From positions 124,001 through 188,000 of the forward strand of contig CACYGL010000001.1 of assembly GCA_902773995.1 (NCBI GenBank): a DNA stretch of 64,000 nt. The letters are read 5' to 3'. This document shows positions 1-64,000 of the stretch, piece by piece; the first letter of the stretch is position 1; the number at the start of each line of letters is the position of its first letter. Below the pieces are notes generated by a model. That model searched no databases. It saw only the letters and a program-made list of their open reading frames with translations, and was not told the origin of the DNA. The stretch comes from an uncultured Coriobacteriaceae bacterium (GTDB lineage: Bacteria > Actinomycetota > Coriobacteriia > Coriobacteriales > Atopobiaceae). The position numbers and the translations under genes are program-made.

Positions 1-1369
1 CCGCGTCGATGGAGACGGGCTGGTCTATGGTGCCACGCGTGCACGCGTCCTCGCAGCGCTTGTTGCAGATTCGGCCGCATACGGCGGGGAACGGGTTCAT
101 GGTACGGATGAGCTCGACGGCCTCCTGATACTTGCCCTCCTTGGCCTTCTGGAGGTAGGCCTGCACGGGTACGTGCGCCGGGCAGGCGGCCTTGCAGGGG
201 GCAGAGCCCGTGGGCCAGGTGTTGTGCATGCGGGCAGTGTCGCGGTAGTTCTCGTCCCAGGCGTACTTGCCCCAGTGGATGGCGTCGGGAAGGATGGCAC
301 GCGGATACTTGGGCTGCTCGCCGTTGGCGCGGCAGAGCTTCTGGCCCAGCTTCACGGCACCTGCCGGGCAGGACTCCACGCAGAGGCCGCAAGCGACGCA
401 GTTCTCGGGCGTGACCTTGGCCGTGAAGGAGGAGCGCGAAAGGTTGGGCGTGTTGAAGAGCATGCTGGTGCGCAGGGCGTTGCAGATCTTCACGTCGCAG
501 TTGCAGATGTCGAAGATCTTGTTCTCGCCGTCGATGTTGGTGATCTGGTGGACAAAGCCGTTGTCCTCGGCGCGCTTGAGAATCTCAAGCGCCTCCTCGG
601 TGGTGATGTAGTGCGCGCGGCCAGTCTCAACGGTGTAGTCGGCCATGTCGCCAACCTGGATGCACCAGTCGTCGGGGTCATCCGCACAACCCTCGCCAAG
701 CTTCGTGCGAGAGTAGCGGCAGGAGCAAATGCCTGCTGAGATGTGGCCCTCGTACTTCTTGAGCCAGTAGGAGATGCGCTCGAGCTTGACGGCCTCGTTC
801 TGGAAGTTGACGGCCTCCTCGACGGGGATTACGTGCATGCCGACGCCGTCGCCTCCTGGCGGGACCATCTGCGTGATGCCAGCGAGCGGGATGAAGGTCA
901 TGCGCTCGAAGAAGTTCGCGACGGCGGGGTTCTTGTCGATGCGGTCCTTGCTTGAGTTGAAGAGCTCTGCAGAGCCGGGGACAAAGAACGGCAGGCGCCA
1001 GCGCTTGATGCGCGGTGCGTCCGCTATGGGGCCGTCATCGTTGTAGTGGTCACCATAGTCGTACTCGAGGATGCCAATGACGCTCATCTGGTCGAGGAGC
1101 TCCTGCAGGTGGGCGGGCTCAATCTCGGGCGCCAGGGCCATCATCTGGTCAAAGTCGTAGAACTGGCGGAGCTTCATGCGGTTGCCAAGATCGACCATCT
1201 CGTCGGTGAGGACCTCCTTGAGGCCCCAGTACTCGGGATCGTTTGTCTTGACGCCGCCAATCTTGTGCTTCACAACGTCGGTGATCTTGCGGCCGAGCTT
1301 TGCCACGGCAGCGTTGCGCTGGGCCTCGTTCTGGTAGATGGAACGGGGCTGTTCAAACTGTTCCGGCAT
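1..1369 (-). CDS. Fe-S/FAD-type oxidoreductase, 3' end cut by window edge
   Basis: 456 residues are visible; the rest lies beyond base 1. The start ATG at 1369 follows the hypB stop by three bases and has GGAGGG upstream inside hypB. A first Cys group sits at C215/C217 with further Cys about 20 and 30 residues on. A ferredoxin-type CxxCxxCxxxCP set occupies C324, C327, C330 and C334. From about residue 398 a Cys-rich segment (motifs CKAAC, CGRIC, CEDAC) resembles the Fe-S domain that precedes the FAD domain in GltD and dihydropyrimidine dehydrogenase. By that family logic the missing part should be an FAD/NAD(P) domain and the protein a soluble electron-transfer flavoprotein. The substrate is unknown. 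Its place after hypB suggests, but does not prove, a hydrogenase-related role. Confidence 0.75.
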   Translation of the reverse strand, partial: MPEQFEQPRSIYQNEAQRNAAVAKLGRKITDVVKHKIGGVKTNDPEYWGLKEVLTDEMVDLGNRMKLRQFYDFDQMMALAPEIEPAHLQELLDQMSVIGILEYDYGDHYNDDGPIADAPRIKRWRLPFFVPGSAELFNSSKDRIDKNPAVANFFERMTFIPLAGITQMVPPGGDGVGMHVIPVEEAVNFQNEAVKLERISYWLKKYEGHISAGICSCRYSRTKLGEGCADDPDDWCIQVGDMADYTVETGRAHYITTEEALEILKRAEDNGFVHQITNIDGENKIFDICNCDVKICNALRTSMLFNTPNLSRSSFTAKVTPENCVACGLCVESCPAGAVKLGQKLCRANGEQPKYPRAILPDAIHWGKYAWDENYRDTARMHNTWPTGSAPCKAACPAHVPVQAYLQKAKEGKYQEAVELIRTMNPFPAVCGRICNKRCEDACTRGTIDQPVSIDA

Positions 1370-1372
1370 CTC

Positions 1373-2044
1373 TTACGCCCTCCAGAGGTCGATTTCGTGG
1401 CGAACCCAATCGGCGAGCTGGTCCATGCCCTCGCCCGTCTTGGCCGAGATCTTGATGAGCTGGCAGCCGGGATTGCGCTGACGCAGGTAGGTCTCAAAGG
1501 TATCGAGGTCAAAGTCGAAGTACGGCATCACGTCAATCTTGTTGAGAAGCACAACGTCGGCCTTCTCGAACATGAGGGGGTACTTGAGGGGCTTGTCATC
1601 GCCCTCGGGAACGGAGAGGATCACGGCATTCTTGGACGCGCCGGTATCGAACTCGGCGGGGCACACGAGATTGCCCACGTTCTCAAGGAAGACGAGGTCA
1701 AGCCCCGTGGCATCAAGGGAGTCGATGCCTGTGCGCGTCATTCCGGCATCCAGGTGGCACATGCCGCCAGTGTGGAGCTGGATGGCGCGGGCTCCCGTCT
1801 GGCTGATGATGTGGTCGGTGTCAACGGCTCCGTCGATGTCCGCCTCCATCACGCCTATGCGATAGGTGTCCTTGAGCAGGTTGATGAGACGTGTGAGCGT
1901 CGTGGTCTTGCCCGAACCTGGGGAGCTCATGACGTTGAGAAGAAATTGCCCGCGTGACTTGAGGTCTTCTCGCACGCGGTCTGCCTCGGCGTCATTGTCG
2001 GCAAAGACGCTCTCTTTGAGCTCGATTACCTTGACTTCCTCCAT
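1373..2044 (-). CDS. hypB: Hydrogenase nickel incorporation GTPase HypB
   Basis: 223 residues. HypB is a SIMIBI-class GTPase that delivers nickel to NiFe-hydrogenase or urease with HypA. Visible are the P-loop GSGKT near residues 43-47, the metal-binding pair C96-H97 in GGMCHLD, C128 after the switch region, and the guanine-specificity motif NKID at 168-171. There is no N-terminal CxxCGC motif and no His-rich stretch, so this is the short form. I chose the ATG at 2044 over an upstream in-frame ATG at 2077 because AGGAGAGG precedes it by six bases. It is first in its operon; no hypA or hydrogenase subunit is visible, so the client enzyme must be encoded elsewhere. Confidence 0.93.
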   Translation of the reverse strand: MEEVKVIELKESVFADNDAEADRVREDLKSRGQFLLNVMSSPGSGKTTTLTRLINLLKDTYRIGVMEADIDGAVDTDHIISQTGARAIQLHTGGMCHLDAGMTRTGIDSLDATGLDLVFLENVGNLVCPAEFDTGASKNAVILSVPEGDDKPLKYPLMFEKADVVLLNKIDVMPYFDFDLDTFETYLRQRNPGCQLIKISAKTGEGMDQLADWVRHEIDLWRA

Positions 2045-2245
2045 GCGCTTCCTCTCCTGTGCGCTCATTGCACGCAAGGCAGGCGCCCCTCATGCCCCTT
2101 TGCCATGAAGAACGCGACCCGCCCGTATGGACGCGTCTCTGCCATGCCGTGACATCTCCATCACATCTGAACATATCCTAACAGGTGTGTGCGGATAGAC
2201 GCACGCCAATGGGAAAGGTTTCGCCTGTGCGGCGAGGTCGCCGGC

Positions 2246-2260
2246 CTGGCACGATGCCAG
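2246..2260. promoter_or_regulatory. Small dyad in the hypB/HD-gene divergent region
   Basis: CTGGCA and TGCCAG flank a 3-base spacer. It sits 58-72 bases before the HD gene, just upstream of a weak -10-like TAAGAT at 2273-2278. It could be an operator for either divergent gene. Nothing else stands out in 2045-2317. Confidence 0.3.
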
Positions 2261-2317
2261 ACATTGGCGTCATAAGATGGAGCAGCCCAACAGGGCAACA
2301 CGAGAAAGGCTTTAAGG

Positions 2318-2836
2318 ATGAGCGTGAAACCCCAGGACCACACGGCACTTGAGCTTGCGATGTTCGACTACGACAAGGGAGACCCCAAGCGCATCCAGCA
2401 CTTTGTGAAGGTGCGCGCGCTGGCCCGCACCATCGGGCTGGCAGAGGGCCTCGACGAGACGACCCTGCATACGCTCGAGGCGGCGGCAATTGTCCACGAC
2501 AGTGGAATCCACGAGTCCGAGCGTATCTACCACGACACCTCAGGCAATCACCAGGAGGAGCTTGGCCCTGGCGTCGCTCGCCCGCTGCTCGAGGCTGCCG
2601 GCTATGAGCCTGACGAGATTGACCGCGTGTGCTGGCTCATAGCACACCATCACAGCTACGCGGACATCCACGACATGGACCTTCAGGTCCTTGTCGAGGC
2701 GGACTTCCTGGTGAACATCTACGAGGACGCCATGGAGAGGCCCGAGGCCAGGCGACGCATGGCGGAGTCTGCGGCGGCAAAGGTCTTCAAGACCAGGACG
2801 GGCCTCGCCATGCTCCGCGACCAGTTCCTCTCGTAG
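2318..2836 (+). CDS. HD-domain phosphohydrolase
   Basis: 172 residues, one of only two plus-strand genes here. The HD metal site is complete: H28, the HD pair at 60-61, H65, an HHH run at 110-112, and D129. Such small HD proteins hydrolyse phosphate esters or nucleotides; the substrate cannot be read from sequence. AGAAAGG lies about seven bases before the ATG. It is divergent from hypB across a 273-bp gap and convergent with the C39 peptidase gene, with only 15 bp between the stops. No signal peptide or membrane segment, so cytoplasmic. Confidence 0.85.
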   Translation: MSVKPQDHTALELAMFDYDKGDPKRIQHFVKVRALARTIGLAEGLDETTLHTLEAAAIVHDSGIHESERIYHDTSGNHQEELGPGVARPLLEAAGYEPDEIDRVCWLIAHHHSYADIHDMDLQVLVEADFLVNIYEDAMERPEARRRMAESAAAKVFKTRTGLAMLRDQFLS

Positions 2837-2851
2837 CCGGAAGCCCGCAGG

Positions 2852-3655
2852 TTAGGCTGCCGAGAAGCTCCAGATGGCTCGTGCCTGCTCACAGATGATC
2901 GAGAGGTCCCAGTGCCAGAGACTGCGGGCGCGGCTGTTTGAGTCGTGTACGATGGCCTTGCCCTCGTCGTCGAGACCCTCTATGGCTATGTAGTGCCCAA
3001 CCTTGGTGAAGATGCCAGGTGCCATGTTGCAGATGATGGGATGACCGGCTTCGAGCTCTGCCGCGAGCGCCTTGGGGGTGTTGGCAACTGACGTGCTAGT
3101 GAGCCCGAGCTTCTCAGCACCCTCTGACATGAGGAGCCACGAAGAGCCGTCGCCATCCGTCGAGTAGCCGTTCTCGGTGGCAAAGTCGGCCATCTCGGTG
3201 GGACCGTAGGTCGTCTCGCCGGTAAGGTCGATGTAGACCATCGAGAGCGACGTGGGGCCGCAACCCTGCTTCTCCATAGTCCCATTGCTGTACGGGTAGT
3301 CCTTGTACTGCGGGTCGATCTGGTAGAGGTAGGGCATGGAACCCTGGTGCCACTCGTCTTTGGGCGTGGACTGAGGCGCCTGCGTGACCGGCACGACCTC
3401 CTCGTCGTAAGCAACGGCCCGCTGAGTGCCAGTGGTGTCGATTGCGGTTGCCTCGGCTTCTTGGGGTTGTTCTGCCTTTGGCGAGACGAGGGCGACCACC
3501 GCAGCGATCACTGCCGCGGCGGCAACCCCCAGTGCGGCGGCGAGAAGGACGTCTCGCCGCGGAAGGCGTCTGACGCGCCGGCGGAGGCGCAACGCGGCAT
3601 GGCGGAGCGACCTTCTCGCGTGCCTTGGACGATATGAGTCATCCTCCTGCTGCAT
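2852..3655 (-). CDS. C39-like cysteine peptidase, membrane-anchored
   Basis: 267 residues. A very Arg-rich N terminus (1-34) is followed by one membrane segment at about 35-57, a low-complexity linker, and then a papain-like C39_2 domain. The catalytic Cys is C132 in QGCGPTS, the His is H221 in VGHYIAIEG, and an Asp follows at about 238 (HDSN). The orientation predicts an extracellular catalytic domain. The ATG at 3655 was chosen because GGAGGGG lies upstream in the end of the thioesterase gene. There is no ABC exporter fusion, so this is not a bacteriocin-processing ABC protein. The substrate is unknown; a wall or surface target is plausible. Confidence 0.82.
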   Translation of the reverse strand: MQQEDDSYRPRHARRSLRHAALRLRRRVRRLPRRDVLLAAALGVAAAAVIAAVVALVSPKAEQPQEAEATAIDTTGTQRAVAYDEEVVPVTQAPQSTPKDEWHQGSMPYLYQIDPQYKDYPYSNGTMEKQGCGPTSLSMVYIDLTGETTYGPTEMADFATENGYSTDGDGSSWLLMSEGAEKLGLTSTSVANTPKALAAELEAGHPIICNMAPGIFTKVGHYIAIEGLDDEGKAIVHDSNSRARSLWHWDLSIICEQARAIWSFSAA

Positions 3656-3660
3656 GGTGG

Positions 3661-4158
3661 CTAGAACCCCTCCGCTGCACGGGTCTTGCGAAAGATGATG
3701 CGCTTGAGGGCATCCTGGTACTCGCGGCGCTCCTCGTCTGTCTCGAGCGAGAGGCCGTACTCGACGGGTGTGGGCTTGCCCTTCTCGTCCACGCAGACCT
3801 CGGTGAGGTAGGCAACGTTGATAAGACGGCGCTCCCCGGTATGGACGTCCTCGGCGTACGAATCTACGCGCACCTCCATTGATGTGTGCCCAACGTAGGT
3901 CACCGCGGCAACGATGACCACCACGTCGTTGAGGAAGGCCGGATGCTTGAAGGTGAGCTGGTCGACGCAGGCGGTGGTGACGTCCCCGCCGCAGTGGCGG
4001 CGTGCCGCGATGCCGGCGGTCTCGTCGATCCACTCCATGAGGCGGCCGCCAAAGAGCCGGTTGACGCCGTTGATGTCCTCGTAGCGTACGGACTTGATCG
4101 ACTCGGTGAGCGAGTCGGAGATGCTCTTCTTTCCCTTGGGATAGGTCCTCTCAGCCAT
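3661..4158 (-). CDS. Hotdog-fold acyl-CoA thioesterase
   Basis: 165 residues, usual for single-hotdog YciA/BACH-type thioesterases that release CoA from acyl-CoA in the cytoplasm. The hallmark segment GGRLMEWIDETAG near residues 37-49 carries the catalytic Asp/Glu region, followed by a conserved TFKHPAFLND strand. The neighbours on both sides are small hydrolases on the same strand with 5-8 bp gaps, so it is probably co-transcribed with the isochorismatase-like gene upstream and the peptidase downstream. Acyl-chain preference is not predictable. Confidence 0.85.
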   Translation of the reverse strand: MAERTYPKGKKSISDSLTESIKSVRYEDINGVNRLFGGRLMEWIDETAGIAARRHCGGDVTTACVDQLTFKHPAFLNDVVVIVAAVTYVGHTSMEVRVDSYAEDVHTGERRLINVAYLTEVCVDEKGKPTPVEYGLSLETDEERREYQDALKRIIFRKTRAAEGF

Positions 4159-4166
4159 GCGTCCCC

Positions 4167-4748
4167 CTAGCTGCGAGCGGGCTCGGCACCGAGTGCGGCG
4201 AGGACCTGATCAGTGGTGGCAACCTTTGTGCCAAAGCAGCGCTGCATGTGCTCGAGCGCGCCCTCTTGGGTGCCCACGAGGAAAGTGCGCGTGGCGTCTG
4301 ACACCACGACGGAGTCGTAGCCCAGGTTCCAGGCATCGGCGAGGGTATGCAGGACGCAGATGTTGGTGTCCTCCCCCACCGCGATGACGGTCTTGACGCC
4401 AAGCTCGCGCAGGGTGAGGTCGAGGTCCGTCTGGAAGAAGCCAGAATAGCGCCGCTTGGGGATCACAAAGTCGCGCGGGCCGCTACCCGCTTCGAGAGCG
4501 GGGTGCGGGTGGGTCTTGCCCTTCACGCCGTGCTCGCCCCAGAGCTCAAGCTCCCGGTCCACGCCGGGGATGTGCTGGTCGCAAAGGAAGAGCACGGGAA
4601 GGCCGGCGTCTCTCGCCGCGCGCGTGACCCGCACGGCCTTGGAGACGAGTGCCTCTTCTTGGGGATCTGGGTTGTAGAGCGAGTCAGATGCGTCCGTCAC
4701 GAGAATGTCAACGACAAGCAGAGCAGTCGAGGCTGCATCGATGTTCAT
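4167..4748 (-). CDS. Isochorismatase/nicotinamidase-family cysteine hydrolase
   Basis: 193 residues. The family triad is visible: D14 in LLVVDILVTD, K98 in VIPKRRYSGF, and nucleophile C131 in NICVLHTLADA. The same fold includes nicotinamidase (nicotinamide to nicotinate, NAD salvage) and isochorismatase. The length and the PKRRYSGF motif fit a nicotinamidase-like member, but I do not assign pncA. Start 4748 is fixed by GGAGGA five bases upstream; an upstream in-frame ATG lacks this. It heads a three-gene run on the minus strand, divergent from a small plus-strand gene. Confidence 0.85.
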   Translation of the reverse strand: MNIDAASTALLVVDILVTDASDSLYNPDPQEEALVSKAVRVTRAARDAGLPVLFLCDQHIPGVDRELELWGEHGVKGKTHPHPALEAGSGPRDFVIPKRRYSGFFQTDLDLTLRELGVKTVIAVGEDTNICVLHTLADAWNLGYDSVVVSDATRTFLVGTQEGALEHMQRCFGTKVATTDQVLAALGAEPARS

Positions 4749-4769
4749 GGTGTCCTCCGATTTCCGTTG

Positions 4770-4790
4770 GGGTACGTGCACATGGTACCC
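4770..4790. promoter_or_regulatory. Dyad between divergent isochorismatase and small Cys-protein genes
   Basis: GGGTAC and GTACCC flank nine bases that themselves contain the palindrome GTGCAC. It lies 22 bases before the minus-strand start (4748) and 70 before the plus-strand start (4860). The position suits an operator shared by both genes. Confidence 0.4.
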
Positions 4791-4859
4791 TTTGGGAATG
4801 GGAGTTTGACGTCCAACACGGGACGGGCACCTTTTGCATGCAGGGAGGGGCAAGGTCGA

Positions 4860-5060
4860 ATGGGCAATGCGCCGCAGGTAGTTGGCTCGACCGAAAAGGA
4901 TCGGCGCGCGTATGTGAAGGAGCGCTTCCCCTGCATTGCGGACTGCGACCAGTGCGGGTTCTGTGCCGCCTACCACGGCCTCGATCCCGAGACGGCCTAC
5001 GCCGACTATATTGCAGGCAAGGCAGAGTTCCTGGAGGTCTCGCTGCGCTACCGAAGGTAG
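4860..5060 (+). CDS. Small Cys-rich protein, 66 residues
   Basis: I do not recognise a named family. GGAGGGG lies ten bases before the ATG, and the frame closes just ahead of a terminator-like hairpin, so it is probably a real gene. The centre carries C25, C29, C32 and C35 (spacing C-x3-C-x2-C-x2-C), followed by an amphipathic acidic helix. Four clustered Cys suggest binding of an Fe-S cluster or zinc. It is one of only two plus-strand genes. It sits between a hydrolase gene and a flavin/Fe-S redox operon, which would fit a redox accessory role, but that is inference. Confidence 0.6.
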   Translation: MGNAPQVVGSTEKDRRAYVKERFPCIADCDQCGFCAAYHGLDPETAYADYIAGKAEFLEVSLRYRR

Positions 5061-5073
5061 ATTGAAGCGTGAG

Positions 5074-5097
5074 CCGCCCCCTGGGGGGTGTTTTCCT
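5074..5097 (+). terminator. Terminator after the small Cys-protein gene
   Basis: A short GC-rich hairpin (CGCCCC, loop CTGG, GGGGTG) is followed by TTTT on the plus strand, in the 45-bp gap between convergent genes. Confidence 0.55.
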
Positions 5098-5105
5098 CCT
5101 GGTCC

Positions 5106-5468
5106 CTATGCGTCCTTTGTTGCCACTATGTCTATTCCGGTGCCGGCAACATCGGCGAGAATGACGTCGCCAATGTGAACCGGTGCGGTTGCTGTGACGT
5201 CTGTGAGTGCCCGTACGACGTCGAAGACCCGTCCCTTGGGGACGTCGCCCGCCGTCTTGACCGAGACCATCTTCTCCGTCGCTGAGCCAACAACCGGAAC
5301 CGTGGTGGTCACCACGCGGACGGGGTGCGTGACCTCGTCACGGGCGTACTTGTCACCACGCATGCAGGAGTTGCCTGTGACGCTGGTGATAGTGCCATCG
5401 TCCGCCAGGGTGACGGCTACGGTGCAGCCTCGAGGGCAGCGGATGCAAGTAAGCGTTCTAGTCTCCAT
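5106..5468 (-). CDS. DUF1667 Fe-S protein of a glycerol-3-phosphate dehydrogenase set
   Basis: 120 residues, full length for DUF1667. The N-terminal CxxCPxGC motif gives C8, C11 and C15, with C35 in NSCMRGDKYA completing a likely 4Fe-4S site. In clostridia, Thermotoga and Coriobacteriia this family is encoded last in a trio with a GlpA-like flavoprotein and an NAD(P)/FAD oxidoreductase, exactly the order seen here, with a 2-bp gap. The inferred role is electron carrier of the trio. Confidence 0.88.
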   Translation of the reverse strand: METRTLTCIRCPRGCTVAVTLADDGTITSVTGNSCMRGDKYARDEVTHPVRVVTTTVPVVGSATEKMVSVKTAGDVPKGRVFDVVRALTDVTATAPVHIGDVILADVAGTGIDIVATKDA

Positions 5469-5470
5469 TG

Positions 5471-6745
5471 CTATGCCTCCTCGAGCGTCACAACGATCTT
5501 CTCAAGGCCTGGCCTGGCGAGAAGGTCCTCTCGCTTGAGAGTGACGTCCTCCATCTCTCCAGGCACTAGGATGGGCCGTCTCTTGGCAATGACGCGCTCG
5601 TCGCCCAGGTATACACAGATGCGCTTGTCCTCATAGACGCCGCCCACACGGAAGCGAACCGTGAGCTTCTCGGGCATGCGCTCGGGGTCGATGGACTGCG
5701 GCACCGTGTAGCGGACGCCACCCTCAGCCACAACGGGAATGCCTGGCTCCTCGTCGTGCGCCTGGTGCTGTGCGCAGGCGTCCGCCCACGCACCCGCCGC
5801 GGCGCCGGCTGCCGTTGCCTCCTGCGAAACGTAGTCGACAAGGTCGTGCACGTGCAGGACGTTACCGCAGGCAAAGATGCCGGGCACGCTGGTCTCGAGG
5901 CTCTCGTTTACCACTGGGCCGCGCGTCACGCGCGAAAGCTCGACGCCTGCCGCGCGCGAGAGCTCGTTCTCGGGCAGGAGCCCCACCGAGAGGAGCAACG
6001 TGTCGCACGGGTAGCGCTTCTCCGTGCCCGCAACGGGGCGGCCCTTCTCGTCCACCTGAGCAATCCACACGGCCTCGACCCGGCGCTTGCCCTCGACACG
6101 CGTGACGGTATGCGAGAGCAGTAGTGGGATGCCAAAGTCATCCAGGCACTGGACGATGTTTCGCTTGAGGCCGCCCGAGTAGGGCATGAGCTCAGCCACG
6201 CATGCAACGTGGGCCCCCTCGAGAGTCATGCGACGCGCCATTATGAGTCCGATGTCACCAGAGCCGAGAATCACAACCTCGCGACCGGGCATCAGGCCCT
6301 CGATGTTCACCAGCCGCTGGGCCGTACCAGCGGTGTAGACGCCCGCCGGCCTGAAGCCGGGGATGTTGAGCGCTCCTCGCGGCCGCTCGCGGCAGCCCAT
6401 CGCAAGGACGACGGCACCTGCCGAGATGCGCTGCATCCCGCGAGCCTCGCTCACGCAGGTGACCATGTGATCCGGCGAGACGTCCAGCACCATGGTGTCG
6501 AGAAGGAACTCCACGCCAGCATCGCGCGCGAGCTTCTCGTAGCGCGCGGCGTACTCGGGGCCGGTGAGCTCCTCGTTGAAGGTGATGAGGCCAAACCCAT
6601 TGTGTATGCACTGGTTGAGAATGCCGCCGAGCTTCTGGTCGCGCTCGATTACCAGAACGGAGCGCTTGCCCTCACCACGTGCAGAAGTTGCCGCGGCAAG
6701 CCCAGCGGGACCACCGCCAATGACAATGACGTCGTAGTCGCTCAT
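5471..6745 (-). CDS. NAD(P)/FAD-dependent oxidoreductase of the GlpA/DUF1667 trio
   Basis: 424 residues. FAD-binding GGGPAG is at about 10-15, a second nucleotide-binding LGSGDIG lies mid-protein, and the C-terminal FAD motif reads FACGNVLHVHDLVDYV. A conserved Cys lies in NQCIHNGFG and another in AMGCRERPRG. It belongs to the thioredoxin-reductase-like superfamily and is the usual middle member of the trio, thought to pass electrons from the GlpA-like subunit to an acceptor. It overlaps the upstream gene by four bases and is followed by the DUF1667 gene after two bases, so translation is coupled. Confidence 0.87.
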   Translation of the reverse strand: MSDYDVIVIGGGPAGLAAATSARGEGKRSVLVIERDQKLGGILNQCIHNGFGLITFNEELTGPEYAARYEKLARDAGVEFLLDTMVLDVSPDHMVTCVSEARGMQRISAGAVVLAMGCRERPRGALNIPGFRPAGVYTAGTAQRLVNIEGLMPGREVVILGSGDIGLIMARRMTLEGAHVACVAELMPYSGGLKRNIVQCLDDFGIPLLLSHTVTRVEGKRRVEAVWIAQVDEKGRPVAGTEKRYPCDTLLLSVGLLPENELSRAAGVELSRVTRGPVVNESLETSVPGIFACGNVLHVHDLVDYVSQEATAAGAAAGAWADACAQHQAHDEEPGIPVVAEGGVRYTVPQSIDPERMPEKLTVRFRVGGVYEDKRICVYLGDERVIAKRRPILVPGEMEDVTLKREDLLARPGLEKIVVTLEEA

Positions 6746-8226
6746 GCGCGGTCCTCCCTTGCGATGGAGTCCTTTGCGTGCCCCTCAATGAACTCGGAGC
6801 CAGGACCTGCCTTGGTGACGTTCTCCATGGTCACGTCGGGGAGCTCTCGAGAGAGGATTTCCATGATCTTGGGTGTACAGAAGCCGGCCTGGCAGCGGCC
6901 CATGCAGGCCCCCGTGCGCCGCTTGACGCCGTCGAGCGAGCGAGCTCCCACGGGACGATGGATGGCGTCGACGATCTGCGCCTCGGTCACATGGCAGCAC
7001 CGGCAGATGACCCTGCCATAGAGGGGGTTCTCCTCGCAGAGGCTCCCCCACTGCTCGAACGAAAGGTCGTTCATATTGGGAATGCCGCGGCGCGTGTCCA
7101 CAAACTCACCTGCAGGCCGCCCCTCTAGCCCCAGGATGTTGGTCACGATACCCGCGACCATGCGACCAATTGCCGGGGATGCCGTGAGCCCCGGCGACTC
7201 GATGGCGGAGCAGTCCACAAAGCCTGGTGCCGAGGGATTCTCGCCAATGAGAAACTCGTGCTCTGCCCGGTGCGCGCGAAGCCCCGAGAAGGACGTGATG
7301 ACCTCGCGGAGAGGAACGTCGGCCACGGTGATGCCGCACTTCTCGGCCACCTCGGCAAGGCCGGCCGCCGTGGTGTCGGTACCTTCCTTGTCCTGGATGT
7401 CCTCGGCCGTTGGGCCAACTATGAGGTTGCCGTGTATGGTTGGCGAGACAAGCACGCCCTTGCCCATCTTGGAGGGGAGCGCAAAGACCACGTGGTGCAC
7501 GTGATTGCCAGCAGTGGTGTCGAGGAGCATGTACTGGCCGCGCCTCGGGACGATTTCGAGCTTGTCCTCGCAGACCATGTTGTGGATCTGATCCGCATAG
7601 ACTCCCGCAGCATTAACCAAGCAGCGAGCGAGAATGCGACCGCGCGGCGTCTCGAGGGCAAAGCCACCGTCCGGCCTGCGCTCGATAGCCGTCACCGGGG
7701 CATCAAAGAGGAACTCGACGCCGTTGGTCGCGGCATTCTCGGCAAGGGCCACGTTGAGCCCAAAGGGGTCCACGATGCCGGCTGTTGGCGCCCAGAGCGC
7801 ACCGACGGCATTCGGCGAGATGTTGGGCTCCATGGAGCGAAGCGTGTCTCGGTCAACAATCTGGAGGTCAGGTACGCCGTTCGCCACGCCTCGCGCAAAG
7901 AGTTCGCGCAGACTGTCAATGTCATGCTCGCTCGTGCACACGACGAGGGAGCCAATGTTCTTGACCGTGAACTGCAGCTTCTTTGCCAGCTCGTACATGA
8001 GGGCATTGCCCTCGACGTTGAGTCGAGCCATGAGGGAGCCAGGCATGGCATCATAACCGGCGTGCACGATGGCTGAGTTGGCCTTGGACGTGCCGCAGCA
8101 GACGTCATCCTCGCGCTCGACCACGCAGACACTCGCCGTAGTCTTAGCAAGCTCGCGCGCCGTGGCACAGCCGGAGACTCCGGCTCCAATGACCACGACG
8201 TCGTAGCGGCGTTCCTTCTCCTGCAT
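6742..8226 (-). CDS. glpA: GlpA-like FAD-dependent glycerol-3-phosphate dehydrogenase
   Basis: 494 residues. A DAO-type FAD domain starts with GAGVSG at about 14-19 and carries GTSKANSAIVHAGYD. The C terminus has a BFD-like 2Fe-2S domain with Cys in VICRCCHVTE and GACMGRCQAGFC. This layout is that of anaerobic GlpA, which oxidises sn-glycerol-3-phosphate to dihydroxyacetone phosphate; the related LhgO subfamily is the main alternative. The start at 8226 is chosen for GAGGAGGGG just upstream; an open frame continues well upstream without support. First gene of its operon. No glpK or glpF is visible. Confidence 0.83.
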   Translation of the reverse strand: MQEKERRYDVVVIGAGVSGCATARELAKTTASVCVVEREDDVCCGTSKANSAIVHAGYDAMPGSLMARLNVEGNALMYELAKKLQFTVKNIGSLVVCTSEHDIDSLRELFARGVANGVPDLQIVDRDTLRSMEPNISPNAVGALWAPTAGIVDPFGLNVALAENAATNGVEFLFDAPVTAIERRPDGGFALETPRGRILARCLVNAAGVYADQIHNMVCEDKLEIVPRRGQYMLLDTTAGNHVHHVVFALPSKMGKGVLVSPTIHGNLIVGPTAEDIQDKEGTDTTAAGLAEVAEKCGITVADVPLREVITSFSGLRAHRAEHEFLIGENPSAPGFVDCSAIESPGLTASPAIGRMVAGIVTNILGLEGRPAGEFVDTRRGIPNMNDLSFEQWGSLCEENPLYGRVICRCCHVTEAQIVDAIHRPVGARSLDGVKRRTGACMGRCQAGFCTPKIMEILSRELPDVTMENVTKAGPGSEFIEGHAKDSIAREDRA

Positions 8227-8530
8227 CGACCCCTCCTCGTTCCAGATGGGTGGACGTGGCAAGGCCGACGTTCGACCATCGCCGGGGCCGATTATCCACC
8301 CCGAAGGCTGCAGCGTATTTGCGCGGTGGATGGACGGTAGCACGGTCCCGTAGAACGGCAACGAGCGCCCGCGAACGGCGCTATCTGGTGACGCTGGCGT
8401 TGGCCGCGTCAACACTCATTGGCAGTGAAGCCCGAGGCCGTGTTATCGCTGCAATGGTGCACAAAGAGAGCCCCCGGCGCCAAATTCTCGCCCGAGCAGC
8501 ATTTTGCACAAGCGTTGACAAAATCCCGCG
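8227..8530. other. Non-coding gap upstream of the glpA operon
   Basis: These 304 bases separate the ABC exporter stop from the glpA start, and the glpA promoter must lie here. I see no convincing -35/-10 pair, no T-tailed hairpin and no riboswitch-like fold. A single near-match to a DnaA box (TTATCCACC, 8291-8299) has no companions. GC content and stop spacing do not support a gene on either strand. Confidence 0.5.
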
Positions 8531-10393
8531 CTACCGCGTTCCCTCGAACTGGCTCTCGTAGAGGCTCGCGTAGAACCCGCCCTGACGCAGCAGCTCGTCG
8601 TGCGTGCCACGCTCGATGATGTGACCGTCCTTCATCACGAGGATGCAGTCCGCATCGCGAACGGTTGAGAGGCGGTGCGCCACCACCAGGGAGGTGCGAC
8701 CCTCCATCATGCGGTCGAAGGCATCCTGCACCTGCAGCTCGGTTCGGGTGTCGATGGAGCTCGTTGCCTCGTCGAGCAAGAGGATCGTAGGATCCGCAAG
8801 CATCACGCGCGCAATGCAGAGGAGCTGTCGCTGACCTTGCGAGAGGGACCCGCCGTCCTCGCCCAAGAGCGTATCGTATCCCTGAGGAAGCTGCTCGATG
8901 AACTTGTGAGCATGCGCCTGCTTGGCGGCAGCCACTACGTCGTCCATCGTCGCCCCCGGCGTCCCGTAGGCGATGTTCTCACGAACCGTGCCCCTGAAGA
9001 GCCAGGTGTCCTGAAGCACCATGCCAAAGAGGGAGCGAAGGTCCTCTCGGCGCATGTTGCTGGTGTCGTGGCCGTCAACCAGGATCTGACCGGAATCTAC
9101 GTCATAGAAGCGCAGTAGCAGGTTGATAAGGGTCGTCTTTCCGCATCCCGTAGGGCCAACCAGAGCGATGGTCTGGCCGGGCTTAGCCACAAAAGAGATG
9201 TCCTGGAGCAGCGGGCGGTCGGGGACGTACGAGAAGTTAACGTGCGAGAACTCCAGTGCGCCCTCGGGGTTCTCATCCACCTCGGGCTCAGCAGGATCGT
9301 GGCTTTGTGCCGGCGCGTCAATGAGCGTGAAAAGGCGACGCGCCGAGGCGTAGGCGGTCTGGATCTGCGTGACCACGTTGGAAATCTCGTTGAAGGGCTT
9401 CATGTACTGGTTGGCATACGAGAGGAACGTCTGCACCTGGCCTATTGTGAGGACGCTCGGCCACCCGGAGATGACGCAGATGCAGCCAACAACTGCCACG
9501 ACGGCATAGGTGATGTTGTTCACCACGCGCGTTGCGGGGTTGGAGAGGGAGCTCGTGAACTGGGCGTGCTCCCCCACTCCAAGCAGGCGCTGGTTAATCT
9601 CGTCAAAGCCCGCCTGAGCGCGGTCGCCATATGCAAAGGCGCAGACCAACTTCTGGCTGCCCACCATCTCCTCGACGTAGCCGCCAAGCGAGCCCTGGAG
9701 GGCCTGCTGCTCCTTGAAGCTCTTGGCCGAGTAGCGGGCGATGAGCCAGGCCACGAGCATGGAGACGGGCGTCACGATGACAACCACAAGACCCACGGGA
9801 ACAGAGATGGAGAACATGAAGACAAGCGTGCCCACGATGGTCACCACGCCGGTGAAGAGCTGCGTGAGGCCCTGGAGCAGGCCGTCGCCCACCTGGTCGG
9901 CGTCGTTTACCACGCGGGAGAGCAGGTCTCCGTGCGAGTGGGCGTCGACAAACGAGAGCGGCAGGTCGCGGAAGCGCGAGAAGGCATCGATGCGCAGGTC
10001 GCGGACCGTCTCGTACGTGAGTCGGTTGGTGCAGTAGCCAGAGAGCCACTGCGTCACGGCCGCGCCCACAACCACAAGCGCAAGCTCCTGGAGAAGGGCA
10101 ACCAGCGCGGCAAAGTCCACGTCTCCGGCCGAGACCATGCAATCAATCGCGCGACCAATCACGATGGGCACGTAGAGCTGGAGCACCACCGAGACGGCAG
10201 AGGCCACGAAGGAGGCAATCAGAGACACGCGATGCGGGCGGGTGTAGGCCAGCAGGCGCCGCGTGACCTCAGCCGTGGTGAGGCCCGTCTCGTCAAGGCG
10301 ACCCTGGGGGTTGTCGTCGTTGTTGCCAATGTCGCCCTTGACATTGGCCATGATGGATCCGGCGCTCGCGCCGGCTGCATACGGGTTTGCCAT
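8531..10393 (-). CDS. ABC exporter subunit with complete ATP site
   Basis: 620 residues: six membrane segments in the first half, then an ATPase domain. The Walker A motif is GPTGCGKTT, the signature is LSQGQRQ, and Walker B with catalytic Glu is LLLDEATSSID, so this half hydrolyses ATP normally. An N-terminal extension of about 40 residues contains a second Met at 15. Its start overlaps the stop of the partner gene by one base (TAATG), with GGAGGTGGG upstream. The pair forms a heterodimeric type IV exporter of the multidrug/lipid type. The substrate is unknown. Confidence 0.9.
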   Translation of the reverse strand: MANPYAAGASAGSIMANVKGDIGNNDDNPQGRLDETGLTTAEVTRRLLAYTRPHRVSLIASFVASAVSVVLQLYVPIVIGRAIDCMVSAGDVDFAALVALLQELALVVVGAAVTQWLSGYCTNRLTYETVRDLRIDAFSRFRDLPLSFVDAHSHGDLLSRVVNDADQVGDGLLQGLTQLFTGVVTIVGTLVFMFSISVPVGLVVVIVTPVSMLVAWLIARYSAKSFKEQQALQGSLGGYVEEMVGSQKLVCAFAYGDRAQAGFDEINQRLLGVGEHAQFTSSLSNPATRVVNNITYAVVAVVGCICVISGWPSVLTIGQVQTFLSYANQYMKPFNEISNVVTQIQTAYASARRLFTLIDAPAQSHDPAEPEVDENPEGALEFSHVNFSYVPDRPLLQDISFVAKPGQTIALVGPTGCGKTTLINLLLRFYDVDSGQILVDGHDTSNMRREDLRSLFGMVLQDTWLFRGTVRENIAYGTPGATMDDVVAAAKQAHAHKFIEQLPQGYDTLLGEDGGSLSQGQRQLLCIARVMLADPTILLLDEATSSIDTRTELQVQDAFDRMMEGRTSLVVAHRLSTVRDADCILVMKDGHIIERGTHDELLRQGGFYASLYESQFEGTR

Positions 10394-12144
10394 TACGCAC
10401 CCACCTCCTCAGGGCGGAGCTGCGAGAGGCAGATCTCGCGGTAGACGGGACAGCTTCTCATGAGCTCGGTGTGAGACCCCAGACCAGCCATGCGCCCGTG
10501 GTCAAGGACCAGGATCTGGTCGCAGGACATGACGGCCGAGACGCGCTGCGACACGATCACGCAAGTAAGCTCCGACCGCAGGCTGCGGAGCGACTGGCGC
10601 AGGCTTGCGTCGGTACGGAAGTCAAGCGCCGAGGCGGAGTCATCAAGCACCACAATGCGCGGGTGTCCCACGAGGGCGCGCGCAATGGTGAGACGCTGGC
10701 GCTGGCCTCCCGAGAAGTTCTTGCCGCCTGCCTCGACAACGGCATCGAGCCCCTGGTCCTTGCCCTGTACGAAGTCCGCGGCCTGCGCAAGCTCAAGCGC
10801 GCGCCAAAGTTCCTCGTCCGTTGCGTTGGAATCGCGCCAGCAGAGGTTCGAGCGGATGGTACCCGAGACCAGCGACGCCTGCTGGGGCACGGTGGAGACG
10901 AGCTCGCGCAGCTGGGTGAAGGGATACTCTCGCACGTCGTGACCAAAGACGCGAACCTCGCCCGCCGTGGCGTCGTAGAGCCTTGGGATGAGGTTCACAA
11001 GCGATGACTTGCCAGAGCCCGTGCCGCCAATGATACCGAGAGATCCGCCGGCACCCAGCCGCAGCGTCACATTGTCCACCGCAGGCCGTGGCGCGCCGTC
11101 GTAGTTAAAGCAGACGTGGTCGAGCGCGAGCGCGACGCCTGAGGTGAGGGTGCCTGGGGCAAGCTCAACCTGCGTGGTGTCCTCGTCGGAAATTTGGGGC
11201 TCGCAGTCGAGCACCTCCATGATTCGCTTGGCCGATGCCGTTCCGCGGTTGATGGTAATAACCAAGTTGGCCACGTAGACGATGGAGACAAGCATCTGCG
11301 TCATGTAGTTCACGAAGGCAATGACCTCGCCCTGCGTGAGGTTGCCCGCGTCAATACGCGCGCCGCCCATCCAGAGGATGGCAACAATGGCCAGGTCCAT
11401 CACAAGCAGCGTAGCGGGGTTGAGAAGCGAGGAGAGCTTGCCGATGGTCACGGCCGTCTGCGTCTGGTCATCAGCCGCCTTGTGGAAGCGCTCGTCCTCG
11501 CGCCCCTCCTGCCTAAAGGCTCTCACCACGCGGACGCCCGAGAGGTTCTCGCGCGTGACAAGGCTTACCTCGTCAAGGCGGGCCTGGAGCTCTCCAAAGA
11601 GCGGCACTGACCTTGACATCACGAGCCAGAAGACAACCGCAATGGCGGGGATGCTGACGAGAAACACAAGGCCAAGCTGGGCATCGATGAGCATGGCGCA
11701 GACCATGGAGCCAATGGCCAGGATTGGCCACCGGATGATCTGCCGGATGCCAAGAGCCACCGTGACCTGCACCTGGTTGACGTCGTTGGTGATGCGGGTG
11801 ACCAGGGAGGGCGTGCCAATACGGTCGAGGTCCGCCGGGGCGAGCTGGTTCACCTTGGCGTAGAGGTCATGACGGATGTCCGTGCCCGAGCTCTGGGAGA
11901 CAACGGCGGCCATCTTCTGGCACACAAGCGTGAAGCAGAAGCCTACCAGCGCCAAGACGATGAGCACCGCGCACATGCGGACCACGTAGCCTTGGTCGCG
12001 ATTGGTGACGCCCACGTCGATCATGCTTGCCACGATCACCGGGGTAATGAGGTCGAAGACAACCTCGACGGTCTTGCAGAGCGTGCCAAAGACGATCTTC
12101 CCCCGGTACTTGGGGAAGACAAACCTCCGTAGAATCTCTCCCAA
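10393..12144 (-). CDS. ABC exporter subunit with degenerate ATP site
   Basis: 583 residues with six membrane segments, then an ATPase domain. Walker A is GGTGSGKSS and the signature FSGGQRQR is canonical, but Walker B reads VVLDDSASALD: Asp replaces the catalytic Glu. Heterodimeric exporters such as BmrCD and TM287/288 pair one degenerate with one active site, as here. The start codon is TTG at 12144, supported by AGGAAGGGG shortly upstream and no better in-frame ATG. A dyad 26-40 bases before the start may control the pair. No regulator gene is adjacent. Confidence 0.9.
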   Translation of the reverse strand: MGEILRRFVFPKYRGKIVFGTLCKTVEVVFDLITPVIVASMIDVGVTNRDQGYVVRMCAVLIVLALVGFCFTLVCQKMAAVVSQSSGTDIRHDLYAKVNQLAPADLDRIGTPSLVTRITNDVNQVQVTVALGIRQIIRWPILAIGSMVCAMLIDAQLGLVFLVSIPAIAVVFWLVMSRSVPLFGELQARLDEVSLVTRENLSGVRVVRAFRQEGREDERFHKAADDQTQTAVTIGKLSSLLNPATLLVMDLAIVAILWMGGARIDAGNLTQGEVIAFVNYMTQMLVSIVYVANLVITINRGTASAKRIMEVLDCEPQISDEDTTQVELAPGTLTSGVALALDHVCFNYDGAPRPAVDNVTLRLGAGGSLGIIGGTGSGKSSLVNLIPRLYDATAGEVRVFGHDVREYPFTQLRELVSTVPQQASLVSGTIRSNLCWRDSNATDEELWRALELAQAADFVQGKDQGLDAVVEAGGKNFSGGQRQRLTIARALVGHPRIVVLDDSASALDFRTDASLRQSLRSLRSELTCVIVSQRVSAVMSCDQILVLDHGRMAGLGSHTELMRSCPVYREICLSQLRPEEVGA

Positions 12145-12169
12145 TAGAGCCCCTTCCTCAGACTGTCAG

Positions 12170-12184
12170 CCTATCCATGATAGG
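12170..12184. promoter_or_regulatory. Operator-like dyad upstream of the ABC exporter pair
   Basis: CCTATC and GATAGG flank CAT, with further partial symmetry (AGC/GCT) outside. It lies 26-40 bases upstream of the TTG start at 12144, where a repressor such as a MarR- or TetR-type regulator would block transcription or initiation. The gap 12145-12255 holds nothing else clear. Confidence 0.45.
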
Positions 12185-12255
12185 GCTGCCCAGTTGCGGT
12201 GCGCATACGGCTTTTGTCACGCAACCATTCGTATTGTGTATGGCGCGCCGAGGCC

Positions 12256-14094
12256 CTACTCGATACCCAGCTTGTCCGAGAGTTCAAGCCACTCGTCCTC
12301 GAGCGCCTCGCGCGCAGCTACGGCGTCATCGACCGCCGTCTGGGCGGCAACGAGCTTCTCGTAGTCCGTAGGATCGACCTCTGCAAGCGCGGCCCGCAGC
12401 CGGTCCGGCTCCCCCTCGGTCTTCTCCAGTTTGCGTGTAACGGCGTCAAAGCGCTTCTTGAGCTCCCTGCGCTCCTGGTTCGACAGGGGTGCATCCTGCG
12501 AACCCGTCGAATCGCTTGGCGCGGCTGGCCCTTCCGTAGCGGAGTTTCGCGAAGCGCACTCCGCGGAGGAAGGGGCTGCCGCGCTCCCGTGTGAGTCTAG
12601 GAGGTCGAGGAACTCGTCTACGCCGCCAGGGCAGTGCCGCACATGACCGTCGAGAAGCGCGTACTGGTCGTCGGTCACGCGCTCCATGAGGAAGCGGTCG
12701 TGCGAGACCATGAGGAGCGTGCCCGGCCAGGTGTCGAGCAGGTCCTCAAGCACCGCAAGCATGTCGGTGTCCAGGTCGTTGCCAGGCTCGTCGAGCACAA
12801 GCACGTTGGGCTCGTCGAGAAGCACCGTGAGCAGCGCGAGGCGTCTGCGCTGGCCGCCAGAGAGGTCGTGCACGAAGTTCGTGAGCTCGGAGCGCTCGAA
12901 GCCAAGTCGCTCGAGGAGCTGCGTGGGGCTCTGGGGCTTGCCGTCCACATAGTAGGTGCTCTTGTAGCGCGAGAGTACCTCGAGCACGCGCCAGTTCTCC
13001 TTCTCGGAAAGCGTGTCCAGGTGCTGCGACATCCAGCCAAACCGAACAGACTTGCCAATGCGGACGGTGCCGGAAGTGGGCTGCAACTTGCCCGTCATGA
13101 CCTTAAGCAGCGTTGACTTTCCCGCACCGTTGGCGCCCAGGATGCCGTAGCGGTCGCCGGGGCCAATGGTCCAGGTGATGTCATCAAGCACGCGCGAACC
13201 ATCAGGATAGGCAAACGAGACGTCCTTCATCTCGATGACCTGCTTGCCCAGCCTGCTTACGGCGAGGCGCTTAAGCTCGATGGTGTTTCTCAGTGGTGGG
13301 TCGTCGGCGAGAAGCGCTCGCGCCGCCTCGACGCGGAAGCGCGGCTTGCTCGAGCGTGCCTTGGCACCGTGTGCCAGCCAGTTAAGCTCCTTGCGCAGCG
13401 TGTTCTGGCGACGCTCCTCGGTGGCCGCAGCCATACGGTCGCGTTCGACGCGCTGCTGGATGTAGGCGGAATAGCCGCCGTCAAAAGGCTCGATCTCTCG
13501 GTCGTGGACCTCCCACATGTGCTCGCAGACCTCGTCCAAGAACCAGCGGTCGTGCGTCACCACGAGAAGCGCGCCCGTGCCCTCGGGCCAGCGGGTCTTG
13601 AGGTGGTCGGCAAGCCAGCGGATGGCATGCATGTCCAGGTGGTTGGTGGGCTCGTCCATGAGGATGACGTCCCAGGTGCCCACGAGGAGCCTTGCCAGGT
13701 CGCATCGGCGTCGCTGACCGCCTGAGAGCGTGCCAACGGTGGCGTCCCAGTCCACGTCACCTAGGAGCTCCGAGATGATCTGCCGCACACGCGGATCGGA
13801 CGCCCACACATAGTCCGGAACGTCTCCCACAACGGCGCGACCCACGGTCCAGTCGTCGTGGAGCTCGTCGTCCTGTCCAAGAAACCCTACGTGGATGCCG
13901 TTTCTCCAGGTAACAGTTCCCGAGTCAGGCTCCAGCCGATGCGCGATGAGCTCAAGCAGCGTCGACTTGCCGTCTCCGTTCCTGCCCACCACGCCAATGC
14001 GTTCGCCTTCGTTGATGCCTATGGTCTGGTCGGCAAGCACAGGCTTGCCCGGCCAATCGTGCGAGAGGTGCTCGCAGCCTATGAGAATCCCCAT
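12256..14094 (-). CDS. uup: ABC-F ATPase, Uup-like
   Basis: 612 residues, two ATPase domains, no membrane segments. Domain 1: Walker A GRNGDGKST, signature LSGGQRRR, Walker [11 protein letters not shown]. Domain 2: [17 protein letters not shown], but LVLDEPGNDLD, so the usual EPTN becomes EPGN. A Ser/Ala-rich linker near 500-530 leads to a C-terminal coiled coil, the Uup hallmark that binds branched DNA and ribosomes. Family members act on ribosomes and influence transposon excision. It overlaps nfo by two bases and is last in a four-gene run. The absence of the C-terminal coil in other ABC-F groups supports Uup over EttA. Confidence 0.85.
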   Translation of the reverse strand: MGILIGCEHLSHDWPGKPVLADQTIGINEGERIGVVGRNGDGKSTLLELIAHRLEPDSGTVTWRNGIHVGFLGQDDELHDDWTVGRAVVGDVPDYVWASDPRVRQIISELLGDVDWDATVGTLSGGQRRRCDLARLLVGTWDVILMDEPTNHLDMHAIRWLADHLKTRWPEGTGALLVVTHDRWFLDEVCEHMWEVHDREIEPFDGGYSAYIQQRVERDRMAAATEERRQNTLRKELNWLAHGAKARSSKPRFRVEAARALLADDPPLRNTIELKRLAVSRLGKQVIEMKDVSFAYPDGSRVLDDITWTIGPGDRYGILGANGAGKSTLLKVMTGKLQPTSGTVRIGKSVRFGWMSQHLDTLSEKENWRVLEVLSRYKSTYYVDGKPQSPTQLLERLGFERSELTNFVHDLSGGQRRRLALLTVLLDEPNVLVLDEPGNDLDTDMLAVLEDLLDTWPGTLLMVSHDRFLMERVTDDQYALLDGHVRHCPGGVDEFLDLLDSHGSAAAPSSAECASRNSATEGPAAPSDSTGSQDAPLSNQERRELKKRFDAVTRKLEKTEGEPDRLRAALAEVDPTDYEKLVAAQTAVDDAVAAREALEDEWLELSDKLGIE

Positions 14095-14960
14095 TAGTCC
14101 TTCCCATCTCCCCGGGCAAGTCCCCTGAGGAGTGTTATCTCCTGCGCATAGCCCTCAAGCTCGTTGGGCGTCTCAAGGATCATGGGCAGCCCGCACAGGC
14201 GCGGGTTGGTCACCACAGCCTCGAAGGTGGAGAGCCCAAGCGTGCCCTGGCCGATCTTCTCGTGACGGTCCTTGTGGGAGCCAAGCGGGTTCTTTGAGTC
14301 GTTCACGTGCAGTGCCTTCAGGCGGTCAAGCCCAATCACGCGGTCAAACTCGTCGAGCACGCCATCAAGGTTGTCCACAATGTCGTAGCCTGCGTCGGCT
14401 ACGTGGCAGGTGTCGAGGCACACGCCGAGAAGGTCGCCATCACGCGTCCCCTCGATGATGCGGGCCAGCTCCTCGAAGTGCGAGCCCACCTCGGACCCCT
14501 TGCCCGCCATGGTCTCCAGCAGGACCGTCGTCTTCTGGCCTCGAACCAACATCTGGTCAAGACCCTCGCAGATAAGGCGAATGCCCTCGTCAACCCCTTG
14601 GCCCACATGGCTTCCCGGGTGGAAGTTGTAATAGTTGCCCGGCAACATCTCCATGAGCTGAAGGTCGCCAGCCATTGCCTCACGGGCGAACTCAACCGTC
14701 TGCGGCTTGGCGGAGCAGAGGTTCATGGTGTAGGGCGCGTGAGCGACGAGCCGCCCAAAGCCGTTCTCGGCAAGGATGGCGAGAAGTCCCGCCACATCGT
14801 CTGGGTCTGGCGTCTTGGCACGGCCGCCACGCGGGTTTCTCGTGAAGAAGGCGAAGGTGTTTGCCCCAATGCCAAGCGCGGTCTTGCCCATCTGCGTAAA
14901 GCCGCCCGCAACCGAGAGATGGCAGCCAATGGTTATCTCGCCGTGACGTGCCTCGCTCAT
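14094..14960 (-). CDS. nfo: Endonuclease IV (AP endonuclease)
   Basis: 288 residues, normal length. The TIM-barrel, three-metal AP endonuclease 2 signatures are all present: NFHPGSHVG, LETMAGKGSEVG, CLDTCH, and LHVNDSKNPLGSHKDRHE. It cuts 5' of abasic sites in base-excision repair. It overlaps coaBC at its start (ATGA) and uup at its end, so expression is coupled with both, although the three functions are unrelated. Confidence 0.96.
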   Translation of the reverse strand: MSEARHGEITIGCHLSVAGGFTQMGKTALGIGANTFAFFTRNPRGGRAKTPDPDDVAGLLAILAENGFGRLVAHAPYTMNLCSAKPQTVEFAREAMAGDLQLMEMLPGNYYNFHPGSHVGQGVDEGIRLICEGLDQMLVRGQKTTVLLETMAGKGSEVGSHFEELARIIEGTRDGDLLGVCLDTCHVADAGYDIVDNLDGVLDEFDRVIGLDRLKALHVNDSKNPLGSHKDRHEKIGQGTLGLSTFEAVVTNPRLCGLPMILETPNELEGYAQEITLLRGLARGDGKD

Positions 14961-16189
14961 GCACCCTCCCCTGCCACTGCCGTGGCAACGCGATCGCAGA
15001 TAGCGGCGGCCACCTGGTCGAGCGGCAGCGTGTCAAGCTGCTCAGTGCGGTTGGGCCACACAAAGGCAATCCGGCTCGTGTCAGCGCCAAACGTGGAGTC
15101 CGCGCGGGACACGTCGTTTGCCACGATGAAATCGCAGCCCTTGCGCTCAAGCTTCTCGCGCGCGTTCTTGAGAAGGTCGTTTGTCTCGGCAGCAAAGCCA
15201 ACCACCACGCGGTCTCCCCTGGTGCGGGAGAGCTCCGCCAGGATGTCTGCGGTCTTGACAAGACTCAGCGTGGAGAGGTCGTCCGTGCCCTTCTTGAGCT
15301 TGCGGTCCGCAGGCGAGGCAGGCGTGTAGTCCGCGACTGCCGCGGCGCATATAGCCGCGTCGGCGTTGGCGAAGGCTGCAACCGTGGCATCGCGCATCTG
15401 TGCCGCCGAGACAACCGGGACCACGTAGACCCCCTGTGGCGCGGCAAGCGAGACCGGTCCGGAGACCAGCGTCACCACGGCACCTCGGCGCGAGGCCTCG
15501 CGGGCGATGGCATAGCCCATCTTGCCTGTGGAGGCGTTGGCGATGTAGCGCACGGGGTCGATGGCCTCGTGCGTGGGGCCGGCCGTGACCACAAGCCTCA
15601 TGCCAGCCATATCCTGCTTGGCAGGGGCAAGCGCGTCAAGAGCAGCGGACACGATGTCCGAGACTTCTGCAAGCTTTCCCTCGCCCACGTCGCCGCAGGC
15701 GAGAAGGCCCGTCTGTGGCATCACAAAGCGGATGCCGCGCGAGCGAAGCGTTGCGACGTTTGCCTGCGTGGCAGGGTTTCTCCACATGTGGACGTTCATG
15801 GCAGCTGCCACAAGCACCGGGCAGTGCGCGGCAAGAAGCGTGGTAGAGAGGCAATCGTCTGCAATCCCCATGGCCATCTTAGCCAGCACGTTTCCGGTTG
15901 CGGGAACAACCACCACAAGGTCAGCCCAGTCGGCCAGGAAGATGTGCGGAATGGGAGAGTCCGGGTAGGCATAGAGGTCGTCCGCCACGGGATGGCCGGA
16001 GAGCGCCTCGAACGTGGGGGTTCCCACAAAGCGCTCCGCATCTGCCGTCATAGTCACGCGAACGTCGCAGCCCGCGTGCTGCAGGCCGCGCATGACCTCG
16101 ACTGCCTTGTAGACGGCGATGCCTCCCGTAACGGCGAGGACGACGCGAGGCGCCGCCGGCTCTGTATCCCTGTGCGTGCTATCGCTCAC
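14957..16189 (-). CDS. coaBC: Bifunctional phosphopantothenoylcysteine decarboxylase/synthetase
   Basis: 410 residues. The N-terminal CoaC half has TGGIAVYKA, the substrate-binding PxMNxxMW motif (AAMNVHMWRNP) and the flexible flap with CGDVGEGKLAE. The C-terminal CoaB half has AAVADYTP and KLKK. It converts 4'-phosphopantothenate plus Cys to 4'-phosphopantetheine in CoA synthesis. I chose GTG at 16189, which overlaps the upstream stop (GTGA) and has a G-rich SD; a longer frame to 16249 runs inside the zinc-ribbon gene. Confidence 0.94.
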   Translation of the reverse strand: MSDSTHRDTEPAAPRVVLAVTGGIAVYKAVEVMRGLQHAGCDVRVTMTADAERFVGTPTFEALSGHPVADDLYAYPDSPIPHIFLADWADLVVVVPATGNVLAKMAMGIADDCLSTTLLAAHCPVLVAAAMNVHMWRNPATQANVATLRSRGIRFVMPQTGLLACGDVGEGKLAEVSDIVSAALDALAPAKQDMAGMRLVVTAGPTHEAIDPVRYIANASTGKMGYAIAREASRRGAVVTLVSGPVSLAAPQGVYVVPVVSAAQMRDATVAAFANADAAICAAAVADYTPASPADRKLKKGTDDLSTLSLVKTADILAELSRTRGDRVVVGFAAETNDLLKNAREKLERKGCDFIVANDVSRADSTFGADTSRIAFVWPNRTEQLDTLPLDQVAAAICDRVATAVAGEGA

Positions 16190-16920
16190 TTGCCCTCCCC
16201 CTCGACATAGGGATCGTCCACGATGAGGATGCGGTGGCAGTAGGGGCACTCGGCAACGTCGTCACCGTGCGTGAGGTCGTGGAACGAGGCGGGCTGGAGC
16301 TTCACGCGGCAAACCGAGGGGACGTTGCCCACGAGCTTCTCAACAGCAAGGCCCTTGAAGCGCTTGCGCGCGGCCTCGTAGTCGCTCATGTGCTTATCAG
16401 AGATCTGGGAGACCACGTCTTTGCGCTCAGCGTCGAGCTGGACGATTTTGCGCCTAATCTGCGCACTATCCGTCTCGAAGGACTTCTTCTGCGCGGCCTC
16501 CTCGTCGTCGAGGCGCTCAAGCGTGAGGTTGGCGTTGCTCTCGGCGCGCTTGACCTTCTCAAGATCCTCGTCGAGCTGCGCACGGTTGTGCTCGAGCTTC
16601 TCGATCTTCTTTGCAAGACCCGTGAGGTGCGCCTCGTAGTCCTGAATCTGGCGGTAGCCGTGGCTTCCAGAGGCAACCTCGGCCTTGACCTCCTCGGTGC
16701 GCGCTCGGTAGTGCTCGAGGTCCTCCTGGTTCTCCGAGACATAGGTCTCAAGGTCCTTGCGCTGAGCAAAGATCTTGGTCTGCTCGCTCTGTACCTTTCG
16801 GCGCGCTCGAGCGATTGCCTGCATCTTCTTCTGCTGCGGCATCGCGGCCAGCGTAGACGCAAGGCGCAGCATATCGAGGTCAATCTCCTGAAGTCTAACA
16901 AGCGCCTGTGCTTCGGTCAT
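16186..16920 (-). CDS. Coiled-coil protein with C-terminal zinc-ribbon-like domain
   Basis: 244 residues. Residues 20 to about 170 form a long antiparallel coiled coil; the C terminus matches the C4-type zinc-ribbon family (PF02591; CT398-like). The second knuckle is intact (ECPYCHRIL), but the first reads PSVC instead of CxxC, so only three Cys remain. A SHGYRQIQDYEAHL helix is conserved in the family. Its function is not established; the CT398 structure suggests binding to RNA polymerase sigma-54 or other partners. It is first of a four-gene overlapping run with coaBC, nfo and uup. Confidence 0.82.
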   Translation of the reverse strand: MTEAQALVRLQEIDLDMLRLASTLAAMPQQKKMQAIARARRKVQSEQTKIFAQRKDLETYVSENQEDLEHYRARTEEVKAEVASGSHGYRQIQDYEAHLTGLAKKIEKLEHNRAQLDEDLEKVKRAESNANLTLERLDDEEAAQKKSFETDSAQIRRKIVQLDAERKDVVSQISDKHMSDYEAARKRFKGLAVEKLVGNVPSVCRVKLQPASFHDLTHGDDVAECPYCHRILIVDDPYVEGEGK

Positions 16921-16955
16921 AAGACCCTCACCTTCCTTGGTGGGTGTGCGTTCTG

Positions 16956-18143
16956 CTAATGGCGTGTCTTTGTTTGCTTGACGAGCGAGATGAGCTCCGC
17001 TGCAAAGGCATCAAGGTCTTCCTCGGCAACGCGCTCGTCAAATGAGATGCGAAGCGAGCCAAGCGCCTGGTCACGGCCTATGCCCATGGCCGTGAGCACG
17101 TGGCTAGCGTCAAGCGAGCCCGAGGAGCACGCGGAGCCGGCAGAGACCTCAAAGCCATGCTCGTCCAGCCCAAGGACGAGGGACTGCGAGTCCATGCCCG
17201 GCACCATGACGCTCACCATGCCGGGAAGGCGGTGCTCGTCGACCACACCCGTGGTTGTGGGGACGATGCCCGTCCCCTCTGCACAGATACGCTGGTAGAG
17301 TCTCTCGGCACGGGCGGCAACCTGCGGGCGCACGGTGGCGATGGAGCCGCAACAGGCACATGCGACCGCAGCAAAGGCAAGCGCGCCGCGCACGTCCTGC
17401 GTTCCCGCGCGCCTGCCGGACTCCTGGCCGCCACCAAAGGACTGAGGGGCGAGAGGGACGCGCCCACGGACGAGCAGGGCTCCCACACCAACCGGGCCGC
17501 CCAGCTTGTGGGCCGCAAGACTTACGGCGTCTGCCTGCGAGACATCAAGAGGAATCCGCCCAAACGCCTGCACGGCGTCAGTGTGGAAGAGCGCACCGGC
17601 GGCGTGAGCCGCAGCAGCAAGTTCAGACACAGGCTGCACCACGCCCGTCTCGTTGTTGGCGCTCATAATCGAAATAAGCGCGCAATCGGGACCAAGCACA
17701 TTCTCGAGCGCGTCACGAGTGACCACACCGTCCCTACCGGGCTTCACGAGCGTCACATCAAAGCCGCGATCGCGAAGCACGCCCGTTACGTCCAGCTCGG
17801 AGTCGTGCTCGATGGCGGAGAGAACCACACGTGTGCGCTTGCGATCGCGCTGATGGGCACCGCGTGAGAGGCCGAGAAGGGCCAGGTTGTTGGACTCGGT
17901 GCCACCCGAAGTGAAGACTACGTCCGAAGGCCTAAAACCGCCGCCCACGCAGCGAACAATATCGCGGCGAGCACCGTCGAGCGCACGAGCCGCCTCTCGT
18001 CCAAGGGTGTGCAGCGAGTTGGGATTTGCCCCCGCAATGGGAGAGTCCTCGTAGGCGCGCTCCGCGACAAGAGACTCCTCTCGCGCGGGTGCGCTCGCGG
18101 CATAGTCAAGGTATACGGTTGTGCGGTTGGTCACGCTTCTCAC
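16956..18143 (-). CDS. Cysteine desulfurase, NifS/IscS family
   Basis: 395 residues. PLP lysine K213 is in LAAHKLGGP, H113 stacks on the cofactor in AIEHDSE, and the cofactor-binding GGTESNN and HTDAVQAFG motifs are present. The catalytic persulfide Cys is C339 in GSACSSGS, which marks a group I (IscS/NifS-like) loop. It supplies sulfur for Fe-S clusters or tRNA thiolation; no iscU or mnmA is adjacent to decide which. Start GTG at 18143 overlaps the rpe stop (GTGA) with GAGGAG upstream; a second GTG at 18134 is possible. Confidence 0.92.
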   Translation of the reverse strand: MRSVTNRTTVYLDYAASAPAREESLVAERAYEDSPIAGANPNSLHTLGREAARALDGARRDIVRCVGGGFRPSDVVFTSGGTESNNLALLGLSRGAHQRDRKRTRVVLSAIEHDSELDVTGVLRDRGFDVTLVKPGRDGVVTRDALENVLGPDCALISIMSANNETGVVQPVSELAAAAHAAGALFHTDAVQAFGRIPLDVSQADAVSLAAHKLGGPVGVGALLVRGRVPLAPQSFGGGQESGRRAGTQDVRGALAFAAVACACCGSIATVRPQVAARAERLYQRICAEGTGIVPTTTGVVDEHRLPGMVSVMVPGMDSQSLVLGLDEHGFEVSAGSACSSGSLDASHVLTAMGIGRDQALGSLRISFDERVAEEDLDAFAAELISLVKQTKTRH

Positions 18144-18820
18144 GCTCTCCTCGTGAGACCGGCCTCGCCGGCCTCGGTAATCTTGCGGATGGCCTCGGCG
18201 CGGTTTTCCTTGCCAAAGACGGCGCTGCCAGCAACGAGCAGGCGCGCGCCCGCGGCGCAAACATCGCCCGCAGTTGCGGGAGAAATCCCACCGTCAACCT
18301 CGATGATGGGGCTCACGCGGCGCTCGTCGCACATGGCCTTGAGCTGGCGGAGCTTGCGAAGAGAGCCAGATATGAACTTCTGGCCCCCAAAGCCGGGGTT
18401 CACGGTCATCACAAGCACGAGGTCCACGTCCTCGATGATGGCGTCGAGGGCAGAGATGGGCGTACCGGGGTTGATGGCAATGCCCGCCTTGGCGCCCTTC
18501 TCGCGAATGAGGCTGGCAAGACGATTGGCGTGCGCCGTAGCCTCGTAGTGGAAGGTCACGATGTCGGCACCGGCAGCAAGGTACTCCGGCACCATCTGGT
18601 CGGGGTTCGAGATCATGAGGTGCGCATCAACGGGGATCTGTGTGGCCTCCTTCACCGCAGCAAGCACGCCAGGGCCAAAGGTGAGGTTGGGCACAAAGTG
18701 GCCGTCCATCGCGTCAAAGTGCACATAGCCAGCACCTTCGATAGAGGCAAGCTCGTCCGCAAGATGTCCCAGGTCTGCAGAGAGGATGGAAGGTGCAACC
18801 TGGACGTTATTCTCTAGCAT
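18140..18820 (-). CDS. rpe: Ribulose-phosphate 3-epimerase
   Basis: 226 residues, full length. Family signatures: APSILSAD at the N terminus, HFDAMDGHFVPNLTFGP, DAHLMISNP, TVNPGFGGQKF, and EVDGGISPATA carrying the second catalytic Asp. It interconverts ribulose-5-P and xylulose-5-P in the pentose phosphate pathway. AAAGGAG lies seven bases before the ATG, inside the end of gpsA; the genes overlap by seven bases. Confidence 0.96.
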   Translation of the reverse strand: MLENNVQVAPSILSADLGHLADELASIEGAGYVHFDAMDGHFVPNLTFGPGVLAAVKEATQIPVDAHLMISNPDQMVPEYLAAGADIVTFHYEATAHANRLASLIREKGAKAGIAINPGTPISALDAIIEDVDLVLVMTVNPGFGGQKFISGSLRKLRQLKAMCDERRVSPIIEVDGGISPATAGDVCAAGARLLVAGSAVFGKENRAEAIRKITEAGEAGLTRRA

Positions 18821-19854
18821 TGGTTCTCCTTTGATGCTGTATCTCGCTCTTCCATACCATAGAACTCCGTGCGCGGTACACGCGTGAGAAGTCCCTCCAT
18901 TGCCTCGTCGATAGGACGTCCCTCATAGAGAACGGAGTGGACGCCGGCCGTGATGGGAACCTCGATTCCGCGCTCTTGCGCAAGCTCGAGGACCGACTCC
19001 GAAGCGGGCGCGCCCTCGACCACCATGTGCGTGCGGGCCTGATAGGCGTCAAGCGTCTCGCCCGCCACGAGGGCCCGGCCAAAGCTTCTGTTGCGCGAAT
19101 GCTCGGAGGTGCAGGTAACCACGAGGTCACCCATACCGGCGAGCCCCATGCACGTCATGGGGTTGCCGCCCAAGGCAGCCACAACGCGGCCAATCTCGGC
19201 GATGCCACGGGTCATGAGGACGGCCAGAGTGTTGTCCCCCATCCCCATGCCGCTTGCAATGCCGCAGGCGATGGCCACCACGTTCTTAACGGCACCACAG
19301 CACTCAACGCCACGAACATCGTCGCTCACATAGGCCCTAAAGGTCGGACCCGAGAGAAGACCCTGGAAGTATGCAGCCGTCTCCGCATCCTCCGAGGCCA
19401 CGACAGCGGCCGAGACCATCCCCTTGCAAATCTCCTCGGCATGATTTGGGCCAGAGAGCGCAGCAACGCGAGTGGGATTGCCCAGCTCCTGAGCAGTCAC
19501 CTCGTGCATGAGGAGGTGCGTTCCGCGCTCCATACCCTTGGAGAGAACGAGCACACGGGCGTTTTTAGCAAGGTGGGAAGCCAGGTTGCGGCATGTCTCG
19601 CGCAGATATGCAGACGGGGTGGCCAGGATCGCGGCATCCACATCACGCACGGCCACGGCAAGGTCGCTTGTTGCCACAACGTTTGGCGCCAACGTATAGT
19701 CCACAAGATGGTTCGGATTCCTGCGGTCACGGTTCATGGCATCGACAGCCTGGGACGTGCGCGCCCACAGCACTACCTCGTCAACGGCAGGCGACACGAG
19801 GCCCGTCATGGCGGTACCCCAAGAGCCAGCTCCTATGACGGCAACGCGCCTCAC
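18814..19854 (-). CDS. gpsA: NAD(P)-dependent glycerol-3-phosphate dehydrogenase
   Basis: 346 residues. The N-terminal GAGSWGTAM binds NAD(P)H; SGPNHAEEICKG, VKNVVAIACGIASGMGMG and the catalytic-Lys region match GpsA. It reduces dihydroxyacetone phosphate to sn-glycerol-3-phosphate for phospholipid synthesis. It follows plsY directly (four-base overlap, GTG start), so the first two steps of the lipid pathway are encoded side by side. The opposite reaction is served by the glpA set at 5106-8226. Confidence 0.96.
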   Translation of the reverse strand: MRRVAVIGAGSWGTAMTGLVSPAVDEVVLWARTSQAVDAMNRDRRNPNHLVDYTLAPNVVATSDLAVAVRDVDAAILATPSAYLRETCRNLASHLAKNARVLVLSKGMERGTHLLMHEVTAQELGNPTRVAALSGPNHAEEICKGMVSAAVVASEDAETAAYFQGLLSGPTFRAYVSDDVRGVECCGAVKNVVAIACGIASGMGMGDNTLAVLMTRGIAEIGRVVAALGGNPMTCMGLAGMGDLVVTCTSEHSRNRSFGRALVAGETLDAYQARTHMVVEGAPASESVLELAQERGIEVPITAGVHSVLYEGRPIDEAMEGLLTRVPRTEFYGMEERDTASKENQC

Positions 19855-20510
19855 TTTGACTTCCCCTCATCGTGGTGGAAGGAGAAGCGCTTCTCCTCGT
19901 GGTGTGCGAGCTTGCGGATGTTCTCGCGGTGAGCCCACACGACGCAGGCGGCCACGATGACCATGGGCAGGACAGCGATGGGGGTGTAGCCAAAGACGGC
20001 CGTCCAGATGGGAAGCGAGACTGCCGCACACGAGCTGCCCAGCGAGACAAAGCGCGTGGGAAGGGCAAAGACAAGGAAGACCGCGAGAAGCCCAAAGGCG
20101 ATGCGCGGGTCTAGACCCAGCGCCGCGCCAAAGCCAACCGAAATGCCCTTGCCGCCATGAAACCCAAGGTAGGGAGAGAAGACGTGACCAAGCACACATG
20201 CCGCATAGACGCACGTGAGGGCCCAGTCAAATGGCTGGCCGGGAGCGAGTGCCTTTGCCTCGGCAAAGAAACTGGAGAACGCCCAGGTGGCAAGTCCTGT
20301 GCAGAGCCAGCCCTTGCCGGCGTCAAGAAGCAAGGTGAGACCTGCCGCCCATGCACCCACGGAGCGCCCCACGTTGGTAGCGCCAATGTTTCCGGACCCC
20401 GTGTGTCGAACGTCGACGCCCTGGGAGCGTGCAATGAGCATGCCAAACGGAATGCCGCAAACAAAGTAGGCAATTGCGCACGCAATGAGCGTAGGAATTA
20501 CGAGTCTCAC
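19851..20510 (-). CDS. plsY: Acyl-phosphate glycerol-3-phosphate acyltransferase PlsY
   Basis: 219 residues with five or more membrane segments. The three PlsY loops are seen: SGNIGATNVGRSVG, DAGKG, and GHVFSPYLGFHGGKGIS. It transfers an acyl group from acyl-phosphate to glycerol-3-phosphate at the membrane. A charged, His-rich tail (last 20 residues) extends past the usual end. GTG start at 20510 overlaps the der stop; GAGGGG lies five bases upstream. Confidence 0.95.
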   Translation of the reverse strand: MRLVIPTLIACAIAYFVCGIPFGMLIARSQGVDVRHTGSGNIGATNVGRSVGAWAAGLTLLLDAGKGWLCTGLATWAFSSFFAEAKALAPGQPFDWALTCVYAACVLGHVFSPYLGFHGGKGISVGFGAALGLDPRIAFGLLAVFLVFALPTRFVSLGSSCAAVSLPIWTAVFGYTPIAVLPMVIVAACVVWAHRENIRKLAHHEEKRFSFHHDEGKSK

Positions 20511-21835
20511 TTGTCCCCCTCGGACTTCTTGCGGAAGCGCAGACGGATGGGTGTTCCCTCAAGGTCAAATCTCTCACGCAGGCGATTCTCGACGAAGCGC
20601 TTGTAGTTGTCGTCTACAAGGTCCGGCGCATTGCACCAAACGGTGATGACGGGAGGCTTTGAGCCGGTCTGGGTGGCGTACTGCATCTTAAGGCGACGGC
20701 CCTTGTCAGAGACCGTGTGGCCACCCTGGCGAATCTCCTCGAGGAGGTTGTTGAGCTCCGAGGTCCTCAATTGGGTCTCGCGAGCCTGGGCGGCAGAGAC
20801 TGCCAGCTGCAGGACCTTGTCGGTGGCGCGACCCGTGAGGGCGGAGATGTTCACGTAGGGCACCCATGGCGCAAACTGCATGCGCTTTTCGATCGAGGCA
20901 ACCACGCGGTCGCGCTGGGCCTCGGTCTCGATGAGGTCCCACTTGTTGAGGCAGAGCACCAGGGCACAGCCACGATCGATGGCCATGTTGGCCACCTTCT
21001 GGTCCTGCTCGGTGACGCCGTCGGTGGCGTCCACCACCAAGAGGCAGACGTCGGCGCGCTCCATGGCCATGAGGCCGCGCACCATGCTGTAGTACTCGAC
21101 GTCCTCGTGTACCAGGTTCTTCTTGCGCATGCCTGCAGTGTCCACCAGGCGAATCCGCTGCCCCTGCCACTCGATCATGGTGTCGATGGCGTCACGGGTG
21201 GTTCCAGCCACATCAGAGACGATTGAGCGCTTCTTGCCGGCAAGGCGATTCGCCAGGGAGGACTTGCCAACGTTGGGACGACCCACGATGGCAAGCGAGA
21301 GAATGTCCTCGTCCTCCTCTAGCTCTTCCTCGGAGGGCAGGACCGCCACGACCTCGTCGAGAAGGTCACCGGTACCATAGCCGTGCGAGGCCGAGAGGGG
21401 CATGGGCTCACCAACGCCAAGGGAATAGAAGTCCCAGAGGTTGTCGTTCTCGGTAGCGGGGTTGTCCTTCTTGTTGACCACGAGGAACACAGGCTTGTCC
21501 TGCTTGCGCAGAATCCTTGCGACCTCCTCGTCCTCGTCCGTGATGCCAGTGGAGCCGTCCACCACGAAGATAATGGCGTCCGCCTCCTGGGCAGCCATCA
21601 CGGCCTGCTCGCGGATGTGCGGTGCGAAGGTGTCCTTCGACTTGACGGACTCAATGCCGCCAGTGTCGATGATCACAAAGTCACGACCGTTCCAGTCGGC
21701 CTTGTGGTAGGAACGGTCGCGCGTGACGCCACGGCTCTCGTGCACGATGGCGTCACGGCTCTGGACAATGCGGTTAACAAGGGTTGACTTGCCGACGTTG
21801 GGTCGACCGACCACGGCGACGACAGGCAGTGACAT
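20507..21835 (-). CDS. der: Ribosome-assembly GTPase Der (EngA)
   Basis: 442 residues with two tandem GTPase domains, each with GRPNVGKS (near 10-17 and again near 180), DTGG/DTAG and NKxD motifs (NKKD, NKWD), and a C-terminal KH-like domain. Der matures the 50S ribosomal subunit. The ATG at 21835 gives the family N terminus (MSLPVVAVVGRP); the SD before it is weak (GAGC). A longer frame to 21883 has no family support. Der beside cmk, plsC and ispH is a widespread arrangement. Confidence 0.96.
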   Translation of the reverse strand: MSLPVVAVVGRPNVGKSTLVNRIVQSRDAIVHESRGVTRDRSYHKADWNGRDFVIIDTGGIESVKSKDTFAPHIREQAVMAAQEADAIIFVVDGSTGITDEDEEVARILRKQDKPVFLVVNKKDNPATENDNLWDFYSLGVGEPMPLSASHGYGTGDLLDEVVAVLPSEEELEEDEDILSLAIVGRPNVGKSSLANRLAGKKRSIVSDVAGTTRDAIDTMIEWQGQRIRLVDTAGMRKKNLVHEDVEYYSMVRGLMAMERADVCLLVVDATDGVTEQDQKVANMAIDRGCALVLCLNKWDLIETEAQRDRVVASIEKRMQFAPWVPYVNISALTGRATDKVLQLAVSAAQARETQLRTSELNNLLEEIRQGGHTVSDKGRRLKMQYATQTGSKPPVITVWCNAPDLVDDNYKRFVENRLRERFDLEGTPIRLRFRKKSEGDK

Positions 21836-21914
21836 GAGGTGCTCGCTTTCTCTTGGAGTATTTAGCACTCCCGAGCATATCACGACGGCGACGGCGCCTA
21901 GCCGCCGTCGGCCC

Positions 21915-23291
21915 TCACCCCAAACTCTGCGTTACTGCGGAAACGATGCTCGTTGGGTCCCCGTGGGCTATGACCGCACGTCCACCACGCCGCAAGATCT
22001 CTCCCACCACGTGGTCCTGTGTGTCCCCGTCAAGGGTCACGTGGTCAAAGTTGAACATGACCTCGGGAAGCACAACGATGCGACCCGTAAGGTCACAGGG
22101 CAACTGGGCGAGAAGGTCCTTAGAGACGATGAGCCCCGTGACGTTGACGTCTCCCCCAAAGTAGTCGTTGTGGATGGGGTATGCCTTGACGAGCCCCGTG
22201 GGCGACCAGAGCTCGCAGAGGAATGAGATGGCCTCCTTGGGAGCCTCGCCGCAGACGAGAAGAACCCTCGAATCCCGGCGGCTGAGCTCGGCCTCGCTTG
22301 CAGCAAGCTCGGAAGCGTGATCGCGGGCAAAGACCGCGGAGTCGTCGAGAAAGCTTCGCAGCATACCAATGCCGTCGTAGTACTGCGGGTAGCCGTCGTA
22401 GGCCTCGGCCGGAGGAACCGTAACGCCAGCCGCAACGTAGAACTCGTCGGAGAGCTGGAACCGCGTGGTGCCAAGCTCGCGCCTGGCACGCGCCTGGTAG
22501 GGCTCGATGAGTTCTACCACGGCCTTGGCGGCTGCGGGGTCATCCGAGAAGGACTTGGAGAACCGGCGCGAGAAGCGCGTGTAGCCAAGCGGCACCACGG
22601 CAAGCGAGGTGATGCTGGGACGGGCCTCGACCCAGTCAAGCGTGCGCGCCAGCTCAGGGCCATCGTTCACGCCGGGGCAGAGGACAATCTGCGCGTGAAT
22701 CTCGATACCCGCGTCAAGCAAACGCTCGAGGACGTCTATGCCACGCTGGGCGTGAGGGCCAATGAGCTTGCGACGCACCTCGGGCGTCACGGCATGAATC
22801 GAGACGTTCATGGGCTCGAGGCGACAGGCGATGATGCGCTCTACGTCTTCGTCGGTCACGTTGGTAAGGGTGACGAAGTTCCCCTGGAGGAAGGAGAGCC
22901 GGTAGTCATCGTCGCGCAGTGAGAGGGACGGCCGCGCATCTGCCGGCAGCATGCTCATGAAGCAGAACTGGCAGGCATTGACGCAGGTGCGAATGCCATC
23001 GAAGAGCACGTCGGTGAAGTCGATGCCCCAATCCTCACCGGGCTCTCGCCAGAGCTCGCAGGCGTAGGTGCCGCCGTCCCTCGGGTCAAAGACCTCAAGC
23101 TCGCACGAGGCACCGTCTGCCTCCCAGCGCCAATCGATGAGATCACGCAGCCGGTGCCCGTTGACGGTCTCGATGCGCATGCCCGCCTCGATGCCCGCCT
23201 CCCAGGCGGGGCTCTCCTCCTCGACCGACTGCACCCAGGCGCCAAGGGAGCGCTCGCGCGTGGAGGCGTAGTCCGCCCTGTCCCGCGTCAT
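21915..23291 (-). CDS. PDZ/radical-SAM-like DUF512 protein
   Basis: 458 residues. An N-terminal PDZ-like domain (about 10-95) is followed by a radical-SAM-type Cys set C103-x3-C107-x2-C110 (CVNACQFCF), a TIM-barrel-like core, and a C-terminal DUF512 domain. The family is commonly encoded next to der in Firmicutes and Actinobacteria, as here, hinting at a link with ribosome or lipid biology, but no reaction is established. A hairpin (CGACGGC/GCCGTCG) without a T-run lies just after the stop at 21900. Confidence 0.88.
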   Translation of the reverse strand: MTRDRADYASTRERSLGAWVQSVEEESPAWEAGIEAGMRIETVNGHRLRDLIDWRWEADGASCELEVFDPRDGGTYACELWREPGEDWGIDFTDVLFDGIRTCVNACQFCFMSMLPADARPSLSLRDDDYRLSFLQGNFVTLTNVTDEDVERIIACRLEPMNVSIHAVTPEVRRKLIGPHAQRGIDVLERLLDAGIEIHAQIVLCPGVNDGPELARTLDWVEARPSITSLAVVPLGYTRFSRRFSKSFSDDPAAAKAVVELIEPYQARARRELGTTRFQLSDEFYVAAGVTVPPAEAYDGYPQYYDGIGMLRSFLDDSAVFARDHASELAASEAELSRRDSRVLLVCGEAPKEAISFLCELWSPTGLVKAYPIHNDYFGGDVNVTGLIVSKDLLAQLPCDLTGRIVVLPEVMFNFDHVTLDGDTQDHVVGEILRRGGRAVIAHGDPTSIVSAVTQSLG

Positions 23292-23293
23292 GG

Positions 23294-24139
23294 CTACTCC
23301 CCTACCATCGACTCTATGGCTTCCACGACAGCGCGGATCTGCGATGCCGGGGTCGAGGCGCCTGCTGTGACACCCACAAGCCCAGCGTCAGCAAACCAGG
23401 AGGCCCTAAGCTCGTCGGCGCCTTCGACGTGGTGCGTGCGCGGGCACGCAGCTGCAGCAATCTCGGCCAGGCGCGTGGTGTTTGCCGAGTTGCGGCCGCC
23501 AATGACCACCATCACGTCCGCACGTGCCGCAAGCTCAGCACAGGCACCCTGGTGACCCGAGGTTGCCTCGCAGATGGTGTTCACAACACGAAGCTCCTCG
23601 GTACGCGTAAGGAGGGCGGTAACAACCTCGGCGAGGCGCGCCGCAGACTGCGTAGTTTGCACCACAACGCCGGTCTTGCGCATGCGCGGCAAAGCGAGGG
23701 CCTCTTCGGCCGTTCCCACAACCACGGCCTTTGGCGCATGTGCAAGGGTTGCCGTCACCTCGGGATGGCCCGCCTCACCAACAATGACCACACGGTAGCC
23801 CTCAGCCGAGAGCTTCTCGGCAGCACGATGGACCTTCTTCACAAAGGGGCAGGTAGCGTCGACCACAGACGAGCAGAGCTCGCGCGCCTCGGCCTCCTCG
23901 GCAGGCGTCACGCCGTGGGTGCGAAGGACAAGCGTGCAGCCAGCTGCCTCGCGGGGGTCGCTCACGACCAAGGCGCCGCGCTCGGCAAGGCTTGCTACCA
24001 CGCGCGGGTTATGGATGAGAGGCCCGAGGGTGCGCACGCGAGACGTGCCCTCCGCAAGGGCGCCCTCAGTCATCTCGAGAGCGCGCTCGACGCCATAGCA
24101 GGCGCCGGCCTCGCGGGCAACCTCCACCACCACAGCCAT
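23294..24139 (-). CDS. ispH: 4-hydroxy-3-methylbut-2-enyl diphosphate reductase
   Basis: 281 residues. The three cluster-binding Cys are C14 (GACYG), C97 (ATCPFVKK) and C190 (TICEATS); HTHGV-like, GHPEV, TTQS and NSANTTRL motifs line the active site. It makes IPP and DMAPP in the last MEP step. Start 24139 has GGAGG nine bases upstream; a longer frame to 24289 lies inside plsC. No S1-domain fusion is present. The pathway partners dxr and ispG are in the other operon at 38598-42269. Confidence 0.96.
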   Translation of the reverse strand: MAVVVEVAREAGACYGVERALEMTEGALAEGTSRVRTLGPLIHNPRVVASLAERGALVVSDPREAAGCTLVLRTHGVTPAEEAEARELCSSVVDATCPFVKKVHRAAEKLSAEGYRVVIVGEAGHPEVTATLAHAPKAVVVGTAEEALALPRMRKTGVVVQTTQSAARLAEVVTALLTRTEELRVVNTICEATSGHQGACAELAARADVMVVIGGRNSANTTRLAEIAAAACPRTHHVEGADELRASWFADAGLVGVTAGASTPASQIRAVVEAIESMVGE

Positions 24140-24141
24140 GC

Positions 24142-24897
24142 CTACATCCTCCCCGGATGCTCTTCGCGAAGCTCGTCCCGAAGGGCGTAGACGGCGTCCA
24201 TGCCGGCCTTCGACATGGCAGCAAGCTGCGCCTTCCTGCCATCGACGCCAAGGGAGTCCCAGGAGATGGGATCTCCCGCCTTGAGCCACACGCGGGAGAA
24301 GTGGTGCAGGTGGCTGCCGCGCTTCGTGATGTCACGTGCGCCAACGATGGCAACGGGCTGAACGGGGGCGTGGGCGAGCTGGGCCATGAGCGAGTAGCCC
24401 TCGTGGATGGTCACGGGCTCCTCGTCACTCTTGATGCGCGTGCCCTCGGGGAAGATGAGGACGCACTCGCCACGGTCGAGGGCCGCACGCGCGCGGCGCA
24501 CGGACTTCATGTCTGCGGTGCCACGCTGAACGGGAATGGCCCCCACGCGCGTGAAGAACCACGTGACAACCGGCGACTTGTCAAACTCGCTCTTGTAGAT
24601 GGTGCGCACGCGGATTCCGTGAAGCCAGAGCTGCACGATGATGATCACGGGGTCGAGCATCGAGACGTGGTTCATGACAATGACGCGCGGCGTCTTGTCG
24701 TCGACGAGCTTCTCCTTGTTCTCTACGCTCCAGCGCCAACGGAACTGGGTCCAAACCAAGCACGCGTAGACGGCAATGCCGAGAAACGCGCGCGCAGGAA
24801 GCGGGAAGTTGCGCATACCCGTGTCGAAGTAGTCGTCGAAGCTGTTGCCGCGAAAGGCGCGCAAGCGCTTCTCGGGTGCCCTCTTTTGCGCGCTCAC
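24142..24897 (-). CDS. plsC: 1-acyl-sn-glycerol-3-phosphate acyltransferase
   Basis: 251 residues. The HX4D motif is H77-D82 (NHVSMLD), the substrate motif FPEGTR follows about 70 residues on, and a hydrophobic segment lies at about 34-52. It makes phosphatidic acid from lysophosphatidic acid, after PlsY. The GTG start overlaps the cmk stop, so it is coupled to cmk upstream and ispH downstream. Confidence 0.93.
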   Translation of the reverse strand: MSAQKRAPEKRLRAFRGNSFDDYFDTGMRNFPLPARAFLGIAVYACLVWTQFRWRWSVENKEKLVDDKTPRVIVMNHVSMLDPVIIIVQLWLHGIRVRTIYKSEFDKSPVVTWFFTRVGAIPVQRGTADMKSVRRARAALDRGECVLIFPEGTRIKSDEEPVTIHEGYSLMAQLAHAPVQPVAIVGARDITKRGSHLHHFSRVWLKAGDPISWDSLGVDGRKAQLAAMSKAGMDAVYALRDELREEHPGRM

Positions 24898-25604
24898 GAA
24901 CGGTCTCCAGACAGCGCAGCCGCAAGCCTCGGGTCAAGCGCGCAGATGGCGGCCACGACCTCGTCCACGCTGAGCGCGGAGGAGTCAATGTGATGCGCGT
25001 CGGGCGCGGGCTTGAGCGGCGCGGTCTTTCTCGAGGAGTCAAGCTGGTCGCGTCGGTTGAGGTCGGCAAGGATGCGCTCGACCTCAGCGGGATCGGCCGT
25101 GGCGTTGGCATCCTTAGCCGCGTCCCCGCCCTCGCGCTGCACGGCACGACGCAGGGCGCGCGCCGCAGGGTCGGCCGTGAGGAACACCTTCACGTCGGCC
25201 TTGGGGAAGACTACCGTGCCAATGTCTCTGCCCTCGGCAACCACGTTGCCCGTCTGGCCATAGGAACGCTGTAGCTCGACCATGGCCTCGCGGACCTCGG
25301 GGATGGCCGAGACGGCAGAGACGTTGCGGTCGACCTCGGGCGTCCGAATCTCCGCGGTGACGTCACGCCCATTGGCGGTCACCGTCTGCCCTGCAGGCGA
25401 GGTTCCAAAGGTAATCGTGATCGAACGGGCCACGTTGGTCACGGCAGGGGCGTCCGCAGGGTCGATGCCCTGGCGCAGGCACTCTGCGGTGACGGAGCGA
25501 TACATGGCTCCGGTGTCGAGGTACGTAAGGTGGCACCTCTCGGCAATGGCGTGGGCAACGGTAGACTTGCCAGACCCCGCGGGTCCGTCGATGGCGACGA
25601 TCAT
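24894..25604 (-). CDS. cmk: Cytidylate kinase
   Basis: 236 residues. P-loop GPAGSGKS at about 7-14, DTGAMYR, and the NMP-binding insertion with a RDIGTVVFPKAD motif. It phosphorylates CMP and dCMP, recycling CMP released by CDP-lipid chemistry. It overlaps its neighbours by four bases on both sides. The cmk-plsC-ispH-DUF512-der order is a recurring block. Confidence 0.96.
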   Translation of the reverse strand: MIVAIDGPAGSGKSTVAHAIAERCHLTYLDTGAMYRSVTAECLRQGIDPADAPAVTNVARSITITFGTSPAGQTVTANGRDVTAEIRTPEVDRNVSAVSAIPEVREAMVELQRSYGQTGNVVAEGRDIGTVVFPKADVKVFLTADPAARALRRAVQREGGDAAKDANATADPAEVERILADLNRRDQLDSSRKTAPLKPAPDAHHIDSSALSVDEVVAAICALDPRLAAALSGDRS

Positions 25605-26287
25605 ACGTCCTCCCTTTCTGCGACACCCCAGATATCCCTGAGGTCGTACGGGTTCTTCCTGGTCGAGCGCTCGATGACCTCCTCAGGCGTGAGGTTAAAC
25701 CCGCCCAGGTAGAAGCTCTTCCCGTTACAGGTGTAATACGCCGAGCACACGTTTGCCAGATGCACGTTCCAGAAATGGTCATACCCCACTTCGTACATGG
25801 CGGCAATGAGAATGCGAGAGAATCCACCATGGGTGACGAGCGCGGTCCTGCCGGTAAGTGGCCGAAGCTCGTCCAAGAGGTGGTTGGCGCGAGCCGTTGC
25901 GTGCTCGAAGGACTCTGCCCCGGGCGCAGGGAGCGAGTGTCCCTTCTCGTCGAGTGGCCAGGGGAACTGCGTCCTGCCGGAGTTGCTCGACTCGAACCGC
26001 GTTCCCTCGAGCTCGCCAAAGTCAAGCTCCACAAGGTCGTCGTCCACGCGCACCGGTATCCCCAGCCGCTCTCCCGCCTCCTCGGCAAGGTTGCGGCAGC
26101 GCGAGAGCGGGGAGCACCAGATGCGCTCGGGCGCAAAGGCAACGAGGGCGTCCACGCCATGCTCGCGCTGCTGTTCGCCGCGAGGAGTGAGGGGGACGTC
26201 TCTCCTCCCCGAGAAGAAATGTTCGGTGTTCGCAGGCGTCTCGGGGTGTCTCATCACGAGAATCCGCTGCCTCATGCCAAAGTCCAC
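25601..26287 (-). CDS. Histidine phosphatase family protein
   Basis: 228 residues. The catalytic loop reads RHPETPANT (R13-H14), where most members have RHGET; the second His lies in ALVTHGGFSR and the acid residue in ELDFGELEG. The family includes cofactor-type and nonspecific phosphatases; the substrate is unknown. I chose GTG at 26287, nine bases after GGAGG and one base beyond the rluB stop, over an ATG at 26317 inside rluB. Coupled to cmk by a four-base overlap. Confidence 0.85.
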   Translation of the reverse strand: MDFGMRQRILVMRHPETPANTEHFFSGRRDVPLTPRGEQQREHGVDALVAFAPERIWCSPLSRCRNLAEEAGERLGIPVRVDDDLVELDFGELEGTRFESSNSGRTQFPWPLDEKGHSLPAPGAESFEHATARANHLLDELRPLTGRTALVTHGGFSRILIAAMYEVGYDHFWNVHLANVCSAYYTCNGKSFYLGGFNLTPEEVIERSTRKNPYDLRDIWGVAEREDV

Positions 26288-26288
26288 G

Positions 26289-27125
26289 CTAGTCGTCCTC
26301 CCTCTGATCGCCAGCATCGCCGGCGGACAACGCCTCTATCGCGGCCACCTCGGAAGAGGTGAGCTCGCGCCAAGACCCCTCTTCGACCCCCGTGAGCGAG
26401 AGCGGGCCAAACGAATCGCGGTGCAGTCGCAAGACCTTGTGCCCCACTGCCTGCATCATCTTCTTGACCTGGTGCTTTCTTCCCTCGTGGATGGTAAGTC
26501 CAACCACGGCGTTGGGCTCTCCCCCGCCTGTGCGCCCCGCACCGCGCGGAGCCACAACAGAGAAGAGCGGATCGGCCTTTCGGAGGAGCTCCGCGCCAGC
26601 GGGAGACGCCGGTCCATCCTCGAGCAGGACCCCATGCCTCAGACGATCGAGGTCATGCGCCGAGGGCGTGCCCGAGACCAGGGCAACGTAGTGCTTCTCG
26701 ACGTGACGCGAGGGGTGGAGAAGGTCCTGACCCACGTTACCGTTGGTGGTAAAGAGCAGCAGGCCCGTGGTATCCATGTCAAGACGCCCCACGGGAAAGA
26801 GCCCGGGGAAGCGATCTGTGGGCACGAGCTCTGCCACGGTGTGTCTTCCCTGGGGGTCGCTCATCGTGGTGACGTAGCCCGAGGGCTTGTAGAGCATGAG
26901 GTAGCAGGGACGCTCGAGGATGTGACACTCGATGCCGTCGACGCTCACCACGTCGCTCGCGGGGTCGACCTTGCTGCCAAGCTCGGTCACGACCTCCCCA
27001 TTCACGCGAACGCGGCCGGCTGTCATGAGCCGCTCGGCACCGCGCCTGCTCGCCACGCCCGCACGGGCCAGGAAGCGCTGCAGCCGCATGGGGTAGAGCC
27101 CGTCCTCGCGCACGGGATCACTCAT
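26289..27125 (-). CDS. rluB: RsuA/RluB-family 23S/16S rRNA pseudouridine synthase
   Basis: 278 residues. An N-terminal S4 RNA-binding domain (LQRFLARAGVASRR, GRVRVNG) precedes the catalytic domain with GRLDMDTTGLLLFT, holding the catalytic Asp. The C terminus has HEGRKHQVKKMM. Linkage to scpA/scpB is the classic rluB position, so RluB (23S U2605) is preferred over RsuA. Start choice between ATGs at 27125 and 27134 is uncertain, as both SDs are weak; it overlaps scpB by eight bases. Confidence 0.88.
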   Translation of the reverse strand: MSDPVREDGLYPMRLQRFLARAGVASRRGAERLMTAGRVRVNGEVVTELGSKVDPASDVVSVDGIECHILERPCYLMLYKPSGYVTTMSDPQGRHTVAELVPTDRFPGLFPVGRLDMDTTGLLLFTTNGNVGQDLLHPSRHVEKHYVALVSGTPSAHDLDRLRHGVLLEDGPASPAGAELLRKADPLFSVVAPRGAGRTGGGEPNAVVGLTIHEGRKHQVKKMMQAVGHKVLRLHRDSFGPLSLTGVEEGSWRELTSSEVAAIEALSAGDAGDQREDD

Positions 27126-27822
27126 CGTTTTCATCACCAGCCGCGTCGGCGTCGACGCCGTCTGGCTCCTCCGAGCCATCCCCCAGGAGGTCCCGCTCGT
27201 CATCGATGTCGTCAGAGGTTTCCTCGAGCGTGGACTGGAGAGAACGGCCCGAGAGCCGCTCGCGGATGAACTGCTTGGACTGCTCGTCCGGCGCGAAGTC
27301 CTCGAGGGGCGGAAGGTCGCGAATGCTCCTCAGGCCAAAGCGTTCGAGGAAGGCGCGCGTAGTGCCAAAGAGTACCGCCTGCCCATGCTCGGCGTCGTGA
27401 CCCACCTCGCGCACCAGGCCCTTCTCGCGCAGAGACGCAATGACGCCATCGGAGTTCACGCCGCGGATCGCGCGCACGCCCTCACGCGAGACGGGCTGGT
27501 GGTAGGCAATCACAGCAAGCGTCTCCAGCGCCGCCTGCGAGAGGCGCCGCTGGTCCCACGAGAGCACGTACTCGGCGACCTGGTCGTGGAAGGCAGGGTG
27601 CGTGAAGAGGCGCCACCCTCCAGCGACCTCGCGCAGCTGGAAGCCACGGTTTGCGTCTGCATACTCGGCCGAGAGTTCCGCAAGCGCCGAGGCGACGTCA
27701 CCCGGCGCGGCGCCCGTGGCCTTTGCCAGATCCGTCGCGGATACGGAGTCGTCGGACACAAGGAGGAGCGCCTCCAGGAGCCCCTTGAGCGAGTCGTTCT
27801 CAAGCCTCTCCAGATCTGCCAT
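27118..27822 (-). CDS. scpB: Segregation and condensation protein B
   Basis: 234 residues. Two winged-helix domains (about 10-90 and 95-165) with the family motif TLAVIAYHQPVSREGVRAIRG are followed by an acidic tail rich in Asp and Glu. It binds ScpA in the SMC condensin complex. ATG at 27822 overlaps the scpA stop (TGATG) with GGGGGAGG upstream. The acidic tail of about 50 residues is longer than usual. Confidence 0.94.
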   Translation of the reverse strand: MADLERLENDSLKGLLEALLLVSDDSVSATDLAKATGAAPGDVASALAELSAEYADANRGFQLREVAGGWRLFTHPAFHDQVAEYVLSWDQRRLSQAALETLAVIAYHQPVSREGVRAIRGVNSDGVIASLREKGLVREVGHDAEHGQAVLFGTTRAFLERFGLRSIRDLPPLEDFAPDEQSKQFIRERLSGRSLQSTLEETSDDIDDERDLLGDGSEEPDGVDADAAGDENDE

Positions 27823-28742
27823 CACGCATCCTCCCCCGTACTGTCTTGTGCCGTGACCGCGCCGTCATCTGAGTCAAGGACGTCTCCAAAGCCCAGCTCA
27901 GCCAGGTCCTTTTCGTCCACGCCCTGCTCGTCAAGCTCGTAGAGAACCGAGTCGTCCATCTCGTAGGGCGTAGCCCCCTCCACGTGGTCGAGCTCGATCT
28001 CGCCAAAGTTGCGCTCCTGGTGCATGCGCAGCTTGTCCCTGTGGTAGAGGTCGAGCACGGCCAGGAAGTTTGCCACCACGACCTCAGGCTCGCTGGAGCC
28101 GTCCAGGAGCTCCGAGAACGTGAGATGCCCGCGCGAGCGTGCCAGGCGGTCGACCGAGGCAACCGTGAGCGCAATAGGAAGGCGCTTGGGCGCGATGTGC
28201 TCGGACTCGAGGAGGAAGGTCTCTCGGTGGGCATCGATGTCCGCGCAGATGACGGCAAGGCTGCGCAGCGTGATGCCCTCGAGGTAGTCGGGCATGAGGC
28301 CCAGGAACTCCGGGTCAGGCCCCACGGTGCGCGGCACCATGCGCGCCTCGGCCTCCATGCGGCTGCCAAGCGCAGCTCCCGCGTTTCTGAACTGCTTGTA
28401 CGTAATGAGGCGGGCAATGAGCACCTCGCGCGCCTCGTCGGGCGAGAGGCCCGCGAGGTCGTCCTCCTCGTCGAGGTCGTCATCTGGCGCGTGTGGCGTA
28501 CGCACAACGCCGCCCTCGGGGACAAGCGCCGCGGCCTTCATGTCCAGAAGCGTTGAGGCGACAAGGACAAAGTCGCTCGCCACGTCCAGATCGAGGTCGC
28601 TCATGCGCTCGACCTCAGCCAGGTACTGATCGGCCACCTCGGCAACCGAGATGGAGCCGATGGCCACCTTCTGCCTGCTCACAAGTTGCAGCAGCAGGTC
28701 GAAGGGACCGGTGTACGCGTCTGTCTTCACACGCCATGACAT
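27822..28742 (-). CDS. scpA: Segregation and condensation protein A (kleisin)
   Basis: 306 residues. The N terminus has the kleisin signature YTGPFDLLLQLV and the SMC-neck-binding helix; the C-terminal winged helix (TFSELLD region, about 215-265) binds the SMC head. An acidic linker lies in between (near 90-100) and an acidic tail follows. Directly upstream of scpB. It closes the SMC ring in chromosome segregation; smc itself is not in this window. Confidence 0.94.
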   Translation of the reverse strand: MSWRVKTDAYTGPFDLLLQLVSRQKVAIGSISVAEVADQYLAEVERMSDLDLDVASDFVLVASTLLDMKAAALVPEGGVVRTPHAPDDDLDEEDDLAGLSPDEAREVLIARLITYKQFRNAGAALGSRMEAEARMVPRTVGPDPEFLGLMPDYLEGITLRSLAVICADIDAHRETFLLESEHIAPKRLPIALTVASVDRLARSRGHLTFSELLDGSSEPEVVVANFLAVLDLYHRDKLRMHQERNFGEIELDHVEGATPYEMDDSVLYELDEQGVDEKDLAELGFGDVLDSDDGAVTAQDSTGEDA

Positions 28743-28748
28743 GCGCCG

Positions 28749-29456
28749 CTATGCCCCCATGAGAAGGTCGAAGAGCGACCCGGCCGTGGAATCGAGAATC
28801 CACCCAAGGGGGTCTACCCCAAACGCATAGGGGATAAGGTAGAGCACCACGATGAGGATGGGCATGGAATAGCGCTGCACCTGGTAGTACGCCCGCCGCG
28901 AGCGCTCGCTCCTAAAGAGGGGCGAGATGACCTTAGATCCGTCAAGCGGAGGGAGCGGGATGAGGTTGAAGCACATGAGCATGAGGTTCACGTAGACGTA
29001 GGTCGAGAGAACCATGAGCACCCAGTAGGCCACCTCATACCATGGGTCCACCGCGAGCGAACCAGCCTCGAGGCCCGAGGTGAAGCCCCAGTAGGCAAGG
29101 CGCCATACGGCGGCACCGGCAAGCGCCTGCAGCAGGTTGCAGACGGGCCCCGCAAGAGCGACCAGCGCCTCGTCCCGGTTTCTCGTCTTGGGGTCAAAGT
29201 ACATTGGGTTGTAGGGCACGGGCTTTGCGTAGGCAAAGATAGGCCCGCCAAACGCCCCCATGATGAGCGGCAGGATAACGGATCCAAAGGGGTCGATGTG
29301 CGCGGCTGGGTTGAGCGTGAGGCGTCCGGCGCGCTTGGCCGTGGGGTCCCCAAGGCGGTTGGCCATCCAGCCATGGGCCACCTCGTGCGGAATGGCGGAG
29401 AGCATGACGAGCCCAACCGAGATGAGGATCGTGATGATGCGAGAGGTCGAGAACAC
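28749..29456 (-). CDS. Site-2 protease family (M50) membrane metalloprotease
   Basis: 235 residues, about six membrane segments. The zinc site is HEVAH (H24, H28), and the third ligand is the Asp of NLIPLPPLDG. There is no PDZ domain, so this is the short SpoIVFB/YwhC-like class and not RseP. In many genomes this gene precedes scpA, as here. GTG start at 29456 follows AAAGGGG by seven bases. Substrate unknown. Confidence 0.9.
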   Translation of the reverse strand: MFSTSRIITILISVGLVMLSAIPHEVAHGWMANRLGDPTAKRAGRLTLNPAAHIDPFGSVILPLIMGAFGGPIFAYAKPVPYNPMYFDPKTRNRDEALVALAGPVCNLLQALAGAAVWRLAYWGFTSGLEAGSLAVDPWYEVAYWVLMVLSTYVYVNLMLMCFNLIPLPPLDGSKVISPLFRSERSRRAYYQVQRYSMPILIVVLYLIPYAFGVDPLGWILDSTAGSLFDLLMGA

Positions 29457-29474
29457 GTCACGCCCCTTTCTGGG

Positions 29475-29773
29475 CTAGATGCGAGCGGCGGCCCTTGCGA
29501 GGAGCCAGTCTATGACAAAGAGCGCAACCGCGACAAGGGCGAAGTCTCCCCTAAAGGCCCCGCCCATGGGCGTGCGAAAGACGAGAAGCCCCGAGACGGA
29601 CTGGGGCACCAAATTCGACACGAAGCATTTACGTCGAGAAGCACCGTGTGAAGCGTACCCAGGTCGAGCGAGTCGACAACCACCAGCACGCAGAGCACCA
29701 CGGCAAGCACACGCGCGACAAGCGCAGCCACGTCGAGAGCGGCACGGGCGCCGGAGTGCGTGAGGCTATGCAT
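29475..29773 (-). pseudogene. Small two-TM membrane protein gene with a one-base frameshift
   Basis: Reading from ATG 29773 gives a first membrane helix (LVARVLAVVLCVLVVVDSLD, residues 19-38) and then DLGTLHTVLLDVNA. Coding quality then switches frame near 29624: the new frame gives FVSNLVPQSVSG, then FALVAVALFVIDWLLA, a second helix, and stops at TAG 29475. Adding one base after GC at 29626-29625 would restore one reading frame of about 99 residues. The ATG overlaps the ABC-F stop by eight bases and the second half ends 18 bp before the next gene, as expected for an intact operon member. Either a true loss or a sequencing error. Confidence 0.7.
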
Positions 29774-31769
29774 CCGCCTCGCCTGCCTCCATGGCCTCGG
29801 AGAGCTCGAGCCATTCCTGTTCGAGAGCGGGAATCTTCTTCGAGAGTGCGTTGTACTCGCTCATGCACTTGTTGAAGCGGTCAGTGTCGTTGTAGAGCTC
29901 CTCGTCGGCCATGAGCGTCACGAGCTCGTTGTAGCGGTCGTGCGCGGGGCCAAGGGCCGCCTCGACCTCCTGCAGGCGCTTCTTGGTCTTACGGAGCGCC
30001 TTGCTCCTGCGGTTGCGCTCCTCGGCCTCGGCGCGGCGCTGCTCCTTGGTCTTGACGTTGCGGCCCGAGGTCTGGTCGGGAGCCTCGCTCGCTACCGGTG
30101 CGGCCTTTGCCTGCGCCGCCTTGCTCGTGGGCACATCCTGCCCAGCGGCCGCGGCCTCGAGCTCCGCGCGCTTGAACTGGTAGTACTCGTAGTCGCCGTC
30201 GTAGAGCGTCACCTTGTGGTCGCGCACGTCGACCACCTTGTTGGCCACGGCGCGTACGAGGTGCTCGTCGTGGGAAATGAGCACGATGGTACCGGGGAAG
30301 TGAACGAGGGCCTGCTCAAGCACGTCGACCGAGTCGATGTCGAGGTGGTTGGTGGGCTCGTCCAGGCAGAGCAGCGGGTCTGGCGCCACGAGCATCTTGG
30401 CAAGGGCGAGACGCGCCTTCTCGCCACCGGAAAGCACCGAGACGCGCTTGTCCACGTCATCGCCATGGAAGAGGAAGGCACCCAGGAGGCGGCGCTCCTC
30501 GGATGTGGTCCAGCCGGGAGCCACGGCATCCATCTCCTGGAGCACGGTGTTTGCAGGGTCAAGCTGCTCGAGCTGGTGCTGCGCGTAGTAGGCACAGGTC
30601 ACGTTCTGGCCAAGCTCGACCGATCCAGCATCAGGAGTGAGGTGCCCGTTGATGAGCTTCATGAGCGTTGACTTACCGGCGCCGTTGGGACCAACGAGCG
30701 CCACGTGGTCACCACGATAGAGCGTGAGGTCAACGTGGTCGTAGACGTGGTTCTCGCCAAAGGACTTTGCGGCGTCCTCCACCTTCACGACGGTGTCGCC
30801 GGTACGAGGCGGATCGGGGAACGAGAAGTGCACCTTCTTGGAGCCCTCGGGGAGAATGACCAGCTCGCTCTTGATCTGCTCGATGCGGCGCATGCGCTCC
30901 TGCGCCTGCGCGGCCTTGGTGGGCTTGTAGCGGAACTTGTCGACAAAGACCTGCATGTGGGCGATCTCTCGCTCCTGGGCGGCGCGCTTGGCGCGCATCT
31001 GCTCCAGGTTGTCCTCGCGCTGCCGCAGGTAGTCGGAGTAGTTGCCCGTGTAGGTGGTCAGGCGGCGGTTCTCGACGGCCGCCACGTGACTCACGCAGGC
31101 GTCCATGAAGGAGCGGTCGTGGGAGACGAGAAGCACTGCGCCGTCGTAGGCCGCGAGGAAGTGCTCGAGCCACTGGACGCTCTCGAGGTCGAGGTGGTTG
31201 GTGGGCTCGTCGAGCAGGAGCAGGTCGGGGTGACGCAGCAGCAGCTTCGAGAGCGCAATGCGCATCTGCCAGCCGCCGGAGAAGTCCGCCGCGGGTTTGT
31301 CGAAGTCCTCGATGGGAAAGCCCAGGCCTCCCAGAATCTGACGGGCGCGGGCATCAAGCTCATAGCCGCCCAAGCGCTCAAAGCGGTCCTGCGCGTGCCC
31401 GTAGTCCTCGAGCAGGCGGTCGAGCTCGGGACCGGGCTTGGTGGTCGAGATCTTTGCCTCGAGCTCGGCCACTCGGCGCTCCCAGCCTTTCACCTCGTGG
31501 GCCGAGTCCACAACCTCCTGGAGGGCAGTCTTCTCGCCATCGATCTTGGTCTCCTGCTCAAGGTAGCCGACGGTGGTCTCCTTTGCAAAGGAGACGGTGC
31601 CCTCGTCAGGTGACTCCTGACCCATGATGATCTTGAGGAGCGTTGTCTTGCCGGCACCGTTGGGGCCAACCAAAGCCCAGCGCTCACCTGCGTTGAGCTG
31701 CAGCGTTGCCTGTGTGTAGAGGACTCTTCCGCCAAACGACTTGGTGATCTTGTCTGCGAGTGCTATCAC
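29766..31769 (-). CDS. ABC-F family ATPase
   Basis: 667 residues, two ATPase domains and no membrane segments. Domain 1: GPNGAGKTT, a divergent signature [20 protein letters not shown]. Domain 2: [27 protein letters not shown]. The inter-domain linker (about 240-310) and a C-terminal coiled coil (about 590-665) are seen. ABC-F proteins act at the ribosomal E site in translation rescue, and some give antibiotic protection. GTG 31769 is chosen for GAGGGG five bases upstream. A -10-like TATACT (31806-31811) and a phased repeat (31843-31913) lie upstream. Confidence 0.87.
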
Positions 31770-31805
31770 GTGAACCCCTCGGGATGCCAAATTTGCCAAG
31801 GGGTG

Positions 31806-31811
31806 AGTATA
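31806..31811 (-). promoter_or_regulatory. Probable -10 element of the ABC-F gene
   Basis: TATACT on the minus strand, about 37 bases before the GTG start. No good -35 lies 16-18 bases upstream, so transcription may need an activator, perhaps bound at the adjacent phased repeat. Confidence 0.45.
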
Positions 31812-31842
31812 CGGTACGCTCATGCAGAAGAGGTGTGCCTGC

Positions 31843-31913
31843 GGGATTCGTTTGCCGGGCAACGGAATCCCACTACCTGGTAATGAAATCCCATTACCAG
31901 GTAGATCAATCCC
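31843..31913. repeat. Phased 21-bp repeat array with nested dyads
   Basis: AATCCC occurs at 31866, 31887 and 31908, exactly 21 bp apart. The two full units share AATCCCAnTACCnGGTA. Overlaid on this is a perfect 13-bp inverted repeat (31873-31885 with 31892-31904, 6-base spacer). A weaker dyad GGGATT...AATCCC spans 31843-31871 and resembles a degenerate third unit. The array fills the gap between the VOC stop and the ABC-F promoter. No T-run follows, so it is unlikely to be a terminator alone. It looks like helically phased protein-binding sites. Confidence 0.65.
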
Positions 31914-31916
31914 GCG

Positions 31917-32291
31917 CTAGTCGTCTACCGTGATGTGGATGGAGAAGCCTGCAATCTCATCCTTGAAGTAGATGAGGTGGGTGGAACCGTCTGGGAACTT
32001 GGCGCGGGACTCCTCGTTGAACTCGAAGCCGCGATCCTCGAACCACTTCTGCGCGGCGTCGATGTCATCCACGTGGAAGCCAATGTGGCCTTTCTCGCCA
32101 CGCCCGGCGCCCTTCATGATTTCGATGTAGGTGTCAACAAAATAGGAAGGCGCAAGCTCCGTTGTGCCAAGGCCCAGAAGGGCCGCCAGTTGCTTGGTGA
32201 TCTTCTCGGCCTTCTCCGGCGTGCCGCCATTAATGCCCACGTGCGCAAGGCGCAGGCCAAGGACCTTCTTGGGATCTTCGCTGGTATTCAT
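31917..32291 (-). CDS. VOC-family (glyoxalase-like) protein
   Basis: 124 residues, one vicinal-oxygen-chelate unit with two beta-alpha-beta-beta-beta modules: LRLAHVGINGG opens module 1 and GHIGFHVDDIDAAQKWFEDRG opens module 2. H18 and a Glu near the C-terminal half could bind metal. Lactoylglutathione lyase and methylmalonyl-CoA epimerase belong to the same fold; the sequence does not settle the reaction. GGAGGG lies seven bases before the ATG. Confidence 0.8.
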   Translation of the reverse strand: MNTSEDPKKVLGLRLAHVGINGGTPEKAEKITKQLAALLGLGTTELAPSYFVDTYIEIMKGAGRGEKGHIGFHVDDIDAAQKWFEDRGFEFNEESRAKFPDGSTHLIYFKDEIAGFSIHITVDD

Positions 32292-32446
32292 GGAGCAGTC
32301 CCTCCCCTGTTAGATGCGAATAATGCTGCATGGCACGCTATGGACCGCACGCCACGACCCCAAGTATATGGGACTTTTGGCATATCTCGCGCGCTGAGAA
32401 ATACTGAAGCACATCACCACCAAGGGATAAGGTCGCAGAAAGACAC

Positions 32447-32477
32447 AAAAAAGACGGCACCCAAGTGGATGCCGTCT
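32447..32477 (-). terminator. Terminator of tRNA-Val
   Basis: An 11-bp stem with one G-U pair (arms 32452-32462 and 32467-32477), a four-base loop, and five to six T on the minus strand. It begins 12 bases after the encoded CCA. Confidence 0.9.
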
Positions 32478-32488
32478 CTCAAATTCTA

Positions 32489-32563
32489 TGGTGGGCGATG
32501 CTGGATTCGAACCAGCGACCCCATCCGTGTGAAGGATGTGCTCTACCCCTGAGCCAATCGCCC
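32489..32563 (-). tRNA. tRNA-Val (anticodon CAC)
   Basis: The cloverleaf folds fully: acceptor GGGCGAT/ATCGCCC, D stem GCTC/GAGC, anticodon stem CATCC/GGATG with loop TTCACAC, T stem GCTGG/CCAGC with TTCGAAT. Discriminator A, and CCA is encoded (32491-32489). It reads GTG. It has its own promoter and terminator, so it is a single-gene transcript. Confidence 0.97.
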
Positions 32564-32575
32564 GTGCGGCTTGCT

Positions 32576-32603
32576 ATATTACCAAAACAATCCGGTTTGG
32601 CAA
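32576..32603 (-). promoter_or_regulatory. Promoter of tRNA-Val
   Basis: -35 TTGCCA (32603-32598), 16-bp spacer, -10 TAATAT (32581-32576). The predicted start lies a few bases before the tRNA 5' end at 32563. Confidence 0.75.
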
Positions 32604-32613
32604 CCGAGAAATT

Positions 32614-34593
32614 CTACCTTCCCGTAATTGCCGCGCGAAGCATCAAGACGTAGGCGTCCGCACCCTCGGGCCGAAGATGTGTGCCATCGTCCCAGAAGTA
32701 CTCGTCGTGCCCAGCGCTCGTCTCGTACCAGTCGATGACCTCGCAGTTGTCATACGCTGCCGCAACCTGCTTGAACAGGGCGTTGTTGATGTCCTGCAGC
32801 GCCAGGGGAACGCGGGCGGTCACAAGGTAGACGCGCTTGCCCGGGTCGACCGCATCAATCAGCGCCTTCACCTGGTCTTCGGTTGCTACACCATTGTCGC
32901 CCAGCGACCACACCACGATATCGCCATCATGCCCCGCGGCAACGTCCTGCGCATAGACATCTGGACCGTCATAGATCTGCCGTCCAACCACGGCATCGAT
33001 ATAGCCATTGGGGAAGATCGTGTTGAACTGGTTGACGGCACCGGCGGGCACGGAGTCTCCAATGAGGATGACCTTGGCGTCAGTGGCGCCCGTCTCTGCG
33101 TCGACGTCGTAGCTCACGTTGTTGATGGACGAGAAAGCGCCGTCAAACGCGGTACCAGCAAAGTACGTCCCCGAGTCATCGTAGCTCTCGAGGCTCTCGG
33201 CCTGCTCCGTGAGCGCAGACTCCTGGCCAGCGGCCATAGCCTGCGGAGTGTTTGCCGTCTCGGCATTGAGCGGCACCAGCATGAGCACGAGCACAGACAC
33301 AAAGCCAACGCTCTCCATCACAAGGCGAGGGAGCGGTTGAGCGAGAAGCCCACGGGTGAGCCTTGAGTGCGAGACGCCCCGCTGGAAGCGCGCATCCCGA
33401 CCGCCAACAAACGTGGGAATGGGCGAGAGCGGGCGTGCTGGCTCCTTCTCCAGGAACCGATATGAGAGCTCGGAGAGCATGCCGATGAGGGCAAACTCAA
33501 GCACCCACCCCCACCAGGGTAGAGGCGTGGTGTTGCTCGCGGGGTTCAAGATGATGAACAGCGGGTAGTGCCAGAGGTAGAGCGCATAGCCACGCTTGCC
33601 GGCCTCAGCCAGTACGGGGACACCAAGGATACGTCCCACAATCGTATGGTTAGGGCGAGAGATGCAACCAACGAGAAGCGCCGTGAGGATTGCCGCAATG
33701 AGAATGCCGCCCCGGTACACAAAGTGGCTGTACCCATTGAAGACAAACATCAAGACTACGATGCCGAGAAGGGAGACGAGCGCAATGACGTCGTACGCAA
33801 GGGCGGGAACGCCACGCTCACGTAGGGAGGGGACGAGTCGCTCGAGACGAAGGCCCCTTCCTCCCGTAGCTATGGCGAGCAGCGCCCCAACAAGAAGCTC
33901 GGCCGCGCGGGTGTCGGGCCCATAGTAGATGCGAGCGGTATCTGCCGTAGGGTCAAAGCGCACCCACATGGCTATCGATGAGGCGAGAATCAGCACACAG
34001 ACTGCCAAGCACGCGTTGCGACGGCTTGGCAGAACGCGCAAGAGCAGAAGCACGACGAGCGGCCACACGATGTAGAACTGCATCACGACGCCCAGATACC
34101 AGAAGTGCGTGAGCGGCGAGGGAGCGCCTGCCGCAGCGAAGTACGACACCTTGCGCACAATGTAGAAGATGTTCTCGAAGAAGAGAAGAGCCGGCAGGGC
34201 ATCACTTTGCACCTTGGGGAGAAGGTAGGGTGCGCGGATTGCCGAGAGGATCACGGTCACCCCGACAACTGCAAGCATCGTGGGCCACAGGCGCACCGCT
34301 CGCTTGAGGATGAGCCTGCCGTACGCGATAGAGCCCGTACGCGCAACCTCTCGCTGGACAGAGAGGGTGAAGAGGTAGCCCGTGATCACAAAGAAGACCG
34401 TGACACCAAAGAAGCCGCCAGGAATCCAGCCCGGGTTTGCGTGATAGAGAACAATGCCGAGAATAGCAATGACGCGCAGACCGTCAAGGCCGGCAACGCG
34501 CCGGGACCCAGTCCGAGATGTGGATGGCTGCGAGCCTCTCTCGGTTACGGAGCTCGCCGAGCTGCCGCGCCTGCCTGTTGCCACACTCTCCAC
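32614..34593 (-). CDS. OatA-like acyltransferase with SGNH domain
   Basis: 659 residues. Residues 35 to about 380 form an acyltransferase-3 domain of ten or so membrane helices with the conserved His in VLYHANPGWIPGGF and the RxxR-like ILKRAVRLWP. After another helix (about 425-445), residues 500-655 form an SGNH hydrolase-like domain with nucleophile Ser in IGDSVPAG and the DxxH pair in DGTHLRPEG. The OatA family O-acetylates peptidoglycan MurNAc, giving lysozyme resistance; other surface glycans are possible. GTG start follows GGGAG. A Ser/Arg-rich cytoplasmic N terminus precedes helix 1. Confidence 0.88.
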   Translation of the reverse strand: MESVATGRRGSSASSVTERGSQPSTSRTGSRRVAGLDGLRVIAILGIVLYHANPGWIPGGFFGVTVFFVITGYLFTLSVQREVARTGSIAYGRLILKRAVRLWPTMLAVVGVTVILSAIRAPYLLPKVQSDALPALLFFENIFYIVRKVSYFAAAGAPSPLTHFWYLGVVMQFYIVWPLVVLLLLRVLPSRRNACLAVCVLILASSIAMWVRFDPTADTARIYYGPDTRAAELLVGALLAIATGGRGLRLERLVPSLRERGVPALAYDVIALVSLLGIVVLMFVFNGYSHFVYRGGILIAAILTALLVGCISRPNHTIVGRILGVPVLAEAGKRGYALYLWHYPLFIILNPASNTTPLPWWGWVLEFALIGMLSELSYRFLEKEPARPLSPIPTFVGGRDARFQRGVSHSRLTRGLLAQPLPRLVMESVGFVSVLVLMLVPLNAETANTPQAMAAGQESALTEQAESLESYDDSGTYFAGTAFDGAFSSINNVSYDVDAETGATDAKVILIGDSVPAGAVNQFNTIFPNGYIDAVVGRQIYDGPDVYAQDVAAGHDGDIVVWSLGDNGVATEDQVKALIDAVDPGKRVYLVTARVPLALQDINNALFKQVAAAYDNCEVIDWYETSAGHDEYFWDDGTHLRPEGADAYVLMLRAAITGR

Positions 34594-34739
34594 GCTTGCC
34601 TACTCCCACACGGATGCCGCTATCGGATCAGAAACCAACGGCAACATTCTATGGCAAAGCGCACGGGACCCTAGGGTACTTTTAAGGTAAGGGGTCCTCT
34701 GCCGGGAGAATCGCCCGAGCGCGAGCGACCTATGCTCGG

Positions 34740-35114
34740 CTAGACCCTCTCGACGCTCTTCTTCACGGCGGCCGTGGCAATGGTGACGAGAAGCGCCAAG
34801 ACAAACGCGACGGCGCCAACCACGATGGGAGCCACCTGGCCGTTGGCAAACGCAACGTCACCTGCGCAGAGCGCCCCAGTGGCAACAGTGGCGCCAGCTG
34901 AGGGCCCCATGAGTTGTGGCGCGTTAGAGGGCACGTTTGCGACCCTGGCACCTCTTGCGCCCACGAGCAGGGCAACCACCGAGGCAGCCACGACAAAGAG
35001 GTCAGTAATGTCGACGCCGAGAACCGCAAGCACGACTCCCGCAACGACGCAGACGCACCCTACGATGAGTGCAACAATGCCAGAGAGCTTGAGCCTCTTT
35101 GCTTCCGGAGACAT
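34740..35114 (-). CDS. Small four-helix membrane protein, function unknown
   Basis: 124 residues with four hydrophobic segments at about 11-34, 37-60, 68-90 and 92-118; the termini are charged (N-terminal SPEAKRLKLSG, C-terminal KKSVERV). No catalytic motif is visible and I do not recognise a family. The ATG at 35114 has GAGGGG six bases upstream; an in-frame upstream Met has no SD. The 146-bp gap downstream contains a GGACCC/GGGTCC hairpin near 34670-34710 that might end the transcript. Confidence 0.7.
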   Translation of the reverse strand: MSPEAKRLKLSGIVALIVGCVCVVAGVVLAVLGVDITDLFVVAASVVALLVGARGARVANVPSNAPQLMGPSAGATVATGALCAGDVAFANGQVAPIVVGAVAFVLALLVTIATAAVKKSVERV

Positions 35115-35223
35115 GAGCCACCCCTCGCTAATAATGCCGCCCGCACACGCGGCGCAGTAACCAAACGGAACTTGTATACCCAATTGAATGGATCAGTTTT
35201 CTTGCCACACGGACTCATCTTGC

Positions 35224-35258
35224 AAAAACGCTCCCCCACCCGCAAGGGAGAGGGAGCG
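35224..35258 (-). terminator. Terminator of the tRNA-Ala/tRNA-CAT operon
   Basis: Stem CGCTCCC/GGGAGCG (35252-35258 with 35229-35235), a G/C-rich inner stem-loop, then TTTTT on the minus strand (35228-35224). Confidence 0.88.
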
Positions 35259-35267
35259 TGCATGTCA

Positions 35268-35343
35268 TGGTGGGCCCAGTAGGATTCGAACCTACAACCC
35301 AGGGATTATGAGTCCCCTGCGCTAACCGTTGCGCCATGAGCCC
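35268..35343 (-). tRNA. tRNA with CAT anticodon, probably tRNA-Ile2
   Basis: All stems pair: acceptor GGGCTCA/TGGGCCC with one G-U, D stem GCGC/GCGC, anticodon stem GGGGA/TCCCT with loop CTCATAA, T stem GTAGG/CCTAC. Discriminator A, CCA encoded. The CTCATAA loop in GACTCATAATC context is typical of the lysidine-modified Ile tRNA that reads AUA; elongator Met cannot be excluded. It shares a transcript with tRNA-Ala, 20 bases upstream. Confidence 0.92.
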
Positions 35344-35363
35344 GTACGAAAAAGGGCGACGGC

Positions 35364-35436
35364 AGGAGAATAGGGGGTTCGAACCCCTGACCTCGTGACT
35401 GCCAGTCACGCGCTCTCCCAACTGAGCTAATTCCCC
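35364..35436 (-). tRNA. tRNA-Ala (anticodon GGC), no encoded CCA
   Basis: Acceptor GGGGAAT/ATTCTCC includes the G3-U70 pair that identifies tRNA-Ala to AlaRS; D stem GCTC/GAGC, anticodon stem CGTGA/TCACG with loop CTGGCAG, T stem AGGGG/CCCCT. Oddly, the discriminator is U instead of A and the next bases are GCC, so CCA must be added after transcription, unlike the two other tRNAs here. First gene after the promoter at 35456-35483. Confidence 0.93.
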
Positions 35437-35455
35437 GTGGGTTGGTGCGGGAATT

Positions 35456-35483
35456 ACTATACCAGACGAGATTTTTGGGTCAA
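35456..35483 (-). promoter_or_regulatory. Promoter of the tRNA-Ala/tRNA-CAT operon
   Basis: -35 TTGACC (35483-35478), 16-bp spacer, -10 TATAGT (35461-35456), 19 bases before the tRNA-Ala 5' end. Just upstream (35485-35502) an A/T-rich near-palindrome AACTTTTTTGAAAAAGTT sits where an UP element would bind the polymerase alpha subunit. Confidence 0.8.
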
Positions 35484-35567
35484 CAACTTTTTTGAAAAAG
35501 TTGGAACCAATCCAGCGTGGCCAAACGGTCCCCTTCTTGCAAGGTATATCCGCCCCTCTCGCGGAGA

Positions 35568-35638
35568 TTAGCTCTTTTTCTTAAACGCAAACCGCATTTC
35601 CGCAGGTCACCGATAACGATTTTAAGAGAAGGAGCTAA
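35568..35638. repeat. 18-bp inverted repeat with 35-base loop
   Basis: Arms 35568-35585 and 35621-35638 match at 16 of 18 positions; as plus-strand RNA the two mismatches become G-U pairs, giving an unbroken 18-bp stem. The loop contains a further small symmetry (CCGCATTTCCGCAGG). No T-run follows on either strand. It lies alone in the 250-bp gap between the FMN dehydrogenase gene and the tRNA promoter; no coding sequence is evident there. Function unknown. Confidence 0.6.
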
Positions 35639-35689
35639 ACCCCGAGAAGAACAGGCATTGGGATCGCCACAGTGCTGGAGATTGGATTC

Positions 35690-36721
35690 CTACCAGCTCA
35701 CCAGGTCATCCGTGATGTCCGAGACGGTCTCGGCGCCGCACATCTCCATCGTGTCCGCAAGTTCGCCCTGCAGCTGAGCGAAAAAGTCTCTCACGCCCTG
35801 CTCTCCCCCGCCGTACATCGCAACCACAAACGGACGGCACATGAGGACCGCACTCGCCCCAAGCGCAAGCGCGCGGAAGACGTCAACGCCAGTCCTAATG
35901 CCTCCATCGACGAGAACAGCAAGGTCGTCGCCAACGGCGCGTGAGATCTCCGGGAGCACCGTTGCCGTGGCCTCCACACCATCTTGGACGCGTCCGCCGT
36001 GGTTGGAGACAACAATGCCGTCGGCACCCGCCTTGAAGGCCTTCTCGGCGCCTCGCTCGGTCATGATGCCCTTGAGAACAAAGGGCGTATCCGCCGCATG
36101 GCAGGCCTTGGCGATCTCACGCAGCTGCGAAACATCCTTGGGGCCCGCAGGCGGCTGCTGACCCTTGAGGAACGGAAGCCCCGCACCATCGATGTCCATG
36201 GCCACGGCAACGGGATGTGCCGCAAGAGCGAGCCTCAGCTTGTCTCGCACCACGTCCTTCGACCACGGCTTGATGGTACAGATGCCACAGCCGTCAAGGC
36301 CTGAAATGGCACGACAGGCTCCCTCGTGAAGCGAGGCGGCGAGGCCGTCACCCGTCCACCCCAGCGACCCTGCCCCTGCAGCTGCACGGAGCATCACGTC
36401 GTTGTAGGTCTCCATGTCGTACTTGGGGCCGTAGTGGCGGTTCACGTCACCCAGCGGGCCAACCATCACGGGCAACGAGAGCTTGCGCCCAAAGAGTGTC
36501 ACGGAGGTGTCCGGCTCATACGGCTTGTGGATGGTGTCCATGTGAAGCATCACAGACTGCCAGGCCTCATAGTTGCGAACGGCCACCGTTCCCGTGCCCT
36601 TTGCACCCGGGCCGGGAATGCAGTTGCGGCAGGCCCTTCCGTCGCAGACGGGGCACGCCTTGCAGCTGCCCATCTGTCCCCGAGCGGCCTCGGCCAGCTC
36701 TGCGTAGCTCATGCGTCCCAT
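35690..36721 (-). CDS. FMN-dependent alpha-hydroxy-acid dehydrogenase-like protein
   Basis: 343 residues. The TIM-barrel FMN signatures are present: SNHGGRVQDG with the catalytic His, and VDGGIRTGVDVFRALALGA at the phosphate site. A Cys-rich N-terminal stretch (CKACPVCDGRACRNC, about 20-34) is typical of the anaerobe lineage of lactate-oxidase-like proteins and could bind an Fe-S cluster. The substrate (lactate or another 2-hydroxy acid) is not readable. ATG 36721 is preceded by GGGGGG. Expressed separately from proS, with two hairpins in between. Confidence 0.83.
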   Translation of the reverse strand: MGRMSYAELAEAARGQMGSCKACPVCDGRACRNCIPGPGAKGTGTVAVRNYEAWQSVMLHMDTIHKPYEPDTSVTLFGRKLSLPVMVGPLGDVNRHYGPKYDMETYNDVMLRAAAGAGSLGWTGDGLAASLHEGACRAISGLDGCGICTIKPWSKDVVRDKLRLALAAHPVAVAMDIDGAGLPFLKGQQPPAGPKDVSQLREIAKACHAADTPFVLKGIMTERGAEKAFKAGADGIVVSNHGGRVQDGVEATATVLPEISRAVGDDLAVLVDGGIRTGVDVFRALALGASAVLMCRPFVVAMYGGGEQGVRDFFAQLQGELADTMEMCGAETVSDITDDLVSW

Positions 36722-36741
36722 GGAATCCCCCCATACGAATA

Positions 36742-36764
36742 GGGCCGCGGAGGTCCCGCGGCCC
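36742..36764 (-). terminator. Hairpin between proS and the FMN dehydrogenase gene
   Basis: A 9-bp perfect stem GGGCCGCGG/CCGCGGCCC with a five-base loop, followed on the minus strand by TATTCGTAT. Probable proS terminator, second of two tandem hairpins. Confidence 0.55.
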
Positions 36765-36780
36765 ACCTCCAGCAAGTGAA

Positions 36781-36809
36781 TGAGACAAAGGGAAACTCCC
36801 TTTGTCTCA
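36781..36809 (-). terminator. Perfect 13-bp hairpin at the proS stop codon
   Basis: TGAGACAAAGGGA and TCCCTTTGTCTCA pair perfectly around three bases; the first TGA is the proS stop codon itself. The T-run is weak (ATTCACTT), so it may protect the 3' end instead of terminating. Confidence 0.5.
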
Positions 36810-38522
36810 CGCGCGCTCAGAGACGACGCGTGCCGAGAGGAGCGAAGCCACTTCGTCGATGGCGACCTCGGTGCGCTCGCCGGTCGCACGGACCTTGAGC
36901 TCCACGTTGCCGTTCTTGATGGCCTTCTTGCCGCAGACCACCTGGTACGGGAAGCCCATGAGGTCCGCGTCGGCAAACTTGACGCCTGGGCGCTCCTTGC
37001 GATCGTCCACGATGACCTCGACGCCCGCGGCGAGAAGCTCCTCGGCCACGCGCGAGGCAACGGGCCACACGACGTCATCGTTCACGTCGAGAGGGACGAC
37101 CTCGACCTCGTAGGGCGCAACTGCCACGGGGAACGAGATGCCGTGCTCGTCGTGGTGCTGCTCGACCACGGCCGCCAGCATGCGAGAGACGCCGATGCCG
37201 TAGCAGCCCATCTGGAAGGGCTTCTCGACGCCATCGGGGTCGGCGAAGGTGGCACCCATGGTCTCGGAGTACTTGGTGCCCAGCTGGAAGACCTGACCAA
37301 CCTCAATGCCGCGGGCGGCCTTAAGGGGTGCCCCGCACTTGGGGCATATGTCGCCAGCCTTGGCGGTGATGACGTCCACCCAGCGGCCAATCGTGAAGTC
37401 ACGGCCCTGCTTGGCGTGCACGTAGTGGAAGCCCGCATCATTGGCGCCGATGGCCCACCAGGAGGAGTTACGCAGTGACTCATCAGCACAGGCTCCAACG
37501 CCCTCAGGAAGGTCGATGGGGCCAATGAAGCCCTTGACGAGCCCGTACTGCACAAGCTCCTCGTCGCTCATCATGTGGTAGGCGCCAAAGGCGTGCTCGG
37601 CCTTCACGTCATTCATCTCATGGTCGCCGGGGACAAAGCACACCCACGGCTTGCCGTCGCCGTCGACAAGCGCGAGCGCCTTCCTCGTGGCGGCCTCGGG
37701 CGCCTTGAGGAACGCCGCGAGGTCGGCGATAGTCTCGCAACCAGGCGTCGAGAGCTTCTCGAGGTCTCCCTCCTCGCCCTCGATGAGGTTGATGGGGGCA
37801 GAGGCGGCCTCGGTGTCTGCCGCAAAGCCGCATTCGTCGCAGTAGACGATCTCGGCCTCGCCGGCATCCGCCAGCGCCATGAACTCGACGGAGGTGTCGC
37901 CGCCAATCTGGCCGGAGTCCGCAACCACAGGGAGCGCGCGCAGCCCCACGCGCTCACAGATGCGCGCATAGGCGCCCTTCTCGTCGTTGTAGGACTTCTG
38001 CATCCCCTCGACGTCGGCGTCGAAGGAGTAGCCGTCCTTCATGATGAACTCGCGGCCGCGCATGAGGCCAAAGCGGGGGCGCAGCTCGTCGCGGAACTTG
38101 TCCTGGATCTGATAAAGCGTCACAGGGAGCTGCTTGTAGGAGCGAAGTTCGTTGCGGACGAGGTCAGTGAAGGACTCCTCATGCGTGGGGCCAAGGGCAA
38201 ACTCGCGCTCGTGGCGGTCCTTGAGGCGCATGAGCTCCGGGCCATAGGCACTCCAGCGGCCGGACTGGCGCCAGAGCTCGCCGTCGGTGAGGATGGGGAC
38301 GAGCATCTCCTGCGCGCCAATGCCCTCCATCTCGTCGCGAATCACAGCCTCGATCTTCATGAGCGAGCGCCACGCAAGCGGCAGGTAACTGTAGAGACCG
38401 GAGGCAGACTTGCGAATCATTCCCGCACGGAGCAAAAGCCTATGACTAGCAAGCTCCGCCTCCGCAGGATCCTCCTTGAGCGTAGGCGCATAGAGCCCAG
38501 TCATCCTTGCATACGTTCTCAC
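36807..38522 (-). CDS. proS: Prolyl-tRNA synthetase, bacterial type
   Basis: 571 residues. Class II motifs: motif 2 FRDELRPRFGLMRGREFIMKD region, LGPTHEES, and motif 3 GCYGIGVSR. The YbaK-like editing domain, which clears Ala-tRNA-Pro, is inserted at about 230-400. The C terminus is the anticodon-binding fold. GTG 38522 has AGAGGA eight bases upstream. The 75-bp gap before it (38523-38597) holds a CCCGGC/GCCGGG hairpin and a TAGAAT-like -10, so proS may be partly independent of ispG. Confidence 0.96.
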   Translation of the reverse strand: MRTYARMTGLYAPTLKEDPAEAELASHRLLLRAGMIRKSASGLYSYLPLAWRSLMKIEAVIRDEMEGIGAQEMLVPILTDGELWRQSGRWSAYGPELMRLKDRHEREFALGPTHEESFTDLVRNELRSYKQLPVTLYQIQDKFRDELRPRFGLMRGREFIMKDGYSFDADVEGMQKSYNDEKGAYARICERVGLRALPVVADSGQIGGDTSVEFMALADAGEAEIVYCDECGFAADTEAASAPINLIEGEEGDLEKLSTPGCETIADLAAFLKAPEAATRKALALVDGDGKPWVCFVPGDHEMNDVKAEHAFGAYHMMSDEELVQYGLVKGFIGPIDLPEGVGACADESLRNSSWWAIGANDAGFHYVHAKQGRDFTIGRWVDVITAKAGDICPKCGAPLKAARGIEVGQVFQLGTKYSETMGATFADPDGVEKPFQMGCYGIGVSRMLAAVVEQHHDEHGISFPVAVAPYEVEVVPLDVNDDVVWPVASRVAEELLAAGVEVIVDDRKERPGVKFADADLMGFPYQVVCGKKAIKNGNVELKVRATGERTEVAIDEVASLLSARVVSERA

Positions 38523-38597
38523 GGTGAAAGTCCTCTCCCCCGGCAAACTGGCCGGGCATCATGCGCCGAAACCGACGCTATGCAATTCTACGGCCGA

Positions 38598-39692
38598 TTA
38601 GGCATCAAGGGCGCCGGGGAAGCGCCGCTCGATCTCGGCCATGAGTTCGTCAACGATCTTGTCAGCAGGAACCTTGCGCAGCGGCTTACCACCCTCGAAG
38701 AGCATGGCCTGCCCGTGACCGCATGCCACGCCAAGGTCTGCGTCGGAGGCCTCGCCGGGCCCGTTCACCACGCAGCCCATGACGGCAACGGTGATGGGCA
38801 CCTTAACCGCAGAGAGGCGCTTGCCCACCTCCTCGGCAATAGGAATCATGTCGACTTGGCAACGCCCGCAGGTAGGACAACTCACAAGCTCGGGCGAGCG
38901 GCGGCGCATGCCAAGCGCCGAGAGGAGCTCCCAGGCAACCGCAACCTCCTCAACCGGGTCTGCGGTGAGCGAGAGGCGCATGGTGTCGCCAATGCCCTCC
39001 TCGAGAAGGATTCCCACGCCCGCGGCGTTCTTGACCGTGCCCTGGCGAAGCGTTCCTGCCTCGGTGACACCCACATGAAGCGGCACCTCGGGCAAGGCCT
39101 TCGAGAGCGCACGGTAGGTCGCAAGGGTGGTGGGCACGCTGTGAGCCTTGGCGGAGAGCACGACGTCGAGAAAGCCACGGTCACGGAAGTGCTCGACGAA
39201 GCCCTCGGCCGAGGCCACGAGTTTCTCGGGAAGCGCGAGGTCTTGCCTGGCGGCGATCTTCTCGTCGAGCGAGCCCGCATTGACGCCAATGCGAATGGGA
39301 ATCCCCGCCTCGCCGCAGGCATCTATCACAGCGTCCACGCGATCCCAGGAGCCGATGTTTCCCGGGTTCACGCGCAGGGCCGCCGCACCGCGGGCGGCAG
39401 CACCCAGGGCAAGCCGGTAGTCAAAGTGGATGTCCGCGATCACGGGCAGCGGCGACTCCGCGCAGATGCGCTCGAAGCCGTCGAGCGACTCCGCGTTGGG
39501 AACTGCCACGCGGATGATCTCGCATCCGGCGTCTGCAAGGCGTCTAATTTGCGCAAGTGTGGCTGCAGCATCTGCCGTCTTGGTGGTGCACATCGACTGC
39601 ACCGAGACGGGCGCACCGCCACCCACAGCGACGTTGCCAACCATGACGCGCCGTGTTAGCTCACGGGGAAGTTTCTGAGTGCTGGTATCCAT
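38598..39692 (-). CDS. ispG: 4-hydroxy-3-methylbut-2-enyl-diphosphate synthase
   Basis: 364 residues. A TIM barrel is followed by the Fe-S domain with CPTCGRC and the distal GCVVNGPGE; together these supply the cluster Cys. PVSVQSMCTTKTAD opens the barrel. It makes HMBPP in the MEP pathway. ATG 39692 overlaps nothing and lies just after the rseP stop, with GGCGG upstream; an in-frame TTG at 39704 is an alternative. Confidence 0.96.
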   Translation of the reverse strand: MDTSTQKLPRELTRRVMVGNVAVGGGAPVSVQSMCTTKTADAAATLAQIRRLADAGCEIIRVAVPNAESLDGFERICAESPLPVIADIHFDYRLALGAAARGAAALRVNPGNIGSWDRVDAVIDACGEAGIPIRIGVNAGSLDEKIAARQDLALPEKLVASAEGFVEHFRDRGFLDVVLSAKAHSVPTTLATYRALSKALPEVPLHVGVTEAGTLRQGTVKNAAGVGILLEEGIGDTMRLSLTADPVEEVAVAWELLSALGMRRRSPELVSCPTCGRCQVDMIPIAEEVGKRLSAVKVPITVAVMGCVVNGPGEASDADLGVACGHGQAMLFEGGKPLRKVPADKIVDELMAEIERRFPGALDA

Positions 39693-39693
39693 G

Positions 39694-41073
39694 TCAGCCG
39701 CCAATCACAAAGGTCACGATGTCATTTCTCATGGCCACGACAAAGACGAAGAGAAAGAAGGCAAGCCCCACGTAGCTCACGATGGTCTGCGCGCGTGCGG
39801 AGACCTGGCGCCTGGAGATGGCCTGGATTATCTCGATGAGAATCTTGCCGCCGTCAAGCGGTGGAATCGGCAGCAGATTCATGAATCCGAGCGACATCGA
39901 GATGGCACCAATGAAGAAGGCGAGCGTGGGAACACCTGCGGAAGCCGCCTCGGAGGCCATGACCGAGATGCCCACGACGGAGCTTGACTGGTCGAGGACC
40001 TCCATGGTGTGGGTGGGCACAATGAGCTTCACGGCATACTCCGCCACCAGTCCACCGTACGCCGCGGACCCGCGAAGCGCCTGGCCAAGTGAGGGATAGT
40101 ACGTGTAGGCCTGGTTGGTGATGCCAAGGTACTCCGCCGCCTGGCCATCAACCAGGTCGACGGTGGTCTCGGATGCCGAGCCGTCTCTCTCGTAGTCGAG
40201 CGTGAAGTCGGTCCCGGACTCCAGGTAGGGCTTGATTGCGGCAACAAGGTCATCGTAGGTGGAGACGGCCTCCCCTTCCACGGCCGTAATGCGGTCGCCC
40301 GCCTCGAGACCTGCCGCCTCGGCAAAGGACCCTGGGGAGACGCTGCCAATCACGGGTTCATTCGAGGCAACCTGCACGCCCATGATCATGAAGGACGCCG
40401 TGACAACTACGAGCGCCACCAGAAGGTTCACCACGGGGCCGGCAAGGAGCATCGCGCACCGGCGCCAGAAGCCGCACCCAAGGTAGGTTCGCCCGCGCTC
40501 GTGCGCGAGGAACTCGTCCGCGCTCATTTCAGGGTCCCGCGGCTCACCGTAGTTGGTGGTCCCAGCCTGGGAGAAGTCATGTCCACGGTCATACTCGGTG
40601 CGCAAGCTGGCGTCGCGCCGGAGCGTCTCGAAGCTCGCAGGCCAGTCGGACTGGCCCTCGTGCTCACCAAGTGCCGAATCGTAGTATGGCCTCACGGCTG
40701 CCCAGTCAGTAAGCGTCGCGAGAAGCCCGTAGGCCCGATCGACGTCGCAGCCCAGCTGGGCGGCCAGGTCGCTCACGGCAATCCTGCCGGCACGCTGAAC
40801 GGCCATGAGAGCCGCACCGAGAAGCTCATCCGTAGAGTTCTCCATGCCGCAAATGCGCGTGTAGCCGCCAAGCAGGATGGGGGTCACGCCAATCTCGGTA
40901 CCGTGGTCTCTACTCTTATGCGAGAGCTTGACCCGACAGGGCATGCCTAGAAAGAACTCGGTCACGCGGACGCCACACGCGCGGGCGGCCAGGTAGTGGC
41001 CCCCCTCGTGCACAAAGACGAGAAGCGAGAGAACGACCACGCCCCAGAAGATTGCCGATACGACCCCCGTCAT
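39694..41073 (-). CDS. rseP: RseP-like site-2 protease with an inserted cytoplasmic segment
   Basis: 459 residues. HEGGH (22-26) is in helix 1, a PDZ domain lies at about 240-325, and NLLPIPPLDGG carries the Asp ligand. In E. coli RseP about 45 residues separate the GGY and AGP motifs; here GGY (69-71) to AGP (211-213) spans about 140. The extra block (80-180) begins with a helix-rich stretch, ELLGAALMAVQ to YGLLATL, that resembles a winged-helix unit. RseP cleaves anti-sigma factors and signal-peptide remnants in the membrane. It sits between dxr and ispG, a conserved location. Confidence 0.92.
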   Translation of the reverse strand: MTGVVSAIFWGVVVLSLLVFVHEGGHYLAARACGVRVTEFFLGMPCRVKLSHKSRDHGTEIGVTPILLGGYTRICGMENSTDELLGAALMAVQRAGRIAVSDLAAQLGCDVDRAYGLLATLTDWAAVRPYYDSALGEHEGQSDWPASFETLRRDASLRTEYDRGHDFSQAGTTNYGEPRDPEMSADEFLAHERGRTYLGCGFWRRCAMLLAGPVVNLLVALVVVTASFMIMGVQVASNEPVIGSVSPGSFAEAAGLEAGDRITAVEGEAVSTYDDLVAAIKPYLESGTDFTLDYERDGSASETTVDLVDGQAAEYLGITNQAYTYYPSLGQALRGSAAYGGLVAEYAVKLIVPTHTMEVLDQSSSVVGISVMASEAASAGVPTLAFFIGAISMSLGFMNLLPIPPLDGGKILIEIIQAISRRQVSARAQTIVSYVGLAFFLFVFVVAMRNDIVTFVIGG

Positions 41074-42269
41074 GCGCGGATTTCCCTGATGACGGAGCGA
41101 GCGAGCTGCCGCGACCTGGCATCGACCTCAGCCAGCTGCGCCAGGTTGTCAACAGGCACCGCCTTCGTGGCATTCATAACAGACGAAATGACGCGCTCGA
41201 TTTCGAGAAAGCCGCACTCCCCTGCCCTAAACGCCGCATTGGCGACCTCGTTGGCTGCGTTAGCGGCGCACGGCATGGTTCCGGCGATGCGACCCGCCTC
41301 TTTAATGAGGGCAAGGCACCCAAAGGTCTTCTCGTCCGCCTCACCAAACGTGACCGGTGCCTCGTGGCACCAGTCCACAGGAACCGTTGGGGCAGACCAC
41401 CGCTCCGGATAGCTGAGCGCGTACTGTATGGGGATGCGCATGTCAGAGGGTCCAAGCTGGGCCTTCACCGAGCCGTCTGCAAACTCGACCATCGAGTGGA
41501 TACGACTCTGACGCTGCACGAGCACATGAATGTCGTCGATGCCCACGCCAAAGAGGTGGTGAGCCTCGATGACCTCCAGCCCCTTGTTGGTAAGCGTCGC
41601 GCAGTCGATGGTGATCTTGGGACCCATGGTCCACGTGGGGTGCGCAAGGGCGTCCCCCGGCGTCACGCGAGAGAGCTGACTTCTGGTCATGCCATAGAAG
41701 GGGCCGCCCGAGCAGGTGAGCCATATGCGATTGATATCCTGGTCCCTCTCGCCAACTAGACACTGGTAGATGGCACTGTGCTCGGAGTCAACGGGAATGA
41801 GCTTCCCTGGCTTGGCAAGCGGCATGAGAAGGTCGCCGGCAACGACGATTGACTCTTTGTTGGCGTAGGAAAGAATCTTATCCGCTTTGAGCGCTGCATA
41901 GCCTGCGGCCATGCCGGCCTCGCCCACCACGGCGTTAACCACGCAGTCGACGTCGGGAAGCTCCGCGAGAGCCATGACCGCATCGGGGCCAAAGCCCAGC
42001 TCGCACCCAGAGGGAACCTCCTCGAGTGCCACGTCACCCTTGCGAGAGGCATCGGCGACGGCAAGATGGGTGGCACCAAACTCGCACGCAGCCTCAACAA
42101 GCCGTTCGCAGGAGGAGTTAACGGAAAGGGCAACCACCTTAAGACGATCGGCATGCTGACGGCATACGTCGAGCGTCTGCATCCCGATGGAGCCCGAGCA
42201 CCCCAGGACCGCAACGCGAAGAACATGCGGACGTGGGGAGCGCGCTCCGGGGCGCTCAAACAAACTCAT
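41070..42269 (-). CDS. dxr: 1-deoxy-D-xylulose 5-phosphate reductoisomerase
   Basis: 399 residues. NADPH site GCSGSIGMQTLD, substrate and metal residues in VDSEHSAIYQCL, and PTWTMGPKITIDCATL, all family hallmarks. First committed MEP step. Overlaps rseP by four bases and cdsA by four, so the envelope-lipid and isoprenoid genes are coupled. Confidence 0.97.
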   Translation of the reverse strand: MSLFERPGARSPRPHVLRVAVLGCSGSIGMQTLDVCRQHADRLKVVALSVNSSCERLVEAACEFGATHLAVADASRKGDVALEEVPSGCELGFGPDAVMALAELPDVDCVVNAVVGEAGMAAGYAALKADKILSYANKESIVVAGDLLMPLAKPGKLIPVDSEHSAIYQCLVGERDQDINRIWLTCSGGPFYGMTRSQLSRVTPGDALAHPTWTMGPKITIDCATLTNKGLEVIEAHHLFGVGIDDIHVLVQRQSRIHSMVEFADGSVKAQLGPSDMRIPIQYALSYPERWSAPTVPVDWCHEAPVTFGEADEKTFGCLALIKEAGRIAGTMPCAANAANEVANAAFRAGECGFLEIERVISSVMNATKAVPVDNLAQLAEVDARSRQLARSVIREIRA

Positions 42270-43219
42270 AGAATTCCCCCAAAGAAGAGTACGAAGTAGG
42301 CAGCCATGCTGCCAAAGAGCATGGAGTCAGACCTGTCGAGAAGCCCGCCGTGGCCGGGCATGAGGTTGCCAGAGTCCTTGACGCCCACACCGCGCTTGAG
42401 ACGCGACTCAAAGAGGTCACCCACAACGCCAGCAATGCCTACGAGAAGCCCGCCCAAGATGGCAAGTGGCATCTCGAGGCCGGCAACGCCAAAGGCCGCC
42501 ATGGCCGCCCAAATGATCACGGACGCAACGATGCCCCCGTAGAAGCCCTCCCAGCTCTTGTGCGGGGAGATGCGCGGAGCAAGCTTGTGGACGCCGAACC
42601 TCGAGCCTATGGCGTAGGCCATGGCATCGTTTGCCCAGACGGAGAGCATGACGCCAAAGGTAAGGGTCGCACCGACAAGCCCCTTGTCGACCACGCGGAC
42701 AAGTACGAGGCTCGAGAAAGTGAGCGACGTGTAGAGCGGGCCAAAGACCGTGATGGCGACGTCGCCCACGTTGGCACGGGGTGTGAAAACGTACCAGGCA
42801 GCGCAGGCGGCAAGGAGCAAAAACAGGATGATGACAAGGCCCCTCAGGCCATAGCCGTACGCAGCCAGCGGAAAGAGAACCGCAGCAGCAAGCCCCACGC
42901 CCTCGTTGGGCATGCGGCCGCCCATGCGAGCGATGCGGAAGAACTCGGAGCAGCAGAGCCACCCCATAGCACTAATCATGAGCGTCGTTGCGATGGGCCC
43001 TAAATAGAGGCAGACGAGAACCACAATGGCATAGATGGCGCCCGACGTAGTACGCGTGAGGAGCCGCTCCGTCCACCCGCGGGCGCGTTGACCGGCAAGC
43101 TCACCAGCAGTACGCTGCGCCTCCTTGGCGTTGCGCCTGTTTTCGAGCTTGTCTATGTGACGGTCAATGCCAACGCTCTCGCGCTTGTCCTGCCGCCCCT
43201 CGGGGCCTTTCTCACTCAA
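42266..43219 (-). CDS. cdsA: Phosphatidate cytidylyltransferase
   Basis: 317 residues. The CdsA signature GDLFESRLKRGVGVKD is followed by GHGGLLDRSDSML. About eight membrane helices begin near residue 62, after a basic cytoplasmic N terminus of about 55 residues. It makes CDP-diacylglycerol. The only plausible start is TTG at 43219, overlapping the uppS stop (TTGA); the SD is distant (GGGGGTG), so efficient initiation probably depends on coupling to uppS. Confidence 0.93.
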   Translation of the reverse strand: MSEKGPEGRQDKRESVGIDRHIDKLENRRNAKEAQRTAGELAGQRARGWTERLLTRTTSGAIYAIVVLVCLYLGPIATTLMISAMGWLCCSEFFRIARMGGRMPNEGVGLAAAVLFPLAAYGYGLRGLVIILFLLLAACAAWYVFTPRANVGDVAITVFGPLYTSLTFSSLVLVRVVDKGLVGATLTFGVMLSVWANDAMAYAIGSRFGVHKLAPRISPHKSWEGFYGGIVASVIIWAAMAAFGVAGLEMPLAILGGLLVGIAGVVGDLFESRLKRGVGVKDSGNLMPGHGGLLDRSDSMLFGSMAAYFVLFFGGIL

Positions 43220-44001
43220 CGCTCGGTGACACCCCCAAACCGACGGTGACGGCCCTGGAATGCCTTGACGGCGCGGAGGAAGTCCCAACGCGAGAAGTCA
43301 GGCCACAGGGTGGGGGTTACGTAGAACTCAGTGTAGGCAAGCTGCCAGAGCAGGTAGTTCGAGAGGCGCATCTCGCCCGACGTACGGATGAGAAGCTCGG
43401 GGTCTGGCAGGCCGGTGGTGTACAGGCGAGAGGAGATGGCCTGCTCGTCTATGTCCTCTGGACGCAGCGTGCCAGCCGCAACCTCACCAGCAAGTTCGCG
43501 TGTGGCGCGAGCGATCTCGGCACGGGAACCATAGTTTACGGCCAGCGCAAAGACCATGCCTGTGTGGTCGGCCGTCTGGTCGAGTCCCTCACGGAAGACG
43601 TCAGCCGTCTCCTTGGGAAGGGCGTCTATGTCGCCAAAGAAGCGGAGGCGCACGTTCTCCTGGTGGAAGAGCGGAAGCTCGTTCAGAAGCGTGGTGGCGA
43701 AGAGATGCATGAGCAGGTCAACCTCATGCTGGGGTCTCTTCCAGTTCTCAGTTGAGAACGCATAGACCGAGAGAACGTCAAGTCCCAGCCGCACGCTGGT
43801 GGTAACAGCCTCACGCAAAGAGTCGACGCCTGCCACATGCCCCTCAGAGCGGTCGAGACCGCGGGCCTGCGCCCAGCGCCCGTTGCCGTCCATGATGATG
43901 GAGACGTGACGAGGGATACGGCTAAGGTCCACGTCGGCAAGGCTTATGTCTTCGGGGGGATTGGCGTAGTACTCCCCAAGTTTCTTCTCGTCTATCTGCA
44001 C
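43216..44001 (-). CDS. uppS: Undecaprenyl diphosphate synthase
   Basis: 261 residues. The substrate motif IIMDGNGRWAQ holds the catalytic Asp (D38); FSTENWKRP and the C-terminal RTSGEMRLSNYLLWQLAYTE end follow the cis-prenyltransferase pattern. It makes the C55 carrier lipid for cell-wall synthesis. GTG start at 44001 immediately follows the frr stop (TAG GTG), with GGAG six bases upstream. Confidence 0.96.
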   Translation of the reverse strand: MQIDEKKLGEYYANPPEDISLADVDLSRIPRHVSIIMDGNGRWAQARGLDRSEGHVAGVDSLREAVTTSVRLGLDVLSVYAFSTENWKRPQHEVDLLMHLFATTLLNELPLFHQENVRLRFFGDIDALPKETADVFREGLDQTADHTGMVFALAVNYGSRAEIARATRELAGEVAAGTLRPEDIDEQAISSRLYTTGLPDPELLIRTSGEMRLSNYLLWQLAYTEFYVTPTLWPDFSRWDFLRAVKAFQGRHRRFGGVTER

Positions 44002-44547
44002 CTAGATCTCCATGACCTCTGCGGTCTTCTCCTTGAGCATGGCGTCGACGCGCTTGACATAATCATCGGTGAGCTTCTGGACGGCTTTCTTCTCACGGGA
44101 GACCTCGTCCTCCGAGAGCTCCTCGTCGCGGTCGAGCTTGTTGTTTGTGTCGCGACGGACGTTGCGGATGGAGACGCGAGCCTCCTCAGCAATGTCCTTG
44201 CACTCGCGGGCAAGTTCGCGACGACGCTCCTCGGTAGGCTTGGGGAACGGGAGACGGATGCTCACGCCATCATTTGAGGGCGTGATACCAAGGTCAGACG
44301 CCTCGATGGCCTTCTCGATGCTCCTGAGTGCGGTCTTGTCCCACGGCTCGATGACCATCATAGAGGCCTCGGGGACCTTCACGCCGGCAAGCTGCGTGAT
44401 GGGCGTGGGCTGCCCGTAGTAGTCGACCTTGATGGGGTCGAGGATATGGGGGTTCGCACGGCCGGTGCGGACGCGGGAGAAGTTCGCCTGGAGGGCCTCC
44501 AGGCACTTGTCCATGTGCTGCTTTGCCTTGTCGGTGTACTGGCTCAT
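44002..44547 (-). CDS. frr: Ribosome recycling factor
   Basis: 181 residues, standard 185-like length. The three-helix bundle signature is visible: [21 protein letters not shown], and [17 protein letters not shown]. With EF-G it splits post-termination ribosomes. Coupled to pyrH (four-base overlap) and uppS, the common frr-uppS-cdsA order. Confidence 0.97.
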
Positions 44548-45272
44548 GCTTGCTCCTCCTCGATGACGGTGGTTCCAACGTTCTCGCCTGTAAGCGCGCT
44601 CATGAAGACGCCGTCCTGGCCCATGTCAAAGACCATGATGGGCATCTTGTTGTCATGGCAAAGCGCCGTGGCAGTGGCGTCCATGACCTTGAGGTCGCGG
44701 GCGAGCACCTCCTTGTACGTGATGGTATCGAACTTGGTGGCCTCGGGATGGGTGACGGGATCAGCGTCGTAGATGCCGTCGACCTTGGTTGCCTTCATGA
44801 GGACCTCGGCACCGATCTCGCAGGCACGCAGGGCCGCTGCAGTGTCCGTGGTGAAGTACGGGTTGCCCGTACCGGCAGCAAAGATGACGATGCGGCCCTT
44901 CTCGAGATGCCTGATGGCGCGACGACGGATGTAGGTCTCGCAAACCTGGTGCATCTCGATGGCGCTCATGACGCGGCAGTCCATGCCGTTGCGCTCGAAG
45001 CAGTCCTGCAGCGAGAGGGCATTGATCACCGTTGCGAGCATGCCCATGTTGTCGCCCTGCGCACGGTCCATGCCAGCGGCAGCACCCTGGATGCCACGGA
45101 AGATGTTGCCACCACCAACCACAACGGCAACCTGGACGCCGTCCTCCCACACGGGCTTGATCTCCTCGGCAAGCCTCTGCGGCACCTTAGGATCGATACC
45201 AAAGGCCTGGTCGCCCATGAGGGCCTCGCCGGAAAGCTTAAGAAGAACGCGCTGGTACTTGTAGGTCGACAA
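44544..45272 (-). CDS. pyrH: UMP kinase
   Basis: 242 residues from TTG. An amino-acid-kinase fold: [22 protein letters not shown], and [16 protein letters not shown]. It phosphorylates UMP. I chose the TTG at 45272 because GGAGG lies five bases upstream and the protein then begins [15 protein letters not shown], matching the family. The ATGs at 45284 and 45308 lack SDs. A TAGAAT -10-like box lies at 45332-45337. Confidence 0.95.
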
Positions 45273-45438
45273 GCCATCCTCCATTCGTCGGGACGTCGCG
45301 GCCGCCATATGTCACAGCCGTAACCCCACCGATTCTATCAGAGCGTCGAGGTGACGCCGCTGCGTCCTCGGCGAGTGTAAGGTCTCTGCATACGGAGGAC
45401 ACGGCAAAGGCCAAAACCTGTCCCCAAGACAAGAAGAA

Positions 45439-45467
45439 GCCCCGGCGGGCAACGTGCCAACCGGGGC
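45439..45467 (-). terminator. Terminator after tsf
   Basis: GCCCCGG/CCGGGGC stem with an inner TTGGC/GCCCG-like extension, followed on the minus strand by CTTCTTCTTGTCTT. It separates rpsB-tsf from pyrH. Confidence 0.75.
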
Positions 45468-45499
45468 AAAAATGAAGACTTCTTATGAGGCTGCGAGGG

Positions 45500-46369
45500 C
45501 TACTCGCCGAAGTTGAAGCGCACGAAGGTGACAACCTTGATGTCGTCGCCAAGGGACTTGGAGACCTTCTTGGCAAGGGAGGAGATGGTCTCGTTGGAGT
45601 CCTTCACAAAGACCTGCTCGGTGAGGACGTTCTCCTTGTAGAACTTCTCAAGCTTGCCAAGAGCAATCTTCTCCTGGATGGCCTCGGGCTTGCCAGACTC
45701 GGCTGCCTGAGCCTTGTAGATGCCCATCTCGTGGTCGATGACGTCCTGGGGGACATCCTCACGCACGGCGGAAACAGGGTTGCTGGCAACGACCTGCATG
45801 GCCACGTCGTGAGCGAAGGTCTTGAACTCGTCGGCAGCTGCGGTCTCGGGCTTGGAGAAGGAGAAGCTCACCATGTCGGCGTGCTTGCCGTCGTGGTGGA
45901 TGTAGCAGCCGATGGCACCGTTCTCAGCGGTGAGACGGGCGAAGCGGTTGATCTTCATGTTCTCGCCGATGACGTGGATCATCTCGGTGAGCTCGGACTC
46001 CACGGTTCCCTCGCCCATGGCGCAGGTCTTGAGGGCGTCGACGTCAGCGGGGTCGTTCTTGGCGACGACCTCGGCCACAGCGTGCGCGAAGTCCTTGAAC
46101 TTGCCGTTGGTGCCAACGAAGTCGGTCTCGCAGGTGAGCTCGACCATGGCAGCGAGCTTGGCATCGTCAGAGACGTAGATGGCGATGGTGCCCTCGTTGG
46201 TCTCGCGGCCAGCGCGCTTGACGGCCTTGGCAAGGCCCATCTTGCGGAGGACGTCGACGGCCTTGTCAAGGTCGCCATCGGCCTCGACGAGGGCCTTCTT
46301 GCACTCCATCATAGGGGAATCGGTCATCTCTCGGAGCTGCTTGACAAGAGCGGCGGAAATCTTTGCCAT
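45500..46369 (-). CDS. tsf: Elongation factor Ts
   Basis: 289 residues. The N-terminal module contains TDSPMMECKKAL and the TDFVGTNGKF loop that contacts EF-Tu. It exchanges nucleotide on EF-Tu. AGGAGGTTCAC precedes the ATG. It is in an operon with rpsB and ends at a clear terminator; pyrH starts a new unit. Confidence 0.97.
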   Translation of the reverse strand: MAKISAALVKQLREMTDSPMMECKKALVEADGDLDKAVDVLRKMGLAKAVKRAGRETNEGTIAIYVSDDAKLAAMVELTCETDFVGTNGKFKDFAHAVAEVVAKNDPADVDALKTCAMGEGTVESELTEMIHVIGENMKINRFARLTAENGAIGCYIHHDGKHADMVSFSFSKPETAAADEFKTFAHDVAMQVVASNPVSAVREDVPQDVIDHEMGIYKAQAAESGKPEAIQEKIALGKLEKFYKENVLTEQVFVKDSNETISSLAKKVSKSLGDDIKVVTFVRFNFGE

Positions 46370-46413
46370 GTGAACCTCCTAAAGGGGTTGGTTGGTGTGA
46401 GAGAAAACGAGGG

Positions 46414-47199
46414 CTACTCAGCCGCGGGAGCCTCGGCGGCAGGAGCGGCGGCCTCCTCGGTTGCGACGGGGGCAGAGGCCTCGCCGGTCTGCATCTCCTC
46501 GGCGGTCACCTGGGTCTCGCCGGTGCCAGCAAGGACAGCGTCGGCAGCAAGCTCGCACATAAGCGAGACGGAGCGGATGGCGTCGTCGTTGGCGGGCACG
46601 CCGTAGTCGATGACGTCAGGGTCGGAGTTGGTGTCGAGCAGACCAACGACGGGGATGTGAAGGCGGTTGGCCTCGCGGACGGCGATCTCCTCGCGCTTGG
46701 TGTCGACAACGAAGATGGCCTGCGGCAGGGCGGTCATGTCACGGACGCCGCCGAGGTTCTTCTGCAGCTTGTCAAGCTCCTTGGTAAGCAGAGCCTGCTC
46801 CTTCTTGGGCAGCGCGTTCATGCGGCCGTCCTCGACCATGGCCTCAAGCTCCTCCATGCGGGCGATGCGGGAGCGCATGGTCACGAAGTTGGTGAGCATG
46901 CCGCCCAGCCAACGCTGGTTGATGTAGGGCATGTTGGCGCGCTCGGCCTGCGTCTGGATGGGCTCCTGGGCCTGCTTCTTGGTACCCACGAAGAGGACCT
47001 TGCCGCCCTTGGCAGCGGTCTCACGCAGGAAGGTGTAGGCCTTATCGGCGTCGACGAGGGTCTGCTTGAGGTCGAGGATGTAGATGCCGTTGCGCTCGCC
47101 AAAGATGTAAGGCTTCATCTTGGGGTTCCAGCGGCGGGTCTGGTGACCGTAGTGGCAGCCTGCGTCGAGAAGGGTCTGGATAGTAACCTTAGCAGCCAT
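46414..47199 (-). CDS. rpsB: Ribosomal protein S2
   Basis: 261 residues. Family hallmarks: [19 protein letters not shown] and [10 protein letters not shown] at the N terminus, then [11 protein letters not shown]. An Ala/Glu-rich tail of about 35 residues follows the usual end. The ATG at 47199 is preceded by GGAGGT. A 150-base leader follows a promoter at 47358-47387. Confidence 0.97.
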
Positions 47200-47350
47200 G
47201 TTTGACCTCCATTGGTTGGTCCTCCGCGCGATGTCATTCCCGAAGTACCACCCCTGGCCTGGCTTAGAGCCTGGGGCACCATGGCCTTTGAGTCGTCGCG
47301 CGTGTGTGATGTTGCCGCCTGGTAGCGACACGCTGGGCATCTGCACAGCG
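47200..47350 (-). promoter_or_regulatory. rpsB leader RNA, possible S2 autoregulatory site
   Basis: About 150 bases separate the predicted transcription start from the SD. They can form stems such as GCCCCAGGC with GCCAGGCC-type partners near 47255-47285. Autogenous control of rpsB by S2 binding its leader is known in other bacteria; whether this leader does so is inference. Confidence 0.4.
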
Positions 47351-47357
47351 ATTGAAG

Positions 47358-47387
47358 AGTATAGCAGGTAAAAGTCGACGCGGGCAA
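47358..47387 (-). promoter_or_regulatory. Promoter of rpsB-tsf
   Basis: -10 TATACT (47363-47358) and -35 TTGCCC (47387-47382) with an 18-bp spacer. Confidence 0.65.
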
Positions 47388-47446
47388 GCAGCATGTAAGA
47401 CCCGCCCGCGTTCACCGTTTCACCTTGATTTTTCGACTTCGTCTCC

Positions 47447-48436
47447 CTACTGCGCCCTTGGGTGCGCCTGGCGCGCCGCGTCCTTGAGCCGCTCGATCGA
47501 GAGGTGCGTGTAGACTTGGGTGGTAGAGAGACTCTCGTGGCCAAGAAGCTCCTGAACGCTCCGGAGGTCGGCCCCGCCGGAGACGAGCTCGGTGGCGTAG
47601 GTATGCCGCATGGCGTGAGGTGTGAGCGTTGGATCAAGCCGCGCGAGACGAACGTGAGTCTCGAAAACGGTTCGCAGGGCATCGGCGCTCATGCGCCTGC
47701 CTCGGGTTGAGAGGAAGAGCGCTCCATTCGGACCCTCTAAATTCTCTCCCTTGGCGGCGGAGGCCAGCAAAGGGCGCGCCTCGTCGAGATAACGCCTCAC
47801 CCATTCGAGCGCCACCTCGTAGAGGGGAACGATCCGCTCCTTCGAGCCCTTGCCAAAGAGCGTAACCTGGCACCTGCCAAAGTCCACCGACTCCACGTCG
47901 AGGCGCGAAACCTCGGAGATGCGGGCACCGGAGGCGTAGAGCAGCTCCAGGAACGCACGGTCCCTCATGCCCGTGGCCTCGTTCGTATGGCACGTTGCCA
48001 GAAGCCTCTGCACGTCCTCGTCAGACATGGTCTTGGGGAGGCGCCGGGCACCCTTGGGCGTGGCGAGCGCGGCCGCGGGGTCCACCGAGCAGATTCCTTC
48101 CCGGAGCATCCACCCATAGAAGTCGCGAACCGCAGAGAGGCGCCTGTCAACCGTACGGACCGTGTAGCCCGCGCGATTGAGGTCGGCGAGAAACCCGCGC
48201 AGGTCTCGGTGAGTCGCATGGAGGGGTTCCACGTGAGAGCGCTCTGCCCACGAGGCAAAGGACGCCAGATCTGCCCGATACGCCTTCACGGTGTTCTCGG
48301 AGAGGCCACGGACCTGCCCTAGATACGCGAGGAAGGCACGCCGCTCCTCGGGCAGCACGCTTGCCCCAAGGGGAGCAGGATTTTCTGGCTCCGCCGGGGT
48401 CTTGGCTGCACGGGCACTGTCACGCTTGGGGCTCAT
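47447..48436 (-). CDS. xerC: Tyrosine recombinase XerC/XerD
   Basis: 329 residues. Core-binding domain at about 27-115, catalytic domain after. The full active site is present: R172, K196, H274, R277, H300 and Y309. It resolves chromosome dimers at dif. The trmFO-xerC neighbour and lack of phage genes argue against a prophage integrase. XerC is preferred over XerD by position; a second Xer would be elsewhere. A 20-residue Pro/Ala-rich N-terminal extension is present. Confidence 0.88.
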
Positions 48437-49776
48437 GATGCGATACCCTGCCCAGCAGCAGGAAAGAGGTCCCGTCTCTCCTCCACAAACGCCGCCATGT
48501 CGGTGCGTGCGCGCTCGGCCATGCGACGACGGCGGTCGTCCTTTCGCCTTGGTGCATCCTCCAGAGGCGGGACCAGCCCAAAGTTCACGTGCATCGGCTG
48601 GTATCCCACGGTCGCCGGATTTGTGGCATACGCAATGAGCGAACCCAACGCGCCAGTCTGGGGTAGCACCGGATAGGGCAGCCCAGAGAGCTCCGCGTAC
48701 GTGTTGAGCGCAGCGAGAAGGCCCGACGCTATGGCCTCGACATAACCCTCCGTCCCCGTGATCTGCCCCGCAAGCCGCGTTTGGGAGCCGGGGATGGCAA
48801 AGGTTGCGTCGAGGGCGTGCGGCGAGTCAACAAACGAGTTGCGGTGCATGACGCCATAGCGGAGAAACTCCGCCTGAGCGAGACCCGGGATCATCCTAAA
48901 GACACGCCGCTGCTCGGGCCAGGTGAGGTTGGTCTGGAAGCCCACGAGGTTATAGGCAGTGCGCTGGGCGTTCTCGGCTCGGAGCTGTACCGCAGCCCAG
49001 GGACGACGGCCAGTCCTTGGGTCGGTAAGGCCCACGGGCTTGAGCGCGCCAAAGCGGATGGAGTCGTGCCCCGTGCGGGCAACCTCCTCTATGGGCTGAC
49101 ATGCACAGAAGAGGTCTTTCTGCTCGAACTCGCGCGAGATGACGCGCTCGGCGGAGAGCAGCGCATCCATAAAGGCGTCGTACTCGTCTCGCTCCATGGG
49201 GCAGTTGAGGTAGTCGCCGGCGCCCCCCTCCTCGTAGCGAGACTGCGAGAACGCAATGGAGCGGTCGATGCTCTCCGCTGAGACAATGGGGGCGGCAGCA
49301 TCGAAGAACGACATCGACCCCTCCCCCACTGCCTGCGAAACCGCCTCGAAGAGCGCGTCCGAGCAAAGCGGGCCGGCAGCGATGACCGAGGGTCCCTCGG
49401 GTATCCGCGTGACCTCCTCCCTCACGACCTCAATGAGCGGGTGCGACGTTATGGCATTGGTCACGGTGCCCGAGAACTTCTCCCGATCGACTGCCAGGGC
49501 TCCTCCCGCAGGCACGGAGCAGTCCTGGGCGATGGGCAGAAGATGACACCCCATTACCCCAAGCTCCCACTTGAGGACGCCAGCCGCAGTCTCCGGCTTG
49601 GTTGACTTGAGCGAGTTGGAGCACACGAGCTCCGCGAAGCGGTCGGTATGGTGTGCGGGTGACATCCGGACGGGACGTTGCTCGTGAAGTCGGACCCTCA
49701 CGCCCCTGTCCGCAAGCTGCAGCGCGCACTCGCTTCCCGCAAGTCCCGCCCCCACCACGTCAACTGTCTTCTGCAT
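48433..49776 (-). CDS. trmFO: Methylenetetrahydrofolate-tRNA-(uracil-5-)-methyltransferase TrmFO
   Basis: 447 residues. FAD motif GAGLAGSECA near 9-18, catalytic C52 in VCSNSLKS, and SEGY-like TGTEGYVEA near the end. It makes m5U54 in the T-loop using methylene-THF and FADH2. The ATG at 49776 has AAGGAGGAG upstream and overlaps dprA by 17 bases. topA, often between dprA and trmFO, is absent here. Confidence 0.96.
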   Translation of the reverse strand: MQKTVDVVGAGLAGSECALQLADRGVRVRLHEQRPVRMSPAHHTDRFAELVCSNSLKSTKPETAAGVLKWELGVMGCHLLPIAQDCSVPAGGALAVDREKFSGTVTNAITSHPLIEVVREEVTRIPEGPSVIAAGPLCSDALFEAVSQAVGEGSMSFFDAAAPIVSAESIDRSIAFSQSRYEEGGAGDYLNCPMERDEYDAFMDALLSAERVISREFEQKDLFCACQPIEEVARTGHDSIRFGALKPVGLTDPRTGRRPWAAVQLRAENAQRTAYNLVGFQTNLTWPEQRRVFRMIPGLAQAEFLRYGVMHRNSFVDSPHALDATFAIPGSQTRLAGQITGTEGYVEAIASGLLAALNTYAELSGLPYPVLPQTGALGSLIAYATNPATVGYQPMHVNFGLVPPLEDAPRRKDDRRRRMAERARTDMAAFVEERRDLFPAAGQGIAS

Positions 49777-50725
49777 GCTCCTCCTTCTCTCCAGCCGGTG
49801 ACGCCTTGGCCCCAGCCAGACCATTGTGCGACAAATAGAACGCGCTCGTGGGCGCGTATCGCCCGTCCGGAAGCTTGGTTACCACTCCTGCCGCCTCATA
49901 GTCGGAAAGTGCACTCAGGACGGTGATGATGTTCTCGCCCAGACGGGCAGCGAGGTCATCTGCCCGCGAAGGCGATGCCACGAGAGCAGAGAGCACCCGG
50001 CCAAGATCCTCGCGACGCCCTGGGGCGTCGGAGAAGCGAAGGCGACCATAGTCCAGGGATATGGCCGCCTCAAGCGAAGCCTCGTCGCAGATGACCCGCG
50101 CCCCCTCCGAGATGAGCCAGTTGGTTCCCGCCGAGAGAGGCGAGAAGATAGAGCCCGGAATGCCATAGACCTTGCGCCCAAGCTCCACGGCCACGTCCGC
50201 CGTGCTCATGGTACCCGAACGCATGCCCGCCTCCGTGACGAAGAGACAGGTGGAGAGAGCGGCGATGATGGCATTCCTCTTGGGAAAGGCATATCGCCTT
50301 GGTGGTGACCCCCACCTCTCGAGCGATATCACGGCACCGCCCGTCGCCACCGCACCGGCATAGACATCTGCCGAGCTTGCGGGATAGACCATGTCGGCAC
50401 CACATCCGGAGACGACAACCGTCTTGCCCCCTGCCTCGAGAGCGGCGCGCCCTGCGGCGCAGTCGCACCCCATGGCGCCACCAGAGACCACCACGATGCC
50501 GCTCTCGGCGGCAACTCTCCCCGCCATCTCCGCCACGGCAATCCCATAGGGTGTCGCCCTTCTCGCACCAATGACCGATAGGCATGGCCCCTGGAGCACC
50601 TTGGGGTCTCCCCTCCCATAGAGCGTCTCGGGCACAGGTTCAAGGTCATGCAGGGATTGAGGGAACTCCTCATCATCCGGACTTAGCTCCCAACACTTAC
50701 CCTCACGCAAGGCATCAAAGCTCAT
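49760..50725 (-). CDS. dprA: DNA-processing protein DprA
   Basis: 321 residues. A Rossmann-like DprA core with IGARRATPYG, VVSGGAMGCD and VVVSGCG; a C-terminal winged helix (DLAARLGENIITVLSAL region). It loads RecA on incoming single-stranded DNA during transformation. It overlaps comM, another competence-linked gene. No uptake machinery is visible in the window. Confidence 0.94.
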   Translation of the reverse strand: MSFDALREGKCWELSPDDEEFPQSLHDLEPVPETLYGRGDPKVLQGPCLSVIGARRATPYGIAVAEMAGRVAAESGIVVVSGGAMGCDCAAGRAALEAGGKTVVVSGCGADMVYPASSADVYAGAVATGGAVISLERWGSPPRRYAFPKRNAIIAALSTCLFVTEAGMRSGTMSTADVAVELGRKVYGIPGSIFSPLSAGTNWLISEGARVICDEASLEAAISLDYGRLRFSDAPGRREDLGRVLSALVASPSRADDLAARLGENIITVLSALSDYEAAGVVTKLPDGRYAPTSAFYLSHNGLAGAKASPAGEKEEHAEDS

Positions 50726-52230
50726 AGCTGCCTCCTCGACCGGTACTGCAAGGCCTCTCCTACGTCATCGCGCGAGACTAGCTCGTGACCTCCCATATCG
50801 GCGATGGTCCGCGCCACGCGCCCCACACGCGCTATGGCCCGCCCTCCCAAGGCAAGCCTCTCGGCAGAGTCCTCGAAGAAGGAGCGGGCACTTGGCTCGA
50901 AGCCTAGCCTCGCGACACCGCGCACCCCACTGCCAAGTCGCGCCTCATCGCGTGCCTCGCGCCAAGCCGAGAACTCTCGGGCGGCCATGACCTGGTCGAG
51001 CATCTCGGCAGAGCCTGCCCCCTCCGAGCCGCGGATCACATCGGTCGATGCCGGCCGGTGGACATCGACGACCACATCGATGCGATCCATGAGCGGTCCA
51101 CCAATGCGGCCCTGGTAAGCAGCCACACGAGCGGGCGCGCACGTGCATTCGTGGGCATCGTCGCCAAGATGCCCGCAAGGGCAGGGATTTGCTGCAGCCA
51201 CGAGCTGGAAGTCACAGGGAAAGACGTACACTCCGTCGACTCGCACGATTCTGACCTCGTGGTCCTCGAGCGGCTGCCGCAGCGACTGCAGCGCATTTGT
51301 CGCGAACTCCGGCAACTCGTCCAGGAAGAGCACGCCTCCATGCGCTAGCGAGACCTCCCCGGGCATGACCGGCCTGCCTCCCCCAACAAGACCACCAACA
51401 GAGATTGAGTGATGGGGTGCCCTGAAGGGACGTTCTCCGCGCTCAAGGGGATCTATTGGCTGCCCCGCAACGGAATGGATGAGCAACGCCTCGGACTTCT
51501 CGGCATCGGCAAGCGGAGGCAGTATGGTGGGCATCCTGCGTGCAAGCATGGTCTTGCCGGAGCCCGGTGGCCCCACCATGAGCATGCCGTGGCGTCCTGC
51601 TGCAGCGATGACCATCGCACGTTTGGGAATGTCCTGGTCCACTACGTCGGAGAAGTCGAGACCGCAGGTTCCGTCATCAGCGTCCGTACCATCGCCACAC
51701 GGCCCCGTGGCCAGCAGGGGCAAGTCTCCCACCCCGGTCTTCAGCCTTGAGATGGCCGAGATACCATACGCGCCGGTAGAGAGCGCAAGCGGCAGCCTCG
51801 TCTGGTCGGAGCAGGCAAGCGAGAGCCCCTCCCGCTCGGCGAGAGCCGCATAGGCAACGGCACCGCGTGGAGGGCACACGCTCCCATCAAGGGCAAGCTC
51901 GCCAACAAAGAGCAGCTTGGAAAGGCTCTCGTGCGGAATCTGGCCCGTGGCGGCAAGCACGGCCACGGCAATGGGAAGGTCGAAGGCGGTGCCTGTCTTG
52001 CGAATCTCCGCAGGCGCAAGGTTCACCGTCACGTGAAGCCTGGGTATCTTGTAGCCGCACGCCTTCATGGCGCAGCGCACCCTCGATCGAGCCTCGAGCA
52101 CCGAGGTATCTGGCATGCCCACGATGGAGAGACCTGGGATTCCCCCAGAGACGCTCACCTCGACCGTCACGGGGACCGCCTCCACTCCCCTAAGCGTTGC
52201 CGTGGGGATGCGAACATCCGGGCTGCCCAT
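50722..52230 (-). CDS. comM: ComM/YifB Mg-chelatase-like AAA+ ATPase
   Basis: 502 residues. An N-terminal Lon-like fold (GMPDTSVLEARSRVR), then Walker A GPPGSGKTMLARR and Walker B VLFLDELPEF, with a Cys-rich zinc insert in NPCPCGHLGD. ComM is a branch-migration helicase that helps integrate transforming DNA. Its start overlaps the yraN stop by one base. Confidence 0.95.
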   Translation of the reverse strand: MGSPDVRIPTATLRGVEAVPVTVEVSVSGGIPGLSIVGMPDTSVLEARSRVRCAMKACGYKIPRLHVTVNLAPAEIRKTGTAFDLPIAVAVLAATGQIPHESLSKLLFVGELALDGSVCPPRGAVAYAALAEREGLSLACSDQTRLPLALSTGAYGISAISRLKTGVGDLPLLATGPCGDGTDADDGTCGLDFSDVVDQDIPKRAMVIAAAGRHGMLMVGPPGSGKTMLARRMPTILPPLADAEKSEALLIHSVAGQPIDPLERGERPFRAPHHSISVGGLVGGGRPVMPGEVSLAHGGVLFLDELPEFATNALQSLRQPLEDHEVRIVRVDGVYVFPCDFQLVAAANPCPCGHLGDDAHECTCAPARVAAYQGRIGGPLMDRIDVVVDVHRPASTDVIRGSEGAGSAEMLDQVMAAREFSAWREARDEARLGSGVRGVARLGFEPSARSFFEDSAERLALGGRAIARVGRVARTIADMGGHELVSRDDVGEALQYRSRRQL

Positions 52231-52844
52231 CAGTCATCCCAGCTAAAGGCGCAGACAAGATGACGAAGCTTTGCATGGCCATAGCCCACCACGTTAACGG
52301 CCACCACGTCAAAGCGAACCGAGTCGACATTGGTGTGCTCTACCAGGTAGAGAAGGCCAAGCAACCGGTAGCGCTCCTGTTTCTTGGGATCGACGGCGAT
52401 CTCGGGCATGTATTCTGCCTCGTCACCAAGGGCAAGCCTCGTCTTCACCTCAACAAGCACCACGCTGTGACGCATCTCTTCGTCCGGCTCGTCCTCGGTG
52501 GCAACGATGTCCACCTCGCCCGCCCGGCATCTCCAGTTCATGTCAAGGATGCGATAGCCGTTATCTGCAAGGTAGTTGGCCGCAAGGCGCTCGCCCTCGG
52601 CACCAAGCTCCTTTGTGGTGTACTCGTCCAAAGGCTTACGATCCACGCCGGGACCATCGGGACCGTATCCTAACCCCTCGTCCTCGTCGAAGTCGACACA
52701 CCGGGACTCCCCGGGGACGCCAAACCCCATGCCATACCCGTCAAACTCATGACCAAGGTGTCCAAAGCAGAACTCGCTGTGCGAACGGCCGCCCCCAGAG
52801 GCCCAGTCGGAACCACCGCGTAACCCAAATGTCGTCTCACTCAT
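52230..52844 (-). CDS. yraN: UPF0102 (YraN) endonuclease-like protein with N-terminal extension
   Basis: 204 residues. The UPF0102 core occupies residues 80-204: GAEGERLAANYLADNGY, AGEVDIVA with an active-site-like Asp, and VEVKTR. Family members are usually about 120 residues; here about 75 extra Gly/Asp/Phe-rich residues precede it. ATG 52844 has AGGAGAG upstream, so the extension is probably real. It resembles a Holliday-junction resolvase fold; function unproven. rnhB-yraN-comM-dprA is a conserved order. Confidence 0.88.
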   Translation of the reverse strand: MSETTFGLRGGSDWASGGGRSHSEFCFGHLGHEFDGYGMGFGVPGESRCVDFDEDEGLGYGPDGPGVDRKPLDEYTTKELGAEGERLAANYLADNGYRILDMNWRCRAGEVDIVATEDEPDEEMRHSVVLVEVKTRLALGDEAEYMPEIAVDPKKQERYRLLGLLYLVEHTNVDSVRFDVVAVNVVGYGHAKLRHLVCAFSWDD

Positions 52845-52922
52845 AGCGCTCTCCTTTCTCGTGACTAAACGGGAGAGCGATGATGTCACCAGGGGCTTGC
52901 ACGACGCCGACAAAACGCGAGC

Positions 52923-52937
52923 ACCTGGCTGCCAGGT
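52923..52937. promoter_or_regulatory. Perfect 7-bp dyad upstream of yraN
   Basis: ACCTGGC and GCCAGGT around one base, 79-93 bases before the yraN start. It shares CCAGGTAG with the array at 31843-31913. Confidence 0.35.
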
Positions 52938-52970
52938 AGCCGACAGTTCAAAAGGCATAGAAAGAAATTG

Positions 52971-53002
52971 GCAGCTCTGGATCTGCAAGCACCCAGAGCC
53001 GC
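52971..53002 (-). terminator. Terminator after rnhB
   Basis: A 10-bp stem with one G-U pair (52971-52980 with 52993-53002) and a 12-base loop; AATTTCTTTCT follows on the minus strand. A palindrome CGAGAATTCTCG (53033-53044) lies between it and the rnhB stop. Confidence 0.6.
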
Positions 53003-53077
53003 TGGAGTCTTTCAAAACCAAAACTGTGTGACGAGAATTCTCGCAAGCCAAACGGGGCAGCGATAACGCGAGAAAAA

Positions 53078-53860
53078 CTAGAAGAGCGGCGGGGTCTCGA
53101 GGAAGTTTCCGCAGAAGGATACGCGATGTATAGGCGAAAGGCCGTGCTCGCGTATGGCAGCAATGTGCTCCGGGGAGCCGTAGCCTTTGCATTCCGCTAG
53201 GTGATACTCCGGGTACTCCTCGGCCAGCGACACCATGAGCGCATCCCTCGTCACCTTGGCAACAATGGAGGCGGCGGCGATGCACGAGACGCGCGCATCG
53301 CCCTTGACGAGTGTGACCTCCTTGGGGCTCACGTGCACGGGATTCCCGTCGATGAGGACGGCATCCGCATCGACTCCGGCATCGTCGATGGCACGCTTCA
53401 TAGCCATGCGAAGGGCCACACCCATCCCAACGGCATCGATGGATGCGGGCTCCACGTGGGCGATGCCCACCGCAAGGGCAACGTCTGCGATGCGCGCGGC
53501 GAGGACCTCGCGCTGAGCCGGCGTGAGCTGCTTTGAGTCGTTGATGCCCCAGACGATGGGCTCATCGGGGAGCGCCACCGCGGCCACGGTGAGCGGGCCG
53601 GCAAGCGCGCCGCGGCCCACCTCATCGACGCCAAGTACTAGGCCGGGTCCACCAAGCTCTCTGGCCTTGGCATACATCCCCAGCACGCGCTCACGTTCGC
53701 CCCGCTCGCGCGCCAAGCGCCTTTTGGCCACCTCGCGCGCATGCTGCACCTGCTTACGGGGGTCGTCTGCATAGCGCTTCTCAAGGCGAGCGAACTCATC
53801 CTCGTTGGCACAGGCGAAGAGCGCCGCCACTTCGTGGGCTGTTGCCGAAGACCGTGCCAA
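53078..53860 (-). CDS. rnhB: Ribonuclease HII
   Basis: 260 residues. The catalytic cluster begins with VLGVDEVGRGALAGP (Asp-Glu), with later acids in DGNPVHV and the C-terminal SPIHRVSF. A basic helix-rich N-terminal region of about 75 residues precedes it, as in Bacillus enzymes. It removes RNA from RNA:DNA hybrids. The start is TTG 53860, four bases after GGGGGGAG; a longer frame to 53959 runs back through the rplS terminator. Confidence 0.93.
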   Translation of the reverse strand: MARSSATAHEVAALFACANEDEFARLEKRYADDPRKQVQHAREVAKRRLARERGERERVLGMYAKARELGGPGLVLGVDEVGRGALAGPLTVAAVALPDEPIVWGINDSKQLTPAQREVLAARIADVALAVGIAHVEPASIDAVGMGVALRMAMKRAIDDAGVDADAVLIDGNPVHVSPKEVTLVKGDARVSCIAAASIVAKVTRDALMVSLAEEYPEYHLAECKGYGSPEHIAAIREHGLSPIHRVSFCGNFLETPPLF

Positions 53861-53924
53861 TAGACTCCCCCCAAACTGGCATCCGACATACTGGTGAACG
53901 GACGCGTCGCAAGTACATAGAGAA

Positions 53925-53952
53925 GAGGGGCCACCCAAACGGGCAGCCCCTC
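53925..53952 (-). terminator. Terminator of rplS
   Basis: GAGGGGC/GCCCCTC stem with an inner GCCC/GGGT extension, followed by TTCTCT on the minus strand, 21 bases after the rplS stop. Confidence 0.8.
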
Positions 53953-53973
53953 CATACAAAACGATACGATGCT

Positions 53974-54315
53974 CTAGCGCTTCTCGGGAATGCGAGCGGC
54001 CTTGCCCACGCGATCGCGGAGGTAGTAGAGCTTCGCACGACGGACATCACCATGGCGAACAACCTCGAGCTTGGCAATCTTGGGGCTGTGCAGGGGAAAC
54101 GTACGCTCCACGCCAACGCCAAAGCTGATCTTGCGGACGGTGAAGGTCTCACGGGAACCAGCACCGCTCATGCGGATGACGTCGCCCTGGAAGACCTGCT
54201 CACGAGAGCGGTCACCCTCGATGATGCGGTAGTGGACCTTGACGTTGTCGCCAACCAGGACCGCGGGGATGTCCTCACGAATCTGCTGACGCTCGATGGC
54301 GCGAATGTAATCCAT
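53974..54315 (-). CDS. rplS: Ribosomal protein L19
   Basis: 113 residues. L19 signatures: [40 protein letters not shown] and [18 protein letters not shown]. It lies at the subunit interface of the 50S. GAGGA precedes the ATG. It has its own promoter and terminator, unlike the usual trmD-rplS operon; trmD is 9.4 kb away here. Confidence 0.97.
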
Positions 54316-54387
54316 GCTATTCCTCATCTCTAGACTAGAGGTGCCGACGCACGTGCGAACGACACATAGGCTTACACACAAGCGAGA

Positions 54388-54416
54388 ATTATAGAGCACC
54401 GCGGGCAACCGGACAA
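54388..54416 (-). promoter_or_regulatory. Promoter of rplS
   Basis: -10 TATAAT (54393-54388), 17-bp spacer, -35 TTGTCC (54416-54411): the best sigma-70-like promoter in the window. Confidence 0.85.
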
Positions 54417-54461
54417 GAACTACATAACTTGATGAATGAATCCACGCACCAGCCGCAATGT

Positions 54462-55496
54462 CTACAGACAGAAGCCGGCAACCACGCCGGAAGCTGTGTT
54501 CGCCTGGCCCACCGAGGACGGAAAACCCGTCTCGCTTGCCCGGAAGAAGTACGCACTGGAGCTTGTGTCGGCGTAGTTCAGCGGATACGCGGAACGGTAC
54601 CACCACGGACGAGAGGAGCCGCGGTATATGAGCGCCAGTGCGTCCGACTGCCCACCGGTCTCCCCCGTGACGCCAGCTGCCGAGAAGTACGCGTACTGCG
54701 TCCCCTCGGCGTTGAGCACAGCGTCCAGGCCAGCGGTATAAGAGATCTCGGTGGCAAACTCATCCTCAAACCACGTGATGTTGCCGCATACCTCGACGGC
54801 CGAGAAGGCCCACAGGGCATCTGCCGTCTGGGTGACGGATGCAACATCCGAGGTAACCCCCACGTTGTTGGTAGCCTTGGAAACGCTCACAATAAGGGAG
54901 GCAAGGTCATCCGGAAGGAGCGCCATGCCGTCACCCGCAAGCCACGCCCTGAGCGAGGAGGACTCCCAACCGCCCTGGTTGGTGTTGGAGGCTTCCATGG
55001 GCTGCTCGGAGAGCATCGACACCATGAGCGTCATGCCCGCAACGCCAGAGCCGTCGGCACGCTGGTCGTGCCTGAACCCCACAATGCGCGCATACGCCAA
55101 GGTGTTATCGTCGAGAACCACCTCACGCGTCTCGTTGACAGGCACCCCCGAGGCATCTGCCAAGTTGTACTCTTGCGCAATTGCCAGGCCCTCGTCATCT
55201 GTGGCAGCAGCAGCGATCCTGGCGGAAATCTGTGAGAGCTCGTCCCAGCTGTAGTCGGAGAAGGCCTTGGGCTCAAGCGTCTGCGCAGCCTCAGCACCCT
55301 GGCCCTCGGTCTCTTGGCCGGTCTGCTGGGCAGGCTCGCCCGCAAGGCCGGGAGCCACGCTCTCTACCAGCGGACGCAGCTGGCCCGTCATGGCAAGCGC
55401 GAGCACCCCCACGGCAAGCGCGACAAACACGCAGGCAACGACGAGCAGCCCACGCCCTGTGCTCCCGCTGTCTCTGCGGCTGTGCTTTGGAGCCAT
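54462..55496 (-). CDS. Exported DUF6273-type protein
   Basis: 344 residues. A basic N terminus and one membrane segment (about 16-38) act as signal anchor; a Gln/Glu/Gly-rich linker (50-75) leads to an extracellular domain with [12 protein letters not shown] and a C-terminal [10 protein letters not shown]...[10 protein letters not shown] pattern that fits DUF6273, common in gut actinobacterial and firmicute surface proteins. No catalytic motif recognised. GGGGAGG precedes the ATG. It lies alone between dgt and rplS on the same strand. Confidence 0.72.
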
Positions 55497-55565
55497 GCAT
55501 CCTCCCCGGTTGTATTGCCAGACGTCTAGAGCCTACCAAAGATACGTGTGCATGGCATGCCGCCC

Positions 55566-56627
55566 TCACCTGCCGTGGGACATGACGCCCTTCCACGAGC
55601 GAGGAACGGTGAGGTCCTCGAAGACCCTCACGGCATAGCGGTCCGTCATGCCCGAGACGTAGTCCGCAACCTGTACGTCCGGGTGGTTCGAGTCGTGCTT
55701 GAGGTACTCCTCGGGCACCTCGTCCATGTGGGTCACCAGGTGGTCAAAGAGAAGCTCGATCATGCGCGTGGCCTTGGGCTCCTCCTCCTTGGCATCACCC
55801 TTGGTGTAGAGCGACTCAAAGAGGAACGAGCGAAGCTCCATCATCGCGTCCCAGACGTCTTCGGACATGCGGATGTCGCCAGCCGCTGCGCTTCCCGCGC
55901 AGATGTCACGGACCATGACGTCAATGCGTTCCGAGGAGCTGCCGCCGAGGAGCTCGCGAGGACGCTGCGGAAGGTCATCCTCGGTGAGAAGGCCCGCACG
56001 CTCGGCATCGTCGATGTCGTGGCACACGTAGGCAATGCGGTCCGCGCAGGCAACAACCCTGCCCTCAAGCGTCTGCGCGCGTTGCGAGCCGGTGTGGCAG
56101 AGGATGCCGTCGCGCACCTCCCAGGTGAGGTTAAGGCCCCGCCCGTCCTTCTCCAGGCACTCCACCAGCCTCACGCTCTGTCTGTTGTGTCGGAAGATGT
56201 AGCGGCCCTCGTCGGAGTCTGGATCGATACCGCGATAACGAGCCATGGCACGCGAGAGAGCGCGTTCCCCGCAGTGTCCAAAGGGCGTGTGGCCAAGATC
56301 GTGGCCCAGTGCGATAGCCTCGGTAAGGTCCTCGTTGAGTCCAAGCGCACGAGAGATGCTCCGGGCAATCTGCGCGACTTCAAGCGTGTGAGTGAGCCGC
56401 GTGCGGTAGTGGTCGCCCTCTGGGGCAAGGAAGACCTGCGTCTTGTTGGCCAGGCGCCTGAAGCTCTTGCAGTGGAGGATGCGGTCGCGGTCACGCTGAT
56501 AGCAAGGCCTTAGATAGTCTTCCTCCTCGGGCACGTCCCGGCCCTTAGACTGCGAGCTCTTTGCCGCCTGCGCAGAGAGGAGCTCCTCCTCGCGAGCAAT
56601 CTGATCCTCCCTGTCGTGAACCCTCAT
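55566..56627 (-). CDS. dgt: dGTPase-like HD-domain deoxynucleotide triphosphohydrolase
   Basis: 353 residues. HD metal site: RLTHTLEVAQIARS then GHDLGHTPFGHCGE, followed by HNRQSVRL and DIDDAERAG. Cleaves dNTPs to deoxynucleoside and triphosphate. The ATG at 56627 follows GGAGG by five bases; an ATG at 56642 lacks an SD. dgt beside ppdK/DUF299/glyQS is part of a block that in other genomes leads to dnaG and rpoD, not seen here. Confidence 0.92.
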   Translation of the reverse strand: MRVHDREDQIAREEELLSAQAAKSSQSKGRDVPEEEDYLRPCYQRDRDRILHCKSFRRLANKTQVFLAPEGDHYRTRLTHTLEVAQIARSISRALGLNEDLTEAIALGHDLGHTPFGHCGERALSRAMARYRGIDPDSDEGRYIFRHNRQSVRLVECLEKDGRGLNLTWEVRDGILCHTGSQRAQTLEGRVVACADRIAYVCHDIDDAERAGLLTEDDLPQRPRELLGGSSSERIDVMVRDICAGSAAAGDIRMSEDVWDAMMELRSFLFESLYTKGDAKEEEPKATRMIELLFDHLVTHMDEVPEEYLKHDSNHPDVQVADYVSGMTDRYAVRVFEDLTVPRSWKGVMSHGR

Positions 56628-56664
56628 GGGCGCCTCCAACATGCCGGATGCTCTGATAAAGAAC

Positions 56665-56693
56665 AGGGGGAGAGGCGCCAGGCCCCTCCCCCT
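56665..56693 (-). terminator. Terminator of ppdK
   Basis: A 12-bp stem with one G-U pair (56665-56676 with 56682-56693), a five-base loop, then GTTCTTTATC on the minus strand. Confidence 0.85.
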
Positions 56694-56725
56694 CTGTGTG
56701 CTAGACGTGCATCAACGCCAGGTTA

Positions 56726-59431
56726 CTAGGCGACCTTGGCAGGACCGCCGTTGGAGTTGATCTTGGCCTGCGCTGCCGCAAGGCGAGCGATGGGCACGCG
56801 GTACGGCGAGCAGGACACGTAGTCGAGGCCGAGGTCATAGTAGACCTGGATGGACTCGGGGTCGCCACCAGTCTCGCCGCAGACGCCGCAGACGATGTCC
56901 GGGTTGGCCTTGTGGCCACCCTCGACGCCCATCTGGACGAGCTTGGCGACGCCGGGGTCGACGGTCGCGAAGGGGTTCCGCTTGACGATCTTCTTGTCGA
57001 GGTAGAGCGGCATGAACGCGGACTCGACGTCGTCGCGGGAGAACCCGAGGCAGGTCTGGGTGAGGTCGTTGGTGCCAAAGGAGAAGAAGTCGGCGTGCTT
57101 GCCGATCTCGTCGGCGGTGATGGCAGCGCGGGGAAGCTCAATCATGGTGCCGATGGGAATCTCGAGCTTGACGCCCGTCTCCTCCTCGACCTCCTTCAGG
57201 GTCTTCTCGACGCCGGCGCGGACGAGCTCAATCTCGGACTCGAAGGCAACGAGCGGGATCATGATCTCGGGCTTGGGGTCGAAGCCCTCCTTCTTGAGCT
57301 CGGCAGCGGCGCCCGCGATGGCGCGGACCTGCATGACGTTGAGCTCGGGGTAGACGATGCCCAGGCGGCAGCCGCGAAGGCCGAGCATGGGGTTGGCCTC
57401 CTGGAAGGAGTCGAGCTTGGCGAGCAGGGCGCGCTTCTCAGTGCAGTCCTTGCCGGCGCACTCCTCCTTGGTGATCTCGACCTCAAGGTCGCGCGGGTTG
57501 TCGAGGAACTCGTGCAAAGGGGGATCGAGCAGGCGCACGATGACGGTCTTGCCGTCCATGGCCTTGAACATGCCAAGGAAGTCACCCTTCTGGGCCTCGC
57601 CCAGCTTCTTGAGGGACTCCTGCTTCACATCGTCGGACTCGGCGAGGATGAAGTTCTGGATGAGCTGCTTGCGCTCGCCAAGGAACATGTGCTCGGTGCG
57701 GTCCAGGCCAATGCCCTCGGCGCCGTTGTCAGCGGAGAGCTGCGCGTCGGCGGGGTTGTCGGCGTTGGCGCGGACGCCAATCACGCGGCCACGGGCGGGA
57801 TCCTTGCGGACCTCGTCTGCCCAGTCGAGGATGGTCTCGAGGTCGCCGCCGAGCTGCGGACGAACCAGGGGCACCTCGCCCAGGATGACGTCACCCGTGG
57901 TGCCGTCGATGGAGATGATGTCGCCCTCGTGAAGGACAACGTCGGTGCCAGCAACCTTGCACTCCTTGTTAGGAGCGTCGATGTGGAGAGCCTCTACGCC
58001 GCAGACGCAGGGGGCGCCCATGCCACGGGCGATGACGGCCGCGTGGGACGTCTTGCCGCCGTGAGAGGTGAGGATGCCCTCGGCAGCAACCATGCCCTTG
58101 AGGTCGTCGGGCGTGGTCTCCCAGCGCACGAGGATGGAGGGCTTGCCAGCCTCCTTGAAGGCCTCGGCGTCAGCGGACGAGAACACCACGGCACCGGTAG
58201 CAGCGCCGGGGGAGGCGTTCAGGCCCTTGGCGAGGACCTCGTACTTGGCCTTGGGGTCAAACTGCGGGTGCAGGAGCTGGTCGAGCTGCTCGGGGGCAAC
58301 GCGCATGACCGCGGTCTCCCTGGAGATGCGACCCTCCTCGTACATCTGGATGGCAACCTTGAGCGCGGAGAGGGCGGTACGCTTGCCCACGCGGGTCTGG
58401 AGCATCCAGAGCTTGCCCTCCTGGATGGTGAACTCGAGGTCCATCATGTCAGCGTAGTGGTCCTCGAGGATCTCGAAGACGTGGTAGAGCTCCTTGCCAG
58501 CCTCCTCGAGACCCGGGGTCTTGGGCAGGTCGGAGATGGGCTCGGTGTTGCGGATGCCGGCCACGACGTCCTCGCCCTGGGCGTTGACCAGGAAGTCGCC
58601 GTAGCGCTCGTTGGTGCCGTCGGCGGGGTTGCGCGTGAACGCGACGCCGGTTGCCGAGGTGTCACCCATGTTACCGAAGACCATGCACTGGACGTTGACG
58701 GCAGTGCCCAGGTCATCGGGGATCTTGTTCTGCTTGCGGTACAGGATGGCGCGCGGTGTGTTCCAGGATCCGAAGACCGCCTGCTCGGCAAGACGCAGCT
58801 GGAGGTACGGGTCGTGCGGGAACACGGGCTTGCCGTCGACGACAACCTCGGGGTACTTCTCGGGGTCGACGTTGTCGGAGAAGATCTGCTTGAAGGTGGC
58901 GACGAGGTCCTTGAGGTCGTCAGCGTTGAGCTCGGTGTCAAGCTTCACGCCGCGCTCGGCCTTCTTGGCGTTGATGGCATCCTCGAAGAGCTGGCCATCG
59001 ACGCCCATGACGACGTCCGAGAACATCTGGACGAAGCGGCGGTAGGAGTCGTAGCCAAAGCGGGGATTGCCGGTCTTCTTGATGAGGCCCTGAACGGAGT
59101 CATCGTTGAGGCCGAGGTTAAGGACGGTGTCCATCATGCCAGGCATGGAGAAGGGGGCGCCGGAGCGGACGGAGACGAGTAGCGGGTCGTCCTTGTCGCC
59201 GAGCTTCTTGCCCATGCGCTTCTCGAGGTCCTTACGGTAGACGTCGATCTCGTCAAGAACGCCGTCGGGCCAGACGTTACCAGCGGACGAGTAAGCGACG
59301 CAGGTCTGGCAGGTGATGGAGAATCCCGGAGGAACGGGAAGGCCGATGTTGGCCATCTCCGCCAGGTTGGCGCCCTTGCCGCCGGTGATCCACTTCGCCT
59401 CGTCGACGGTAGCGCCGGCAACCTCAGACAT
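56726..59431 (-). CDS. ppdK: Pyruvate phosphate dikinase
   Basis: 901 residues. The N-terminal ATP-grasp domain opens with GGKGANLAEM and has SVRSGAPFSMPGMMDT; the phosphohistidine domain carries LTSHGGKTSHAAVIARG with the catalytic His and the Thr targeted by PDRP; the PEP barrel ends with CGETGGDP. It interconverts pyruvate, ATP and Pi with PEP, AMP and PPi. ATG 59431 has GGGGAG five bases upstream. A GTG at 59476 would add VRLFEQGSE, vaguely like the usual first strand, but has no SD. It follows a strong terminator, so it has its own promoter. Confidence 0.95.
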   Translation of the reverse strand: MSEVAGATVDEAKWITGGKGANLAEMANIGLPVPPGFSITCQTCVAYSSAGNVWPDGVLDEIDVYRKDLEKRMGKKLGDKDDPLLVSVRSGAPFSMPGMMDTVLNLGLNDDSVQGLIKKTGNPRFGYDSYRRFVQMFSDVVMGVDGQLFEDAINAKKAERGVKLDTELNADDLKDLVATFKQIFSDNVDPEKYPEVVVDGKPVFPHDPYLQLRLAEQAVFGSWNTPRAILYRKQNKIPDDLGTAVNVQCMVFGNMGDTSATGVAFTRNPADGTNERYGDFLVNAQGEDVVAGIRNTEPISDLPKTPGLEEAGKELYHVFEILEDHYADMMDLEFTIQEGKLWMLQTRVGKRTALSALKVAIQMYEEGRISRETAVMRVAPEQLDQLLHPQFDPKAKYEVLAKGLNASPGAATGAVVFSSADAEAFKEAGKPSILVRWETTPDDLKGMVAAEGILTSHGGKTSHAAVIARGMGAPCVCGVEALHIDAPNKECKVAGTDVVLHEGDIISIDGTTGDVILGEVPLVRPQLGGDLETILDWADEVRKDPARGRVIGVRANADNPADAQLSADNGAEGIGLDRTEHMFLGERKQLIQNFILAESDDVKQESLKKLGEAQKGDFLGMFKAMDGKTVIVRLLDPPLHEFLDNPRDLEVEITKEECAGKDCTEKRALLAKLDSFQEANPMLGLRGCRLGIVYPELNVMQVRAIAGAAAELKKEGFDPKPEIMIPLVAFESEIELVRAGVEKTLKEVEEETGVKLEIPIGTMIELPRAAITADEIGKHADFFSFGTNDLTQTCLGFSRDDVESAFMPLYLDKKIVKRNPFATVDPGVAKLVQMGVEGGHKANPDIVCGVCGETGGDPESIQVYYDLGLDYVSCSPYRVPIARLAAAQAKINSNGGPAKVA

Positions 59432-59601
59432 TTCACTCCCCTGTTCGAACAACCTGACACGCCTTGCGGCGCGCACTCACATCGCGGCGCCAGGTTCAAG
59501 GCACCGCAACGCCCAATTCTAGACAGACCCATTTTTGGGAGATGCCAAAATCAAGCGGTAACCGGTAGACGGAAAAATAAGCCGGCGAACGTAACAAAAT
59601 T

Positions 59602-59625
59602 GGGGCCAGACGTGAGTCTGGCCCC
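59602..59625 (-). terminator. Terminator between the DUF299 gene and ppdK
   Basis: A perfect 10-bp stem GGGGCCAGAC/GTCTGGCCCC, four-base loop, then AATTTTGTT on the minus strand. It uncouples ppdK from the upstream DUF299 gene. Confidence 0.92.
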
Positions 59626-59655
59626 CTGAACGGACAAAAGACTTGAACCTATGAA

Positions 59656-60060
59656 CTACTCGTTCGAAGCCGGGTGCTCCGAGAAGGTGGCGCCAATGGC
59701 GTGGCTCGGCTCCTCGCCGGTGAGCGTGGAGATGACCGTCACGGCAGGCCCGAGCAGGTCGATGGAGGGGATGCCCCTCCTGTCAAGCTCGCGGCGAATC
59801 TCGCGGCGGAGCTGCCCGTTGGCAAACGTGTGGAAGACGGCACTTGGCCTCTCCGGGTCGAAGTTCTTGTCGAAGTAGTCTCTTACCTGCTCGACGCTCT
59901 CGACGCCAGACACGCGGATGATCTCGACGGAGCCATCGCCAAACTGCGCAGCGGCAGCCTCCACAACGGCCTTTGCGGTCTCGCCGCGCGCGTCAGAAAG
60001 CACGTAGATGGCAGGGACAACGTGGCCGAAGACATCATCGTCCAGATCAAGTTTCCTCAT
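59656..60060 (-). CDS. Half-length DUF299 (PPDK regulatory protein-like)
   Basis: 134 residues, about half of the usual 270. It aligns by eye with the N-terminal half of PDRP/YqfL: AIYVLSDARGETAKAVVEAA at the start and IDLLGP near 100. The catalytic half with the P-loop GVSRTSKTP is missing; the frame ends in a normal TAG and a terminator follows 31 bases later, with no remnant in other frames. PDRP phosphorylates and reactivates PPDK; this protein cannot do so by the known mechanism. GGGAGG lies seven bases before the ATG at 60060. It sits between glyS and ppdK. Confidence 0.85.
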   Translation of the reverse strand: MRKLDLDDDVFGHVVPAIYVLSDARGETAKAVVEAAAAQFGDGSVEIIRVSGVESVEQVRDYFDKNFDPERPSAVFHTFANGQLRREIRRELDRRGIPSIDLLGPAVTVISTLTGEEPSHAIGATFSEHPASNE

Positions 60061-60123
60061 AGTCGATCCTCCCAAGTGACCCAATCGTGCGGGGACGTTG
60101 CAGCAAGTGTAACCGCTCTTACC

Positions 60124-62220
60124 CTACTTTCGCTTCGAAAGTGCGCCAATATCGGCGACGTCACCAAAGACGCCAGCGAAACGGTTGAGAAGGCGCAGTC
60201 TGTTGTCCCTCACGGCCGGATCGGGGTCCATGACAAGAACGTCGGTGAAGAAGCGGTCGATGGGGCCACGGAGACCAGCGAGGGCCTCGCAGGCGGCGTC
60301 GAAGTCACCAGTGGCCAGGGCAGCCGAGACGGCCTTCTCGCCCTCCTCGCACGCGGCAAGAAGGGCCTTCTCCGCATCCCCAAGGACGCTCGCGTCGACC
60401 TCAGTGCCGAGAGACGCGTTGGCAAGGTGGGCGGCGCGGGCATAGGCCGTGGCAAGGTCCTCGAAGAGCTCCGGGCTCTCGGAGCGAGCGCGGTCGAGGG
60501 CAGCGGCGCGGCGGACGAACTCCTCCGGGTCGATGACGCCGACGGCTCCCACTGCCTCGATGGCGTCGGGCGCAATGCCCTCGTCCTTGGCGATGGCAGC
60601 AAGGCGGCCCTGGAAGAAGGCGGCCACGGAAGAGGCAACCGCCTGGGCGTCAAACTCGATGCCCTGCTCGGCGTAGGACGCAAGCGCAAGCTCGATGAGC
60701 GGGCGCAGGTGCACGGCAGGAAGCGTACGCAGCATGGCAATCACGCCAATGGCGGCGCGGCGGACGGCAAAGGGGTCCGAGGAGCCGGTGGGCGGCTCGT
60801 CGATGGCAAAGATGCCGCATACGGTGTCAAGCTTGTCCGCTATGGCAACGCACTTGCCCACGATGCCAGAGGGGAGCTCGTCACCGGCAAAGCGCGGACG
60901 GTAGTGCTCGCGGATGGCGTCGCAGACCTCCTGGGGCTCGCCGGCTGCCTTGGCGTAGTAGCCGCCCATGACGCCCTGCTGGTTGGTGAACTCGACCACT
61001 GCCTGGCTCACGAGGTCTGCCTTGGCGAGGTGTGCCGCGCGCTTGGCAAGACCGCAGGTGCGCTCATTGGCGCCGGCCGCCTTTGCCACGGCCTCGGCGA
61101 GCACCTCCATCCGCGTGACCTTCTGGCGGACGGTGCCAAGCTTCTCCTGAAAGACAACGGTGCCCAGGCGCTCAACGAACTCGTCCATGGGGACCTTCAG
61201 GTCCTCCTCGTAGAAGAACTTGGCGTCATCGAGACGGGCACGCACGACGCGCTCGTTGCCATCGACCACAGTTGCGGAGACCTTGGGGTCTGCGTTGGAG
61301 ACCACAACGAACTCGCGCGTGAGGTTGCCCTCGGCGTCATAGACGGGGAAGTAGCGCTGGTTGGAGAGCATGGACTCGCAGATGATCTCGTGCGGGACCT
61401 TGAGGAACTCCTCGTCGAAGGTGCCAACCAGGACCGTGGGCCACTCGCAGAGGTTCACGACCTCGTCAAGCGTGCGCTTGGGGGTGTCCACTCGGCAACC
61501 GGGACGCTCTGCCTCGGCCTGATGAATGCCCTCAAGGATTGCGGCACGGCGCTCGTCCTCGAGCAGCACGCCGTTCTCGCGCAGCACGTCGGCATAGGCG
61601 GCAGGGCTCTTGACCGCGTGGTCGCCAGCGCCAAGCACGCGGTGCCCGCGCGTGGTGCCAGCGCTCGTGACGTCGGCGTAGCTCACGGGCACAACGTCAG
61701 ACCCGAGAAGGGCGCAAATCCAGCGGATGGGGCGCACGAAGGTCTGGTGCTCGGAGCCCCAGCGCTGGCTCCTGTAGTTGGGCCACTCGATGGAGCCGAT
61801 GACCTGCTCGGAGAGGGCGGAGAGGATCGGCGTTGCGGGGCGCGCGTCAACGTGCTTCTCGGCAAAGACGTACTCTCGGCCGTCAGAGTCCACGCGGCGC
61901 GCAAGCTGGGAGGCATCGACGCCAAACTTGCGGGCAAAGCCCTGGGCCGCCTTGGTGGGGGCGCCGTTGGCGTCAAAGGCAATGCTGGCAGCGGGGCCGC
62001 GCTTGACCTCGTTGAGCTCCTCGGTTGCAAGAGCAACGTCGTGGACGTAGGCGACGAGCCTTCTCGGCGTCTGGTGGGTCTCCACCTTGCCGTGAGCGAG
62101 GCCGGCCTCGTCCAGCCCCTTGCGAACAAGCTCGCCAAGCTGCACCACAGCGTGGTTGAGAGGTGCGGAGGGCATCTCTTCGCAGCCAATCTCGAGCAGG
62201 AAGTCCTTGGTCTCGGCCAT
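60124..62220 (-). CDS. glyS: Glycyl-tRNA synthetase beta subunit
   Basis: 698 residues. N-terminal LLEIGCEEMPSAPL and RGPAASIAFD are family marks; an HD-like central region and a C-terminal anticodon-binding-like DALR domain follow. It forms the alpha2-beta2 enzyme with GlyQ. The ATG directly abuts the glyQ stop (TAG ATG), so translation is coupled. Confidence 0.96.
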   Translation of the reverse strand: MAETKDFLLEIGCEEMPSAPLNHAVVQLGELVRKGLDEAGLAHGKVETHQTPRRLVAYVHDVALATEELNEVKRGPAASIAFDANGAPTKAAQGFARKFGVDASQLARRVDSDGREYVFAEKHVDARPATPILSALSEQVIGSIEWPNYRSQRWGSEHQTFVRPIRWICALLGSDVVPVSYADVTSAGTTRGHRVLGAGDHAVKSPAAYADVLRENGVLLEDERRAAILEGIHQAEAERPGCRVDTPKRTLDEVVNLCEWPTVLVGTFDEEFLKVPHEIICESMLSNQRYFPVYDAEGNLTREFVVVSNADPKVSATVVDGNERVVRARLDDAKFFYEEDLKVPMDEFVERLGTVVFQEKLGTVRQKVTRMEVLAEAVAKAAGANERTCGLAKRAAHLAKADLVSQAVVEFTNQQGVMGGYYAKAAGEPQEVCDAIREHYRPRFAGDELPSGIVGKCVAIADKLDTVCGIFAIDEPPTGSSDPFAVRRAAIGVIAMLRTLPAVHLRPLIELALASYAEQGIEFDAQAVASSVAAFFQGRLAAIAKDEGIAPDAIEAVGAVGVIDPEEFVRRAAALDRARSESPELFEDLATAYARAAHLANASLGTEVDASVLGDAEKALLAACEEGEKAVSAALATGDFDAACEALAGLRGPIDRFFTDVLVMDPDPAVRDNRLRLLNRFAGVFGDVADIGALSKRK

Positions 62221-63132
62221 CTAGGCCACCTCCCCCTTCGTGGATGCGTCGTCCTTCTCGCCAGTCACCTCGGCGAGGTAGGCCTCGCAGCAGTCCTTAG
62301 CAACGGTACGGACGCGCAGGATGTAGTTGGCACGCTCGGTAGCGGAGATTGCCCCGCGGGAGTCGAGCAGGTTGAACGCGTGGCTGCACTTCATCACGCA
62401 GTCGTAGGCGGGAAGCGGCAGGTGCGCGTCGAGGCAGGAGTGGCACTCCGCCTCGTACTCGTCGAACTTCTCGCGCATGAGTTCGACGTTGGCAACCTCG
62501 AAGTTGTACGCAGAGAACTCGCGCTCGTTCTCAAGGAAGACGTCGCCATAGGTCATGGGCGTGCCGTCAGGCAGGTAGCTCCACACGATGTCATAGACCG
62601 AGTTCACGCCCTGCGCATACATGGCGATGCGCTCGAGGCCATAGGTGATCTCGACGGGCACGGGGTCGACCTCAATGCCGCCCACCTGCTGGAAGTAGGT
62701 GAACTGCGTGACCTCCATGCCATCCATCCACACCTCCCAGCCAAGTCCCCAGGCGCCAAGCGTGGGGCTCTCCCAGTCGTCCTCGACAAAGCGGACGTCG
62801 TGCTCGGCGGGGTCAAGGCCGATGGCGGCAAGAGAGCCGAGGTAGAGGTCCTGCGAGTCGACGGGCGATGGCTTGAGGAGCACCTGGAACTGGTAGTAGT
62901 GCTGCAGGCGGTTGGGGTTCTCGCCATAGCGGCCGTCCGCCGGGCGACGGCACGGCTGCGGATAGCAGGTGCGCCAGGCGGCGGGGCCAAGCGAGCGCAG
63001 GAGGGTGGCCGTGTGGAACGTGCCCGCGCCCACCTCTGAGTCGTACGGCTGCATCACGGTACAGCCCTTGTCGGCCCAATAGTGCTCAAGGGCGAGGATC
63101 ATGTCTTGGAACGTAAGCGGGCTTTCGCTCAT
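62221..63132 (-). CDS. glyQ: Glycyl-tRNA synthetase alpha subunit
   Basis: 303 residues. The class II catalytic subunit has [33 protein letters not shown] and [24 protein letters not shown]. The ATG at 63132 has GGAGGAAGGA upstream; a longer frame to 63201 runs into lepB. Only 38 bases separate it from lepB, so there is no room for a T-box leader. Confidence 0.97.
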
Positions 63133-63170
63133 ATCCGTCCTTCCTCCGGGAGGAGACGCCGACGCGGCCG

Positions 63171-63731
63171 CTAGAGGGCCTTCACGTCGGAAATCGGCCA
63201 ATAGATGCAGAGTATCTTCGACGTCACCGAGCTCACCCTCACTGGCCCAAAGTAGCGCGAGTCGAGGGAGTTGGTGCGGTTGTCGCCCATAACCCAGATG
63301 TAGCCATCCGGGATGGTGTATGGATAGCTAATGCCTGCCGAGCCAGCCTGGTCCGAAAGCGAGTAGCTGGGCTTGCCAAGGGTATAGGAGGACTCGTCGA
63401 GCTGGACCCCGTCCACGTAGACATTGCCGTCACGCAGGTCGACGGTCTGGCCGGCAACGGCAATCACACGCTTAACGAGGGTGGTTCCGGGCTCGCGCGG
63501 GCTCTCGAAAGTCACAACGTCACCCGCTTTGGGAGACTCCCAGTTGAGTGTGACCTTCTCGCCAAGGAGCAGGTCTCCCTCCTGGATGGTCTCAAGCATG
63601 GAGCCCGAGGGGACCTCGTAAACCCCCACCACAAAGGTGCGTAGGAGCAGAGCCACGCCAAGCGCAACGAGGATGGTCACGACAACGTCGAGAAAGCCGC
63701 CCTTCTTCTCCTTTGCCTTGCCCTTGGCCAC
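63171..63731 (-). CDS. lepB: Signal peptidase I
   Basis: 186 residues. One membrane helix (about 13-36) precedes catalytic S44 (PSGSML) and K87 (VKRVIAVAG); box [13 protein letters not shown] is complete. It cleaves signal peptides outside the membrane. GTG start 63731 has GGGGAG upstream and lies just at the trmD stop, so the trmD-lepB unit is coupled. Confidence 0.95.
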
Positions 63732-63732
63732 G

Positions 63733-64000
63733 CTACTCCCCTTCTACTACAGAACCGTCGTTGCCGGGCCGTTGTGAATCATGGCCCTCCCCCATCGCCC
63801 GGTGCGCAAGCTCCCACTCTTCCGCAGAGAGACCGGCACCGTCAAGCAAGTCGGGGCGCCAGCGGGCAGTGCGCTCGATGGCGCTTTTCCTACGCCAGGC
63901 GTTCACCGCTCCGTGGTCGCCGGAGAGAAGGACCTCAGGCACGCGTTGCCCATCATAGTCCGCCGGGCGCGTGTACTGAGCGTACTCGAGCAGTCCATCC
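63733..64000 (-). CDS. trmD: tRNA (guanine-N1)-methyltransferase, N terminus beyond window
   Basis: Only the last 88 or so residues are present; the gene continues past base 64000. YTRPADYDGQRVPEVLLSGDHG and the basic helix WRRKSAIERT are TrmD hallmarks (C-terminal domain that binds tRNA). It methylates G37 in tRNAs with a G36. The short acidic tail after WELAHRAMGEG extends past the usual end. Confidence 0.93.
   Translation of the reverse strand, partial: DGLLEYAQYTRPADYDGQRVPEVLLSGDHGAVNAWRRKSAIERTARWRPDLLDGAGLSAEEWELAHRAMGEGHDSQRPGNDGSVVEGE

What the first reader, a model, noticed from the sequence alone, without database searches (positions are those of the whole stretch)
59656..60060. 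DUF299 protein without its catalytic half beside ppdK
It stops after the N-terminal domain, so the P-loop region used to phosphorylate and dephosphorylate PPDK is gone. The stop and terminator are clean and no remnant is left, and SD and frame are intact. PPDK keeps its regulated Thr-His motif. The protein may now only bind PPDK or a ligand, or PPDK may be unregulated.
Basis: partly seen in the sequence, partly recalled or inferred. Interest (0 to 1): 0.58.

Follow-up and report, generated by a model that had tools for sequence, protein, structure and literature searches.

The report
Free-standing regulatory half of PPDK kinase
In one family of gut and mouth bacteria, a metabolic regulator has lost its enzyme half but kept its ligand-binding half as a small, strongly conserved protein, which suggests it still controls metabolism without phosphorylating anything.

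Summary
A 134-aa gene (59656-60060, minus strand) between glyS and ppdK encodes only the N-terminal domain of a DUF299/PDRP protein and is the only DUF299 gene found in this genome. It is not a local or decaying deletion. In Atopobiaceae, 116 of 131 genomes with a DUF299 match have only this short form; 15 keep a full-length gene, after glyS in every locus read. Outside the family every apparent short match checked was cut by a contig end. The short gene is under strong purifying selection (dN/dS 0-0.05 within the genus), keeps the S-D-x-x-G-x-T-A loop, and none of 50 short genes has a C-terminal remnant downstream. Some relatives carry further stand-alone copies away from ppdK: one type beside a glycyl-radical-enzyme activase (16 of 16), another beside deoC (5 of 5). 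My best explanation is a non-catalytic, ligand-binding allosteric regulator made from the PDRP N-domain, which in maize PDRP carries a P-loop and is proposed to be allosteric. PPDK is the likeliest target of the ppdK-side copy. Ligand and partner are untested. I found no description of it in the searches made.

The parts
59656..60060 (-). Stand-alone DUF299/PDRP N-terminal domain gene (134 aa; 'type A short')
   Evidence: purifying selection; AF2 model pLDDT 86, pTM 0.79
60068..60073 (-). Shine-Dalgarno GGGAGG, 7 nt before the ATG
   Evidence: read; SD score
59974..59997 (-). S-D-A-R-G-E-T-A loop between strand 1 and helix 1 (residues 22-29), the conserved pseudo-P-loop
59602..59625 (-). Terminator-like hairpin between the short gene and ppdK
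56726..59431 (-). ppdK, pyruvate phosphate dikinase (next gene, 224 nt away)
   Evidence: TIGR01828 1207.7 bits
58037..58060 (-). PPDK GGKTSHAA: the Thr-x-His motif (regulated Thr and catalytic His by analogy with maize)
60124..62220 (-). glyS, glycyl-tRNA synthetase beta chain, directly upstream (63-nt gap); the short gene is the last gene of this run
62221..63132 (-). glyQ, glycyl-tRNA synthetase alpha chain

Best explanation
The gene encodes a free-standing, non-catalytic regulatory protein made of the PDRP (DUF299) N-terminal domain alone. SHOWN: it is a conserved, selected protein across most of Atopobiaceae, with the whole catalytic C-domain absent and no remnant; the N-domain keeps its predicted fold and its S-D-x-x-G-x-T-A loop. 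INFERRED: that loop still binds a phosphate-bearing ligand (AMP is the first candidate, because the maize PDRP entry it matches best is titled 'bound with AMP'); the protein then binds a target enzyme and modulates it allosterically instead of by ADP-dependent Thr phosphorylation. INFERRED, weaker: the target of the ppdK-side copy is PPDK. The copies beside glycyl-radical-enzyme and deoC genes in relatives suggest that the free domain has been reused as a regulator of other enzymes.
For: Short form in 116 of 131 DUF299-positive family genomes and in all 8 of the genus. dN/dS 0-0.049 in 6 in-genus pairs, against 0.033-0.080 for GlyS. At matched diversity, 37 positions are at least 90% conserved in short forms and 35 in full-length forms, 25 shared. 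S, D, G and T of the loop and D101 are 100% in 37 ppdK-side short genes. The model's best PDB match is maize PDRP 'bound with AMP' (Foldseek E 1.3e-3; VIA Z 8.5, rmsd 2.3 over 88 residues). A review section I read says both maize domains carry P-loops, catalysis is C-terminal and the N-domain is proposed to be allosteric (PMC9138534). No CTD remnant in 50 of 50 short genes. ppdK is next to the short gene in 36 of 37 loci. 8 of 8 sampled Coriobacteriales genomes outside the family that lack DUF299 also lack PPDK, which ties the family to PPDK. Stand-alone paralogues: type B beside a GRE activase in 16 of 16 genomes, type C beside deoC in 5 of 5.
Against: No ligand, partner or activity was tested. 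A terminator-like hairpin separates the gene from ppdK, so it looks co-transcribed with glyQS. In G017, G024, G025 and G026 ppdK lies away from the short gene (for G017, G024 and G025 the short gene was seen at glyQS). G030 has PPDK and no DUF299 match. The ppdK neighbourhood is inherited from the full-length ancestor, so adjacency alone does not show continued function on PPDK. The structural Z of 8.5 is tied with unrelated Rossmann-like folds.
Confidence: 0.45

Rival explanations
1. It is a ligand-binding regulator, but not of PPDK: its place at ppdK is a relic, and its real partner is another protein.
For: The gene stays behind glyQS when ppdK lies elsewhere (G017, G024, G025) and a hairpin separates it from ppdK. 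Paralogues sit with other enzymes.
Against: ppdK is adjacent in 36 of 37 loci; in the rest of the order DUF299 and PPDK are absent together in the 8 genomes tested.
Confidence: 0.25
2. The short protein is catalytic in its own right: the N-domain pseudo-P-loop has become an active site.
For: An Arg has appeared in the loop (R25 in 91% of 37 short genes, Val or Leu in most full-length ones), and 29% carry Lys at residue 27, giving R-G-K-T.
Against: Residue 27 varies (E 43%, K 29%, D 18%), so there is no invariant Lys. The review read places the single active site of maize PDRP in the C-domain.
Confidence: 0.12
3. A recent deletion or a decaying gene; PPDK is simply unregulated.
For: 10 genera of the family keep the full gene, after glyS in the loci read; G030 lives with PPDK and no DUF299 match.
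Against: Shared by 21-22 genera, dN/dS at most 0.05 in the genus, no remnants, no relaxed conservation.
Confidence: 0.03
4. The catalytic C-domain is supplied by a separate gene.
For: The genome is 90.8% complete, so one gene could be missing.
Against: The PF03618 profile found no separate C-domain in this genome, and none of the places listed is a C-domain alone (the match list was cut at its weak end).
Confidence: 0.03

Closest known systems
PDRP / DUF299 (PF03618; maize PDRP1, E. coli PpsR/PSRP)
   Same: Homologous N-terminal domain, same S-D-x-x-G-x-T-A loop; same locus as full-length relatives (glyQ-glyS-PDRP-ppdK).
   Different: Lacks the whole C-terminal domain with the P-loop G-x-S-R-x-x-K-T-P that holds the kinase/pyrophosphorylase active site.
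Maize PDRP crystal structure 5d0n ('bound with AMP')
   Same: The model superposes on its N-domain (chain residues 136-229).
   Different: Maize PDRP is a two-domain homodimer; this is one domain. Only about 26% identity over the aligned part.
Stand-alone N-domain paralogues in Atopobiaceae (types B and C, this work)
   Same: Single N-domain proteins of about 130-145 aa, keeping the loop.
   Different: Not at ppdK: type B beside a glycyl-radical-enzyme activase, type C beside deoC. Absent from the window's genome.

Membership tests
PDRP/PSRP bifunctional kinase-pyrophosphorylase (DUF299) | Sequence homology to PF03618 | tested here: met
   67.8 bits against cut-off 23.5, but positions 1-106 of 256 only
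PDRP/PSRP bifunctional kinase-pyrophosphorylase (DUF299) | C-terminal catalytic domain with P-loop G-x-S-R-x-x-K-T-P | tested here: not met
   Absent in the gene and downstream
PDRP/PSRP bifunctional kinase-pyrophosphorylase (DUF299) | Score above the NCBIfam subfamily cut-off NF003742 | tested here: not met
   63.1 against 225
PDRP/PSRP bifunctional kinase-pyrophosphorylase (DUF299) | N-terminal loop S-D-x-x-G-x-T | tested here: met
   SDARGETA
PDRP/PSRP bifunctional kinase-pyrophosphorylase (DUF299) | PPDK or PEP synthase with Thr-x-His target in the genome | tested here: met
   GGKTSHAA in the adjacent PPDK
PDRP/PSRP bifunctional kinase-pyrophosphorylase (DUF299) | ADP-dependent kinase and Pi-dependent pyrophosphorylase activity | not testable with these tools
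   Bench assay needed; the domain known to catalyse is missing
PDRP N-domain fold | Relation to the N-domain of maize PDRP | tested here: met
   Sequence: phmmer E 0.0022; hmmsearch E 1.7e-7 to 5d0n (where a TAL-repeat protein scored slightly better and armadillo-repeat proteins also scored, through many weak repeat hits). Structure: best Foldseek hit, VIA Z 8.5, tied with other Rossmann-like folds
PDRP N-domain fold | AMP bound at the N-domain loop | not testable with these tools
   Only the PDB title 'bound with AMP' was seen; which domain binds it is recalled, the structure paper is not held

The most novel reading that the evidence does not exclude
Atopobiaceae turned the PDRP N-domain into a family of free-standing metabolite-sensing regulators: one copy for PPDK, others for a glycyl-radical-enzyme/fructose-6-phosphate-aldolase pathway and for deoxyribose-phosphate catabolism. 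A covalent switch was thus replaced by an allosteric one, and the module was then redeployed.
Probability: 0.3. Interest if true: 0.72.

Novelty: new variant of a known kind. Interest (0 to 1): 0.52.

Why it matters
A review states that a PDRP homologue is present in all bacteria with PPDK (PMC8100219, passages read), and the known mechanism needs the C-domain. Most of a bacterial family keeps PPDK with only the N-domain, so either PPDK there is controlled in another way or the N-domain alone suffices. That makes the open question of what the PDRP N-domain does testable on a 134-aa protein free of the kinase. Annotation by family name would call it a kinase that it cannot be by the known mechanism. 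The paralogues suggest a small reusable sensor domain.

Tried and rejected
Recent deletion or pseudogene: rejected by distribution, dN/dS and lack of remnants. An apparent extension of homology past the stop in L238 and L240 was read by eye and is not a C-domain. One 23-residue hit on the reverse strand of L113 (E 0.24) was taken as chance.

PPDK as sole PEP-to-pyruvate enzyme, which would explain loss of an inactivating kinase: rejected, as pyruvate kinase is in 101 of 101 good family genomes (136 of 140 in all).

Altered regulatory Thr-His in short-form genomes: rejected, the motif is identical in all short, full, outgroup and DUF299-less PPDKs in which it was read. Four other PPDK positions separate short from full (153, 160, 404, 887), which may be lineage markers. 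That set held G019 and G030 twice.

Short forms outside Atopobiaceae: three weak hits (G231, G234, G249) are all cut by contig ends. G083 inside the family is cut too.

Number of truncation events: unresolved. The N-domain tree puts types B/C/X in one clade (97-98) nearer some full-length genes and the g9 short genes apart, but AU tests do not reject one origin (p 0.45-0.63). The GlyQ+GlyS tree rejects short-form genomes as one clade (p 0.00012; without g9 p 0.018), but that tree nests another family inside Atopobiaceae, so gene transfer is likely.

Viral copies of type B: none in viral contigs. Rfam on the window gave three tRNAs only. Papers: searches listed none on a stand-alone N-domain by title or abstract start; I did not read all hits.

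Full report
WHAT IS THERE. The region is minus-strand glyQ, glyS, a short gene, ppdK, dgt. The short gene (59656-60060) encodes 134 aa with a good SD. Its Pfam match is PF03618 (DUF299, kinase/pyrophosphorylase) positions 1-106 of 256. It ends where full-length relatives run on into the C-domain that carries G-x-S-R-x-x-K-T-P (one search gives one such relative). It is the only PF03618 match in the genome, which is 90.8% complete in 92 contigs. A hairpin with a short T-run lies between it and ppdK, and 63 nt separate it from glyS, so it looks like the last gene of a glyQ-glyS run; that is inference from sequence. The protein is 100% identical in bacterium OL-1 and 98% in Tractidigestivibacter scatoligenes, so the window is a Tractidigestivibacter or close relative, family Atopobiaceae.

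HOW WIDESPREAD. In the family 131 of 140 genomes have a PF03618 match. Fifteen are full length (10 genera); 116 match only the N-domain (22 genera, one of which, with G083 alone, is a contig-end cut). The match list was cut at its weak end, so a few genomes are classed by E-value only. All 8 genomes of the genus are short. In the order, 297 genomes were searched and 241 matched. By my count of that list 89 matches are in this family and 152 outside; of the 152, all but 3 have E-values (1e-67 or better) that need a full-length match, and those 3 run off contig ends. In a phylum sample, 47 of 396 genomes matched a paralogue profile, and every match outside the family lies in an open frame of 268 aa or more. 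So, as far as sampled, the stand-alone form is peculiar to Atopobiaceae.

SAME LOCUS. I read 60 loci plus the window: 11 full-length genes, 37 short genes at glyQS, and 13 short paralogues elsewhere. Short and full genes occupy the same place after glyS. ppdK follows in 36 of the 37 short loci; it lies elsewhere in G017 and, from further loci, in G024 and G025. In two full-length genomes (G059, G060) ppdK is also elsewhere. No C-domain remnant lies in the 700 nt after any of the 50 short genes, while all 11 full-length genes gave a hit in the same test.

IT IS SELECTED. Nei-Gojobori dN/dS against six relatives in the genus is 0, 0.025, 0.031, 0.045, 0.026, 0.049 (dS 0.21-0.55), as low as GlyS (0.033-0.080); PPDK is lower (0.009-0.038). 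At matched diversity (12 sequences each, mean identity 0.53) 37 of the N-domain positions are at least 90% conserved in short forms and 35 in full forms, 25 shared. There is no sign of relaxation after loss of the C-domain. The 100% positions among 37 short genes include S22, D23, G26, T28, Q39, F40, A74-T78, R85, R89, D101, G104, P105, P118.

STRUCTURE. The AlphaFold2 model (62-row alignment) has mean pLDDT 86 and pTM 0.79: strand 17-21, helix 27-40, strand 46-50, helix 56-66, strand 73-77, helices 82-94 and 106-114. The S-D-x-x-G-x-T-A loop joins strand 1 to helix 1, where Rossmann-like and P-loop folds bind phosphate; H77-T78 ends strand 3 and D101 lies near the next strand end, so the invariant residues probably line one pocket (inferred from topology; I had no coordinates). 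Foldseek's best PDB hit is 5d0n, 'maize PDRP bound with AMP', E 1.3e-3. VIA-align aligns residues 14-103 to chain residues 136-229, Z 8.5, rmsd 2.3, 26% identity, tied with unrelated Rossmann-like folds, so sequence homology, not the Z, carries the assignment (Pfam; phmmer E 0.0022; hmmsearch E 1.7e-7). A review section I read says maize PDRP N- and C-domains share a fold and both have P-loops, that the C-domain holds the one active site, and that the N-domain is proposed to be allosteric (PMC9138534). That the AMP sits in the N-domain is my recollection of the structure paper, which is not held.

OTHER STAND-ALONE COPIES. Some relatives have further N-domain-only genes. Type B (profile A3) occurs in 16 of 395 genomes of the order at E below 1e-60, all Atopobiaceae. 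In all 16 it lies directly after a glycyl-radical-enzyme activating protein (TIGR02494) on the same strand, with a PFL2-3-like glycyl radical enzyme next to that. A fructose-6-phosphate aldolase was found in 14 of 16; the two misses (L248, L259) are cut by contig ends. Type C occurs in 5 of 140 family genomes and in 5 of 5 sits beside deoC, with a DUF218 protein in 4 of 5, a GntR regulator in 4 of 5 and a transaldolase in 2 of 5. One more (L123, G034) lies near deoB (phosphopentomutase). The window's genome has none of these. G019 has both a full-length gene at ppdK and a type C copy.

HOW IT LIKELY WORKS. [quoted passage not shown] The PPDK motif GGKTSHAA is unchanged in short, full, outgroup and DUF299-less genomes, so it gives no hint for or against phosphorylation. 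Pyruvate kinase is present throughout, so PPDK and pyruvate kinase coexist and a cycle between them would need control. I therefore favour a ligand-binding, non-catalytic regulator, with PPDK as the first candidate target, at 0.45. The ppdK link is supported by adjacency and by joint absence of DUF299 and PPDK in 8 of 8 tested order genomes outside the family, and weakened by the apparent glyQS-side transcription, the cases where ppdK lies elsewhere, and G030 (PPDK without DUF299).

HISTORY. How often the C-domain was lost is open: the N-domain data do not reject one origin, the GlyQ+GlyS data reject one clade of short genomes but show signs of gene transfer.

VERDICT. A real, conserved, lineage-wide variant of a known family that fails the defining catalytic feature of that family. 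Function is inferred.

Noticed in passing
L102, L103 (G059, G060): Full-length but divergent DUF299 at glyQS with the P-loop changed from GVSRTSKTP to GLSGSAKTP, and ppdK elsewhere in the genome; another possibly altered form.
   Followed up: partly
L091, L106, L108, L117, L119, L121, L242-L249, L259, L260: Stand-alone N-domain paralogue (type B) directly after a glycyl-radical-enzyme activase in 16 of 16 genomes, by a PFL2-3-like enzyme and fructose-6-phosphate aldolase.
   Followed up: yes
L078, L084, L087, L089, L095: Stand-alone N-domain paralogue (type C) next to deoC in 5 of 5 genomes.
   Followed up: yes
L116 (G133), L123 (G034), L240 (G035), L241 (G063): Further stand-alone N-domain copies of neither type B nor C; L123 lies near deoB and an alpha/beta hydrolase.
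   Followed up: partly
L220, L232 (G030): Atopobiaceae genome with a full PPDK and no PF03618 match at all.
   Followed up: partly
L071 (G006) and L115 (G133): PPDK reading frame broken in two pieces; may be assembly error.
   Followed up: no
window 59674-63039 (+): A 1121-aa open frame antisense to the short gene, glyS and most of glyQ; looks like a high-GC artefact.
   Followed up: no
PPDK residues 153, 160 (numbering): N to D and L to A separate short-form from full-form genomes almost completely; may be lineage markers or co-evolution.
   Followed up: no
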